A stretch of 64,000 bases of DNA. Source: Exophiala sp. HKRS030. Lineage: Eukaryota > Ascomycota > Eurotiomycetes > Chaetothyriales > Herpotrichiellaceae. Position 1 is the first letter of the stretch, and each line of letters begins with the position of its first letter. The stretch spans positions 310,001 to 374,000 of the forward strand of contig JAHWDD010000006.1 in assembly GCA_023897205.1 (NCBI GenBank), read 5' to 3'. Below the pieces are notes generated by a model. The model did no database searches. It was not told where the DNA came from and saw only the letters and a program-made list of their open reading frames with translations. Of this stretch, positions 1 to 64,000 are shown one piece after another. Made by a program: the position numbers and the translations under genes.

Positions 1-1325
1 TGATTCTTGGTCTCATCTGGCAGATCATCCGACGTGGTTTGCTGGGCAAGATTGATATCAAGCTACACCCCGAACTTTATCGGCTCCTCGAAGATGATGA
101 AACTCTCGAGCAATTTCTCCGACTTCCTCCCGAGCAGATCCTCCTGCGGTGGTTCAACTACCACCTCAAGAATGCTGGCTGGCATAGGCGAGTTAACAAC
201 TTCTCTGGAGACGTCAAAGATGGTGAAAATTACACGGTTCTTCTCAACCAGCTGAAGCCCGATATATGTTCCAGGGCTCCTTTACAGACCAGAGACCTCT
301 TACAACGAGCCGAGGAAGTCCTTCAGAATGCCGAGAGGATCGACTGCAGAAAGTTTTTGACTCCCACGGCCTTGGTAGCAGGAAACCCCAAGCTCAACCT
401 TGCCTTTGTCGCCAACCTCTTCAACACTCACCCTGGTCTGGATCCTCTTACAGAAGAAGAGAAACCCGATATCGAAGACTTCGATGCCGAAGGTGAACGC
501 GAAGCTCGTGTCTTTACTCTCTGGCTCAACAGCATGGATGTTCAACCCACGATCAACAACTTTTGGGAAGATCTCCGTGATGGCACAATTCTGCTTCAAG
601 CCTATGACAAGGTTATTCCTGGCAGTGTCAACTGGCGTCACGTCAACAAGCCTCCAGCCCATGGCGGTGAAATGTCTCGATTCAAGATGGTGGAAAACAC
701 CAATTACACTGTCGAATTGGGCAAGCAGAACCACTTCTCGCTCGTTGGTATTCAAGGTGCCGATATCACCGACGGGCAACGAACACTTACCCTGGGTCTT
801 GTCTGGCAGCTCATGCGTCGTGACATTGTCAGCACATTATCAGGTGTTGCTCAACGCATGGGTAAGAGAGATCTTTCCGACTCCGACATGATTAGATGGG
901 CAAACGACATGTCTAAAAGAGGTGGTAAGAACTCTGCGGTGCGATCTTTCAAGGATCCAGCTATTACCAGTGGTGTCTTCCTTTTGGATGTTCTCAATGG
1001 TATGAAGAGTAATTACGTCGATTATGACCTCGTGACTCCTGGAAAGTCGCAAGATGACGCCTATGCCAATGCCAAACTATCCATCAGTATTGCCAGAAAG
1101 ATGGGTATGTATCTATCTTTCGATACAAAATGGGGACATGAACTGACGCCTGTTTAGGAAGCACAATTTACCTTTTGCCAGACGATATCGTACAAGGTCG
1201 AGCTCGGTTGGTGACAACTTTTGTCGGTGAGTAGTCTTGTCCGGGATCATGTGAACGATAGAATGTGAATGCTAATGGATTTTTCAGGTGCATTGATGAG
1301 AACAGCCGAGAAGATGGGCGCATAA
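1..1325 (+). CDS. SAC6: Fimbrin (actin-bundling protein), C-terminal part
   Basis: Fimbrin cross-links actin filaments in actin patches, cables and rings. The visible part holds calponin-homology repeats: the frame is open from the window edge (LGLIWQIIRRGLLGKIDI), followed by CH motifs such as LLRWFNYHLKNAGW, FTLWLNSMDVQPTINN and MIRWANDMSKRGG. Proposed exons are <1-1104, 1158-1226 and 1288-1325. Introns 1105-1157 (GTATGT...TTTAG) and 1227-1287 (GTGAGT...TTCAG) join MG/STIYLLPDDIVQGRARL and TFV/GALMRTAEKMGA. The N-terminal EF-hand region and first CH domains lie outside the window, so the gene is 5' truncated only by the window. The ending 'EKMGA' is like that of fungal fimbrins. The downstream neighbour is convergent. 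Confidence 0.95.
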
Positions 1326-2067
1326 GGTACCTACCTTTTGTGTTTATCTCAGTATCAGGGCCTTCTTGCTGGGCTCTTGGAAGCGCTGGCTTGGACGGAG
1401 AACCCAAGAAGAAGAGGTCTAATTTTTCAAAACTCAGGCCTTGTTGTATACCTTTCCTGGACCAGCAAGTGGTGTCAGTCCGTATGGGACGCGGAGACAG
1501 GGAAACACGGGCAGGGAGGACGATGATGTGTCTCACAAAAAAGGCCTTGGTTGTTGAACAATTCAAGCCCACCATCAATTTTGTTGTCTCGATTAAGCCT
1601 ACTTTGTTTACCTGGTACTTACGAGAACATTTTCTTTAGAGAGAAAAAGAAATTCATTCCTAAGATTCGGCTCGAGTGATAAGATGCTGACACTTTCGCT
1701 CTCTATCTCGTTCGATCCTACTACGTAGCCTCAATGGACCTTGGCTTCAGGTCTCTCGAGAACATCATGGTCTACCATCAGAGGCGCAATGTCACAGTGT
1801 ATGTATGTGTCGTTGCTGACGACAATGATTTCAAGTTTCCCTGTCTGCCCTATTTGGTTTGTTGTCTGCCTGGTCTTGTTCTTTGGGCTCTGACATGGGT
1901 TCGATTCAGAAGTTTTTGGGGGTTCCATGATCACATCCTGGAGAGAAAAGGAGAGAGACACGTCGCCAGGGCGTGTCCTTTTTGTCCCCAGGTTTTGGTT
2001 CTTGACTCGACTCCACCTGACCACCCGACTCGAACCCGGCCTGGGACCGAGTATGGTCCACATCAAA
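1326..2067. other. Intergenic, tail-to-tail
   Basis: Spacer of 742 bp between the stop codons of the fimbrin and dienelactone hydrolase genes, presumably both 3' UTRs. I see no conserved coding frame or RNA gene in it. Confidence 0.6.
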
Positions 2068-3107
2068 TCACAAGTGTTCCTCGAACCACTGCACGGCCTG
2101 CAGGAAGGCATTCTCCTTGGCGTACTGGGCGACCCGGTTCTTGGGGTCCCCCCGGACGGCGAACCCGTGCTCGACCCCGCTGTACAGGTTGATCTGGTAG
2201 GGGAATCCCAGGTCCTTCAGGATGGTCTCGGTCTCGTGCCGCTTCTCGGTCGGGAAGATGTGGTCGGTCTCGGCGGCGGAGATGGCCAGGGGACCCTTGA
2301 GGTCTCGGAGCTCGTCGGCCTGGACGAACGAAGGGTGGGCCGTGTAACCGACGTCGATCTTGCCGGCGTCGGGTCGGAGGTGACGGACGACGTATTTGCC
2401 GCCGAAACAATATCCCACGGCACCGATTTTCTTTTTTGAACAGAAAAAAACGACGCGATTCGAGTTAGCCGGAACGATGCAAGGAAGTGGGGACGTGACA
2501 GGAATTGAATGCGAGGAAGATTGAATCGATGAAGACCGAACTTGGGTGGACAATAGGACTGTGAAAACTCAAAAGTACAAACCAACCTTGCAATTATATT
2601 TCGTCCTCATTTCGACCAGACAAGAATCGACAATCGGATCTACCGTCGGTGGCGTGTGTGGGGTTTTGGATTCGCTGTATTCCCCCTGCATCCACTTCAT
2701 GATGTCAAAATCTCCAGGACGATCGAGCGGGATGGGATCCTTGTGGAACAAATCAGGCATCATGACAAAGTATCCGTTGGCGGCGAATTGGTCCGCGATG
2801 AGGTTCGCATTGATGAAACGATGACCGATCACGTCGGTGATGCTGACACCCGACACAGGCAGTCAGTTGTCAGTATAAGAATTACCAATACCAATGTGCG
2901 AGAAGTGGTGATACGAGGTATGGATGAAAAGAACATGAACACACACAAAGATTGCAGGACTTACATCAAGATACCTTTTTCTGTACTCTTGTTTTCGGGA
3001 TATTTGGTGTAGATTTCAAAATCACCCAAGGTGGAAAACTCTCCCGTCGCGGTACCTTCGTGCTTGACACCCTGGTAACAACATTTTCCCGGTGGATGGG
3101 ACGTCAT
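2068..3107 (-). CDS. Dienelactone hydrolase family protein
   Basis: An alpha/beta hydrolase of the dienelactone hydrolase/AIM2 family, which cleaves small lactones or esters; the natural substrate is unknown. Exons read on the minus strand: 3107-2965, 2842-2587, 2430-2068, giving 253 aa, a normal family length. The splice junctions are inferred from frame and motifs: the first joins GIL/IITDVIGHRF, the second joins YNCK/KIGAVGYCFGGKY. The nucleophile is the Cys of G-Y-C-F-G-G (about residue 141). Likely triad partners are Asp189 (AAETDHIFP) and His221 (GVEHGF). There is no signal peptide, so it is probably cytosolic. The donor of intron 2 (GTTGGT) is weak. The last exon is clearly richer in G/C than the first two. 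Confidence 0.9.
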
Positions 3108-4454
3108 GTTTGGAAAGTGATGATGATGATGATGATTTGTGTGTAAAGAGAAAGATACAGATGGATCAAAGATGAGGGGTTTTTTTTTGGTGTGAATATG
3201 AAGAGAAGATGACGAAGATGGAAGTTTTTATGGGCAGTTGGTTTATCGTCAAGTGAGAGAAGGATGTGACAAAAAGATAATGGTAGTAGAGGAGGAGGAG
3301 GAAGATGGAGGAGGGGGGGCGGCGGATGGCCTAGGTTTTATTTACTTCTCTCGAGGATACGAAGTTACGAGATACGATTTAGAATCTGTGTAGCTCAAGG
3401 TAGTAATCAGCAAGGAGGGAAAGCGGGCGAATGACCAAAAGGGTACGGAGTATCTAAAGCAAAAAAGAGAAGTCCAGGGTTCAGCTCGCAACAAGGCATC
3501 CCAAAGAGGGACGACGATATACTGTTTAACAAAGGGACCACCAACTCGTACTTTCGAAAAAAAAAACAACAAAACTCAAAAAGAATCCGATTTTTACCAG
3601 GTACGAGTACGAATGATCGGAATTAAAGCGCGGGAAATTTTGGTCAAAAACCTGTACGTCCAGACTTTGTTCGCGACGGCAAGATAAAGTTAGGGAATCC
3701 AGACATGGGTTGGTACAGTATGAGTACGAATGTGAGTAGTACGAGTACAAATGATGATGATGATGATGGAGATGTGAGATTAGAGAGAGAGAGAGAGGGG
3801 GGTCATGATCGAGGAAAAAAGAGCGATGACGATGACGAAACGTGGTCCCGAAGAATGTTGTTGTTGCCCCTCCATGAAGTTGAGGCTAAAAAGAAGATTC
3901 ACCACCGGAGATAAAGGATATAATCATTCAAACAACGACTCGGGAATATGAGTAGTGCTGTAACTCGTAGAAGAGGAAAGCGAAGGAAAAGAAAAAGAAA
4001 ATGACGTTACCCACGAGACGGTACTTCTACACCAAATAATGTCCTAGCCTCACCTACTGCACTTGTAATCCGAAATATACCCACCTACTACGAGTACGAG
4101 TACCCACGAGGACCACATCTGTGAGGGACCACCATTTACAGGTAACCACATTTTCGAGGTCAAAGATCCTCGGGCCGTTCTAACCATGAGACGAGCCCCG
4201 ATCATCGGGTATCGCGGCCCTGTACTGGCAATTGACCAACATTAAAGTTCCGACCGGACACCTGTGAGGATAGAAGGATGAGTATTTTGCAGTAAAGCAA
4301 CAGACTACAAGCAACAGACTACCTAGTCCTCTATCACCACTTCTCTCTACCTCAGTACGACCAAGGTATAGTAGTCATCATCCACCATCAATGTCGATAG
4401 CCAACAGAACCCTCACTGTACACCCAAACCACATGTAGTCGTATCGATACGTGA
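3108..4454. other. Intergenic, low-complexity rich
   Basis: 1.35 kb between the starts/ends of two minus-strand genes. It contains (GAT)n runs at about 3118-3136 and 3751-3768, a GA-rich tract near 3786-3798, and repeated TACGAGTACGA words (about 3600, 3720, 4088). No credible gene seen. The 3108-3400 part is the likely promoter of the hydrolase. Confidence 0.5.
3751..3768. repeat. (GAT)n microsatellite
   Basis: Short tandem GAT run. Similar GAT runs occur at about 3118-3136, 22266-22285 and 26602-26624. Confidence 0.7.
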
Positions 4455-6582
4455 CTACAGGATATACCTGTAGGAAGCTCCATAGTTCTCCTCCCCGACG
4501 TGAGCACCGGTTTTGCCATCTCGGGCCGCAGCAGCTTGTGCCTCGCCCACTTTGCCATATTTCTTGTCCAGTTTCTTGTTTTCCCAAACCAACAACGTCC
4601 TCAAACTCAGTGCGAGGAACGCGTTGAAGAACATGAATGCAGCACAGATGCTCTGGCCCTTGACATATCGTGGTCCTTCGGATTTGGGAAAGATTCTGGT
4701 ACCGAGAAAAGGACCGGTCTGACCGACGAGATTGAGTAACATGATACTGTGGAAAAGTGTCAGTTGTCATCCTGGACAGGTATTTTGTTTCCCGTCTTTA
4801 AAAGGGGACAAAACTCACCCCATGCCTCGACGGGTATCACTTCCTTGATTGTTGACCACCCACGGGAGAATGTTGGCAATGGCTGGGAATACTCCACTGG
4901 CACAGAGAAAGGTTCCGAAATACCTCGGAGCTACCGGCTTGCAGGTGGCCAGCAGAATATAACCAATGCCTCCAACCACGCTCAGAAAAGCAATCATCAA
5001 TCCACGTTGTCGCGTCCGATCCGCGATGTAACAAGTCCCGATAGTGACGATCGTTGAGACAAAGTAGGGCGGCGCCGAAAGACCTTGAGCATTGATCGAA
5101 GAGAAGCCCATCTCGTTCAGAATGGTGGGCAAGAACACCGGAAGGGAAGAGTACGAGACATTGCATGAAAAATACATCAGCTATAACATGGTCTGTCAGC
5201 TCGGGAGTCACAATCCAACGTAACGTAGCTTACGGCGGTGAACCACGCTTTTGCATCAAGAAGAGTCAACCCAATATCTTTGACGTTGAGCTTGCGACCC
5301 TCTTCCTGAGTACCGTGTTGCCGAATGACCCTGGCTTTCGCCACTTCCTTCTCCTCCGCTGTCAAGAATTTCGCACTTTCGGGACTATCTGGGAGGAAGA
5401 ACCAGGCGATGGGAGCTGCCAAGATGGTGGGAATGCCTTCGACGAGGAACAATAGTCTCCAGTTGGCGAGATGGGAGTGGCCGCTCGTGATACCGTACGC
5501 AAGGGCGCCAGCGAACATGCTCGCAAATGGCGCAGCCGCCAGGAAAATACCACTTCGAAAGCCATGTTCGGAGCGAATATAAAAAAAGGAGAGCAGATAC
5601 GGGACCGACGGGCCGACTTACCAAGCAGTCAGCATTGGATACAATTCTTCAGAGGCACATCGTGAACTGGAAGCGACGACACAGAACCCTGGACTAAGAC
5701 ATAGCCCTGATGGAGAGGAGGTGCGTGGGTGTTGGGACCTTCTGGGAGTCACTTACATCCGGCCTCAGCAGCACCAAGTAGAAAGCGCAATGCCATCTCT
5801 CCTCCCCATGATTGTGTCGCTGCCTGGCACGTTGCAATGATGCCCCTGATTCTGTATTAGACGAGGACAAGCTAGTGATGGGATGACACGACATACCAAG
5901 CAAGGGTGATTAGACACGCCCACGTATGCGGTTTCCTGTAGCTTGTTAGTGGAGAATATATCCAACACAGACCTAAATAGGTATATCGCACAGTATCTTC
6001 CACATGAAAGCCTGTGACTTGTTTAGCACCATCAATGCCTTGACATGCGACAAATCTCTCTTACCTGGAATTGAAAAGTGCAATAGGAAATGTAGAAGAT
6101 GGTCAACAACCAATCGTATCTATCACCGGTCAAGGACAGATCCTTTTCCATTCCCGCGATTCGTGCATTGCCGATATTGGATCTGTCGAGATAGGACAAC
6201 AAAACTGTACAACATCATCGCTCATCATTAGTCTAACGTGCGCGACAGCAAGACATGTAGTCGCTCAGCAGCTCAAAGCCGAGCGAGTAATGCAGCGTAG
6301 GAAGCACACGTTTGCAGTCGTCCTAGCTCAATTCGTGGTAGACAGACGGGATCAACACGTACACAAAAAGGTCACTATTGGCGTGACATGTAGGTCTAGT
6401 TTTCGCACCACTCGCTTCTCAACGTCCGCAGCATAAGCGAGGGTCTGTTGACTGTGAGTCTCATCTTGTAAGACTCCAGTTTTTTCGGGATCATTTGGAC
6501 TCGCTGGCTCGGCCTGGCTGGGCTGTTGAACATCAGTCTGGGCAGCGGTGGGCGGAGGTTGCTCGGTTTTGAATATAGCCAT
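4455..6582 (-). CDS. MFS transporter, allantoate permease (anion:cation symporter) type
   Basis: A 12-helix permease of the Dal5/Tna1-like anion:cation symporter family, predicted to import a small organic acid or vitamin across the plasma membrane. Eight exons on the minus strand: 6582-6363, 6204-6065, 6011-5992, 5935-5897, 5845-5757, 5616-5234, 5180-4819, 4746-4455 (514 aa). Family motifs fall across the junctions: LLSYLDRSNIGNARIAG, PHTWACLITLAWGIIATCQA, LRFLLGAAEAGFGPSVPYLL, IFLAAAPFASMFAGALAYGI, then LPDSPESAKFL in the central loop. The N-terminus is a Pro/Gln-rich cytosolic tail. One exon is only 20 nt (encoding AFMWKI plus two bases) and uses a weak donor, GTGCGA. I placed the exons by frame and motif continuity. 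Substrate is unknown. Confidence 0.88.
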
Positions 6583-8242
6583 GACGGGCCAGTAGAGAGA
6601 ATCAAGCGTGATGCGTGCGAAGCTACGAGATGCAGGGCCAAGAAAGCACAGATATCAAGCTTGAGGTGAATATCATAGAGACGTGAGTTAAGATTGCGTC
6701 AAGAGGGCTGGACCTTCAAGAGACGGAGCTAAAGTCGATGTTCGGTGGCATTCGGTCATATGACAGCATTGGAACTGAGCAAAAAGGCAAGGAGCGATGA
6801 TGAGTGTGTGACTCGAACGGCGCGAGCAGACGATCACTACCGTAGGCAGTATCTAGACTGGTATTCCATGCTCGTACGAGCACCAGGGCAAGGAATAACA
6901 AGGGCGCGCGCGAGTACAACGAAGCACCGTACTCGGATTAGGTAAAGGTGGGATCATCTGTGGGGAGACGAGGTTGTATTGGGGAGTTCTGTACATATCA
7001 ACAGGGGCACACCCATGCAGATCACAACAAGGGGAATATTTTTCCGCGAGGAACCTTCCCCACGAGTGGCATGATACATGCATAACCATGTTTAATCTCC
7101 GAGCGTGTGAGTTGATACAAGTAATGTACGTAGGAAATTATGTTGATTAATGATGAAATATTGGCGATGTCGAGCAAGATTGAGAGGAAAACGCTGGGAT
7201 ATTTTTTGTACGGCGAAGAAGAAAGAAATAGTGGCTGACCGGAAGAGGAATAGTGAATAGTGCCAAGTTTTTAGTGACGAGCTTGTTCTGCACCTTCCGC
7301 CAATCACCGTCTTGCCCAGCCTGCGCCCTTGGTTCTGTGCTTCCTGTCACCCGCGATATACAGTGTACAAATCCCAAAAAACCACGAGAGGGAGGGAGAA
7401 GCGTGCGCGAGTGTCTGTGCAAAAGATCTCGTCCAGAACGAGATGAACGACCGGATCGACTTCTGATTTACGTATTTCTCCTCAACGTGTCAGCATGCGC
7501 ACACAACGTGTCAAAACACGCGGTGCTCCCTACCCAGCTGCACAACAACCTCCTGAAGACAAGACACCATCGGCGTTTTCAGTCAAACGGCTCAACTTGA
7601 AGGTGGTGTCTTTTTACGAAATTTATACTCGGTCAAGTTTCTACAAGGGTCCTTTGACAGGCAAGGAGTTTGGTACCCTCCCATGAGTGAGAAGAGGCCA
7701 ACGGCTGAAATTGACCAAAACGAGTACGAGTACACGTATGCAGTTTCATCGTGTGCGCTGAGGCGTGTCAAAGTTGATCTGACAGCCTTTCAACCTGGTA
7801 TCGGACACCAATTGGTCACTCGTATCGGATCACGCCAATCGACACAACGACTCCCATTGACCTACTCTGTTCCAGGCACAGACCAATTCATCTACGCCCG
7901 TGAAGATGGTGGTCCAAGTGCCCGGGCCCTCTTATGACATCCTTCACCTGTAATGCCAACAGCCACACCAGAACAGAAGGGGATTTCTTTGGTCAGGTTG
8001 TTTCGTCCGGGGCACTTTCCAGCTGACAAGATCCCCCAGCCGTGATTCTTTTGCATAAGGAGACCTCGTATTCCTCCGCGTCATTTTGAACAAGAGGCGT
8101 TCCATCTCAATTGCTTGTCCTCACAAACTTTTTGATCTACTTTGCTAGGGAAGTGAAACAAAACGATACATCTGAAGTCACAATTCGAGATCGTCAATCT
8201 CGACAACCACCAACGAGGTTGATACTCGTAATCGACAACACC
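6583..8242. other. Intergenic, divergent promoter region
   Basis: 1.66 kb between the start of the MFS gene (-) and the start of the small secreted protein gene (+), so it should hold both promoters. Only short non-conserved frames are seen. A TACGAGTACGAG-type word lies near 7720. Confidence 0.5.
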
Positions 8243-8725
8243 ATGATCCCACTACGCCTTGCGTTCTCGTTGCTCTTCCTCGTCGCCACCACCGTCTTCT
8301 CAGCCGTGCTCCCGGCCACGTCTCAAAATACGTACCAGTCTTCACTCAACAAGCTCAATCCACTACAGACGGTCGACCGCCTGGAATGCAAGACCAGCAC
8401 GCAACGGATGCGATGTTACGGCGGCCCCCTCGTCACCATCCAGACCTGCGCGTCGCAGTGCACCTGTGAGGAAGGCCGGATCTCGTGTTCCAGCTTCAGC
8501 CACTGCGACGACAGCTCCATGGACACCTTCTGCGGCTCCCTCTGTGGGTGTGGCGTCGTGCCCGCCGTGAACAGCAAGTCCGGTATCAAGAAGGAGACCG
8601 TCGTCAGCGCCTATCGATACAAGAATTCCGTTCAAGACCCCGACGAGGACGACGACGCCGACAATGACGACGACCTCAATCCGACCGAGAATATCAGAAG
8701 GATAGCTTCTTACCTTGAACGATGA
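8243..8725 (+). CDS. Small secreted cysteine-rich protein
   Basis: A 160-aa protein with no family that I recognise. Residues 1 to about 21 form a signal peptide (MIPLRLAFSLLFLVATTVFS followed by A). The mature part has ten cysteines in about 65 residues, including the cluster TCASQCTC and the closing TFCGSLCGCG, so disulphide bonding is likely. The tail is strongly acidic (PDEDDDADNDDD). I chose the ATG at 8243 because the signal peptide starts there; an in-frame upstream start at 8111 would bury it behind 44 polar residues. Size, secretion and Cys content are like fungal effector-type or cell-surface proteins, but that role is inference. It is a single exon standing alone in 1.6 kb (5') and 0.9 kb (3') of spacer. 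Confidence 0.75.
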   Translation: MIPLRLAFSLLFLVATTVFSAVLPATSQNTYQSSLNKLNPLQTVDRLECKTSTQRMRCYGGPLVTIQTCASQCTCEEGRISCSSFSHCDDSSMDTFCGSLCGCGVVPAVNSKSGIKKETVVSAYRYKNSVQDPDEDDDADNDDDLNPTENIRRIASYLER

Positions 8726-9640
8726 AAATTCCCAGGGTCAACAACACATTCCTCATTTAAAACCCCGAACGCTCTCTTATCCTAACCTATTGAACTATAC
8801 TACGAGTGTTGTCTTTTACACGACCGACCTTCATTTTCATGACACTTTTTTTTGCTTTCTGTCCAACCTTCTTGTCTTTCCAAAAAAAAGGACAATACCA
8901 AAGTCAGCGCACGTGGAGTTCTTTTGATGAAATTTAACCTGTCGCTTTCGGAAGCAAGGCGAAGCAAAGGCGATGGGAACTTTTGGGAAGGGCAAAAGGA
9001 AAGAGAAGGACTCGGCGATTTTGACCCAAAGGAATCGACACGTCTTGCCGAACATAACACTTGGAAAGTGTCAATCGACACCCCACGAATTGGCGATGCG
9101 GTTTTTAGGCCTACCTCGCAAGTTCTCCCCTTCATTACAGTACACGGTACTCTCTGTAAATACTTCCGCGGATACATACGGAAAATCTAATCACGTTACC
9201 TCACGTCTTAAAACACCCATGTCGTAGAATGTACGGAGTGACTCGGCAACTCGAATCAACATCATCCGAATCATGCAAGCAGTACTTTTGTATTTCTAAA
9301 GCCAAGTATTTCAAGCTCTGGAAAGGTAGAGATGAATGCTTTTGTACCAAAGCATTTCCAATCCTTCCCTACCAAACACTAGTAGTTACAGGGGGGAATC
9401 GAGATGGAAAAGGCCACTTCGACCATTTATCTTTCCGATTGAGCCATCAACGCCAATAAAATGCCGATTGCCCACAACAACACCAAGAGGACGGCGCTTC
9501 ATACGCATACATGTTGTGGGAAGTGCATCAAGGTGTCCGCCTAGGATCCAAGGACTGGGGAGCCACCTGATCCTGAAAGGGAGCCGCGCCGAGACTATGT
9601 CTTCTCACGTTGGCTATCCGTCAATTTCTGATCATGAAAT
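8726..9640. other. Intergenic, tail-to-tail
   Basis: Spacer of 915 bp between the stop codons of the secreted protein gene and the FKBP gene. It has poly-T/poly-A runs near 8850-8890 and a GTACGGAGT word near 9233. No gene seen. Confidence 0.5.
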
Positions 9641-11269
9641 CTATTTCACAGCCAGGCACTTGATGTCGAACGTCAACTTGCTGTTCTTCGGAATGCCAGG
9701 AAGGGATTTGCTGCCATAGGCGAGGTGTGCGGGGATGACCAGTCGTCTCTCGCCACCAACTTGGATACCTTGCAGGCCAATATCCCAACCCTTGATGACC
9801 TCTCCGGCGCCGAGCTTGAAGCTAAAGGGCTTGCCCGCTTTGTTGCTGTCAAACACCTTGCCGTTGTCAAGCTTTCCGATGTAGCGCATTTCCAGACGGT
9901 TGCCCTTCTTAGCAGCAGGACCATCACCAAGCTTACGATCATCAACTTTCACCCCTTGAACATCTTTGACGCCTAGGGAGGCATTGCCGGCTTTCTTGTC
10001 GGTCTTTGTGGTCGCCGGACCTGCTGGGGTTGGGCCTTGTTCGAGGTTCTTGGCGAACTGGACTTTCTTTTCGGAACCGGTGCCATTCGCCTCTTTCTTC
10101 GAGTCGGCAGTGTCCTCAACAGCGGCGGCCTCACCATCATTCTTCTTGAGCTTCTTGAGCTTCTTCTTCTCACTCTTGCTAAGCTTCTTACTGTCCTCAG
10201 CAGGTGCAGTTTCGTCCTTTTTTAAAGACTTGGCCATGATATCGTCAAGATTTGCCTCCTCGTCATCGCTTTCCTCAGCAGGACGCTTATTCTTTCCCTT
10301 GACCAATTTTGGGGCTGCTTCGTCTTCGCTGTCGACCTCAGTCACGCGCGGGTCATCTAGGTCATCCAGGTCGTCGGATTCGGAATCGGCGCCCTCAAGC
10401 AAATCGAGTTCATCCTCATCCGGAGACAGATCGTATTCATCTTCTTCCTCGTCATCTTCGTCGTAGAGTGAAGCTGAGCCATCGTCCTGAGGAATAACAT
10501 AGTTGCCGGTAAGATGCACGGTATGGGTACCAGAGACCTTGAAGAAGATACGCTCTCCCTCAGCGACGACGAAGTCAATGGGTTGTTGGTAGTTCTGTGA
10601 AAACAAGATTAGGTCAACCATGTAAAGTAGGTTCTGGCGGTCGTACCTTTTCGGGATCAAGGGTGCAGATGACCACCTCATCCAATTCGAGGGACTCATC
10701 GTCCGAGTCCTCATCATCGTCTGAGTCGTCCGACTCGCCATCAATAGCCTTGCCTTTGCCCTTGGAGTCGGCTCTCATAATCTTCTTGAGCTCAGCGAGT
10801 GCCTTCATGGTGGCTTCAGGATCATCATCATCTTCGTCATCGTCGTCTTCCATGTCATCGTCTTCGTCCTCCTCGTCTGCGAGTTCCTTCTTGGATATTT
10901 TCTCACTTGGACCGCCGTTGACCTCGTCTTCGTCTTCAGAGGAGTCCTCATCATCCTCCAGGTCGGCGAGATCGAAATGCTCGTCGTCGGAGTCTTCATC
11001 ATCGTCGGACTCGTCAAAACCTGGAACTCGAACCAGTTTGAGGGTAGCACGCGGAGGGATCTTGTCGTCGGCTGCCTCCAAGTCTGGTTCGGCGCTAGGG
11101 TCAATTGCGGCCATGGTTACGCGAAACTATGTCATGGTTAACGCTCTGAACAGCCATTAAAGCTTTTGTTGGAGTTTACCATTGCAGCAAACTCGGGGAC
11201 CGCAGGAACCATGATGTCTCCAGGAGGGACTTTCATGGCGTAGACCGCCACAGGTTGAATGCCCGACAT
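9641..11269 (-). CDS. FPR4: Nucleolar FKBP-type peptidyl-prolyl isomerase (Fpr3/Fpr4 type)
   Basis: Prolyl isomerase with an N-terminal nucleoplasmin-like domain, acting on histones and ribosomal DNA chromatin in its yeast relatives. Exons on the minus strand: 11269-11180, 11126-10647, 10594-9641 (507 aa). The start [17 protein letters not shown] and the junction [15 protein letters not shown] match the Fpr3/4 N-terminus. Next come several acidic tracts (runs of D/E with S), a Lys-rich stretch ([11 protein letters not shown]) and, from about residue 418, an FKBP domain ([40 protein letters not shown]). The order acidic-basic-FKBP is the standard architecture. It is head-to-head with REV1, 545 bp apart. 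Confidence 0.95.
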
Positions 11270-11814
11270 CTTGTGATTGAGTAATAGGACTAGAGAGGAA
11301 GTAAGGTGTTGAATTGATACAATGAAGTCGATGTGCTTTGGAAGATCCTCAGACAACAACAACAACAAGAGAGGAAATTTTCGAGAAGAAAAAGAGTTAT
11401 GAAAGTTGAGCTGGACGCTGAAGAAAGATGGATGCGGCTGCCTCAGAAACCGAATCCGCTAAAATAAAAAAAATTCTTAGGACGCTTCAATGCAACTCCG
11501 CAGCGCAGCCTTATCTTATCGAGTCTCATCAGGCTGTGATGCTTAACTAAGCCACCCAATAAGCCAGCCTTGTAGGAGCCTGTGGGAGCCTTGCGGGCGC
11601 AGGCAGAAGATCCACCAGCTGCGCTCTCTTACGTCGTCGCGTCGCAATTTAATTCCCATGACGCGCTTTGTTAAGTACAGTGTATTTGCCTCATCAGCCT
11701 CTCTACCAACAGCGCCATTACTACGCATCTTGCATACGCAGGACTCCATGTCCATGTCCGTCGAAGGCAACGTCCAGGCCTGGACCTCGTCATGATCTTA
11801 TTGTATAGCCCAAC
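11270..11814. promoter_or_regulatory. Shared divergent promoter, FPR4-REV1
   Basis: 545 bp between two divergent start codons. It must hold both 5' UTRs and core promoters. No element in it was recognised with confidence. Confidence 0.5.
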
Positions 11815-14800
11815 ATGGGCTCCAGGCTAGAAAAGAACTCTACCTCGGTGCGCAAGCGCATTGAAAGCCACACCTTTAGCGATGAGCAGGGCGAAGAATA
11901 TGAAGGCTCCAAGTTCGGCGGATTCGCCGATTATATGCGGCGGAAGAAGATCAAATTGCAGAATCTTGATGCTGAAATACGATCGCACTCCACCGACAAA
12001 CCTCCCATTTTTCGCGGGGTGGTAGTCCATGTTAATGGCTATACTCAGCCCTCGTTGAGTGACCTCCATAACCTGGTGGTCAGCCATGGGGGTGGCTTTC
12101 TACAATATCTCGATGGCAAGACTGCTGTCACGCACGTTGTTGCAAGTAATTTGACCCCAAAGAAAGCAGTCGACTTTGCCCGATATCGTATTGTCAAGCC
12201 TGGCTGGATCGTCGATAGTGTCAAGGCTAGCAGGCTCTTGCCCTGGGATGCCTACAGGCTGGTGGATGAGGGGGTGACACAGAAGGTGTTGGGCTTTGAG
12301 AATGGCCAGATGATCAGCCAAACCAATGAGAAAAAACACACGTATCGCGACCAGAGCGAAACCAGCTGGTATACTTCGCAGTTACGCCAAGGGGGAGATG
12401 TTGAGGCTGGAACTCGTCATTCCTCAAATTCGCAGAGCGTACCTGAGGGCCCGGCTATTGAGCCCATTGACCGAAGCGATGCAGGCTTACATCAAAGCAG
12501 CAGTGTGGCAACTCCGCCAGTACCTGAAGTGCAGCAGGAGATCGTGGCATTGTCCAGAGAAGACAACTCAGCATCTAGTGCACGAGATCGTGCACAGTCT
12601 CCTCTACCCTCTCCGTCATCGTCTCCTTCCCATCCTCTGCCGTTTTCGGTTCTAAATGCAGGGCAGAAGCCCGAGAAACGTCAGTTAACGGCTGAAGAGC
12701 ATAATGCTCTCCTCCTTCAAAATCCACACATGGCCAAGTCTAGTACTGCAAACCCTGATTTCATCAACCAGTACTACCGGGAGTCGAGACTACATCATTT
12801 GTCCACTTGGAAAGCTGAACTCAAAGCACAAATGCAGGCACGCGCTCAAGAAAAGTCCTCGTCGCAAAAATCCAAGCAAAGTACAAAACCAGGCGCGAGA
12901 AGGTATGTCATGCATGTAGATTTTGACAGCTTCTTTGCTGCAGTCTCACTCCGCAAGCATCCTCACCTGTCAGACAAACCAGTTGTGATCGCACATGGAA
13001 GTGGCCCAGGATCGGAAATTGCCAGTTGCAATTATCCCGCGAGACAATTTGGCGTCAAGAATGGGATGTGGATGAAGACAGCGCTTGAACTCTGCTCGGA
13101 TCTAAAAGTTCTGCCATACGACTACAAGGCATACGAGGAAGCTAGTCGCCAGTTCTACGACTCAATTTTGGCAATTGATGGTATCGTCCAGAGTATCAGC
13201 ATTGATGAAGCCTTGATTGATGTCAGCGAACAATGCATCAAAGCTGGCGGATCGGATGGGCGGGGCATCTCAGAAGGCTCCCTTTATCGTGAGCAAGAAG
13301 CTGCACAACGTCTTGGTGAAGAGTTGAGAGCCTCGGTGAAGGAAAAAACTGGATGTGACGTTTCGGTTGGTATTGGAGGAAACATTCTCCTGGCGAAAGT
13401 CGCATTAAGGAAGGCTAAGCCAGCTGGACAGCATCTGATCAAGCCGGAGGACATACTCGACTTCATCGGCGAACTTACTGTTACCGAACTTCCAGGCGTT
13501 GCTTGGAGTATAGGTAACAAGCTGGAAGACATAGGCATCAGGTTCGTGAAGGATCTTCGTTCGTGTACTAAGGAGCGATTAATCAACACCTTGGGCCCAA
13601 AGACTGGTGGAAAGCTGTGGGATTATTCTCGAGGAATCGACAAGCAGGAGGTCGGTGAACAGGTGGTTCGCAAGTCAGTTTCGGCAGAGATCAATTGGGG
13701 GATCAGGTTCATTAACCAACAGCAAGCGGAAGACTTCGTACAGAGTCTTTCCGATGAGCTGTCAAGGCGCTTGCTCGAACAGCTTGTGAAAGGAAAGCAA
13801 TTGACGATGAAAATAATGCGGAAAGCTGCCGATGCAGGTCTGGATCCGCCCAAAAATCTCGGCCATGGCAAGTGTGATACTTTCAACAAGAGTGTAATGC
13901 TCGGTGTCGCCACGAACGACGGGGTGGTTCTTGGAAGAGAAGCTATTTCCATTCTACGAAGCTACAATTTCCCCCCTGGAGAACTTCGAGGACTCGGTGT
14001 TCAGATGCAGAAACTGGAGCCCTTGAAACCTTCAGGGACGGGCGGCTCTGGCCTCTCTGACGGTAGTCAGCGCCGGCTGCAATTCAAAAAGCCTTCTACA
14101 CCATCTCGACCTGCAGAACAGCCTGGACTCCGCACCACCTCTCGATCAGCCCTTCACTCCCCTAAGATTAAGCATATCGAAGATCCCATCGAAGAGATCC
14201 CCACCCCAGAGAAAGGAAAATTGCATGATAGTGTTTACAGTGCCTTGGATTACCAAGCCAACGATGCGACTGAGCAAAGACCTCTTAACGTGAGTGGCAC
14301 TCAGTTCATCATGCCTTCCCAGATCGATCCAACAGTACTGGCCGAGCTCCCCTCTGAAATAAGAACGAAGCTTGCTCCTAAACAAAAGAGTATCATGGAC
14401 AGTATAACGCGATCAACGCGACCACAAACACCTCTAATAGATGGCAACTCAAGATCAACCTCGCCCTATCTTAGTGACAACGAAGCAACGCTACCACGGC
14501 CAAGTCAGATTGACCCAGAAGCGCTAGCTGCGCTTCCTCAGGACCTCAGGGACGAGATACTGGCCCAATACAAGGCCCAAGAAAACGGAGAGTCGACTTC
14601 ACGAGCTATAGCATATTCCCCTCGAAAACCCAAAGCTCTCTCAACCTCAAAAAAGATTCCTGTAACTCCCACGAAGCGACAGAAAACTTCTAGTCTATTC
14701 GGTAAAGTGAAGCCAAAAAGGGTTGGCGATGTCTCCTCATCCACTCTCACTCAGTCCAACTTTATCTCTGCTCCAAGAGCAGCAGAGTGTCATCAAAGTT

Positions 14801-15345
14801 CAAACCAAGATGATGAAGAAATCTCTGAGTCTTTTCTGAACGAATTACCAGAAGACATTCGCCTCGAAATCCTGGAAGAACAGAAGAGAGGCAGGATGAA
14901 GGCAAAGTCTGGCCTTAATTTCGAGAGCGTTAGAAAAAAGACGAAGGTAACAATTGCAGTCGAGTCTGGCGTCGGAGGTCAGCAAAAATTGCAGCTAGCC
15001 CAACAACCAGATAAACCAACCTTCACTTCTCAAAAGCTGAGTGCTCTGCCAGAGTTGCGTGATGCAATATCTGCATGGGTCAGAGAGTTTTCTTCTGCTG
15101 GAGATGGCCCGGACCCGGAAGATGTCAATGCTTTGGCCGATTACCTCGTCAAAGTGGTCGGCATCGAGCGAGACATGGCCAAATCTGTTGCTGTCGTCAA
15201 TTGGCTCGGGTTGATCATTGAATATGAAAATTTCACAGGCGAGGATGTTCGTGGTGCTTGGGAAAGGGCTCTTGCGATTTTGAAGCATCATGTCCAGATA
15301 GCGATTAAAGACAGAGGTCTGCCGGCGGTCGTCTTCGAATGGTGA
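11815..15345 (+). CDS. REV1: REV1 translesion DNA polymerase (deoxycytidyl transferase)
   Basis: Y-family polymerase that inserts dCMP opposite lesions and scaffolds polymerase zeta in translesion synthesis. The gene is a single 1176-codon exon. Order: BRCT domain about 62-151 (FRGVVVHVNGYTQPS, WIVDSVKASRLLPW); Ser/Pro-rich linker; Y-family catalytic core from about 362 with metal-binding Asp369 (HVDFDSFF), Asp464 and Glu465 (SISIDEALIDVS); helix-hairpin-helix (ELPGVAWSIGNKLEDIG); little-finger; then ubiquitin-binding-motif copies around 837-850 (TVLAELPSEIR), 897-910 (ALAALPQDLRDEIL) and 1005-1015 (LNELPEDIRLEIL); and a C-terminal helical domain from about 1060. All catalytic residues are present. 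The third UBM-like copy is one more than the usual two. Confidence 0.96.
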   Translation: MGSRLEKNSTSVRKRIESHTFSDEQGEEYEGSKFGGFADYMRRKKIKLQNLDAEIRSHSTDKPPIFRGVVVHVNGYTQPSLSDLHNLVVSHGGGFLQYLDGKTAVTHVVASNLTPKKAVDFARYRIVKPGWIVDSVKASRLLPWDAYRLVDEGVTQKVLGFENGQMISQTNEKKHTYRDQSETSWYTSQLRQGGDVEAGTRHSSNSQSVPEGPAIEPIDRSDAGLHQSSSVATPPVPEVQQEIVALSREDNSASSARDRAQSPLPSPSSSPSHPLPFSVLNAGQKPEKRQLTAEEHNALLLQNPHMAKSSTANPDFINQYYRESRLHHLSTWKAELKAQMQARAQEKSSSQKSKQSTKPGARRYVMHVDFDSFFAAVSLRKHPHLSDKPVVIAHGSGPGSEIASCNYPARQFGVKNGMWMKTALELCSDLKVLPYDYKAYEEASRQFYDSILAIDGIVQSISIDEALIDVSEQCIKAGGSDGRGISEGSLYREQEAAQRLGEELRASVKEKTGCDVSVGIGGNILLAKVALRKAKPAGQHLIKPEDILDFIGELTVTELPGVAWSIGNKLEDIGIRFVKDLRSCTKERLINTLGPKTGGKLWDYSRGIDKQEVGEQVVRKSVSAEINWGIRFINQQQAEDFVQSLSDELSRRLLEQLVKGKQLTMKIMRKAADAGLDPPKNLGHGKCDTFNKSVMLGVATNDGVVLGREAISILRSYNFPPGELRGLGVQMQKLEPLKPSGTGGSGLSDGSQRRLQFKKPSTPSRPAEQPGLRTTSRSALHSPKIKHIEDPIEEIPTPEKGKLHDSVYSALDYQANDATEQRPLNVSGTQFIMPSQIDPTVLAELPSEIRTKLAPKQKSIMDSITRSTRPQTPLIDGNSRSTSPYLSDNEATLPRPSQIDPEALAALPQDLRDEILAQYKAQENGESTSRAIAYSPRKPKALSTSKKIPVTPTKRQKTSSLFGKVKPKRVGDVSSSTLTQSNFISAPRAAECHQSSNQDDEEISESFLNELPEDIRLEILEEQKRGRMKAKSGLNFESVRKKTKVTIAVESGVGGQQKLQLAQQPDKPTFTSQKLSALPELRDAISAWVREFSSAGDGPDPEDVNALADYLVKVVGIERDMAKSVAVVNWLGLIIEYENFTGEDVRGAWERALAILKHHVQIAIKDRGLPAVVFEW

Positions 15346-15643
15346 AAGACGTCTATAATAAGCCATCACATGATAAAGAACTTCTACATCATTGCTCCTT
15401 CTCTTCACATTCAGGTAAGCGCAAAAGTGGCAAGCGTGGTACCGTCATCGTGATATCTCTGAGTAGGTACATACGTTCTTCTGAAACTTCAATCAGCATC
15501 CTTCTTGATCATCAACACGGGCTACCATTTTAGTTATCGCTGGCTTTATTGACTGAGAACATTTTACATGAGCATCACTATGCTGATAAAGGATATCGCT
15601 CAAGAACCTCAACGAAATTGACTCTTCTTCTCCTGCGAGAACC
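15346..15643. other. Spacer REV1-kinase
   Basis: 298 bp holding the REV1 3' end and the promoter of the kinase gene. No further gene seen. Confidence 0.5.
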
Positions 15644-18600
15644 ATGCCGTTCACTCTGGCGGCTAGTCGCAAGCGTCGTCAATCGTCAAAAGTCAACCCC
15701 CCAACGAACAGAGGCAATACAAGCTCTCGATCCTCCAAAATACCCCGGTTGAATCATCTTCTCTACGATGGAACAAGCTCAAGGTCAATAGAATCCACCA
15801 GCACCGGTCAGTCCAAGACCAGCGTCAAGACTCAGATCAGGAGAGGGGTTACAAACATCAAGACAATCCTGAAATTGGGAGACAAGCATAATGCTGCCAC
15901 ACTACAGCCTCAGGCTTGCTTCGCCTCTGCACATAGCTTGCCGACGAATTACATTCTCCAGAATAATTCCAGTGCCACAACCCTTTGCCGGCCATTGACG
16001 ATCACATTGACTGGCATGAACCATGAAGACGGTACGACTACCGCACCCACTGTGAACAGTGCACGAACGAGCCCTGGACCTCGCGGGTTGCAAGATGTTG
16101 GTGTCGCAGTCGAAAAAGCTTCTGGTCGAGACGGTCGTTACATCCGTCGGAGCCAGTCTGTTCCAGGTTTGCATCGTGCCATTGCACACAAGTTTCATCA
16201 AGCCTTCAGTAACCCAACCGTTGTGAAAAGGGCCGATTTGCGGTCCCGTCCAAGTATTCAGACCTTTGCGCTAGATGCCGCAGAAACGAACAGTGTCCTA
16301 CTGTCTTCGACAGCGTCTACTCTCAACAGTGGTTGGGGATCAACAGCCGAAAGAGCATCGTCAAGTCCGCTCACATCTATTCCTATCACACCTACTTCTA
16401 TCATGGGTTATCAAGAGAGTTTGAACTCATTTGAAACCGATCGCCAGCCATACGCGTTGGAGACCCGGATCCTGACTCCTATCCCGGAAATCAAGGTATC
16501 GCCCAGCATCACTATCAGGACCGTCGAATCTGCTGCTGCGGCTAAAGCCTTTTTTGAAACGCATTTCAATTCCTTGCTCAAGGAGGCCTCTGGAAGATCA
16601 CTTCGGCGACGTGAATTGGAGTTCAAACTCAAAGAACACCAGTTTCCCACCAACAGTCAGTATCGGGCCAAGAGAGCGTGGGAGCAGGCAGAGAGTGAGA
16701 ATCTCAGACGGAGTCGAGTACTCAAGAACACCACCAACTCTGCCAAAGCCGCCCAAGGAATACATATTGGTGGCTTTGAAGTTATCAGTATTCTTGGGAA
16801 GGGAAGCTTCGGTGTTGTCCGTCTTATCAAAGGCAAGCCGGAGACGGAGGCAAGTGAGAATGACACCACGCAGATCCAAAGCCAAGGGGGGCGTAAGTCT
16901 TGTTGGGTTAGCGTACCGACGTCGTCTGCGCGCTGGCCTAACCCATTGCGTGAGAAGGGGAGGGAATTAGTCAGGGAGAATAAAGAAGTTTTCGCCATGA
17001 AAGTCATTCGAAAGTCCGACATGATTCGAAACGCTCAAGAGGGCCATCTCCGGGCGGAACGAGACTTCCTGGTTGCCGCCGAAGGGTCAAAATGGATTAT
17101 TCCTTTGATCGCTGCCTTCCAAGATCCGAAGCATTTGTACCTTGTAATGGAGTTTTGCATCGGAGGCGACTTTTTGGGACTCCTCATTCGGAAAAATGTC
17201 CTCAGCGAAGACATCACGAGGTGGTATATCGCCGAGATGATCCTATGTGTCGAGGAAGCTCATCGGTTGAGATGGATTCACCGCGATGTGAAACCCGACA
17301 ATTTCCTCGTTACCCATGACGGGCACTTGAAAATCTCCGACTTCGGTCTCGCATTCGACGGAGATTGGAGCCACGACCAAAAGTTCTACCAAAACAGCCG
17401 ACACTCACTACTAGATCAATTGGGGATTTACATCGAAGGCGACGAGCAGGACAAGCAGGAAAGAGGTTTTGGGCCCTACCCATCCAGAGCTTCAAGATCG
17501 ACCCAACAACCGCTGCCTATCAACGCTGAAACAGAGTCGAAGGATGAACCGGGTATGGGCGAGCCAATCCTCGACTGGCGTAATCGTGCTCAACGGCGAC
17601 GTCTAGCACGTTCTGTGGTCGGTACATCTCAGTACATGGCCCCAGAAGTCATTCGGGGCGAATTGTACGATGGGCGATGTGACTAGTGGAGCATTGGAAT
17701 CATCTTGTATGAGTGCCTTTTCGGCTTTACTCCGTTCGCCTGTGACGATCGCCATCAGACCAAGCTCAGGATCCTCCAGCACAGGAAAGAATTGTCGTTT
17801 CCTGAACGAGCACCTCCTTTTGCACCGAGTGCGGAAGCTGCGGACCTAATTTTGCAGCTTCTAGTTGAAAAGGAACGTCGACTTTGCAGTAAACAATATC
17901 AGATCAATGACTACACCAGGAGAATTATTGGAGGTAAGGTGGTCAAATTCGAAGCCGACAAAACGAGCCGAACCTACGACGGGTACTTTGTGTACGCAAA
18001 TGACGCGGGAGAGATCAAACGCCATCCTTTTTTCCGTGACGTCGACTGGGCCACCGTTCACCTGCGACGGCCTCCCTATATCCCTCGCGTGAACCACTGG
18101 GAAGATACGAGATATTTCCAAGAAGATGAACCCGTTTCCGACATTGACTCCACGAGCACTTTTGCAGAAGGAAATGACGAGTTTATTCAAGCTCTTGACG
18201 AACATGCTGGGCTCACCCTGTTACCAACGGCGGCTCATCCGTCACCCAATGTCAGTCAACATCACCATGAAGACCAAAATATCGTGCCATCACTCGCCCT
18301 CAATATGCCTCAAAAGGATGGTGCTCGACTAATCCTAGGCCTTGCTCGGCCTGATAGTCTGGCCGATATGAAAAATCCATTGTTGGTGCCCCTCGAAACG
18401 ACAATGGCGGGTCTCGACGAAAATAAATCACTCGGACGTGACAATACCTATCAGGTCGACGGCCCCAACGAGTACCTACGCGCAGGGTGCACGAAGCCGG
18501 ACACGAGACAGAAGGACAGGCGACGACCACGGGACATTATCTTGCGAGACACAAGCACCGATCGTGAGGCGATGAGAATACGGAAGGCGTCGGCTTTCCT

Positions 18601-18796
18601 TGGCTATGACTATCGACAGCCTGCGATGGTCAAGGACATTGTTGACCAAGTGTTGTTGGAAGATCTTGAAATCGCAAAAGCCAAACCCGAATGGGACACT
18701 AGCGATGTCGAGGATCGTGATCTAGCCTTTGAGAAAGGACTCCTTGTTGGCGCAGCAGATCATATATCGCCAACCCAGAAATCAGTGACGATGTAG
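15644..18796 (+). CDS. AGC/NDR-type Ser/Thr protein kinase with an in-frame TAG in the kinase domain
   Basis: One reading frame runs from the ATG at 15644 to the stop at 18794-18796, broken only by TAG at 17684-17686. Residues 1 to about 290 are Ser/Thr-rich and poorly conserved. An NDR-like helical segment follows (KAFFETHFNSLLKEAS...RRRELEFKLKE), then the kinase domain from about 374: glycine loop LGKGSFGVVRL, VAIK-like FAMKVIRKSDMI, catalytic HRDVKPDNFL, DFGLAF, an NDR-type insert, and activation/P+1 loop VGTSQYMAPEVI. After ...YDGRCD comes TAG, then WSIGIILYECLFGFTPF and the remaining subdomains plus an AGC-tail. AGC kinases read DWWS here, so TAG replaces a Trp codon. An in-frame 78-nt intron is likely at 16893-16970 (GTAAGT, CTAAC branch, TTAG). 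Whether the gene is a pseudogene, edited, or read through cannot be told from DNA. See the findings. Confidence 0.85.
16893..16970 (+). other. Probable in-frame intron of the kinase gene
   Basis: 78 nt (26 codons, no stop) with donor GTAAGT, a perfect CTAAC branch word and acceptor TTAG. Removing it shortens a non-conserved insert between the glycine loop and the catalytic Lys strand and leaves the frame intact. Confidence 0.6.
17684..17686 (+). other. In-frame TAG replacing Trp of the DWWS motif
   Basis: Codons GAC TAG TGG AGC read D-stop-W-S. A single A-to-G change gives TGG and the AGC-kinase motif DWWS. The frame is open for 680 codons before and 369 sense codons after. Confidence 0.95.
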
Positions 18797-18945
18797 ACCA
18801 GTCGCTCCAAGCATGAAACACTTTGGGGGGAATACCTGGTTCTACTATTCTTATTCTTGTATAGCAGGAAACAATCGCTAGTCTACAATTCTATGGATAT
18901 GTGTTCAGCCTTCTTTCATATTTTCAACCCAATGGTTTTGTATAT

Positions 18946-20073
18946 CTATGCCTTGACTTCCTGTTCGAATTCGGCACTGAATGGATAGTCGATGTAGCCC
19001 CTCTCGGATTTTGGATTGTAGAACAAGGCTCGGTCGTAAGGGTTGAGGTCTATGCCCTTTTGGATGCGGAAGGGCAAGTCCGGGGTGGAGATGAAGTATC
19101 GACCAAAGACGATGGCGACGTCCTTGTCCTTGTACTCTTCGTCGACGGCGCGCCTGGCGGAGTCGGGCCTGTAGCCGCCGGCGAGGAGGACGGGGCTCGT
19201 GTTGCCCCAGGCGTCGATGAGGAAGTCCAGCTTGTCGGTCGACTCGAGGTCCGCGTTGCCCGACACCCTCGACTCGACGAGGTGGAGGTAGGCCAGGTTC
19301 AGGGACTTCAGGTGCTCGACGACGTGGGTGAATTGGGGGACCGGGTCGTCCATCTTCATGCCCTGGAAACTCGACCAAGGGCTGAGGCGGATGCCGACCC
19401 GGTCGGCCCCCACGGCGTCGACGACGGCGCGGGCGACCTCCAGACCGAAGCGGGATCGGTTCTCGACGCTCCCGCCGTACTCGTCGGTGCGGGAGTTGCT
19501 GACGTCCTGCAGGAATTGGTCCACCAGGTACCCGTTGGCGGCGTGGATCTCGACCCCGTCGAACCCGGCCTCGTGGACGGCGTTGCGGGCGGCCGTGGCG
19601 TAGTCCCGAACCCACCCTTTGATCTCTTCCGGGGTGAGCTCATGGGGAACGGCGTGTTCCGAATCCAAGGCGTTGGGGGAAGACGAAACGATGGTGATCC
19701 CTTCGGATTCGGCGCACTGAGGATTCGCGCACCTCCCCAAAGCCCAGAGTTGCAGGTATATGTACGAGCCTCGGGCGTGGACAGCCTTGGTGACCCTCTT
19801 CCAAGCCTCGATTTGGGCCGGATCCCAGATCCCGGGGACGTTTGGGTAACCACCGGCCCGTCGGGAGATGAAGGTGGCCTCGCTGATCAAAAGGGTCCCC
19901 GGGACCGAAGCGCGCTGGGAGTAGTAAGTCTCGACGAACGGCAGAGGAACGTGGTCGTCGTCGGCTCGAAACCGAGTCAACGGTGCCATGACGAGTCGAT
20001 TCTTGAGCGTCATGGTCCCGACCTTGAGTGGCTCAAAGAGTCGGGAAGGTGGAGGGGTGGCGAGGGAACCCAT
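18946..20073 (-). CDS. Old yellow enzyme family NADH:flavin oxidoreductase
   Basis: An FMN-dependent ene-reductase of the OYE family, reducing activated C=C bonds with NAD(P)H; the physiological substrate is unknown. It is a single exon of 375 aa, full length for the family. Residues seen: start of the TIM barrel (LFEPLKVGTMTLKNRLVMAP, LTRFRA), phenol-binding pair and catalytic Tyr in HAANGYL (His177, Asn180, Tyr182), QDVSNSRTDEYGGS, ENRSRF, and the FMN-phosphate strands (LLAGGY, FGRYFIS). It starts MGSLATPPPSRLFEPL with no signal peptide and ends with EQEVKA, so it is probably cytosolic. The gene has strong C/G third-position bias. The kinase gene is convergent, 149 bp away. Confidence 0.95.
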   Translation of the reverse strand: MGSLATPPPSRLFEPLKVGTMTLKNRLVMAPLTRFRADDDHVPLPFVETYYSQRASVPGTLLISEATFISRRAGGYPNVPGIWDPAQIEAWKRVTKAVHARGSYIYLQLWALGRCANPQCAESEGITIVSSSPNALDSEHAVPHELTPEEIKGWVRDYATAARNAVHEAGFDGVEIHAANGYLVDQFLQDVSNSRTDEYGGSVENRSRFGLEVARAVVDAVGADRVGIRLSPWSSFQGMKMDDPVPQFTHVVEHLKSLNLAYLHLVESRVSGNADLESTDKLDFLIDAWGNTSPVLLAGGYRPDSARRAVDEEYKDKDVAIVFGRYFISTPDLPFRIQKGIDLNPYDRALFYNPKSERGYIDYPFSAEFEQEVKA

Positions 20074-21131
20074 TGTTTTGATTGAGTGTGCTCCTTGGGG
20101 ACCTGAAATGGTGTGACGGGGGGAGTTGTCAATCTAAAATATCCCCAAAAGAGATGAGTTTTGAAAAGCGTTGGGCGTCAAATATCGAGTGAGGCAAGAA
20201 AGAATGTCACGATTGTCCGTGCCGGTCAACTTCCGACGTACGGATGTGGGTGGTCTTGACGAGATGGAAAACCTAGGAAAATATGCACTCGGAGTGCTGT
20301 CGAGGGGAGAAAAAAATTGACAGTGATGGTGAGATGGCAAGGGTTTATGTACAGAGGCAGCGTCGAGAGGATCGATCGGGATAAGAAAGAGATATAAGTA
20401 GTGATGTAGTCGTAAGATACCAAAAAGAACGATAGGAAAAGATGGTACAAGATCCGATCTCGACCGCCGCATCAACCAGGGGGGACCACCATACCACGTT
20501 TGGTTCGACCTGGACTGGACTGTAAGTAGTAACAGTGGAGATTTCACGAGATTCTCCATTTTCTCACTGTTACCCTCGGTAGATGCAAAAGGAAAAGAAA
20601 ATCCCAATTAATCAGCATCCAATGGGGTCGTCATGGTACAGGATGCTGATTGGTGGATCACCAGACCACATTGACGAGGCTGATGGATCTGCGGAGACAT
20701 TTTCTCTCCTGCTGTCTTTCTGCTGCGTAATTATATCGTAGGTAAGTTCTCTACCCATCGCGTGGAGATTGCCCGGTCGATGACCATTAATGATTACCCC
20801 TGACAAATACGACGAGTACATGTTCGGTGAGGAACTGAATGTTTTGTCGTGTTCACCGACTCCTCGCTCGTACTCGTACCAAATGACACGAGATCCGTAC
20901 AGTATCTGCATTTGTCAGGGCGGAGAACAGATCACGTCACTTCGGAATGGTTTCTCATGCAGGGGAAAAAGACAGGGGTAAACATCATCTTCGTTCGTAT
21001 CTGTGGCATTGAATCGATCATGAAAAAAAACCTCAGGCTTGCCGTGTGCTTGCTGTCTCGGACGTCGCTGAAGGACCTTTGGCATTAACACAACCACAGA
21101 CTCTCGCAGCCTCCGGATTGTACCTATCATC
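20074..21131. other. Intergenic
   Basis: 1.06 kb upstream of the OYE gene and downstream of the next minus-strand gene. Open frames here are short and of low complexity. No gene or RNA seen. The first few hundred bases are presumably the OYE promoter. Confidence 0.5.
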
Positions 21132-22178
21132 TCAAATCTCTTGTTCCACACCTTGCGCACGCATGCCGGTCCGTTGGTCGGGATGAGGCAGAGGAGGTCG
21201 AGTCCAACTCTCTCCAGGACGGTTGTCAATGTACAGGGAGAAAAATCGAGTGGTTTCTTCCGATCTCCAATTCTCGAATGCCGAACGCAACACGAGATCG
21301 TTGGGAATCTTTGTGTTATCACCATCTTCGAAGACGAATACCAATTCCGGTGCATCATTATAGCCGATGCTCTTCAGTATCGCGGCGATGCTCTGTATCG
21401 TCATTTTGTCCGGTGAGATCTCTGCAGGCGACATGCCGAAGGCAAAGGCAAATTTGACTCGAAGTAAGCAGCTTAGATTGGATGCGATCAAGACCCTCAG
21501 CTCTGGTACTGGCGTTGCAGGGTTCGCCTTGAAAGCAGGTGTCGTCGGACGCGGCTGGGGTGTTCGATCGGCACTCGATCGAGTCGAAATATCGGGATGA
21601 ACCCAGTGATGGGGCCAAGTTGAGTTACAGTCAACATCCGTCCGCTGGTCGTCTTTGCTTTTTGTCACCCTGTCTTGATCAAGTGGATTTTCACCATCCT
21701 GTTCGGTATCGCTCTTCCTCTTTCTGGATCCCTCCCCGCGAGAGCTGGCGGCATAGTTTTTCTTGATCTCAACGTTGATCCAAAAGGCCAAGTCATCCGG
21801 AAGTCTGGTTTGGTAGTAGAGTTTTTCCTTCTCTTTTGCTTGGGGGCGGAGTCGGGAAAGCGTCAGATACTGTTGAAGGGCTTTGCATGTCTCTTTCAGA
21901 ACCTCATGCTCGGGACCAGAAGCCTTTCCAAAGTCGATCGGTGCTTCACCTTCCAGGCCGCGTTCTTGCCTTGCCCTTGCAACCGTCTCTTCCACTAATA
22001 CCATGAGCTCACTCCACTCATTCGCCTTGGGATTGAAAAGTGCAATGTCGAGATCTACTAGAGTCAGGTCTCGTGAGGATTGTTTCAGAAGGCCTTCGAA
22101 GTATAATTCAGGGTCTTCATCTCGTAATTGACGTTGCAAATCTGTGTAGTTCGACCTGGATCTTCGTCTGTTGGCCAT
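21132..22178 (-). CDS. Hypothetical protein, unrecognised
   Basis: A single-exon protein of about 348 aa that I do not recognise. I favour the ATG at 22178 (MANRRRSRSNYTDLQ); an ATG four codons upstream is also possible. The N-terminal third is charged and helical (LRDEDPELYFEGLL, LVEETVARARQERGLEG). The middle is polar with a basic patch (SRKRKSD) and a Thr/Pro-rich linker. The C-terminal third looks like a compact alpha/beta domain (ELRVLIASNLSCLLRVKFAF, MTIQSIAAILKSIGYND, APELVFVFEDGDNT). There is no signal peptide or membrane helix. Coding is supported by length and amino-acid composition only; function is unknown. Confidence 0.6.
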   Translation of the reverse strand: MANRRRSRSNYTDLQRQLRDEDPELYFEGLLKQSSRDLTLVDLDIALFNPKANEWSELMVLVEETVARARQERGLEGEAPIDFGKASGPEHEVLKETCKALQQYLTLSRLRPQAKEKEKLYYQTRLPDDLAFWINVEIKKNYAASSRGEGSRKRKSDTEQDGENPLDQDRVTKSKDDQRTDVDCNSTWPHHWVHPDISTRSSADRTPQPRPTTPAFKANPATPVPELRVLIASNLSCLLRVKFAFAFGMSPAEISPDKMTIQSIAAILKSIGYNDAPELVFVFEDGDNTKIPNDLVLRSAFENWRSEETTRFFSLYIDNRPGESWTRPPLPHPDQRTGMRAQGVEQEI

Positions 22179-22461
22179 GGCTGATATCAAGAGGGCAGAA
22201 AGAGTTCGCGAAGGGTATTGGGTTATTCAACAAGGCAAAAGGATTGCAAACATGGAGAATGATTTGATGATGATGATGATGATGAGGTGTTCTCCACCAG
22301 TCTGAAGGTACATGGTCTGTATGGTGTGCCTGGTGAGTGAGGCAGGTGTGAAGTGAAGGCGGTCAGAATTCTGCCATTACAAAATTCAAAGCGAAAATGA
22401 GAAATCGTGTCTATGAACCAGGTACGTTGTCGTTCAATTCATGATGTCTTCTTGATGTCCC

Positions 22462-23871
22462 TCATTGAGTGTTACTCTTGTGCAATGTAAGAGTCCTCTT
22501 CATTTCGATGCCATCGTCATCTTCAGTGTGATTTACAAAGTACTTGAACAGCTTCTCAGGCTCTTCCCGGACCTTTGCCTTTGTCACTGGACTGAGCACC
22601 GTTCCCAATACCACATCGTCCTCGATCAATATCGATGCACACCACCAGACGATCGTTTTGCAAGGAAGACCACAGGCTGGAATCCCATATTGCCGCCGCA
22701 TCTCACAATACTTCCTCCATGCTTTGAAATGCATCAACCCAATGTCTCGATTGCCGGCACAATATTCAGACAAAGCCAGGAAAAGAAAAGCAACTACATC
22801 CTCATCGCTGGACTCCTTAGAGTTGGCCAAGGCTGATATCCTGGATCGGGTGGTTGCAAGAATACGGTTCTGTTGTGAAGCCATGTACTCTTTTTCTGAG
22901 TCGATTAAGCCTGCGTCGCGCCATGAGGATGAGTATTTGCGATGGTGGTAAGCACTGAATAGCAAGACCATGGTCTCGAAGCACCATTGGCTTGCCAGGG
23001 CGAATGGGATGAACAAATTAACCACTGGATCATACTTGTCCACGATCTCCTGATGTTGGTCAAAGCCAAGCATCACCCCTGCATTCGCTACAAAGTACCG
23101 AATGAGATCGCGATCCAAGGACATCAGTGGAAAAGGTGCGCGACCTACGGCGCTTGTGAGCTTCGCATACATGCTATTAGACGCCTCGTTGTCCGGGTGA
23201 TGTGGCATGAGGCCTTCGCTTGCATCATTGGGTGGTGTCGCAATTTTAAGTCCTTCTATCAACGACAACTTGAACTCCGAGTCACTCTTCTGGCTTAGTC
23301 GGCGTCTTTTCGAGTCCGAATATGACTGCCCATCATCGTCCGACATGTCGGCAGCTTCGTTTGGCATCTCAAAAGGTCGAGACCACGACAGAGTTGGCTG
23401 CTGTTGTAGCTGCTCCGATGGACTATCAGCCGTTCTGGCGCTCGAGCTTCTCCTCGAAGAGCCGTCGTACGACTTGACACGCCTTGATTTTGGGCGCTTG
23501 TCACTCGTGATATGGCGGGGTGATATTGAACGAAGGCCTCTGGCCAGGGGTGCGCTTGTCACATTGTCCTTTTGGAAGTCAATGACAGCTGCATAATGCG
23601 ACATTGGTTTTTTTGCTGTGTCTCTTGATTCGCCGGCTCGGCACGTTGCTGCATCTATACCATCTGGACTGGCTTCGCCGTTTTCCTCTTTTGGGCGCAT
23701 CCATCTCAACGGCGAGAACTGGTTTCGAGATAGCCATTCCGACCGGGCTTCACGTTTCGACCGCACTCGATCCTTCATCAAATGGGCTCGTGCCACGTCG
23801 GTGACACCCCTCCGATTGATATCGTAGTCTACAAAGGTAAACGATCGAGCCCCGGGAGTTTCTTTGGTCAT
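22462..23871 (-). CDS. Fungal-specific transcription-regulator-like protein without zinc cluster
   Basis: A 469-aa single-exon protein of the common fungal type that starts with a short conserved module (FTFVDYDINRRG, then basic AHLMKDRVRSKREARSEW) and continues through a Ser/Arg-rich linker to a helical 'fungal-specific transcription factor' like region (LMSLDRDLIRYFVANAG, FIPFALASQWCFETMVLLFSAYHH, VVAFLFLALSEYCAGNRDIGLMHFKAW). No Cys6 zinc cluster is visible, so direct DNA binding is doubtful; basic stretches suggest a nuclear protein. Many Pezizomycotina carry several such genes. Its target is unknown. It lies 283 bp upstream of the unrecognised protein gene, on the same strand. Confidence 0.75.
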   Translation of the reverse strand: MTKETPGARSFTFVDYDINRRGVTDVARAHLMKDRVRSKREARSEWLSRNQFSPLRWMRPKEENGEASPDGIDAATCRAGESRDTAKKPMSHYAAVIDFQKDNVTSAPLARGLRSISPRHITSDKRPKSRRVKSYDGSSRRSSSARTADSPSEQLQQQPTLSWSRPFEMPNEAADMSDDDGQSYSDSKRRRLSQKSDSEFKLSLIEGLKIATPPNDASEGLMPHHPDNEASNSMYAKLTSAVGRAPFPLMSLDRDLIRYFVANAGVMLGFDQHQEIVDKYDPVVNLFIPFALASQWCFETMVLLFSAYHHRKYSSSWRDAGLIDSEKEYMASQQNRILATTRSRISALANSKESSDEDVVAFLFLALSEYCAGNRDIGLMHFKAWRKYCEMRRQYGIPACGLPCKTIVWWCASILIEDDVVLGTVLSPVTKAKVREEPEKLFKYFVNHTEDDDGIEMKRTLTLHKSNTQ

Positions 23872-24764
23872 TTTTGGAGAACTGCCCTTTGTGTAGGCCT
23901 GTCTATCCGGGTGATCTTCCTCTTTTGACTTTCGACCTGGAGTATATAGAGCCTTTTCGATACCGAGGCTGCCCCACGCTCAGATGTTATTATTCAGGTC
24001 TGAGGCTATATTCGCTAGTATACCATGGAGCGACGGGTTGACGCTGGTCTGGGGGCCGCTCGACTCCTCTTCTCGTCGACGCCATTCATGGTCCCAGGAT
24101 GGAAACGGCAACAAAAGACGCCCCTAAAAAGCGGACCAATAGCGGATACTCCTACCCGAGCCGAATACGACCTAAACTGTTTATTGAGAAGAAAAGATTT
24201 TTGCTGATTGGTCGAATGACCTCGCGTTGATGGCTATCTGAGCCACAGTCCTCGAATTGGGCTCCCTGATGCTCAAGCCTTCCTGCAGTCAACAGATAGC
24301 TCGTTGGTCAAAACACCCCTGGACCGCAGTTTCTGACCAGATGAAGGCTCCCGCTTACCTTTGAAATTCGCCGATCCACCTACCAACAACCCTGATTTCC
24401 TGCAATTCACCGCCTTGCCCCCAATCAGAGAAGTAAAAAAGCATCATGTCTGGGCGGTGACAGTTACGAGGCTTCCCTCGGGAATCGTGATTCACCATGG
24501 TACTAGACGTCAAGTCGGGCTCTTCATTAGCGATTCGACAGAGCCGGAGTCTGTGGGGTGTTTGTCATCCAGCTTCGTCCCATCGTTTCTTAGTCAGTGT
24601 GGCGGGTTACGTTTACAAGATCAAACGCTAATGCACAAGGTATCTACTCTCCTGATGATGCAGCTCGTGCTGTCAATACCCGGGAAGTGACAGCCCCCAA
24701 TGGACAACTCAGCAACCAACCACTAGATCAAAGTCAGGAACGAGGAGCGGACGATGCTCGCTGA

Positions 24765-24796
24765 TGCTCGGCTATAAGTTGAAGTAAAGCCGAGCA
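24765..24796. repeat. Perfect 9-bp hairpin
   Basis: TGCTCGGCT at 24765-24773 and its exact complement AGCCGAGCA at 24788-24796, with a 14-nt loop. Function unknown; may be chance. Confidence 0.5.
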
Positions 24797-25344
24797 AGTC
24801 CAAGGTAAGATTACGAGTACTGGAGAAGGACCGAAACTTGCTTCAGGCTGTCAATCATGAGAGCAACTTGTCCTTTCGGACTTCTGCGTCGATGAACCAT
24901 GTACTTTTGTCTCACTCGATCGACAACTCTTCTACTCGTACAGAGGAGCTTGTGCCGAGTGGCAGGGTCGAACGGCGGTGACCCCTGCTCCTCGGCCCCT
25001 CGTGGACTTTCTGGGCACTGTGATGCTTAGAATAAGATCTTGTCCTTTGGAAGCCTGATAGTCGGACTAATTCTCACTATGCATGTCGGCGTACAACGAT
25101 GTGAGAATGAGGTTAAGCAACTCCGAGGAGCACTTTGCCCACCGGCGGCCTCGTTCTTAACATGTGACACTAACGAGATAAGTGCCGAAACTTGTCAGAA
25201 TGCGATTGTCAGAATGGGATCTACACCAGGCTGATCTGAGGGCCCAGGACACCCCCAGCAGCTGCGGCCACGCCTGTCGCATGTTTTCAATGGAAAATAG
25301 GATGCGAGATTAGCGTTGATCGGCTCCAGGAACCCCTAGTCTTG

Positions 25345-25482
25345 CAGGAACCGCATGCGTCAGCAGATATAAGATTAGTGTGCCACGGCTTGCGGGGGTC
25401 CTAGCTCCCTATTTGACCAACTTTACTGTCACATTCGAGCGGCTGCTAAAGGATCCTATTAGGCTGATGATGCGGTTCCAGG
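25345..25482. repeat. Imperfect inverted repeat, about 20-bp arms
   Basis: The word CAGGAACCGCATGCGTCAGC at 25345-25364 is matched, inverted and with a few mismatches, at 25463-25482 (GCTGATGATGCGGTTCCAGG). The arms enclose about 100 bp. It could be a degenerate foldback element; no target-site duplication was identified. Confidence 0.35.
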
Positions 25483-26601
25483 ACTCACACTATCGAGAAG
25501 GTCACCTTTCTCGCGGAACAAGGCCCTTTTAGGGAGGTGAGTCCTAGGTATCGGGTCGAGGAAGATACTTCTGGTTGAGCACTACTGACGTCCAAGTATC
25601 TGAGTAGTAAAAACTGGACAGGGAGAATACGAGCTGAAATTCTCCTCCTATTGGGCACCCGCAAGGCTGTGTATCAGAAACCGCCACACCAAAGGCGGAA
25701 ATATCGGCCACACTCAACGAGCCAATCCAGACATTCCTTTTCTCTTCCGCATTCGACCAAAAGGAGCGACACTTGCTCTTGGCCTCACTTTGACATCTGC
25801 ACTCTTACTAGAACGAAAACATCCGACAGCTACCGACGATGATGAACGAGATTGGTTCTCATTGTACCGTGCTGTCCATGAGGGGTGGTTCCATCTTGGG
25901 TTGATGCTAAATATGGTCGATCCGAATTTACCTAGGCAGTCATGCAGCAAATAGGAACGAAACGACTTTTTTTTGTTGTTCAGTGGATCCTGAGGGGGGG
26001 CGTGCCGTGAGGCCACAGCAAAGGCATCACCATCTGATGTCTTGCAGGCTTATCCCGAGGTTTCTGACTAGTGCAGGACCGGCGTACACGCACGTTTAAC
26101 ATTGGTCATTTGTTGTTGATACCTAAAACTCGTCGTCACTCGTTTGCTGACTGTGCAAAGCAAAACGCCGATTCTCTATGGCCGATTCAGATACCGACTT
26201 ATATTTGGTCCTTTGGGTGTACAGTATTGCACGAGCTTGTTCAGTGACGAAGCCCCATTGAGCAGCCACACACAAGAGCCACTTTGGGGGGCAAGTAGTA
26301 TTATTAAGTCTTGACAACTTGTAACCGTGTGTGTACGGGTGGCAAGGCCAACTACCAGAAGGAGGAAGGATGATCCTCAAACACTGGGGCAATTCAACAC
26401 TTGTTATGGTTTTAGTCTTGGTACCTTGGGCAATGCCACATGTTAACAATCACTGCTTGGGAGTAGACGAGGGACGAATGTTCTTTTTTGACAAGATCCC
26501 GACTTTTCGTATGAGTATGAGTATGGAGCATCAGTCCCTTGCACTTCTTACCTTGTACGGATTATGAGGTACATTGATGGTGGATGCTATCACACGGATG
26601 C

Positions 26602-26624
26602 TGATGATGATGATGATGATGATG
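26602..26624. repeat. (GAT)n microsatellite
   Basis: Seven or so consecutive GAT units. Confidence 0.75.
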
Positions 26625-28074
26625 CTCTCGTACTTTGATGTAGGCCTCCATGCGGCCGCATATGCCGTGTTCAACGTCGTTCCCGTTGTTGTCTTGTACA
26701 CAGAGTAAATGGATAGTGTGACCACTTATCCGTCTCTCATCTACCTTTGACCGACCATTGACCGTTGAGCCGGGGTGAAGTGAGTGAGTGGGTGGGTGGG
26801 TAGTTGGTACTACTCGTAAGCGGGGGCGCGCATGAAACTACCACTTACAGTACCACCGTGTCCCTGTATAGACCAAGGTCGACTTATGCAAAAGTCCCAC
26901 AATTTTCTTTACTGTACAGTGGAAACTTCTATTGACAAGGTCATCTCTGACTTTTCATTTTAGTCTTTGGGCGAAGAGAATCTGAGGGACCCCTGTTTAC
27001 AGTTTGAGTGGTTCCTTTGGGATCCAACTCTTTGACCACCTGGCGCAATTGGACATGACATATACGAGGTGAGCCACTCCGTCAGTATCTTGGGTGGGGA
27101 GTGAATAGATTCTCTACCTAGATAATTACCCAGGTAAATAACGGACACGTTTCACCTCTCTCATCACTTTCACCACCACCACGGTTCGTCTCTATGCTTG
27201 GCATGGAGTCGCACTATATATTATACCGTTACTCCGTATTATCAGCATTATTTGCATAAGCGAAGGCAGCTATCCAAGGCAGCAGAATGCCTCTCACGTC
27301 ATTATTTTGAGTCGAGTTTCTATTTTCTATTCCGGGGAGGTATTTCTTTCTTTGGCAAGTTGGAACGATGAAAGATGAAGCCCATCATATGATGTACGTA
27401 CTTGACACGAACGGAGACGGTGTAATAGGTCGAATCGAACGAGTATACACATACTCACCGAGGGAGGTAGTTATTTGTTGGGGGGCCAAGGAGGGCCAAG
27501 GGGGATTTTTCTTTTTTGTGGCTCGAGGGCTCTAGCATACCTGCTGCTATCGTTGGGTCGTGTGTTGCTTTGTTCGAATCAACAGATAGCTGGAGGGCAA
27601 GCTGATATTGTAACACGACAGGTGTGAAAGCCGAAGAAAGCCTGGGGCATCGGTCTGATTGTTCGAGATTCATGCAGGGAATCTCGACCGAACAGCTGCT
27701 CTGATCGATCAGGCGAGGTCGAGATAGCCATGTCGACAACGCCCTTCGGGACAACACTTGGTTCAAACATGGCCAAGTGCGACTGCACTGCAATCCCTCA
27801 GCAGGAGGCTCGTAACATGATATGCAACACCTACCTTCTGCTTGCGCCTTTGACACTCGGTACAAGATATTGGATTGCGCTTTGGTGATGGGGGATCTGC
27901 CATGGCGAGGATTTGGGACGACGAAAAACGCATTTCGGACGTACCGAGTGATGATGTTTAGGATGTGTCGAGAACTGCCAAGCCTACAGCTCGTGTTTGA
28001 AGCATCTACTGTAATCCGGGGATTTGGAGGAATCGAACTGGCGGCATGAAAAAAAGGAAGAAAGAAAAAAAAAC

Positions 28075-28892
28075 CTACCACACAAAGTCTGATGTAGCGT
28101 GAAGCCGAGCTTGAGGCGCGAAAGCAAGTTTGGTGCGTTTGGAACAAACTGACGTGTTACTAATGATGTGATCAGTATCCTGTTGAAGAAGTAATTTATT
28201 ACGCATCCTGGCAGAGATCCTGCCCGAAAAGAATTCGACCAACTTAGGACCAGACTTTTCCAGGTCATCGTAGAGATCAAAACGGTTCCGACCTTCTATG
28301 GTGAAAAGTTCTTTCGGCTCCCGTGCAGCATCCACGGCCGCTTCGCTGAAATGAAGCGTCCGTGCCTCGGTTCCAGCAATCATCAGGAGCGCTCGCGGTG
28401 AGATGGGATGTTGGAAGTTGAAGCTGTCGTAGCTCACTATCAAATCATAGCTCATCGGTGGCACCCTCTGATCTGAACGGTCGCGACGGCCCCGTTTCGA
28501 GCCATAATACGCCGCGGCATCTTTGAAGGACGAGTCTGCATCATCTGGAACTGACGATATATCAGTAGAGAACATGCGAGGTGCCTTGTTGTTGTCGTCG
28601 TCGTCGCCATCGGCCTCCTGCGTGCGCCATTGACCTGCGCTCTGCAAAGCTACAGCGATGGCCTCCGGGTCTCGCCCTGGTAGCCCGCATCGAACGTTGG
28701 GGCGTAGAAGCCGGCTTGTGATACAAGGAGGCGAGCATGATCGGCCGCTGTTTGCTCTTTGACGCCTGTCATTGGATGGCTGATGACCACCGCGGCTCCA
28801 TCACGCTCTTCAGATGCCGTGGCCGGGCTGTAGAGCTCGCCCACAATATCAAGCATGAAGGGTGGAAAATGAACCTTTTTGGGAGCGGACAT
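28075..28892 (-). pseudogene. Inactivated alpha/beta hydrolase (DltD/S15-like fold)
   Basis: The N-terminal part starts at 28892 (MSAPKKVHFPPFMLDIVGEL, then VVISHPMTGVKEQTAADHA and PTFDAGYQGE) and matches the start of fungal/bacterial hydrolases that read GHPMGGVKEQTA...FDASYQGES. At about 28671-28675 the frame jumps: the next residues in the other frame are RDPEAIAVALQSAGQWRTQEAD, which belongs about 100 residues further on in such proteins, followed by ISPRALLMIAGTEARTLHFSEAA. The missing block is the one that holds the nucleophile elbow. The usual histidine stretch (ATHVDLY) reads GRNRFDLYDD here, so the His is lost too. Internal deletion, frameshift and His loss together indicate a dead gene. 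It sits directly downstream of an MFS gene on the same strand. Confidence 0.8.
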
Positions 28893-29460
28893 CTTGTCGC
28901 ATAGCAAATTACAACAGTCAATTTCTGTAGTATGGTTCCCTATGCTCTGGTCTGATCTGGCTGGATTTATAGACTTCCTCGCCACTCAATAAATGCATGG
29001 CCAAGGCTTAGTGAAGATTGATAAGCGAGTCCGATATTTGGCGGGATGGGGGTTCTAACCTTGATCTTGATGTGAGATGCCACTTCAATCACACACACAC
29101 TCTCTCTCTCTCACTCACTCACTCAAACTCACTCATGAATCAGACATGGTGGAGTCGACGGCAGCAGTAGATGAGTACGAAGGACAACGAGGACTACAAG
29201 GATCACCATTGCAAAGTCTCGCGCCGTCCTTCAACGATTATCCAATCCCCTGCCTACCAAGAGGCCCCCTCCGTACAGAGTACAATATCAAAGAGGCCCA
29301 AAGGCGCACAACATTGATGATCAGGCATGTGAATATTGCTTTCTTTCTCCCCCCGTCTATGTACGTGACCACACCCGTACTTCTGGCCTTCTACTCTTTC
29401 CATGTCGTGTTCAGAGGGCTCTCGCCCGGCCACATATCACAGTTTGTACACAAAACGCAA
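28893..29460. other. Spacer with CA/CT/ACTC repeats
   Basis: 568 bp. Holds the promoter side of the dead hydrolase and a simple-sequence tract at about 29090-29135 (CA, then CT, then CACT units). No gene seen. Confidence 0.5.
29090..29135. repeat. Compound microsatellite (CA/CT/CACT)
   Basis: Consecutive CA, TC and CACT simple repeats. Confidence 0.7.
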
Positions 29461-31364
29461 TCACAACTTGTATCGGAAATGCACGTTTTGTTTATCCGTC
29501 AAATCGTCAAAACCTTCAAACAGCTCTTCCACCCTCTGGGCATGCAGACCTTTCTTATCTCGAGCTCGATTGTCGAACCAGCACCATGATGTGTAGATGA
29601 CCTGGAAGAAGATCAGGGCGCAGTAAGTACCCAACAGGCCCTTGATGGCGGTGAAATACCGAGGAACCTCGTCAGGCAAAAATAAATGAGGCCCGATAAT
29701 GTTTCCCCCACAGTAGAAGCAAAAGAAGAGACCGATGACCGTCGTCCGCTTGGTATGACCTGCCGTGTTGACACCTGGGAGAGTCCAGCCTAGAATGATG
29801 GGTGCGCCGAGGACGTTTTGGAGCCAACACATGGCCACCAGGGCGTAACGATGTTTGATGCTAATTGTCAACAGACCAATAAGTCCGGCGATTCCAGGAA
29901 GTGATGAAACTGCAAACGGAAAAAATTTGGTAAGTAAATCACACACTCATATCAAAGACAATGTGTGATAAGGAAGCTTACTGATCACACTGGCACCAAG
30001 CATGTTCTTTTTGGTTGCAACCCATCCGAAGAACATGCATCCAATAAGCTCGAATGCACCACCTGGCGTTTGGAGAAGACTTGTTCTCAAGGCGTCGAAA
30101 CCGAATCCTTTGATCAAGGCAGATGCGAAGTTGGCGACACCACCGTTCAAAATACCGGTACAGACACCCATCAGCAAAAGAAGGTAGGTCTTTCCGTCCA
30201 GGAGTGCTTCCTTGATGTGATAGGGTACGAAGGTTTGGTGTTTGATACCCATCTGGTTCTTGGAAACTCTCCATACAGCCACCATGCGCTCATACTCGTT
30301 GAGCATTTTGGCATTGTGAGGGCCATCGGGAAGATAGAAGAGGATAACAAAGCCCCATGCGAACGTGAGGGCGCCGACAATCTGTGAAGTATCCATACAA
30401 AAAGTCAGCGTCTGTACAGAATGGACAAAACTCGAGGGATGATGGGTACTTGCCAGATAGATCAACTTCCAGTTGGGCACCGCAAGGCCATCGGCATTAC
30501 CGGACCCGTAAGCAAGGAGCGCGCCCAGAATAGAAGAAACACCATTTGTTGACAACCAGAACGATGTTCGGAGTGCTTGCTCCTCTCTCGTCCATAGCAT
30601 AGACGTGAGAATGACAAATGCAGGCGAGATGCAAGCCTCGAGCATGCCGAGGAAGAATCGGATGGCGAAGAAGCCGCTAAAGTTGAAGACCGCGGCTTGC
30701 AACATGCAAACTGCGCCCCAGATGAACAACATGTATCCCAGCAATTTGCCAATGGGGTAGCGCTGCAGGATGATGTTCCACGGATATGCACCAAGCAACC
30801 AACCAAAGTACAAGGCAGAAGCCACCCATGAATAATCGTCTCCCTTCATATGTGTGTCTGCTTGAAGACCGTATGCATTGGAATAGTTGAGTCTTCACAA
30901 AATGTCTGATCAGCATGGGCTTTTCTCTCATCACGGCTTCCATCAATCCAACTTACGTTTGCTTGTCCAAGAAACTCAACATGTACGTGCACATCATCTG
31001 GAGCCCCGTATGATTAGCGCGCCATTCTCCGTACAGGTCCGTCCCGGAAGCGGGCGCATACCATCGGAAGCACTATGAAATCCAACTTTCTCCGGACTTT
31101 GATCGAGTCGCGTTCCAGTTGCGCCTCATCATGCTCCAAGGCCTTCTGCAACATGTCCTTCCCCAAGACATTGAGGTCGTTTGTTGTGGTCCCTTTGACG
31201 AAGCCCATGACCTTGCTTATTTTCGTACTGGTGCCAGGTTCCGCGGCCGCGGGAGGCTCCGACACCTGAGCAGGCGTCTTCTCGATGTCACTCATCCTGG
31301 CCGGTTGTGCAAAAGATGTCTGCAGGAATTCTACTTGTGAAGGAGGCAGTTCATCAATTTCCAA
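29461..31364 (-). CDS. MFS permease, Dal5/Tna1-like
   Basis: Twelve-helix permease of the anion:cation symporter family, close in style to fungal nicotinic-acid/allantoate permeases; substrate unknown. Exons on the minus strand: 31364-31062, 30997-30957, 30892-30454, 30381-29982, 29909-29461 (543 aa; 520 aa if the ATG at 31295, MSDIEKTPAQ, is used). Junctions restore LDFIVLPM/MMCTYMLSFLDKQT/LNYSNAYGLQ, WKLIYL/IVGALTFAWG and LGASVI/ISSLPGIAG. Typical motifs are YFGWLLGAYPWNIILQRYP, FAIRFFLGMLEA and LPDGPHNAKMLNEYER. The intron at 30382-30453 is of the GC-AG class (donor GCAAGT). The dead hydrolase lies downstream and a Zn2Cys6 gene upstream, all on the same strand. Confidence 0.92.
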
Positions 31365-32354
31365 ACAAAGAGAATTCGATCCAAGGACCGAGGTCTGGGT
31401 CGTAGGCTATATAATCCAGCGCGGGGTCGTTAGCCGACCAGCAAGAGCACATCGTTATCTCATATGGCAACGAGAGTGGCCATCTCCTCATGTAAAATGT
31501 GGCAAGATAGAGCACTTGCATGAATGTCGACAGATGGCTGCTTCGTGATTAGCTGGGCCATGTTCGACGCGATCCATTCCTCCTTGGCCTTGCCAGGGTC
31601 GAACATCAATCAGGGTACTTGCACCTCAATTATGTACGTTCCGTGCTGATTTGGGATCGGACTTTGGCGGCAGTCCAAGGGCTTTTCTGTAGCGATGATC
31701 AGCATGCTATCAATGGCCGTCTAGTCCAAGCCGACGGGAGATGGCCGACCGGCGCAATGCGGCCTGATTCGTGCTTAGCCCAAGGTTGGGGTAAATGAGT
31801 GGGCCTCAAAGAAGCAGATCAGTGTTATCTTGTTCATGCTATCAGTGCCGCTTTGCGATTTTGATCAATAGTAGCCTTTGGCCTCATTGGAAGCCAAGAA
31901 TAGTGGTATATCGCTGTTATTGCTTGATCATCGTGCCTCGGTGTTGTATAGAACGGTGTCTTGGCGGTTGCAATGCCCATAGGACAACGAGCACATCGTA
32001 ATATCTACAACAGGTCTTAGACCCTGCGAACGCATGTTTTGCGCCTATGCATGACCTTAATCCTCAGGTGAAAGCGCTGTGGAAGAGGTTTCCTGCAGAA
32101 TGTCCGCTTTGGTTTTCGTCTCGATCGTGCCAAACCTGCTGATGACAATGAATGATCCCAAGCTGATGGCCGGAGCGCCTGTAGCTCTTCAAGTGGTTGG
32201 TCCTCATTTGTGTAATCAGTAGCTACTCCAAGATCTGCAGGCTGCTCTCCCATTCTGAACCAGCGGATGGAAACTCCTGAACGCAAGTTAGACCCAGTAG
32301 GGGCAATCATAGAGAGAACAGCCTATTCAGGATACTAACCCTTGGGTGGATTTT
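31365..32354. promoter_or_regulatory. Promoter-side spacer of the MFS gene
   Basis: 990 bp between the MFS start codon and the stop codon of the upstream Zn2Cys6 gene. It must include the MFS promoter. Binding sites of the regulator could not be identified by eye. Confidence 0.4.
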
Positions 32355-33955
32355 TCAAATCGGAAGCAATTCATTAGGGTATTTGAGATTCAATGCCATC
32401 CAGTTCCAATCGATGCCAGCATCCCTGGCTACCCAAACCCTGTTGAAAACAAAGCTGCGTGTTCCAAGAGCTGTGACTGTCTTACGGCTTCTGCAGATGG
32501 AATCTAGAACCTGTGTAGCGCTGACCCTATCAGGATCAGAGCGCATCTCGCAAGCAGCAAGAAACACAGGCCACAGAGACATTTTCAGATCCTCTTCGCT
32601 ATCTGCAATGTGAGACATCACTTCATAGGCCATGGTCAGGGCGGCTCGATCGGCTTCTGCTGAGCTACCTGGTGGACTGAATAACCGATAGAGGTATAGC
32701 AGGGAAGCATCGCGATAACTGTTTGCATGCATGAGAAATTTGCGAGAAGTCTGGAATGAGAGCGTAGGATCAACTGTAGGATGCCATAAGCTCAATTCAT
32801 TTCGTAATTGCGAAGCGCGATCATGCAAATCGGGTTCAGTATGGTATGCCTTGGGAATGGGACCAACAGTATTGTCCTCGACGACAGTCTGCAGCCAAGA
32901 CGCCCTGATATCTGCAGCAAGATCACTCAACCTGGCTAATATTGGCATAAGAGTGCCCGTATAACCCATGAAACGATCGGCGTGAATCTTGGCTTCATCG
33001 TCCAACCACCATGAAGTTGGGATCTTGGACTGATGCAATCGTGTCAACGACAAGAGCATGTCTTGTCGGGCCATTGCGCGGAGAAAATATTTAGCGAGCT
33101 GGTTGAGATCGTCTCTTTCACGCAGATGGTGGTGCAACATCATTGACAAATTGTCGAGAAGAACCGGTAGGTTACTGGTCTGCTGTTGGGCGCTGGAATC
33201 GACGAGCTAACAGACATCAGCAAAGCCATCAAGGTAGATGGTCAAGGAGCAATTCTCACCTCTACTGCACATAAGCCGAGCATGATGGACAACAAGAGCT
33301 CCATGCTTACTCCTTGTTTATCCATACTTCGCAGCCGTGCGAGGATCCTAGCCCTTCTGCTTGCAACAGGAAGTACCACGGGGAGGGCGCTATCTTTACA
33401 ATAGGCTTCGCCGATAGCGGACAACGAATCGCCAACGGCCAGAGGGCTATCCTGTAACAGTTTCATGACACTCGAGTTCATCTCCTCGACGAATTCAGGG
33501 CCAAAAACCAGGTCCTTGGGATGACGCAAAAAATACATTTCGATGAACGTTTGGTCTGCAGGGTTGATGGTACCAGCCGGTATCGTAGGTACAGACCCGA
33601 ATAAGCGAACATCTATCGACGGGGTACCGTTGGATGCGATCGGAGAATGCGGGCTTACTAAAGGCTCGCACGCAGAACTGTACGCTCTAGCATGTACTTC
33701 AGTGGCTGCGAAGGGTCGAGGTTCGTTTAGTGGGCGATCTGGTGAGGATGCATGATCTGTAAGCCGGTAGATGGAAGTGGTTGGTGTCGCAGGACTGCTA
33801 GGCCCGTTGACTGATCTTGATGATTTTATGGGTTGAATGTAACCACTGCATTGACGGCGTCGACGCCTGCAGGTCCCGCAAAACGGGTGAACTTCATCGC
33901 ACTTGACCTTGGCCCTTTTACAGTCTATGCAACCGTTCCGAGACCGAGAAGACAT
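32355..33955 (-). CDS. Zn2Cys6 transcription factor
   Basis: Binuclear zinc-cluster regulator with an N-terminal DNA-binding domain at residues 9-36: C-ID-C-KRAKVK-C-DEVHPF-C-GT-C-RRRRRQ-C, exact CX2CX6CX6CX2CX6C spacing. Two exons on the minus strand, 33955-33260 and 33206-32355 (515 aa). The intron is GTGAGA...GTTAG and joins GLCAVE/LVDSSAQQQ. After a Ser/Pro-rich linker comes the helical effector region seen in fungal-specific C6 proteins of the Ugs/Moc3 kind (FIEMYFLRHPKDLVFG, ELLLSIMLGLCAVE, WPVFLAACEM, VWVARDAGIDWNWMALN). It lies upstream of the MFS permease and dead hydrolase on the same strand, so it may have controlled them; this is inference. Confidence 0.93.
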
Positions 33956-34447
33956 ATCAACTAGAGAATCAGATGGCCATGACGCTCGATGGCGACAGAC
34001 ATGGCAAACTCAGGCGCTGTCCGCATTCGGCTTCTATCCGGCACGGTCACGGGGTTTCCAGGTTTGCACGGAAGACTCGGGAAATGAAGAGGTTGAAAGA
34101 GAGTGTGGGTGTGATTAGAGGTGAAGAAGGAAATTACGAACGAATTGATGATCGAGCATAATTAATCCGCAGCAGTTGAAGTTACACTCTTGTAGCATGA
34201 AATATGCTGGTTAGAGCGGAGTGATGTGAGTTGGTGCGAAGTGGATGAATCGGTGTTCGACGAGGCCTCCAAGACACTGCTTAGTCATGCATTCTCCAGC
34301 CTTTGCCTTCATCGTTAGCGGCTCGATCCAGCTCATCATTACCCGAACTTATGATCCCAGGACTGACTTGATACATTCAGTTCCTCTGCCGCCCTTAATT
34401 CAGGCTGCTGAACACTACCAAATTCACAAGTCATTTCGGATCACGCA
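33956..34447. promoter_or_regulatory. Divergent promoter, Zn2Cys6 gene - ARL8
   Basis: 492 bp between two divergent start codons. No individual element identified. Confidence 0.45.
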
Positions 34448-35055
34448 ATGGCTGGGTTCTTCACGTGGTTGTGGGATTGGTTGCTATGGGTGTTTTGGGC
34501 CACCGAGATGGATGTGACGATCATTGGGCTCCAAAACGCCGGCAAGACGAGTCTGGTGAGAGTACTTGCGGTAGGTTGTCCTGTTCGAACCTCCTCTGCT
34601 GAACAGCTTACTTACAGTAGAGCCAGGGCAACGAGTTTACCGTCGACTCTCTACCGACTGTGGCTTTCAACAAGAAGGAGGTCAAAAAGGGTCATGTATC
34701 CATTAAATGCTGGGATCTCGGGGGCCAGCCTAGATTTCGATCGATGTGGGAGCGTTACTGTAGGGGAGTCAACGCCATCATCTTCGTGGTCGACGCTGCA
34801 GACAAAAATGCCATCCCCGTGGCCAAAGAGGAGCTGCACGACCTTCTCAGCAAACCAACACTGGAAGGGATCCCTTTACTCGTACTCGGCAACAAGTCAG
34901 ATCTACCTAACAAATTATCCGTGGATGACTTGATCGACCAGCTGGATCTCAAATCCGTTGTACATCGTGAAATCAGTTGCTATGGGATCAGCGCCAAAGA
35001 GGAAACGAATCTCGAAGCCGTTCTCCAGTGGCTTGTAGCGCGATCTGGGAAGTGA
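34448..35055 (+). CDS. ARL8: ARL8-type small GTPase
   Basis: Arf-like GTPase of the Arl8 subfamily, which acts on lysosome/vacuole and endosome positioning in animals. Exons 34448-34570 and 34627-35055 (183 aa). The intron starts GTAGGT; I chose the acceptor CAG at 34624-34626, giving VLA/GNEFTV, over a TAG six bases earlier. Visible: N-terminal amphipathic helix with Ala2 rather than a myristoylated Gly2, P-loop GLQNAGKTS (27-35), switch II WDLGGQPRFR (70-79) with the Arl8-typical RSMWERYCRGVNAI, and NKSD (130-133). The switch I segment reads PTVAFN where Arf-family proteins normally have TVGFN, an odd Gly-to-Ala change. Single copy in the window. Confidence 0.95.
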
Positions 35056-36294
35056 CAGGCCTTGGGAGAACGGATCGATCTTCTGTACACACGGTCGACA
35101 GCGACAACACTGTGCCAATCAAGGCAGATATCTCTTAGGATGATGAAAGAAGCATGGTGGCACTGGTCGGGGATTTCACGAATACGCATACGCAGATGGC
35201 AGGGGCCAGGTGTCGGCATCAGGAAGGATTAGGTACCGATCAAGCTGCGTGTTGGTTACGAATACTCGTGTTGCGTAAAGCTGACCGGAAGACACCCATA
35301 CCGGGGTCCTTTACTTGGTGCGTACATATTGCATTACGCTGACCTTCAGACAATGATAACGTGATGATGACGAGCTGTGGCGAATGAGGGCGGGGAAGAG
35401 GAGAGGCTCTCTTCGTATTGGACTCGTTGTACCCGGAATATGCGACCCATCGGCCAAGAGCATCGCCTCGCCTCGCCTTGGTTAATGCATCAAAGACGCG
35501 GGGCCAAGCTGAAGGAGCGGGACATCGGCTCGACGATATTTGAATAGTTAGCGACAGTGTCGAGGAGTCGGCACTATTGATGTAGCAGGGAGTAATGGGG
35601 TAATGATTAACTAATCTCTTTAAGATACTCCGTATTTCGTTGGGTCTGTACTCGGACACTATCTAGAACGGCACAATAAAGTACTCCGTAGAAGAGAAGT
35701 CGTTATAATGCTGCAAAGGGTGAGTTGATCAGCAGGGGATCGCGGTGTACGGAGCAAATAGTGCCTACAGGAAGAGGCTAGCGAGGCGTTCTACCTATCT
35801 GCGTACCTGACCGCGCTTAAAGAGCTACCTAGAGAAGTCCCTAAACACATAGTGCGGTAGTTGACACTACAGGCGTTTGGTGCCCCAAGCGTGATGACAA
35901 TTTAGTCAGGTAGATGGGCCCAATTAAAGGCTTGCGGCTGCTATAGGCTGTTGCTGCGCCACCAAGATGGTGATGCCATCGACAACAAGAACATGATGCC
36001 GCCTTAGACTTCCCGTATGCTGCGCCTTCCGAAGTCTTGTGCCCGCGCAGAGGTATTTTGCTGTGTTCGGTACCCATCTGACCACTTCGCAATTCTCTCA
36101 TCCACCTCATAGCCATATTGATTTGTATAACATCCAACAATTTGGCACAAGAGACCCTACTCGTCTTCGCGCCGAGCACAACATTCTTAGCATCCGAGCC
36201 CACAAACGAATCACTTCTCCATCGTCATCTTTCCTCGCCCACTGACAACCTGCGCAGCCGCCATCTTTGACATCACTCTCTCACAGTCACAACC
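35056..36294. other. Intergenic
   Basis: 1.24 kb between ARL8 and an RCR-like gene, both plus strand. It has TACTCCGTA words near 35626 and 35681 and a GTACGGAG near 35750. No convincing gene. The last 200 bp (TC-rich, 36080-36294) look like the promoter/5' UTR of the next gene. Confidence 0.5.
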
Positions 36295-36977
36295 ATGACT
36301 CTGGTCGCAAGGCAATATTACAATACGTGAGCATTCTCCACTTCGTCCTGTCCTTGCTTTATATATCCTTGTCACCCACCCTCGTTCGATGAGATGGCCA
36401 CATCACAGTATTCATCCTCACTCAGCACACATTACTCATTTTCAATCCACCCACACACCGCTGACATATCTTGGAATGGCCAGGTGCTACAATTCTTTCG
36501 GTCAAGCCTATCGATGTCGCTCCGGCTGGTATAGTTGGGGGAGATGGGTCGCACTCGGCGTCATCCTGTTCGCTGCTCTATTCTTCTTCTTCCTATTATC
36601 GTGAGTACTCTCGATGCGCACCCTCCACCCGAGCGCTACATACTGACAGCCATACCAGATGCTTCAGCGCTCGCCGCAGACGCCGTCAGGGAAGACAGCC
36701 CTACTACGGAACCGGCTGGGCTGGCCAAACACCTTGGGGCCACGGTCCGGCGCAATACAATCCAAACTATCAAACACAGCAACAGCCACAATATAACCAA
36801 GGACCTCAAGCACCTCCGAACTACAATCAAACTGCAGGTGGATATTACGGTGAAAACCAAGGTTATTTCGGTGGGAGACAAACGGACGTTGAAATGCAAC
36901 CACCTTCGAATACATACCGCGGAGGAGACAACGTCTACCAGCCTCCTCCGGGACCTCCACCAAATAATAAGACCTAG
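36295..36977 (+). CDS. RCR-like single-pass membrane protein with PPxY motif
   Basis: A 155-aa protein of the fungal RCR type (Congo-red resistance/chitin deposition; the yeast proteins sit in ER, endosome and vacuole membranes and bind Rsp5). Exons 36295-36326, 36484-36600, 36659-36977, with introns GTGAGC...CCAG and GTGAGT...CCAG. Visible: Cys/Tyr-rich N-terminus (YYNTCYNSFGQAYRCRSGWYS), one membrane helix at about 31-50, a basic stop-transfer stretch ARRRRRQGRQ, then a Gln/Tyr/Pro/Gly-rich tail. The tail has PPNY (102-105), a PPxY motif of the kind bound by Nedd4/Rsp5 WW domains. The next gene downstream has the same overall plan. Confidence 0.82.
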
Positions 36978-37988
36978 ACGGTGATATCTGTACAGAGATC
37001 GGGAATAATGGTCAGTTTAGTTTGCGACGATTTCACGCGACGGCGCACACAGACATTGCTGGATAAGACAGGCACAAGGCTCATTTGGGAATGCGCCCGT
37101 GTGGCGCTGTCCCACAGAGTCGTGCGGATGAGTTAATTTGAATGGGAATGAGTGTGTACGAGTACGAGTTCATGTAGAAGATACGTGACTACGGAGTTGC
37201 TTCAGAGGCATGACGATCGGCCGGCGTGGAAGATTTGATGACCATTCAGGAGTCCTAGTAATATGAAGATTTGCAAAAATCACATACCTTGTGGAAGTTG
37301 GCACGATGAAAGTGATATCAGCATCTGATGATCTATCGGTAGAAATGGCGTCCATCAAGAGCGGGTTTGGGGATTGACTGCAGCCAGTGTTTCAGCCTCT
37401 GCGAAAGCCCACAAAACGCAGGTGTCGTGCGTCTGGGCAGGCAAGGATTGTGGCTCACTACAGTACACTCCCTAGAACCCTTGAGCGCGGCCTGGTTTAG
37501 CGTGCCCCGTGAGCCCCTGCTTCGCCTACTGAATTAATCGCTCTCCGCGTTCTTTTTCGTGAAATCGCCCGCTACGACGCAAGAAATCGCCCTCTGTACT
37601 CAGCCTCACTCGTTACACAATCCCTGGTGTCTCACAGAGTACAAAGTACTCCGTAGCGACTATTGTCCTCCACGCTCTTTTTGTTTCAAAGGCAAAGTCG
37701 GTCGTTCTGTGTTTCTTTTTGCAACCACCATTCTTCACTTCCAACCCCAGCCTTTTGCAAGGAAACGTCATTCGTTGGTGCACAGTCCGCCGGTCGGCCT
37801 TCACTTCAGGGACCATTTCCAACCACCTTCTGAGATACCCAGAACCGACTACCGGACCCTTATAGAAAGGCGCCTCGGTCGAGAGTATACAAAAGCAAAC
37901 AGTAACGCGGTATCTATTGTCACTGCGCAGTTTACGACTTTGGAAGTACAGTAACCACAGACCTGCTTCTATCTCACTCCTTATTACT
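36978..37988. other. Intergenic
   Basis: 1.0 kb between two plus-strand membrane-protein genes. It includes a TACGAGTACGAG-type word near 37157 and TACTCCGTA near 37648. A 131-codon frame at 37559-37954 has no family signature and probably lies in the promoter/5' UTR. Confidence 0.5.
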
Positions 37989-39044
37989 ATGGCCTACTAC
38001 CTACTCCCCCGTGACATCGTCAATGATGTCAAATCGGCGCCAGAGACATTCAGCAGCTGGGATAAATGCATGCAGAAGGCCTATTGCAAGTACGTGTCTG
38101 CTCGGCCTTTGGGCGAATAGTCTGCTAATTGGGCATGCAGATGGCCTGCTATAATAGGAATTATCGTCGGCTCACTCATTCTCCTCTCCCTTATCTGGTG
38201 CTTCGCCCGTTGTCTTTGCTGTGGTGCCGAACTCTGCGCATGTTGCTTTCGGTGCTGTCCTTGTGGTTCTGGTGGCCGACGGCGCGACAGGACCAAGTTT
38301 CAAGACGACTATTCTCGCATGCCTCCAACTCCTTATGGAGGGTACCAACCTGCTCCTGCACCTGCACCTATGGCATATGGTGCCAACCATATGACTCCAC
38401 AATTTGCTACCTTCGATGAGCCGAGCAAGAGAATCAACGAGGACAGTCTTCCTCCCATGCCTAGCTGGGATACTGCCGTCAAAAGGAGGGTCGAGGATAC
38501 TAGTGAACCTTTAAATCCCAACAAGGAAGGTGATTTGGAAATGGGAAGACTTGAGCCGCAACACTCTCGCATGAGAAGTGGTTACAATGCTGTACCCAAT
38601 GGCCCAACATCACCTGTACCACCACAAACGCATGAAGAATATTTCGATAATACACATTCGTATCAGTCGGACCTAGGCGCTCAAAGGATGAACTCGAACA
38701 CCTATAACAATTTCCAATCTGTGCCCTTGAGCCCGCCACCGACATATCGATCACATTCCGTTGCGCCATCTATGACATCTGACAGGTTCAGACCTGGTGT
38801 GGTCAGCCCGAGCCCAGCAGAACACAACCAGCCTTACCACCAGCCATATTCCTCCCCTCAACCCTCGTATAGTCCTAGTGGAGTGAACACCAGGTACGAA
38901 CCACCAGCAGATTACTCTTCCAGCAGAATAAGCATGCCGAGCATGCCAGAGCCGCAAAATACACAGTCGCAATATCAAGCGCGACCGCCAAGCTTTCTAC
39001 AGGTCGGACGGAAACCTGTTCATGGAAGTCTACGAGAGGTTTGA
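37989..39044 (+). CDS. Single-pass membrane protein with Cys-rich juxtamembrane segment
   Basis: A 334-aa protein of a fungal family often labelled 'fibroin-3 related'; its function is not known to me. Exons 37989-38089 and 38141-39044; intron GTACGT...TGCAG joins YCK/WPAIIGIIVG. After a short N-terminus there is one membrane helix (about 36-54) and then ten cysteines in residues 54-75 (CFARCLCC, CACCFRCCPC), a likely palmitoylation or disulphide patch, followed by basic GRRRDRTKF. The rest is Pro/Ser/Tyr-rich and disordered, with PPPTY around residue 231-235, a PPxY motif. Its plan (helix, basic patch, low-complexity tail with PPxY) mirrors the RCR-like protein next door. Confidence 0.85.
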
Positions 39045-39990
39045 AGAAGTGATTGAGTATGACGCAAGTTCTCATTTCGAACGGCGGTGTTCGTTCCGTA
39101 TACCTGCATTTCCGGCTTCGTTTCGACCCTCTTGAATGAGAGTTCTGTTTACATGAATGTTAACAACAAATATCGAATTTGGAACGACAGTATCACGACT
39201 TTTTGTACTACGATGCTTATACTATACAAGTGAGCAGTCATTGCTGCTAGAATGCTTCAGAATTTCAACTACGGAGCCACCGAAGGATGTTTCACTCGAT
39301 CTTGATTGTCAATCTGGAACATCACAATTCGCCTTCAATGGCCAAGGGCAGGAGTCGGTGCAATGATGACTACTCCCGCTTATTGTATAATAATCTTCTG
39401 GAGGCTCGTGGTGGCAGAAATAACACCGAACCATTGCGATAGACAGGGTACTCTGAATCGAGGTTCCGAGAGTTTTGTGTCGTGGACCGGAAAGCTAGAT
39501 TAGGAGCTGTAAAGCGAGTATACCTGTACGACTAATGAAATCCGTCACGAACCAAGATTTCCGTGATGTCTTGTTCTTTCTGCCAAAAGCTAAGCTATCT
39601 GAGTCACTGTCAGTCGTTTCAAGGTCTAGGTACCTAGATATGCAGACAGGTTGGTATTAATGAGTACGGAGGAGTAGTGAGGTAGGCCCCTACCTTGGGT
39701 AATCACTGCCGTCCGCAAGGCTGGAGGGTCCGAGGACGTCTCACGTGACGAGGCTGTCAAATCGAGCTGCGGCTGCAGGCCCCCAAGACGCGCATTGCAT
39801 CTTCCATCATCAAAGCCATTGTCGGCCATCCATTGCTTCTCATCGTCCAACATCTGTCTTCCTTCAAACTGCTTCCTTTTTCCTTGCTTGTTCTTTTGTA
39901 ACAACACGCCTTTCCTCCAATTGTGTTTTTAGCTTTTTTCGACCATTCCACCACTAGACTCCAGACTTCTGGCCCGTCGGCCTGTTGATC
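39045..39990. other. Intergenic
   Basis: 946 bp between two plus-strand genes. No gene recognised. The last 150 bp, TC-rich, fit the 5' UTR/promoter of the proteasome gene. Confidence 0.5.
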
Positions 39991-40894
39991 ATGGACTCGC
40001 TCGTCGCCCAATACACTCAGTCTCCCTTTCGGAATGATGGCCTCGATGCGGAAGAACAACTTGACTACTCCGGCTCAACTCCCTCACTCTCGCTGAAATT
40101 TGCCTTACCTCCTGTTCCTCGACCTTCCGCATTCTTGCGTGCCACGACGGATGACTACGCCAACCCAAACTGCCCGATCAAGATTGCGCATGGTACAACT
40201 ACATTAGCTTTCAGGTTCAAGGGCGGCATTATTGTCGCGACTGACTCACGAGCTACTGCTGGAAACTGGATTGCCTCGCAAACAGTAAAGAAGGTTATCG
40301 AGATCAACCCAATGTTGCTGGGAACCATGGCTGGAGGAGCTGCTGTAAGTTTCAGGTGAAGAGCGAAGCAATTGGAAACATACTCACACATCCCAGGACT
40401 GTCAATACTGGCTCGCCTATCTGGGAATTCAATGCCGTTTGCATGAACTTCGACACAAGAGACGAATTTCTGTGGCCGCAGCTTCCAAAATTCTGGCCAA
40501 TCTGGTCTACTCTTACAAGGGCATGGGCTTGTCGATGGGTACGATGATTACTGGAGTCACTCCTCAGGAAGGACCTGCGCTCTATTACATTGATTCCGAT
40601 GGAACACGGTTATCAGGCAACCTCTTCTGTGTCGGGTCCGGTCAGACATTCGCTTACGGTGTTTTGGACGCTCTCTACAAGTACGACCTGGAGGATGACG
40701 AGGCGTTGGAGTTGGGCAGAAGAAGTATCCTGGCAGCAACACATCGAGACGCATACTCTGGTGGTTACATCAACTTGTATCATGTGAAGGAAGATGGTTG
40801 GGTCAAGCACGGCTTCTCAGACACAAATCCCATCTTCTGGCAGACCAAGCTGGAGAAGGGAGAGTTCTCAAACGTTACTAGCGAGCTATCCTGA
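39991..40894 (+). CDS. PRE2: 20S proteasome subunit beta-5 (chymotrypsin-like)
   Basis: Catalytic beta subunit of the 20S core, cleaving after hydrophobic residues. Exons 39991-40344 and 40397-40894 (283 aa); intron GTAAGT...CCCAG joins MAGGAA/DCQYWL. The propeptide ends at G68, and autocleavage at [11 protein letters not shown] exposes Thr69 as the catalytic Thr1. Asp85 and Lys101 match Asp17 and Lys33 of the mature numbering. Further family blocks are [41 protein letters not shown] and [18 protein letters not shown]. All active-site residues are present and the length is normal. Confidence 0.97.
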
Positions 40895-41595
40895 GACTTC
40901 GGGTTGGACTTTCAATAGGGCAAGCATTTCCTGGCTGGCGTTCTGAGTGATCAGGTGGACAATGTACGAACAGACTCGTTCAGTGTGTACTAGGGAGATT
41001 TCTCCGCCAGTGTCCTTTGACCACTGGCTAACAAAATGATATAATCGAACGCATTCTGAATTCTCCAGCATCTTCCGTGCTTGGCTTCATTCATGGCTTT
41101 TGCTGCGTACGGAATACAGTATCGTCTTACATCTCCAAATCACGTGATTGAGCAGTATCCTTTATTTTGTCTTCCTCAAGGCTCTGAGATTTCTCTAGAG
41201 AACAAGGGAGGATACGGTATTCATGCTCAGTTCAAGACGTACTCGACGTAGCTTCTCGAAGATGGCCATTCAAATCACGTCGCATACACTCGTACAGTTA
41301 CGATTGACCACCCGGCGGACTAAGGGACCCTCTGAATTTGCCAAGATGAGTCAGAAAACTGCTTGCAGCTCGGGTCCTTCTGGATGGTTGTTTCGGCATT
41401 GCCAACCACTCTTCCTGAGACAGGGTAATTATGCTGGAATTAGGATGTGCATCATTCGTAACATCACAGTTCAAGGGATACTTGATGTATGAAACCTCTC
41501 AAATCTAGTCGCGATTCCTCCACTCCGTAAGCGTGCGAAGTGTGATCTTTTGTTGCTTTGCTCTCTCCGACCCTCGTCAAACCCCCGCCCGTTTA
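40895..41595. other. Intergenic, tail-to-tail
   Basis: 701 bp between the stop codons of PRE2 and the SRPBCC gene. No gene seen. Confidence 0.5.
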
Positions 41596-42081
41596 TTACT
41601 TCGTCAGGAGCCTGTTCACTTCCGCCATACAGGTCTCCATGAAAGGCTCGAGGCCAGCCGCGATGGTCTTTCTGTTTTCCTCTGTGATATCTTCCGCGTC
41701 GACCGCCCACAGCACCTCCGTACTGTCCTTCCCCACCGGGCGCATTTTCATACTCCCGCGGGGTCCAGTCATTGGCCACGCCGGGTTCCGTTCCAGTCGG
41801 TAGCTGATGAAGTGGTTGTCCAGGTCCCAGACCTCGAGGATTTCGTCGGTCACAGCTCCATCACTCGAGCCGACCCTGCGGACGGCGCCGAGCGCGGGCG
41901 GCTGGGGCTTGTCCTCGAGGACATAGCAGCTCCTGACGGAGGCCGGCATCCAGAATTTGAGCGCCCCAAAGGCGGAGAGGGCCGACCACACCATCTCGAG
42001 GGGGGCTTCGATGGTGACTGTATGTTGGCAAACCTGGCGCAGTTCCCTACGGGTCTCATATCCGGGCGCGTGAGAAGACAT
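41596..42081 (-). CDS. SRPBCC (START-like) fold protein
   Basis: A 161-aa single-exon protein with the pattern of polyketide cyclase/dehydratase-like SRPBCC proteins that bind small hydrophobic ligands: an opening strand VTIEAPLEMVWSALSAFGALKFWMP interrupted by a helix, a central sheet (GAVRRVGSSDGAVTDEILEVW, HFISYRLERNPAWPM) and a C-terminal long helix (TIAAGLEPFMETCMAEVNRLL). No catalytic residue can be assigned. It is divergent from a short-chain dehydrogenase gene 478 bp away, which together with the P450 beyond may form a small metabolic group; this is inference. Confidence 0.8.
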   Translation of the reverse strand: MSSHAPGYETRRELRQVCQHTVTIEAPLEMVWSALSAFGALKFWMPASVRSCYVLEDKPQPPALGAVRRVGSSDGAVTDEILEVWDLDNHFISYRLERNPAWPMTGPRGSMKMRPVGKDSTEVLWAVDAEDITEENRKTIAAGLEPFMETCMAEVNRLLTK

Positions 42082-42559
42082 TGCGGCGCGGTGTACCTAT
42101 TTGAAACCGAGACCTTGGTTCTCAAGAGGCAAATTTGTAACTTCAGCGATTGACAGCTTCAACGGGAAAGACAGGGGCCGCCCTGGACCAGGAATGATCT
42201 CTATCAATAAACCGACTCCTTTCTCATACAATTCCGTGCTACAGATACAGTTCGTTCAGTTGGATCGTCGCCTTCGGAAATAGTCCTCACGGAAAAAGGC
42301 GCGCACACCCTTTTGGTTCGCAGGCTCCACGTTCCGCGCTCGATCCTTCTATATAAAATCATGGAGGTAAACACAAGTCGGTTTCCGAACTGGAGATAGA
42401 GTTGGCCGCCTTTGGGACAAAACTTGGTCTGCAACTTGACTTCTATTTCTAACCGGGGGCCTAGGGGTTTTCGCTGCTCAAAAGTTGCATCGATACGATT
42501 ACAAGCCAGGAAATCATTTCGACCATCATCCCTCCTTCAAAGTGGAATAGACTGGAGCG
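42082..42559. promoter_or_regulatory. Divergent promoter, SRPBCC - SDR
   Basis: 478 bp between two divergent start codons. A TATATAAA-like word lies at about 42350 and would suit the plus-strand gene. Confidence 0.45.
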
Positions 42560-43477
42560 ATGGCTTCAACGATCGGTCTTTTAGAAAAGGGCTCTTTTTC
42601 AGGCAAGACCGCCATCGTCACGGGAGGTGCCGGGTCTTTTGGGAAGCTTCTGTGCTACGAGTTTGCCAGGGCCGGTGCCAACGTCGTCGTCAACGACCTC
42701 GGAGGCAGCGTCTCGGGCCTGGGCGCTTCGGCCGGCCCGGCGGAAGAGATCGCAGAGGCCATCCGAAAGGAGGGCTATTCGGCGGTCGCCGACACCCACA
42801 GCGTCATGGACGCGGAAAAGATCATCGACACCGCGCTGAAGGCGTTTGGACGGGTCGACATCCTGATCAACAACGCGGGAATCGCGACGTTCGGCGCCTA
42901 TGAGACCCAAGACCCCGAGGCCCTCAGGAGGGTCCTGGAGGTCAACGCGGTCGGGCCGTTGCTCCTGTGCCGCTTTGCCCTGCCCCTCTTCAAGGCCCAG
43001 AACTACGGGAGGATCGTGAACATCTCGTCCGCCTCGATGCTGGGCATGGCCGGTCTGGGTGCCTATCCGGCCTCGAAGGCCGCCCTGGTCGGCCTCACCC
43101 GGTCTCTCGCGCTGGAGGTCCAAGACCAGAACATCCGGGTCAACGCGGTGGGCCCGGTCGCCGTCTCGAGGATGGCGCAGGACTACCAGGCCGACCCTGA
43201 CCGCGACGAGAGACTCGAGGCACAGGCACAGTGGCCGCCCGAGAGCAACCTTGCCCCCATCCTCGCCCTGGCCTCGGAGCCGCACGACTTCAACGGGCAG
43301 TTCTTCAACACGGCCAACTACCAGACCTGCAGGGTCGTCGTCGGCGCGAAGCCGGCCATGCGGATAGACTCGGTCAAGGGGTTCTTGGACGCGAAGGAAC
43401 AACTGATGGGTCAGACCGTGCCGACCAAGGACTTTGATTCTGGCGGGGCCCTGTTGGCGTGGTCACGACCTCAGTAG
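42560..43477 (+). CDS. Short-chain dehydrogenase/reductase (SDR)
   Basis: NAD(P)-dependent oxidoreductase of the classical SDR type, 305 aa, single exon. Rossmann glycine motif TGGAGSFG (21-28), an acidic residue after strand 2 (VVVNDLGGSVSG), NNAG (104-107), catalytic Ser156, Tyr169 and Lys173 (NISSAS...YPASK) and VNAVGPV after the active site. The start region and the VNDLGG strand resemble the dehydrogenase part of peroxisomal multifunctional enzyme 2, but no hydratase domain or peroxisomal C-terminal tripeptide (it ends SRPQ) is present. The gene is very rich in G/C at third positions compared with its flanks. Substrate unknown. Confidence 0.94.
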   Translation: MASTIGLLEKGSFSGKTAIVTGGAGSFGKLLCYEFARAGANVVVNDLGGSVSGLGASAGPAEEIAEAIRKEGYSAVADTHSVMDAEKIIDTALKAFGRVDILINNAGIATFGAYETQDPEALRRVLEVNAVGPLLLCRFALPLFKAQNYGRIVNISSASMLGMAGLGAYPASKAALVGLTRSLALEVQDQNIRVNAVGPVAVSRMAQDYQADPDRDERLEAQAQWPPESNLAPILALASEPHDFNGQFFNTANYQTCRVVVGAKPAMRIDSVKGFLDAKEQLMGQTVPTKDFDSGGALLAWSRPQ

Positions 43478-44429
43478 GTGGGTACCTTGGTGTAGTACAG
43501 AACTAGTCTTGCCATGCCATATGGCATACCGTGTACAAGCGGGGAAGTAAGGAAGGAAAAGAGGCATTCATAAAAAACACAACCGCGCGAGTTAACATCC
43601 TTTGGGGTCATTGATCATGGAGAACTCATCTATCTGGTCAGGTATCAAAAGGGGAAGAGGAAAAGATTGAAGGCGAGGGACACCACGAATAAATTGTGCA
43701 ATTTGTGCACCGCTGAGATGGTTCATAGTAAAAAAAAAGCCCCCTCTTGTACTGTAACACGGCGCCGAGGGATGCATCTTTTGTTAACAGCCCGCCAGGT
43801 GTCGGCTTTTCCCTCTCGAGACCGTAACAGTAGTCTTTTATGTAGCTGCATGGGAGTCGCCGACCCGAGCTTTCCGTTCGCGGGGTTTGAAGCCTAATAT
43901 ATGCGGCAATAGAAGTTTCTATATTTCCTCGGGATTTCCCTGATACAAGGCTAGGCAAAGGCACTTTTCCGTGGAAATTCGTCAGGGCTTCCTACAATGG
44001 CGAACAGAAGTCCTGTCCGGCTTTTCCACAATCTAAATCCCCGACCAGCTCGCTAAAGGGGAAACTCCACTCGAAGCATCAAGGGACAAACAGCAAAAAC
44101 CTTCTTCGACGGAGCGCCTGTTTGGACTGCTTGATGGAGGGGGCTTGTAAGAAGACTCAATGGACACGAGCTAAAGCTGCTAATCATTTAACACCCTAGA
44201 GTCGAGATCACCTCACAATGTGTGGTGAGAGTATCGCCAGGACAAATGTCGAACAAGACTCGGGAATCAGAATGGGGAATCAAACAACGTAGCCATCATT
44301 CCCGCTTTTTCGAGCATAACGAGCAGGCTTTCACTATTAATCATTCGACATTCTCTCCCCCTCTTGGCACTCGTCTGGTGCTGACAGCAAATTTACAATC
44401 TTCCTTTGCTTGTGTGTCCTAAGGGGAGA
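43478..44429. other. Intergenic, tail-to-tail
   Basis: 952 bp between the SDR and P450 stop codons. No gene recognised; short frames only. Confidence 0.5.
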
Positions 44430-46264
44430 CTAATCGAAGTGGCTGAAGATGGTCCTCTCGGCTTCCGCCAACTCTCTCAGTATCGTCGATTTCCGCTTCT
44501 CCGACCTCACCTGGATGCTGCACTCGAATTTCTGGGGCACCACCACGGCCCCGTCCGTGTACCCCGACACGAGGTCGTAGTCCGGAATAAGCAAACCGCC
44601 GGAAGCATCCTCGGCCGGGCCAACGTCGAATCCCCACAGCAGTTTGGCAAAGGTGACGAACAACGACCGCTCGGCGAGATGAATGCCCGGGCACAGTCGA
44701 CGGCCGAACCCGTATCCGTAGTGGTCCCTGAGCTCGTAGTCGGCCACGTTTGCGTATTCAGACGCCAGTCCGGGTTTTCCGATGTAGTTGTTTGGGTCAA
44801 AGTCATGGGCATTGGCGAATTTGGCGTCGTCATAGTGAAGCCCGGCAAGGTTGACCACGATGGTGGTGTCCTTGGGCAAGGTATACCCGTCGACCTGCAC
44901 GGCTGGATTTTACACGTCAGCATCAGTAGGGCCAGGCTCTCGCCGCTAAAGCACAAGCGTCGGCGTCGACGGATGCATTCGTACCTTCTGTGAGACGGTG
45001 TGGAAAGGCAATGGGAACCACGGGACGGAACCGTTGGACTTCCTTCATCAACTGGTTGACGATTGGTAACTTTGGAAAGTCGTCCCAGGTTGGTGTCCGG
45101 TCTTCACCGACAACGGCATCGATCTGTTCCTGAACTTGTCGAAGCAGTTCGGGGCGCGAGGTCAGCATCTGGACAAGGATGATCCACACGTTGGCGGTGG
45201 TCTCGGTTCCCGCGTCCAGCACGACGCCGGTCATGTAGAGCATTTCGTGCCAGGAGAACCCAAGTTTGTCTTGTTGGTCGACGATCTGGTCCGCAAATGT
45301 TTCTTTTGGTCCCCGCTTCCTTCTGCGCTCCATCACCAATTCCATCAGGTGGCCATAGAGAGCATCACTTGCTTTCTGCATTTCAAGGCACCTTGATTTC
45401 CAGTGGTCGAGGAATCTTTCGGGAACATAATGGAGGAAGCCGAAGATGTCTACGGGAGGCAACGCTCCTGGCATGACCAATTCGGTCATATGTTCGCCTA
45501 TGTGGTTAATCTGCTTAAAGTGTGGTGTTTGAATGTCTGGTGTCCGAATGCCATAGGCTAAGATATGTGAGCATGGACGAATTGCCCCTGGCTGCACCGT
45601 TCACTGGTATGTCAGGTACTTACTGGCGCTCATGATGAAACTATTTGCGTATCGCTTCGCGTGTAGCATGAAATTCGCCGGGTCGACCAAAAGGTCTCGC
45701 ATCAGCTGCGTGGCTTCTGCGTTGATAAATGGAAGGTGCTTCTTCTCGACCATCGATTCCATAAAAAACTGATGGAAGAGTTTTCGACCGGCCCGGAAAC
45801 GCGGATCATTGGAATTCATCAACAACAAGAAGTCGCCCTTGTACACCAACTTGTCGACTGCGTAGGCAACTGGTCTGGAACTGCTCAAAGAGCTTTGCTT
45901 ATCCATGATTTCTTTGACCAAGCGCCTCTTGGAGATCACCACGGTGGTCCCGGAAGCGACCTTCAACGAATATATGTCTCCGTACTGTTTCGCCCATTTC
46001 GAGAACTGGATGTAGGTTTTTTTGAGGGGAATTTGGTGAATATTCCCAATGACTGGCAATGTTGGAGGGCCTAATTACACTCAGCGATGGTGATGTCGCT
46101 GCCAATACCCCAAAAGCTGACTCACCGGGCGGCAATGTCTTTGCCCGCCTCCCTGGGATAGTCAAGATGTAAACCAACCCCAAAGCCCCTGCGAGCAAGG
46201 CTAGAACAGCAGCTGAAGTGAGCATAGCTGCAGATAAAGACTTGGGATTATGACCCTCTCTCAC
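44430..46264 (-). CDS. Cytochrome P450 monooxygenase
   Basis: Microsomal P450 with exons on the minus strand 46264-46126, 46070-45624, 45557-44985 and 44902-44430 (543 aa; 530 aa from the ATG at 46225, which opens the membrane anchor MLTSAAVLALLAGALGLVYI). Junctions restore LPP/GPPTLPVIGNIHQIP, FIMSA/TYGIRTPDI and LTE/AVQVDGYTLP. Signatures: Pro-rich hinge GPPTLPVIGN, I-helix AGTETT near 305-312, K-helix-like EVQRFRPVVP, and the heme loop YGFGRRLCPG with Cys about 457. All essential parts are present, so it should be active; oxidised substrate unknown. It stands tail-to-tail with the SDR gene. Confidence 0.94.
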
Positions 46265-47016
46265 TTGGGCTGGTCCTTTTTTTCAGCAGAGTGAGAAGTA
46301 TATCTCTGAGATAACATCTTTCAACATCGTAGATATTCCCAAGCACAATTCTTAGGGGAGCATATGCCAAGGTACATATTTCCGTTCGTGCGACATTTCC
46401 GAGTGTGGAGGTGGAAATAGACAAATCCTGGAGAATAGTGAAACCTATCATCTTGATCAGGTCCACTGCCTCCAAATTTGGGCAGCCACCCTTCGAGGTG
46501 GCGGCGAGGATAATCCCTAAACCCCACGGGCAACATATTCGAGGTCGCCCTCGCCACCTAGACGGCAGAGATGAAGTCCTCCCTACTCACGGTCGCCATC
46601 AAGAATCCCGCCTCGGCTTTGAGGATCGCCAGATCGAAGTCCGCCATGGAGCAGGAGGAGAAGTCCAAGCTACAGTTGTCGAAGCAGTTACACGCAAGTC
46701 AAGATATAACAAACGAGCGACAACTTAGTCTTAGAAGATATTGTTATCGGATGGACATACTGTACAGTAGATATAACAACGTTCCCTCTAAAGGACTCCC
46801 TCTAAACGACCCATAGCGGCAAGGCTTGGGAGAGTTGCACGTGATTCCCGAGCAGTTCTTAGTCATCTTTTGACGCCAAGCCCCAGCCCATTTCGCGTCT
46901 CCTCCGGCGCAGTCGCGGTTCAAGATCGCCCGCAAACTGCTCCGTACTCGAAAGGACAGCATCAACACTCTTTATCTCGATTCACTGCTGGGTCTCGCTG
47001 TCGCATATATATCAAA
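46265..47016. other. Intergenic, head-to-head
   Basis: 752 bp upstream of both the P450 (-) and Ssr4 (+) genes. Weakly protein-like fragments in shifting frames occur at about 46405-46816, but no family could be named. TGTACAGTA near 46758 and CTCCGTACTCG near 46942 are of the recurrent motif types. Confidence 0.4.
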
Positions 47017-49147
47017 ATGAATATGCTCAAAGATCCAGCGGCAGGCGTGCCTCCACAACTGGTAAGGCTATGATTTCCAAGATCGATTGGACATACTGAC
47101 TGAAATGAATTAGCTGCCTCATCTCCATTTACTTTCAAAGAATCGATACCCCGTCGCAAGCAACCCTTCCCTCGAAACCATTGTTGGGTACCTTTTGGAG
47201 GCCCCAAAGGTGGTGCGCGAAATTCAGCCGGTACAATGGCAGATGATCGAAACTCCTCAAGATGGTACCTTGATGCTCACATGGCAGCCGAATGAAGCGT
47301 TGGAGACGACGTTCGCAAGTGATGGATACATCTGGGCGGATGCAGAACACAGATTCACTTCTGAAGTCCGGGGTTATGTGAGTGACGGCGATCCGGTTTG
47401 ACAATCGTAACTAACACCGAGAAAGACGCTCGAGATTTTTGTGCAGAGATCGGGTTATCGAGCATCCGGCGAAGCAATGGCATCTCACAGCAGAAAGCGT
47501 TATCGACTTGTCGCGGGACCTGCCAACCATGGAAACATCGACCCCAGTCTGTGGCTTACGCACTATTCCAAGGCTTCGTCTCGAGATCATATTCCTGCAG
47601 CGTCCATCCCCATCACCCCATTCGTCCAGGCGCAGATTCAACAGAGACGATTGATTCAAAGCCAAGGACAACTACCCCGTAAAGAGTTCATGTTGCACGA
47701 TCGTTCAAATTGGCCCATCATTCAAATGCCGACAGCAATGGGACGAGGTGGCGTGCCGGGCCAAGCCAGGAGACCTGGGAGTGTTGGAGGAGAAGCCACG
47801 TTGGAAGAGGAAGAAGATGTTTCCCGAGGGGATTTGCTTGACTTTATGACTCCGAGGGACATCAGCCGATATCGTTACGAACAACATCATGAGTGGATGG
47901 AGGAAATTTTGGAGTCTCCGTACCCTACTCTGGCCATTGTGCCCAGCGATTTAGGACTTGGGCGAAAGGGAGCTCTGGAAGAATTGACAAAAGACTTTTT
48001 CGATGCTCCTTTGTCTGCAGCTCATGAGCCAAACGCCGGGCCACCTGCACGAGTTGGTAAATTGCCAGCAGGTCAAGTGGAAGAATTCACCAACCGAGCG
48101 ACCAAGAAACTGGCCGAGATGCAAGAGGAGCTTGAGAAGATGAAGAAGCGACACGCGCGAAGGATGGCCAGACTACAGCAGTCGATGGCTCTCGCAACTG
48201 CTGAAAAGAAATTACGGACCGTGCCTGACGTGCCAGAACGGCGAAGTTCTACCAACAGCAAAGCCGACGGACCGGAAGAGACGCCTCGTGGTGCAATTGA
48301 AGAAATTGTACATTCTGTCGAAGAAGGAACCGGGATGAAGGTTGCACGGACCAGTGTTGTTACCGTTGTGTCTAAAGGCGGTCTCACAGAGATCTCCAGG
48401 CCGGCACCTAGCACATCGTCTGCAGCGCAAGCCACCAGCCCAGAGAAGGCTGCCGCTCCGCCTACAGAGATGACAGATGCACCACAGACACAGCAGCAGC
48501 AACAGCAACCGGATCAAGTTCAAGGAGCAAAAGTTGACGCCAACGATACGCCTATCTCGGAGCCACCGCAACAGGATGTCTCCGAATCCAGTGCACCTTC
48601 TGAAGCTCGACCTCCGTTCGCCCAACAAGAGCCCGAGAAACAAGAGGACGCGAAGTCTGAAACGGTCGGTGGTGATGTGGGGGCGGATGACTTGGAAATG
48701 GATGTTCCCATGGGAGGTCTTGATAGTGCTGAGGGCAATGGAAGTGGAAATGAAAACCAAGACAGCAGTGAATGGGTCATGGTTGATCAAGAAGGTAGTG
48801 GCGGTGGTGATTCCGGTGGTGCCGAGGTGCCTGAGACTACGGATGAGGCACCCACTCAACAGGAACAGACTACTACGGACAATACCACGAAGCCGGCTGA
48901 ACAGACAACTACTGTTCCACCTCCAGAACTTCCTGTACAGTCTGCCCAGAACAGTGGGCTAAGCACTCCTGGACTCAACACTCCTGATTTCGACATGGGT
49001 GGAGATTTTGACAATGTCGAAGTGGACACGGCTGGGGATGCACTTGCAAGTTATGACAACGACGGGGATGATTTGAATTTGGACAATATGGAGGATTCGG
49101 CGTTTGGGGATGCATTTCATCCTCCGGAAGATGAGGATATGTCTTGA
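47017..49147 (+). CDS. SSR4: Ssr4, fungal SWI/SNF and RSC subunit (DUF1750)
   Basis: Fungal-specific subunit shared by SWI/SNF and RSC chromatin remodellers. Exons 47017-47061, 47114-47377 and 47426-49147 (676 aa). The conserved N-terminal domain is spread over the junctions: MNMLKDPAAGVPPQL/LPHLHLLSKNRYPVASNPS and RGY/TLEIFVQRSGYRASGEAM, then SRKRYRLVAGPANHGNIDPSLWL and LIQSQGQLPRKEFMLHDRS. A coiled coil of about 30 residues lies near 325-355 (LAEMQEELEKMKKRHARRM). The rest is a long, disordered, Gln-, Pro- and acid-rich tail. The ending is acidic (PPEDEDMS). Nuclear location is expected. Assignment rests on the N-terminal match to this family. Confidence 0.9.
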
Positions 49148-50075
49148 GCATGTATACATAGGTACGGAGCAAGTGTCTCGGTAGATTAACCTCGAGGTCA
49201 GGTAAGGTGGGCAATTTGCTTTTTGGAGCCGGGTGGTTGAGGTTTGCTACTTGATCTGCCTCAGGTAGTATGGAGTATGAATTTTACGCAATGGTTCTCA
49301 GATCTCGATAACCTACTCCGTACCAAGGGGGGTTTGCTTTGCGTTGCATTGTCTAGCGAAGCAAAGCAGTATGGTAGGAATTGGTGTGAAAAGCAGGTAG
49401 ACAGAATGCTGAGGTTCCAAAGGGCCACGTTGTAACAAACTTTTTCGAGAGGTCCATGATAAAATTGTAGCTACAACAGGTATAAATAAATACCTGACAC
49501 ATAGAGTTGATGGTGGTGTTTTTGTATCGGTGTGTCTATTGAAAATATATTTGATTGTTCCGTTTTGATATTATACATACATGGACTACTCGTATATATA
49601 TATATACATACCTACATACAGATAGATAGATAGATATTAGATGTTGGTTACAGTAACTCTGATCCACTGATTTTCATCAAATCCACCCACGTGCTCGAGA
49701 TCTCAACGCATCCTCTACGTACCTGGTTTTTGATTGGACGACCGTGGCTCGCCCTCTCGCTCCTTAGGTTACTCTTGTAAAGCGACCAACCAATTGTCAA
49801 TACCGCACGACTGAGTTACTCGTACTCCGTCAAGATGTTGAGACAAGGTTTTTTCTTTCTTTTTTTTTGTTCGCTCCCCTTACAGTGCAAGACTGAGTCC
49901 GAAATTCTAGGCGAGAAGAGACCATACTTGTGCGGATAAGATTTCCGTTGTCTACGACGACCGGATACCACCAATTCTCTTCTCGTTCTTCTTGTCGAAA
50001 ATGACGAATTGATTGGACAAAGGCATTTGTCCATACACGACGAGAGATAACCACCGAATACAAAAACAAATCATC
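49148..50075. other. Intergenic with microsatellites
   Basis: 928 bp between SSR4 and RTG2, both plus strand. It has a (TA)n run at 49592-49605 and (GATA)n at 49621-49636, plus CTACTCCGTACC near 49312 and GTACTCCGTC near 49822. No gene seen. Confidence 0.55.
49592..49636. repeat. (TA)n and (GATA)n microsatellites
   Basis: A TA run followed by a CATA-rich stretch and four GATA units. Confidence 0.75.
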
Positions 50076-52135
50076 ATGTCGTTACGGACTTTGGAACCGA
50101 GTAGTCTTTATGGATTGGTTGATATGGGAAGGTACGTTTCTTCTTCTTTTTTTCTTTTTTTCTTCTTTTTTTTAAATTGTCCGGGAATTCTTTTCCTTTT
50201 GATTTACATTCTCGGTCTGTACACATGCAATGACTTTGACTACAATCTCAATCACTCACTCACTCTTTGTACTTATTTGTGTAGTAACGGTATACGTTTC
50301 TCCATCACCAATCTAGATTCCTCGACAGCTCGATGTCTACCTACCATCTACACTGATCGTGAAGGTATATCACTCTACGACGCACAATATTCGAGGGGAG
50401 GTTCCAAAGGTCCGATCCCTCCGGAAGTGATCGACGACGTGGTTCGGTCGTTACTTAAATTCAAAACCGTCTGTGCCGATTTTGCCGTACCCGAAACGAA
50501 CATTCGTATCCTCGCTACAGAGGCGACTAGGAACGCCGTCAACAGTGAGGATTTCCGACGACAGATCAAAGATGCCACGGGTTGGGAGGTGGACATGTTG
50601 CCCAAGGAGGCCGAAGGAAAAATAGGAGCGATGGGTGTGGCTAGTAGTTTTAGTGAGGTCGAAGGGTTGGTGATGGATTTGGGTGGTGAGTTTACCTGTT
50701 ATCGCTCCTCGCTGATGCAATTCGTCCTTTGACGATCCTCTCATTTTGACAAAGTTAAACAGGAGGAAGTACACAAATAACGTGGATGGTCTCTCGAAAC
50801 GGTACCGTCGAGACAAGTCCCCAGGGCAGTATAAGTTTCCCGTACGGTGCCGCTGCCATGACACGACTACTCTCCGAAATCTCACAATCCAAACAAAACA
50901 CGAGCGGTTCAACGTCACCCCTGAACCTATCTCTGAACAGCCTAAACCTGTTCAAATTCAAATCATCTCCTACTTCGTCCGCCTCCGCCTCCGAACCATC
51001 ACTTCCGAACTCAAAAGAAGATCTTGAACAAACAATGATATCCCAATTTCGACAAGCTTACGCAGATCTGTACGCCGACATGCCCGAAACGCTCCGTTAC
51101 AAGGCCAAGCACGGCGGCCTGACACTGTACCTATCCGGTGGCGGGTTCCGAGGATGGGGCTACTTACTCATGAGCCAACATAAAGTCAGTCCATATCCTA
51201 TCCCGATCATCAATGGCTTCAGTGTAAGAAAGCGGGAATTCCAACAAACCCGGGAGATCAGTGTCGTCGCAGCGGAAGAGAGTGTGTTTCGGATAAGTAA
51301 GCGACGAGCGGCACAGGTTCCGGCCGTTGCTCTTTTGGTGAATGTGCTTGTCGAGGCAGTACCGGTGGTTTCGAATGTGAGGTTCTGCCAAGGTGGTGTG
51401 AGGGAAGGGTTCCTATTTGATACGCTGAGTCGGGATATTCGGGCCCAGGATCCTCTTGTAGCTGCAACACAGCAGTTCGCAGGTCCAAACGCAGAGGAGA
51501 TTGGAGACATGCTCTTCAACGCCATACCGGGGGAGAATAACCTGGACAGAGAAGTCCCAAGGACAATTGGACGTGCATTGGCCCGGGCAGTTGCGGATCT
51601 GATGTTTCTAGGGACTATCATCGGGAACAAGGAGTCCAGAGGCATGGGTGCACTGTGTTTACCTATCACGGGTGTGCTGTCTGGCGCTCATGGCTTGAGT
51701 CATAGTCAGAGAGCTGTTCTGTCTCTGGCTCTATGCGCGAGATGGGGAGGAGATTTACCGCCTCCGTATGATGATCTGGAGAGACGGTTGAAGGGGTTAT
51801 TGAAGAATCAAGAGATTTGGTGGGCGACGTATCTAGGACGAGTCGCAGCTTTGGTCGGGAGTCTATATCCTGCTGGACGGATTGGTGCGAAAAGAAGGTT
51901 GAAACTGAAGGCGTATTGGGCTGACGGGTTGGGTAAGAAGGGCCTGGCTCAAGGGGTGGTACTGGAAGTCAAGTGTCTGAAAGACGATGTCTTGACAGAG
52001 CCAGCGATTCTGAATCCTATGATTGACGAGATTGAAAAGTTGGGAAAGAAGAAGAACAAGGCTGGTGGGGAGCATGGGTTTGGTGTTCCTGTTGATATCA
52101 GGGTTGAGAGGGTGTTGTCGGTGACTTCAGTTTAG
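50076..52135 (+). CDS. RTG2: Rtg2-like protein (Ppx/GppA phosphatase family)
   Basis: Member of the Ppx/GppA exopolyphosphatase fold; in yeast Rtg2 signals mitochondrial dysfunction to the nucleus (retrograde response). Exons 50076-50131, 50285-50685 and 50763-52135 (609 aa). Junctions restore [13 protein letters not shown] and [17 protein letters not shown]/phosphate-binding elements of the ASKHA fold are present: [32 protein letters not shown] and [11 protein letters not shown] Ser-rich insert ([20 protein letters not shown] and following) follows the phosphate-2 motif. The remaining C-terminal part ends [15 protein letters not shown]. Length is normal for fungal Rtg2-like proteins. Confidence 0.94.
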
Positions 52136-52519
52136 TCAATAATGGTAATGAATGAAATGGGAAGGGAGGAAAGATATAAAGATGGCTGCTGCTGATGCCG
52201 CTCAGAACGATTGAACCCTCTGAATTCTTTTTCTTCTTCTTCCATGTCTCACATTGTTTCAAGGCGCAGGTCTCATGATCATATCAACCACACACACACA
52301 CACACACAACACACCCACACAAGTATATTGTATTCTAGATATAGGCTGCGAATTGCGTCAGATTGGGCAAGATATATGGAGGCTGAAACATGACCGAACC
52401 AACTGTGCGTCGGTTCGCACCACCCAGGATAGCCTCATGACACGATAATTGTATAGGAACTAGCGGCTCTGGACCTGGATCAGCAACTACAACCACATCT
52501 CCTAACCGGTGAACTACTC
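52136..52519. other. Spacer with (CA)n
   Basis: RTG2 3' flank, containing a CA run at 52288-52309. No gene seen. Confidence 0.5.
52288..52309. repeat. (CA)n microsatellite
   Basis: About eleven CA units, with one imperfection near the end. Confidence 0.8.
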
Positions 52520-53145
52520 TTGCCATGGATGGATGACCCGGCAGCGATGATACGCTCCTCAGATCCGAGCGGTCCAATGAGACTCTCGGGACAAGTGGCC
52601 ATAGTCGTACCTGGCATGGCCACAGTTGTTGTGTGGGATGTATGTCTGGAGGACAAGCAACAGAAGGCACATGAGCAGATTCGACCCGCTGGTCGAAAAG
52701 AGCATCATGCGACTCCTCGACCTGGCGGAATTATTGAATACACCGGAGTTGATAAGCGACCTCATAGCCTATGTTCAAAACAAGGAGGAAAGTCGCAATG
52801 GCCTCGACAAGTGTCTCTCATCGGAGCAAATGTCAGACTTCGCGTGGGGCAGGGGTTGTCCCGTCGAGTTCCAAGACCTGTGCGATCATTGGCGATGTCA
52901 TCGTCTTTCAAGGAATCGAGGAGAAGACTCTCATTGTCAGAAAGCCGACCGTCGACGTCTTCAAATTGGAACATTGGACGAGCGGTTGCACTTCCCAGAG
53001 TAATCGTGGAAAGAAGCGGCGTAGAGAGTTGAAGAATGCTTTGAAGGTAAAGGGGATTGGTCAGAGTCTGGTGGAGTGGGTTGAGGCTGAGAAGTGCGAA
53101 CCGTCGTTGGTCGAGGTTACTTGTAAACACTTTTTCGGACCCTGA
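52520..53145 (+). other. Possible unrecognised or decayed gene
   Basis: Protein-like stretches appear in all three plus frames without a single continuous model: a helical piece around 52671-52830 (FDPLVEKSIMRLLDLAELL, then NTPELISDLIAYVQNKEE), a piece in another frame (QVSLIGANVRLRVGQG) and a third around 52885-53140 (AIIGDVIVFQGIEEKTLIV, then KPTVDVFKLEHWT) ending at a stop at 53145. They could be exons of a small intron-rich gene or the remains of one. I recognise no family. Confidence 0.25.
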
Positions 53146-55424
53146 AGCGGGAAGGTGGGTTCGGAGAAGGGTTTCTTGCGTAAAGTAATTAATTCATATT
53201 GTTTGCAGCTTCACTACAGTAACATTTTCAATAGATACAAAGTATCACGTTCCAATTCGATTCAGTCCGGTCCAGTCCAGTTCAGTCGACGCGTTCAAGG
53301 GGTTCAGCACACATCTTGGGAAAGAACTTCTCATTTCTAGGACAGCCACATATTGTTTTTTTCTCTCTTTTACTTTTGCCACACGCCTAATTTCCTTATC
53401 ACGCGTTCGTTGGTGCTTCTCTCCTCTTCAAAGTTCTCGCTTCGACGAATATGTGTGCCGAATACGAATTCATGTAACAACCTAGGACACAATCCCAGCC
53501 ACGGCCGCGCACCACAAATTTTGTTCTTCGTGGCGGTGAGGCGCCGTTAGACGAATACGAGGTGTATCCTCCTTTATTTACTCCGTACTCCGTGAGAGTA
53601 TACGTGAATTCAGGGTTCGATTTAGTACGGGATGTTGGTGATCATTGCTTCCGAACTGACTTCCTATTACGGTTAGATTCCTTTTTCTTTGGTTCCGTAT
53701 AGTGGAGTGTTTTTTTCTTCTGGTTTTTGCCGGCCACGTTTCAAAGATCAACATCCGTTTTGTATTCTGTATTTTACAAGATAGTAATGGTAGTAAGAAA
53801 TGTCCATTTACTGACAAGTTGCAGTACTGGTACAGATATGTGGCGGTAAGTGTGTATGTCTCCGTGCCTGAGTTATGTATGGTTTTTCCCCCCCTGACTG
53901 GCCCGGTAAACCAAAAGAAGCAATCGGTTCGGCTTATCATCCAACATTCCAACCGACAGTACGGAATAAAAGATTCAAACGTGATACCGACAAACGAAGA
54001 AAAATACTCGGTATCGTCACCGCTAGCAAGACCAAGTACGAGTACAGTATTATCAGTGAACAATAATGAGGCGCTGACAATGATTGAGTTCTAGGGTCTA
54101 CACTCCGTCAAAGGTGAGGAATTCTTGCTTTAAGCAACGCCACAGAGGTCTCAGAAAACCCCCTTGTTTTACGTCTTTTTTGCTGTACAGAACACAGTCA
54201 CCTATCCTGTTCTGTACGTTACTATGCATTACCGATAAAATGTATGTACTCCGTACTCCGTACTCCGTCCGGGAGATGTCAAGGTCAGGAAAGACGGAAC
54301 GATAGCAAAGCTTTTGCCTCTTTCGGAAACTTCCGCATTCCTCTCGCCGACCAAACTACTGTACAGTACGCGAGTTGTTATTCCCCGGTCCACTACCTTG
54401 ACCAAAAGACTTGGTGTACGGAGTACATTTCCAGATGATCCTACAATAGTGGACTCGTAAGGTCTGTCTCTCGATACAAGTCTCTTACACAGGAGGGGGA
54501 CTTTTCATCGAGCGAACAGAGAGAAAATCTTTCAATGAGTGTCGGTTCCATTCCTCTATTGCAAAAGGACTTGGCAAGATCTTTCTTTCTTCGAACAAAA
54601 TACTCGTAGAAGCCTGCCCTCTCCCCCCCCCCGGGGGAAATCAACCTCACCGGAAGTATTGCGCCGGTTGAATTCGATCACTGATCGACGACTGATCAAT
54701 AATGACACGACGGGAAAACAAGCTTGACCCTAAACCAATGCATGTCATCCCAGACGGAAGGGATGTCAAAGTCGGCAAAACGCCACCAACCAACCAACCA
54801 ACCCCTTGACTTTCTCGTATTGTATTCGACTTTCCCACACCGCTTTCCCACATTTTTGTACGGGAGTATGTACTCCGTACAAGTTGGTGATCGTCACGTC
54901 AAACAACAACAACACATTTCCTGAAGCGGAAACAGCTTTGGCAATGTCGGTCGATGAAAACTTGTCCAAACTTGACCAACAAGGCAAGTTGGTTACTCTG
55001 TACGGTTAGAGTCTCTACCATAGGTGTGTTTTCTATCCTGTATGGTTGGAAATGCCTTGTTTGTCTCTTGTGATTTAATTGTCTCGTGGCTTCAAGTTCA
55101 GATGTATTGGTTTTTCCATCTTACTTCTCACCCTTTTGCCATAGAGCGACTTCCTTTTGTGGAAATGAGGTTGTCCTGTTTCAAAGACTGGTTATTACCA
55201 CTGACCGACTTCTTTCGCTGTCTCACCGTATCACCGCCGTCGAGCAATACACATCACTATCAGTCTGTACAGTACATTGATGGTCGGAACTGCAAGTACC
55301 TCTGTCCTTCGTTGGTCAAAGTGCGTGGCTAGGTAGTAAAAGCACAAAGTATTACAGCTGTCTTCATAGGATCATCACAATGACAACTACAGTGACTACT
55401 GTGATATGCTCTTCTCCTTCTCAT
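53146..55424. other. Gene-free region rich in TACTCCGTA words
   Basis: 2.3 kb. Recurrent words: CTCCGTACTCCGTG near 53580, ACACTCCGTC near 54100, a tandem TACTCCG array at 54247-54267, GTACGGAGTAC near 54418, GTACTCCGTAC near 54870 and several TGTACAG copies. Only short frames, none convincing. Confidence 0.5.
54247..54267. repeat. Tandem TACTCCG x3
   Basis: Three perfect head-to-tail copies of the 7-mer TACTCCG, followed by TCC. It is the densest case of a word scattered across the window. Confidence 0.85.
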
Positions 55425-57284
55425 CTAGGTAGGTCCCTTGGCCGTAAGAAATCCAAAATCACAACCCAAATGGGATTGATTGACTTCTCTCTCGTACAAC
55501 CCCCGATAACCTCTTCGATCACGTCTTGAGATCCATTGTTCAGATTGACCGCCCTGATCCGCCGCAGCCGCCCGTCGCTTACGCTCAGCTATTCTCCTGG
55601 CGATTTCCTCCTCTTCGACGTCGAGTTTCAAAATCCTCTTTTCGACGTCACACACAATCTTATCGCCCGTCCGGACCACCCCAAACACGGAATCCAAATC
55701 GGCGGACTCGGGTGAGATGTGCAACGTGATGGTCCCCCCGGCCGTCCCGCTCATCCTCCCGTCGCTTATCCGGAGCATGTCCAGCACCCCCTGTCTGCCT
55801 AGTTTCTGAGGGATGGGGATCAGCCCTGCCTCGGGCATCCCCGGGTTCCCTACGGGACCTATACTCTTGAGCACGAGGACAGAGTCCTCACTGACATCCA
55901 AATCCGGATCGTCGATACGCTTGGCCATGTCAGCCGTATTTTCAAACACGCAAGCCGATCCTCGGTGGTGTAATAGTTTCCGGTTCTTTGACGCCGACGC
56001 TTTCATGACGGCGCCGTTGGGACACACGTTGCCGTACAAGACCACCAGACTCGATTTCGGGTAGAGGGGGTCTTCGAGCGAACGTATAATTTGTCTCGAA
56101 TATGGAAACGTCTTGAACGGCGTGCTGGCCAACACTTCCCCCAAGGTCCGTCCGTTGATCGTCCTCGCCTCGAGATGTAATAGTGGTTTCAGGGTGTGTA
56201 GCAACGCCAACATCCCACCGGCGTTGTGGAAATCCGTCATGTAGTTGTCCCCGCTCGGTTTGAGGTCGACGAGCAAAGGTGTCTTCTTGCCAATCTCGTC
56301 AAACGTCTCGAGGTCGATCGTGTCGGCCACTTTGGGGTGCCTGTTGATGATGGCCAGTAGGTGGACGACCGCGTTGGTACTTCCACCTATCGCCTGGAGT
56401 ACCGTGATGGCGTTGATGAAGCTTTCCCGCGTGAGGAGATCCTGCGGCCTCATCCTTTCCTCGTTCAACATCGCCACGGCGTTTCTCCCGGCCTGTTCGG
56501 CGACCCTCAGTCGGGCGGAACTGACCGCCGCCGCCGTCGCCCCGGCCCTCAACTCGAGCAGACCCAGCCCGGCGGTGACGCATGCCATCGTCGAGGCCGT
56601 CCCCATGACTCCGCATGTGCCACCGGTCGGGGCCAACTCCTCGTTGACCGACATGATGTCCTCGACGTCGGCCCCCCCGGCGCGGTACTTGGCCCAGTAA
56701 CTCCTGCAGTCCGTGCACGCCCCTACCCTCGACCCTTCCACGGAGCCGGGCATCATCGGGCCCGTGATCAGCGGCACGGCAGGCTTGTCGGCGCTGATGC
56801 CGCCCATCAGTTGCGCGGGGACGGTCTTGTCGCACCCCCCGATCATGACCACGGCGTCGACGGGTTGCGCCCTGATCATCTCCTCGGTGTCCATGCTCAT
56901 GAGGTTGCGCAGGTACATGCTGGTCGGACTCGCGAAGCTCTCGTGGACGCTGATGGTCGGGAAGTCGACGGGCAGTCCCCCCGACGCCAGGACGCCTCGT
57001 TTCACGGATTCGATGAGCTGCGGCACGTTCGAGTGGCACGGGTTGAAGGACGAGTACGTGTTGATGATGCCTATGATGGGCGACGACAGTGCCGAGTCGG
57101 AATACCCCAAGGCTTTGATGAAGACTTTTCGCAAGAACAACGAAAAATGTGCATCTCCGTACGACGTCAGTCCCGACCTCAAACCGGACGTGGATGTGAT
57201 GGGTCGAGACAGGTCGTAGTCGGCCGAGATGCTGTCCTTGGTTTCTTCTTGTTTGCGGCCGTTGGTACCGTCCGGAGAAGCCAT
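55425..57284 (-). CDS. IlvD/Edd family dehydratase, sugar-acid type
   Basis: Iron-sulphur dehydratase, 619 aa, single exon. The three iron-sulphur ligands are Cys83 (NPCHSN), Cys151 (GGCDKT) and Cys224 (TGGTCGVMGT), with the Lys153 of CDKT. The C-terminal active-site loop reads SDGRMSGTAGGTI, the form seen in pentonate (arabonate/xylonate) dehydratases, rather than the FSGG form typical of biosynthetic dihydroxy-acid dehydratase. There is no mitochondrial presequence (start MASPDGTNGRKQEE). A role in catabolism of aldonic acids is therefore more likely than in branched-chain amino-acid synthesis, but this is inference. The last 40 residues are less conserved. G/C-rich third positions are marked between 56200 and 57050. 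Confidence 0.9.
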   Translation of the reverse strand: MASPDGTNGRKQEETKDSISADYDLSRPITSTSGLRSGLTSYGDAHFSLFLRKVFIKALGYSDSALSSPIIGIINTYSSFNPCHSNVPQLIESVKRGVLASGGLPVDFPTISVHESFASPTSMYLRNLMSMDTEEMIRAQPVDAVVMIGGCDKTVPAQLMGGISADKPAVPLITGPMMPGSVEGSRVGACTDCRSYWAKYRAGGADVEDIMSVNEELAPTGGTCGVMGTASTMACVTAGLGLLELRAGATAAAVSSARLRVAEQAGRNAVAMLNEERMRPQDLLTRESFINAITVLQAIGGSTNAVVHLLAIINRHPKVADTIDLETFDEIGKKTPLLVDLKPSGDNYMTDFHNAGGMLALLHTLKPLLHLEARTINGRTLGEVLASTPFKTFPYSRQIIRSLEDPLYPKSSLVVLYGNVCPNGAVMKASASKNRKLLHHRGSACVFENTADMAKRIDDPDLDVSEDSVLVLKSIGPVGNPGMPEAGLIPIPQKLGRQGVLDMLRISDGRMSGTAGGTITLHISPESADLDSVFGVVRTGDKIVCDVEKRILKLDVEEEEIARRIAERKRRAAAADQGGQSEQWISRRDRRGYRGLYEREVNQSHLGCDFGFLTAKGPT

Positions 57285-57840
57285 ATTGTTTGTTGTTGAG
57301 CATGTAAAAGAAAATTGGTTGACAAAGGTTTGTCGCTCGATCTCGCTCGATATCTCAAAGTCAAGAATTACTTACTGTGTACCTACTTTACTGTACAGTG
57401 TATATGTCGCCATCGGTAATGGTCATCATGTTGGTCTCGATTGGAGGACTCTGAAGATATGAGTGCTCGAGTCACCAAGTCGAGCGGGGATTCTTTAGGG
57501 TTGACTCGGAGAATGACCCGATATGCCCGTGTTGATCAAGGCTTGATCCTCAACGAGCTCATGTACAAAGCAATTTACATACTCGACGGAGGGTATTCTC
57601 TAGTCAAGGAGTTGGGTTTGTAATTACAGATCAGACTGTGACCATGAACAAACAAACGCAAGTAAAAAAGTGTCGTAGTCCAAATGTGAGAATTTGTGAA
57701 CACTAGTACTACAGAGTACGTTGGTGGGCGACAACGGGGTGGAGAAGGCTCCGTGCCCAATAACCCACACAACGCTGACGCAAATTCTCTTATTCATAAG
57801 TTTAATCTCGTGAATTCTGTTCCAACAAGCAGCAAAGCCT
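57285..57840. other. Spacer between dehydratase and tRNA
   Basis: 556 bp upstream of both the dehydratase (-) and tRNA (+) genes. It has ACTGTACAGTG near 57391. No gene seen. Confidence 0.5.
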
Positions 57841-57866
57841 GCCCGGCTAGCTCAATCGGTAGAGCG

Positions 57867-57919
57867 GTGAGTTCAATTCATACAAACTATCCACCTTCAA
57901 AATACTGATAATTTCTCAG
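57867..57919 (+). other. 53-nt spliceosomal-like intron at tRNA position 26/27
   Basis: It begins GTGAGT, ends CTCAG and carries the branch-like word TACTGAT (57903-57909), 11 nt from the acceptor. These are the features and the size of an ordinary fungal mRNA intron. A 5-bp repeat GTGAG lies at both edges (57867-57871 and 57919-57923), so the exact boundaries can slide slightly. Confidence 0.8.
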
Positions 57920-57930
57920 TGAGACTCTTA

Positions 57931-57943
57931 TACGAGAGGACAC
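57931..57943 (+). other. Canonical 13-nt tRNA intron (37/38)
   Basis: TACGAGAGGACAC, placed directly after position 37, the standard site cut by tRNA-splicing endonuclease. Confidence 0.85.
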
Positions 57944-57979
57944 ATCTCAAGGTTGTGGGTTCGACCCCCACGTCGGGCT

Positions 57980-58460
57980 CAAGTCCCAGACATTTGCGAT
58001 TGCGATATTCTTTTTTGTATATTTTTTGCACTTTTTCTTTAAAGTGTAGAATGGGTCAGACACAGATCATTTTTGGGGGATCCAAGGAACACTTGGCGTC
58101 ATGTGACTAGTGTTGCTTTTTGTTCACTTCCCGACTCTTCGCGGACCGCGCACTCCAATGGATGACTAATTCCTCGATATCGTCTTTTCACATATTACAC
58201 CCATGTTCCACAAAGAGACCCATCTATGGTGTGAAGTGTGGGTGTCTGGAGTCGCCGACATCTCTGAAAATCCTCTGCTTCGGGATTCATACATTGCTCC
58301 AACCATGTAGACTGTCTGTGTCCTCTGATGATCTGGAACCAGGTCGATTATCAAGCCTGACATCTCGGACTGGAAGCAGTTTCTCATATAAAACTGACGA
58401 TGAATCGAGAGTCATACCGTGGTGTCTGCAGTGCTAATTTATCCAGCCTCGTCAAAAACT
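57980..58460. other. Spacer tRNA - MBL gene
   Basis: 481 bp including the Pol III terminator and the presumed promoter of the metallo-beta-lactamase-fold gene. Confidence 0.5.
58011..58016 (+). terminator. Probable Pol III terminator
   Basis: Run of six T, 32 bp after the tRNA 3' end; a second T6 follows at 58022-58027. Confidence 0.55.
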
Positions 58461-59653
58461 ATGGAATTACTTGAGCTCGACTCTTTGGAAATCACGGCAA
58501 TCATCAACGATGAGATTGACTTGATTTCTCCTTCTCAGCATCCTAATGTCCATCAACCAGGGTCTTTTGCGGGTGTTCCCCTTGAATTTCATCACACAGA
58601 ACCGAAATGGACAAAATCCCGTGGCGGTGCGTCCATGGAGATGCGCATGGATAGTATCTGCTGTGGCGCACATGGATTGAGTCTCCTTCTTGCAGGTCAA
58701 TCAAAGTCATAGTCGTGAGACATGCAGCTGACTTTGATCTCCAGAAAGCTACAAGGGGCAACACCACCCGCACGCTTCTGTTCGACGCAGGCCCGGAAGG
58801 GGAGGCATTAGAACGCAATGTCGGACGTCTTGGCTTGAAAGACAATGCCATTGGCGAGGTCGAGATCATTGTATTGTCACACTGGCATCGAGATCACTCT
58901 GGTGGGTTGATCAAGGCCATCGAGATGGTCAATGCTGCGAGACCCAAGAATGCCACTGGATCGTCATTGTCTGGGCCGGTGGTTGATGTCCCTACAGACC
59001 GCCCTCTGTACCGTGGAATTGCGACGCCCAATGGTCCGATTTGCCTCGAGGCCGATCCTACAGCGGATGAACTCATCGGTGCGGGTGCCGACGTGGTTGA
59101 CGACGGTGAGAGCCATGTTGTGATGGATGGCTTCTTCGCCGTGACGGGTCCGATTCCTCGATCGACGATTTATGAAACTGGAATCCCTGGTGGTTTGCGG
59201 TTCGATGGACCCAAAGGGCAAGAAGGGGGCCAGTGGATCAAAGACGAAGAGATCAAGGAAGAAAGAGTCGTGGTCTGTCGGATCAAGGGTAAAGGTCTTG
59301 TGATTTTCACCGGGTGTTCGCATGCAGGCATCATCAACATCACAGATTACGTTTTGGACACTTTTTCTACAGAGGCAAGAAAGTCACACGATTTCTACGC
59401 CCTTGTAGGTGGGTACCATCTGGCGGACGCCTCGGAAGATCGACTGCAAAACACGCTTGTGGACCTGACGAAGCTGAAGCCATGTCTTTTGATGCCAGGA
59501 CATTGCACGGGTTGGAGGTTCAGAGCACTTCTCGAACAAGAGCCACTGGCGTCAGCTGAGGATACAGATGGACATCGTCAGAGACGGACGCTCAAAGGCC
59601 GGACGGTCCCTGTGTTTGCGGGTAATAAATACTGCATCTCCGGCAGCAGTTGA
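58461..59653 (+). CDS. Metallo-beta-lactamase-fold hydrolase
   Basis: A 379-aa metal-dependent hydrolase of the MBL superfamily, with the motif SHWHRDHSGG (metal ligands in HxHxDH, about residues 122-127) and later GCSHAGI and MPGHCTGW as further metal-ligand regions. Exons 58461-58695 and 58749-59653. The intron (53 nt, GTCAAT donor, CTGAC branch, AAAG acceptor) joins AHGLSLLLA/ATRGNTTRTLLFDAG; I chose it because the frames differ on either side and this junction restores the family sequence. The start MELLELDSLEITAII fits the first strand; an upstream in-frame codon at 58419 is less likely. No signal peptide, so probably cytosolic. The fungal relatives have no defined substrate known to me. 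Confidence 0.88.
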
Positions 59654-59807
59654 ACAATTGAAGACATCTCATCATCGATGTTGTGCCATTTCTAAGTCAT
59701 TCGTTAAACAATTTAAATACATCGTAGCGTAGCATAGGTACGCAGCACTTTGCCAAATTTCTGGTCTCCTTCCTCACTTCATCACAAAATCACACAATCC
59801 GTGCTGC

Positions 59808-61118
59808 TCATGACCAATTTCTTCTCCAATTATCCCCGGCGACCTTTCTCTTCTTCGCCTTGATTCCGTCGCCAATACACTCGACCACATCACTCACCTC
59901 GGTCCCTCGCTTCCTGCTCTCCACCCTTTCCTCGCCGAGTACCGTGTCGTCGGCGATGAGCTTGTAGACCTCGGCGATGCCATCAAACACGCCGTGCGTT
60001 TCTCCGAGCACGTCCTTGCCGAAGCCTCCTTCCTCGACGAACGTCTCATTGATCTGCCTCATCTCGTCGACCCAACGGTACGCTTTTGGCGGCATACCTG
60101 TGAGCCCGCTCTTGGCCGCGGCGAGCGCCCCCGGGTTGAACTCTCTCAAGTGCTCCTCCAGAGCCGGGAGAACGCCCGCTTGATGGGCCGTCGTGAAGGA
60201 GAGAATGCTCAGCGCTATCATGCCTTTGCTCAAACTGGCGAAGCAGGCCTTGAGAGCCGACGCGGCGCCGATGGTGTCGCCGACGACGCGGACGTTGAGG
60301 AGCTCGGTGAAATCGGAGGGAAGCACCTCTGAATGTCGAGGACCGGAGAGGACGATCGACGGTCGTTTCCACGTCTGATCTTCCCGGAGTGACGGCGGGC
60401 CGCCGATGATGCCGCCGTCGAGAAAGTCGACCCCGACGGGCTGCAGCTCGGGCTGCTCAGACTCGGAGTCTGCACGGTGGAAGCTGAACGACCGTCTGAT
60501 ACCCTGGAGGCGCGGCGACGTCGGTAGGTGATTGCTGGGAGTGCTGAAAAGGGCGCCGATGGCCCTGGTCGTGCGTGGACTGACGGCGTTGAGGTCGACA
60601 TAGGTCAGTTTCCGACCGAGGCCCGTCCTCTCCTGTCTACGCTTGATGGCCGTGTGGGAGTGGCACGCCTGGTGTGCTCGCTGGGCCGTGGCGACGGCGT
60701 CTCGTGGGGGCACGATACTGAGAATGATGTCGGACTCGGCGACCAGTGCTTCGTCCGTGTCGAGCGCCTTGATCTGCGCCGACTTTATCCGATTGAGAGT
60801 ATGTTGACTACATTTGATGGCATCAAAAAATTCGTCAACGAATGGTTCAATGTTGTCGGTGATGGCAACTCGTCAACAAGATTTCAACAATGTCGATGAA
60901 ATCCAAAATCCTCCCCCAAAAAGTGCCATCTGAGGAAAGCATAGAATACGCGCTGCAAATGCAAATGCATCATGACAGTCTTGAACCTACCTTCGACCTG
61001 CCCCGACTGTGTAGACTTCGTAGCCGTGGTGACGAAGTAGCCGCGCTATTCCGACACCCATGTCGCCAATCGACAAGATCCCTACGCTGGGTTTCGGGGA
61101 CGTGGATGAGGTGGCCAT
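59808..61118 (-). CDS. 6-phosphogluconate dehydrogenase-like NAD-binding protein (DUF1932)
   Basis: A 375-aa member of the beta-hydroxyacid dehydrogenase superfamily. Exons on the minus strand 61118-60991 and 60807-59808; the intron begins GTAGGT and joins VGAGR/SQHTLNRIKSAQIKALD. The N-terminal Rossmann segment is VGILSIGDMGVGIARLL (Gly18, Gly21, Gly23), followed by ESDIILSIVPPRDAVATAQR and YVDLNAVSPRTTRAIG. GIIGGPP and SGPRHSEVL are typical of the catalytic part. The C-terminal all-helical domain (ASALKACFASLSKGMIALS, and later residues) is of the DUF1932 kind. A 50-residue Ser-rich insert (SFSFHRADSESEQPE) lies before DGGIIGGPP. The substrate is unknown. Exon 2 is very G/C rich. Confidence 0.88.
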
Positions 61119-61461
61119 GGCTGCTGGTTGAGGCATCGAACGGATGTTTGCAATTGTCAGTAGATTCTCAGGAGTGCGCGTATGTGATGAAGATAGAAAG
61201 GCTCATGGATCGGCACATAAAACGGTCATTTACTGCCCACGGTTCAAATTCCGCGCGTATTAAAACCAGGCCGTACTATGGAGTAGGTAATCGATCAATT
61301 CGATATCGCTTCACGTGCACAATTCTAACAAATGAATACCTGAGTATGATTGAAGTAGCATAACTGTTTATTCGAATCAGTTTACTCCAGTCATATGTAC
61401 AAGGCCATTCCAGTATTCATGCCAACCCATTGTTGACTCTGCCATGGCTAGAACTAAGATC
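61119..61461. other. Spacer
   Basis: 343 bp between the 6PGDH-like start and the NDUFS3 stop, both minus strand. No gene seen. Confidence 0.5.
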
Positions 61462-62409
61462 TTATTTCTTTTCCTCTTTCTTCTCCTCTGGTTTGGGTGT
61501 AGGTAACTTGAATTCCTCCGGTTTCCTATCCTCGCCAGTACCAACCTGTTCCCAAGCGCTCGTGCCACCTTCAAAGTTACGGTATGCCTGGGTCATCTCA
61601 AGTGGTTCCACCACGATTCTCTTCTTCTCCTCGTCGTATCTAATCTCAGTGTATCCAGTCAGGGGGAAATCCTTCCGTAGAGGATGTCCATCAAAGCCAT
61701 AGTCGGTCATAATTCTTCGCAGATCGGGGTGGCCAGTGAAAAAGACACCAAACATGTCGTAGACCTCTCGCTCATACCAGTTTGCACCGTCGTAGAGGGA
61801 AGTAATCGAAGGAACAGGGGTCGCCTCATCGGCGTATGTCTTGACTCTTATCCTCGAGTTGTGTCGCACACTGAGGAGGTTGTAAACGACCTCGAATCGG
61901 TAGTTTTTAGTGGGAAAGTCGACTGCAGTTATATCGCTGACCATGGTGTACTCTGCCGCCGTGTGGTTCTTCAAGAAAGTGAAAACTGGGATAACGCCAG
62001 TAGGAGTGATGTAGATGCATAGTTCATCCTTCCATACAGAGAATTGCTGGATGTACTTCGGAAGGCAGGACATGAGATATTGTCCATACTGGTGCATGGG
62101 TAGTGCTTTGTCGGCGTACTTGTCTGCATCGTTGACGATGGGAGCAGACAGCTTGCCCATTGCTATACACTCAGTCAGTGTCCGTCGATCAATCCACACA
62201 GGCAAAGGGGACTCACGCCGCCGGGGAGCCTTTCGCAGTTCTGAGAGGAGATCTGAAGGTGCATCTCGCAGCTTCTGCTCGTTATCCTTTTCCGCGCATC
62301 GCCTGGTCGACTGAGAGATGGAAACGCGCTGAACGTTTCTGGCTGATTGTTGAGCTCCAATGAGCGGCCTCTTGCTTACCAGGCGCAGCATTGTCTTTGT
62401 CGAAGCCAT
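61462..62409 (-). CDS. NDUFS3: Complex I 30 kDa subunit, mitochondrial precursor
   Basis: Core matrix-arm subunit of NADH:ubiquinone oxidoreductase (NuoC homologue). Exons on the minus strand 62409-62217 and 62162-61462 (297 aa). The 54-nt intron (GTGAGT, CACTGAC branch, TATAG) is in frame and without stops but must be removed to give [20 protein letters not shown]. Start at 62409 ([15 protein letters not shown]) gives a basic mitochondrial presequence; an ATG 27 nt upstream would add nine residues. Signature blocks: [50 protein letters not shown] and [20 protein letters not shown]. The C-terminus is Lys/Glu rich. Divergent from NOT4, 407 bp apart. Confidence 0.96.
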
Positions 62410-62816
62410 ATTGGGCGCCTGGTCTACCTCATTCACCTTGGATTCGACGTGAACCCTCTCTTGAAGTCATGAAGCTTCCCGAGCGCAGCCAAGACAGGTG
62501 CCGAGCTAGTCCGCTTCCGGCTTAGGCCGCTCTCGTCACTTGCCTGGCTGCGGAAAGAACATTCTAAGCATCTGCAATCTCGCCTCGCTGGGAACCTTTT
62601 CAGCAAATCACCTTTTCATCGTAAAGATTCGTCGACGAGTGTCTAGATCTCATCGCCTTACATCCCTTACCGAACGAGTAACAACTTCACACGCGTCGTG
62701 GCCAGCAAATTCCAGGTCATCAAACAGTGCATGGAGAACATTCTTCATCTGCGACGTGTGGTGCTGGAGTCGAAAGAGGCGGTTCACATTATCAGAATAT
62801 CATCGTATTCACCGAT
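62410..62816. promoter_or_regulatory. Divergent promoter, NDUFS3 - NOT4
   Basis: 407 bp between two divergent housekeeping start codons. No element pinpointed. Confidence 0.5.
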
Positions 62817-64000
62817 ATGAGTCGATCGCAGGATACTGTCATCGATGATGACGAAGAGACATGGTAAGATCCGCAGTGCAACACCAGCAAAGGCGAGAAG
62901 TCTGACCTGTTTATAGCCCATTATGTATCGAAGAGTTTGACCTTTCAGACAAGAATTTCCGCCCGTGTCCTTGCGGCTACCAGGTACGTCCTTGATGTCA
63001 TTCCCCTTACTCTCTAGCTGACCCTCTTGTTAGATCTGTCAATTCTGCTTCAATAGTCTCAAAGTCTTAAACGACAAGAGCACTTGCCCTAATTGCCGAC
63101 GGCCCTATGATGAAAAAACGATTCAATACAAGATCCCAACGGCAGAAGAGTTCAAGCTCGATCAGTTGAACAAGAACAAGAAGCAGGCAGCTGCGAAACG
63201 AAAAGAGACTGAGAAACGCGAGGTCGAGACTTCTGTACGACGGAACTTGGCTGGCGTTCGTGTCAAACAGCAGAACCTCGTCTATGTCATTGGCTTGATA
63301 CCGTCGGTCAAGGATGAGCAGTCTCTTCTACAGACGTTACGTGGTCCAGACTATTTTGGCCAATATGGCGAGATTGAGAAGATTGTTGTCAGCAAACCAA
63401 AACCCGGAATAACCAGCCAGGGTATCGGCGTCTACGTGACATACGCGCGCAAAGAAGATGCAGCGACATGCATAAACAGTGTTGATGGCTCTCTCAACGG
63501 TGACCGGGTCCTGCGGGCGCAGTTTGGTACCACGAAATATTGTTCTGCTTTCCTGCGTGGCGAGGTTTGCAACAACAAAAATTGTAGCTTCCTGCACGAG
63601 ACTGGAGAAGACGGCCAAAACAGCTCCTTGCAGAACGAGTCGCATGGTGTCAAAGCCAGAACGGCCCCCGGTCAAATTATACCACCTGCAAGACCCTTAT
63701 CTGCTACTCAAGTCACTCAACCTATGGCACGACAAAGTAGTAAAGAGGATGACAACATTAGAAAGGACAGCAGCGATGGTTCAGCACTTCCCACCACGGC
63801 AAGTTGGGCCAATTCCAATGCTCCTGTGGCTCGAACGAGGCGTGCAAGTCAAGCAAATAGCCGAGCTACCCCAAGTCCTCAGATGGTCCACGCTACGCCA
63901 GCCGTCCAGAAGCTCGAAGAACCCAAGCCCAGGGAAGCTTCAAGTCAACCATCACCAGCCTCGTCCGTTAAGAAACCGTCGACCAAGGCCCAACCACCTG
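62817..64000 (+). CDS. NOT4: NOT4 E3 ubiquitin ligase (CCR4-NOT subunit), N-terminal part
   Basis: RING-type ubiquitin ligase subunit of the CCR4-NOT complex, acting in mRNA decay and co-translational quality control. Exons 62817-62863, 62917-62983 and 63034 to beyond the window end. Junctions restore EETC/PLCIEEFDLSD and CPCGYQ/ICQFCFNSL. The C4C4 RING of Not4 is complete: C-P-L-C, C-P-C-G, C-Q-F-C and C-P-N-C. A Lys-rich helix follows (NKNKKQAAAKRKETEKRE), then an RRM (LVYVIGLIPSVKDEQSLLQ, VYVTYARKEDAATCINS) and a C3H1 finger (KYCSAFLRGEVCNNKNCSFLH). The frame is open to the window edge through a disordered Ser/Pro-rich region. 3' end missing only because the window stops. Confidence 0.96.

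Follow-up and report, generated by a model that had tools for sequence, protein, structure and literature searches.

The kinase gene and its in-frame TAG

The window, a stretch of 64,000 nucleotides from Exophiala sp. HKRS030, sits on a 4.56-Mb contig of a 59.8-Mb assembly and holds a REV1 gene (11809..15345, plus strand) and, next to it on the same strand, a protein kinase gene. The upstream part of the kinase (15644..17683, plus strand) begins with the ATG at 15644 and comprises 680 codons, with the N-terminal region and the glycine loop, HRD, DFG and APE motifs, and ends in ...YDGRCD (last codon 17681-17683). An in-frame TAG follows (17684..17686, plus strand) where the DWWS motif would have its first Trp codon, with A17685 as the candidate A-to-I editing site. 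The frame continues with 369 sense codons starting WSIGIILYECLFGFTPF, free of further stops and of frameshifts, and closes again with TAG (18794..18796, plus strand). This downstream part (WSIGII..., 17687..18793, plus strand) contains the rest of the kinase domain, the AGC tail and the C-terminal region, its first Met being residue 207 (18305). The first-pass annotation had given the same 680 codons, TAG and 369 sense codons, which match the sequence exactly. A variant genetic code was ruled out, as the kinase gene itself terminates with TAG.

The Pfam protein kinase domain (Pkinase) was identified in both pieces, the downstream piece alone scoring below the cut-off (19.6 vs 31.7 bits). The nearest solved structures are the NDR kinases STK38 (6bxi) and CBK1 (4lqp). 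The upstream piece aligns to residue 223 of STK38 and to chain residue 345 of CBK1, and the downstream piece aligns from 225 and 347 respectively. These alignment ends indicate that the TAG takes the place of a single residue, the initial Trp of DWWS, which we take to be the start of helix F. Compared with the hypothetical protein LTS17_010218 of Exophiala oligosperma, whose public model omits the region around the stop, identity is 99.85% upstream of the stop (674 residues) and 98.5% downstream of it (336 residues). By these sequence comparisons the window gene is an AGC/NDR kinase of Exophiala.

It is likely an orthologue of Fusarium PUK1 (FGRRES_01058) and Neurospora stk-21 (NCU03242), both known here from published descriptions. 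Like them, the window gene encodes a protein kinase with a UAG in the kinase domain. The AGC/NDR-type domain is present (stk-21 has been classed as AGC/NDR; PMC3591445), and so is the UAG at the first Trp of the WW pair, compared with A1831 of PUK1 and A1628 of NCU03242 by published description. In F. graminearum, the kinase domain of PUK1 is reported to contain two tandem UAG codons that become UGG by editing in perithecia. N. crassa NCU03242 carries UAGUGG and its first codon is edited, also in perithecia, F. verticillioides carries UGGUAG with the second codon edited, and M. oryzae and C. paspali have a genomic G at the site (PMC4817773). The window has the arrangement of NCU03242, UAG then UGG, and differs from Fusarium PUK1 in having only the first of the two stops. 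The same report describes damaged ascospores upon PUK1 deletion (PMC4817773), and a later one describes non-editable PUK1 alleles that fail to complement (PMC7306014). The Sordariomycete genes differ from the window gene in that editing is proven for them, whereas the window gene belongs to a Chaetothyriales clade, in the Eurotiomycetes, and its editing is a prediction. A family member from Verticillium longisporum (P0230) has a model with a duplicated kinase-domain stretch that omits the DWW region, and probably hides a stop as well.

Codon state among homologues

Three protein searches provided the homologues, the best 120 of 1223, all 48 and the best 120 of 2504 matches being taken; the two larger searches (1223 and 2504 matches) scored only about 8000 candidates each. 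They gave 283 distinct homologues, which with the window gene and a second copy described below make 285. After setting aside 37 downstream pieces (P0121-P0152 and five more) and 8 uncallable rows, 240 rows were scored: 183 with Trp, 54 with a stop, 2 with Tyr and 1 with Leu, proportions that describe a sample of near relatives consisting of best matches only. The 54 stop rows are the window, 42 proteins whose last residue is the Asp directly preceding the site, and 11 models that skip ahead to precisely the residue following it. With 42 of the 283 homologues terminating exactly at ...YD(G/A)RCD and 11 more making an exact jump, the position of the stop is far beyond chance. Where a sense codon is present it encodes Trp in 183 of 186 rows, so that stop and Trp substitute for each other.

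The truncated models with species names come from Exophiala spinifera, E. viscosa, E. aquamarina, Capronia coronata, Cladophialophora psammophila, C. bantiana, C. carrionii, C. yegresii, Fonsecaea multimorphosa, Cyphellophora europaea and Chaetothyriales sp. (the last record marked 'partial'). The codon was read as DNA only in the window, and in the 42 truncated proteins TAG, TAA or TGA are all possible. The jumping models belong to Fonsecaea erecta, F. nubica, E. dermatitidis, a protein labelled Elasticomyces elasticus, and seven fungi that we take to be members of the order Pleosporales: Paraphaeosphaeria sporulosa, P. minitans, Karstenula, Bimuria, Dendryphion, Westerdykella and Boeremia. 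In these models the omitted stretches end directly before the second Trp codon; the codon there must accordingly end in AG and, among stops, be TAG. The same TAG is implied by this reasoning in the seven Pleosporales proteins, although an argument from the acceptor can reveal TAG only and is no measure of how frequent TAA or TGA are.

The protein labelled Elasticomyces elasticus (P0006) groups within Exophiala beside E. viscosa. The name is presumably that of a Dothideomycete, and the record may be mislabelled.

Trp was found at the site in the named rows of Eurotiales (Penicillium, Paecilomyces) and of Onygenales, and also in Capronia epimyces and E. mesophila. The state of the named Eurotiales rows would set the window apart from An-Stk21 (AN10485) of Aspergillus nidulans, a fungus of the same class whose kinase is listed as the stk-21 orthologue; its deletion is given as viable and the entry lists no phenotype (PMC3591445). 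Tyr occupies the site in P0058 and P0206 and Leu in P0256. Tyr codons are one step from TAG and two from TGG, and the three rows may mark lineages with a different way out of the stop.

The stop could also be spliced out. A 39-base GT...TAG stretch of 13 codons (17648..17686, plus strand) ends at the stop, and its counterpart is left out as an 'intron' in gene models of other species. Its ends and frame are correct for a mini-intron; P0006, P0015, P0016, P0161, P0171, P0217 and P0228 omit the same stretch, and P0022, P0169, P0170 and P0222 omit a longer one with the same acceptor. However, splicing would remove VIRGELYDGRCD, part of the conserved core, most residues of which are invariant or nearly so in 10 aligned Trp-bearing proteins. 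The donors vary by species while the acceptor always falls on the stop, which is the mark of a program avoiding a stop. In PUK1 the stops are likewise hidden by automated annotation with a false intron (PMC4817773); that intron was disproved by cDNA (PMC4817773, PMC7306014), and the equivalent in CHE1 was judged erroneous (PMC11169179). Real splicing at 17648-17686 is thus highly improbable, and from the sequences compared the 39-base 'intron' is most likely an annotation artefact that hides the stop. Three annotation errors have been described for the edited CHE1 stop, namely a model that ends at the stop, one that starts at a later Met and a small false intron (PMC11169179). All three occur among the models of this kinase, and many public models of it are likely wrong.

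Changes of state in the family

The family tree (FastTree) was built from 229 upstream sequences, 11 short rows being dropped and the site itself left out. On this tree, the 226 rows in either state cannot be explained with fewer than 15 switches between stop and Trp. A quick IQ-TREE tree of 66 rows (47 stop, 19 Trp), made up of a clade of 61 and 5 others, requires at least 11 changes of state, of which at least 9 are forced by branches with SH-aLRT of 95 or more. Both counts take gain and loss together, and three long rows (P0101, P0087 and P0037) are possibly misplaced according to a warning of the tree program. Close relatives may differ at the codon, as P0067 (Trp) and P0099 (stop) do.

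The clade of 61 rows has support values of 88 (FastTree) and 93 (SH-aLRT) and comprises 47 rows with a stop and 14 with Trp. It is taken as Chaetothyriales from its named members, with one discordant name (Elasticomyces), and its metagenome rows were assigned to the order by their position in the tree. The first-pass annotation had named a uniform TGG among relatives as part of a refutation of editing; with a stop in 47 of these 61 rows, no such uniformity was found.

Constraint downstream of the stop

The divergence downstream of the stop relative to that upstream was compared at the protein level, with pairwise ratios that are mutually non-independent: the median was 1.21 (IQR 1.05-1.34) for 17 stop-bearing sequences and 1.22 (IQR 1.13-1.33) for 18 Trp-bearing ones. 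The stop-bearing set consists of the sequences with both halves at hand, 12 of the 17 being paired by inference from contigs of identical length, and the Trp-bearing set of 11 of the clade's 14 plus 7 from outside the clade. A partner could be assigned to 13 of the 42 truncated proteins, one pair with a partial downstream piece being left out; for the 29 without a listed partner a gene model of the second half was perhaps never made. The sequence after the stop is equally constrained in stop-bearing and Trp-bearing lineages.

Relaxed selection after the codon had been named at first pass as a result that would refute the editing proposal, and was not found at this protein level (1.21 vs 1.22). 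The earlier argument that the intact downstream sequence speaks against an old pseudogene holds, given the equal constraint and the lack of a second stop in 369 codons. A pseudogene was rejected on finding neither relaxed constraint nor further disabling changes. A recent nonsense mutation, a dying gene or a sequencing error would account for a lone TAG, but the stop lies at the same codon in 47 of the 61 clade rows, from many assemblies, the 369 codons hold no second stop and constraint is equal, so that the probability left to this explanation is negligible. A fully constrained sequence behind a stop spread across a large clade of Eurotiomycetes means that some way of reading through it has long been at work there.

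A different possibility is that the truncated protein of 680 residues is itself the product, the frame behind the stop being preserved because it serves as a second cistron or belongs to an alternative transcript; several annotated genomes have two proteins, one ending at the stop and the other starting after it. Against this, the truncation falls within the conserved kinase core, and the divergence ratio before and after the stop equals that of intact kinases. The first Met after the stop is residue 207 of the downstream part, beyond the residues aligned with CBK1 (1-155), and reinitiation was rejected for a Met that comes too late. This explanation is very unlikely.

Base context and RNA folding

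The editing preference published for Fusarium is C or U at -2, U at -1, A or G at +1, +3 and +4, and G at +2 (PMC9600606). By this rule, 5 of the 6 positions around the A in C U [A] G U G G carry a preferred base and none a depleted one. As good a context was found in 7 of the 81 Trp codons in window open frames of at least 350 residues, some of which are no genes, and the Trp codon of the second copy scores identically to the TAG site. As GAY-TAG-TGG follows from Asp-Trp-Trp, the favourable context comes with the motif: the D-W-W residues fix bases -2 to +4 around the A near the fungal editing preference. The first-pass annotation had counted the U before the edited A in favour of editing, but this base carries no weight, being automatic in every UAG. 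A context borne by the motif may explain why the same codon became a stop in Sordariomycetes, Chaetothyriales and Pleosporales. By the same token, a G-to-A mutation at the codon could have been tolerated repeatedly, and reversed as well.

A hairpin was predicted in the RNA (17663..17712, plus strand; ±30 fold), with an inner stem that pairs 17675-17680 with 17691-17696 and an apical loop UAGU (17684-17687) that holds A17685. The A lies in a predicted apical loop in the ±12 to ±40 folds; in the ±60 fold it is paired and the hairpin is lost. Among 1028 other TAGs of the window, 326 were in loops in the ±30 fold, 103 of the 1028 with an MFE as low, and in the ±12 fold 571 were in loops and 24 had an MFE as low. 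In the Trp copy, folds of ±15 to ±30 lack a loop of this kind. The base context suits fungal A-to-I editing, and the predicted hairpin is weaker evidence of a supporting kind only.

Proposed editing and possible readthrough

Given these observations, we consider it likely that the TAG at 17684-17686, in the DWWS motif of an AGC/NDR kinase that is the predicted PUK1/stk-21 orthologue, a stop common to most of the sampled clade rows, is read as Trp via A-to-I editing of A17685. The candidate editing site in a PUK1 relative put forward at first pass gains support from the AGC/NDR kinase, the DWWS stop placed as in NCU03242, the 47 of 61 rows and the downstream constraint. Unedited mRNA would give a protein of 680 residues, breaking off in the kinase core without the remaining C-lobe and the AGC tail and probably inactive as a kinase, while editing would restore the complete enzyme with 1050 residues. 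To judge from PUK1, editing would take place during sexual development. The editor might be either Tad2-Tad3, assisted by an Ame1-like protein as in Fusarium, or a deaminase of the OLD type.

The main rival of editing is programmed translational readthrough, in which UAG is decoded at a low rate by a near-cognate tRNA and some full-length kinase is made without editing. It would account for the kept frame and the downstream constraint without an editor in Eurotiomycetes. Tyr is a residue insertable by UAG readthrough and is found in 2 of the 186 sense rows (P0058 and P0206), but the site alternates with Trp, present in 183 of them. The context UAG UGG AGC appears unlike readthrough motifs such as UGA CUA and UAG CAR YYA. 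Furthermore, editing to Trp codons in RNA is reported for the PUK1 stop of three Sordariomycetes (PMC4817773). Readthrough is accordingly unlikely, and editing is the preferred reading.

Candidate components of an editor were identified in the fungus's own genome. There are 17 matches to the deaminase family PF00383. Six DUF726 (Ame1-family) loci (L002-L007) divide into two subfamilies, with mutual identities of 44-56% among four of the six; Ame1 duplication is one proposed route to editing. Nine matches to the OTT_1508 deaminase (OLD family; L036-L043 and C3:3446008-3446178) were also found. A crude pattern scan of about 5 kb on each side of these nine recognised no C2H2 gene with an in-frame TAG and gave three weak zinc-finger pattern clusters, none taken as a C2H2 gene; an OLD-ZAO module beside the nine deaminase matches was rejected, the scan recognising no adjacent C2H2 gene. 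As a point against editing, two other families edited in Fusarium are free of in-frame stops here, PF00145 in all 8 matched stretches and PF06058 in its single one.

A second copy of the gene pair

At 3.67 Mb the same contig has a second REV1-kinase pair, arranged like the first in order and orientation (C6:3664942-3671007, L009; C6:3669847-3673332). The second kinase is intact, with 1023 residues and GAT TGG TGG at the site. It groups with E. mesophila (SH-aLRT 100), apart from the window gene, and is 44.6% identical to P0001, a near-twin of the window protein. The assembly seems to hold two divergent gene sets in this region, as a hybrid or chimaeric assembly would, and its 59.8 Mb may contain two divergent black-yeast genomes. 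If both copies shared one nucleus, an editing-dependent copy (TAG) and a hard-wired one (TGG TGG) would coexist as a natural control.

Possible editing beyond Sordariomycetes

The nearest parallel outside the kinases is the premature-stop correction in CHE1/zao (OLD-ZAO module), where a conserved stop is also changed from UAG to UGG (PMC11169179, PMC12754623); those genes differ in being zinc-finger regulators edited in hyphae or on virus infection, whereas the present one is a kinase. A 2025 comment places OLD-ZAO gene pairs in Eurotiomycetes by phylogeny (PMC12754623), so that premature-stop editing in this class is already hinted at for another gene. Against editing at A17685, a review of 2024 states that genome-wide editing was not found in A. 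nidulans (Eurotiomycetes) or Botrytis; the same review leaves it to be established in which classes of filamentous ascomycetes mRNA is edited (PMC11156358). Also against it, Feng et al. conclude that the function of Ame1, and its interaction with Tad3, arose within Sordariomycetes; for Pezizomycetes they suggest an independent origin (PMC11087585). A further point against is that individual editing sites have been reported as non-conserved between S. macrospora and P. confluens. In the titles and abstract openings of the open-licence literature, no report of this site outside Sordariomycetes was found.

We lean towards a broader reading of the sequences, in which A-to-I mRNA editing would work across Chaetothyriales and at least part of Pleosporales, and not just in Sordariomycetes and Pezizomycetes. 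The order-wide stop would have made the Stk21/PUK1 kinase dependent on editing in Chaetothyriales, with D-W-W as a built-in, near-optimal site whose codon would have switched between TGG and TAG no fewer than 15 times among the sampled members. E. oligosperma is not known to have a sexual state, which speaks against editing there. Black yeasts of this kind would, on the same reading, keep a cryptic editing stage, likely a sexual one.

A widespread editing-dependent codon in Eurotiomycetes would, if true, be new, as genome-wide editing has not been found in Aspergillus nidulans. The shared stop offers a single position, present in dozens of sequenced genomes, for addressing editing and, if the reading is true, would open a way to study cryptic sex in black yeasts of clinical relevance.
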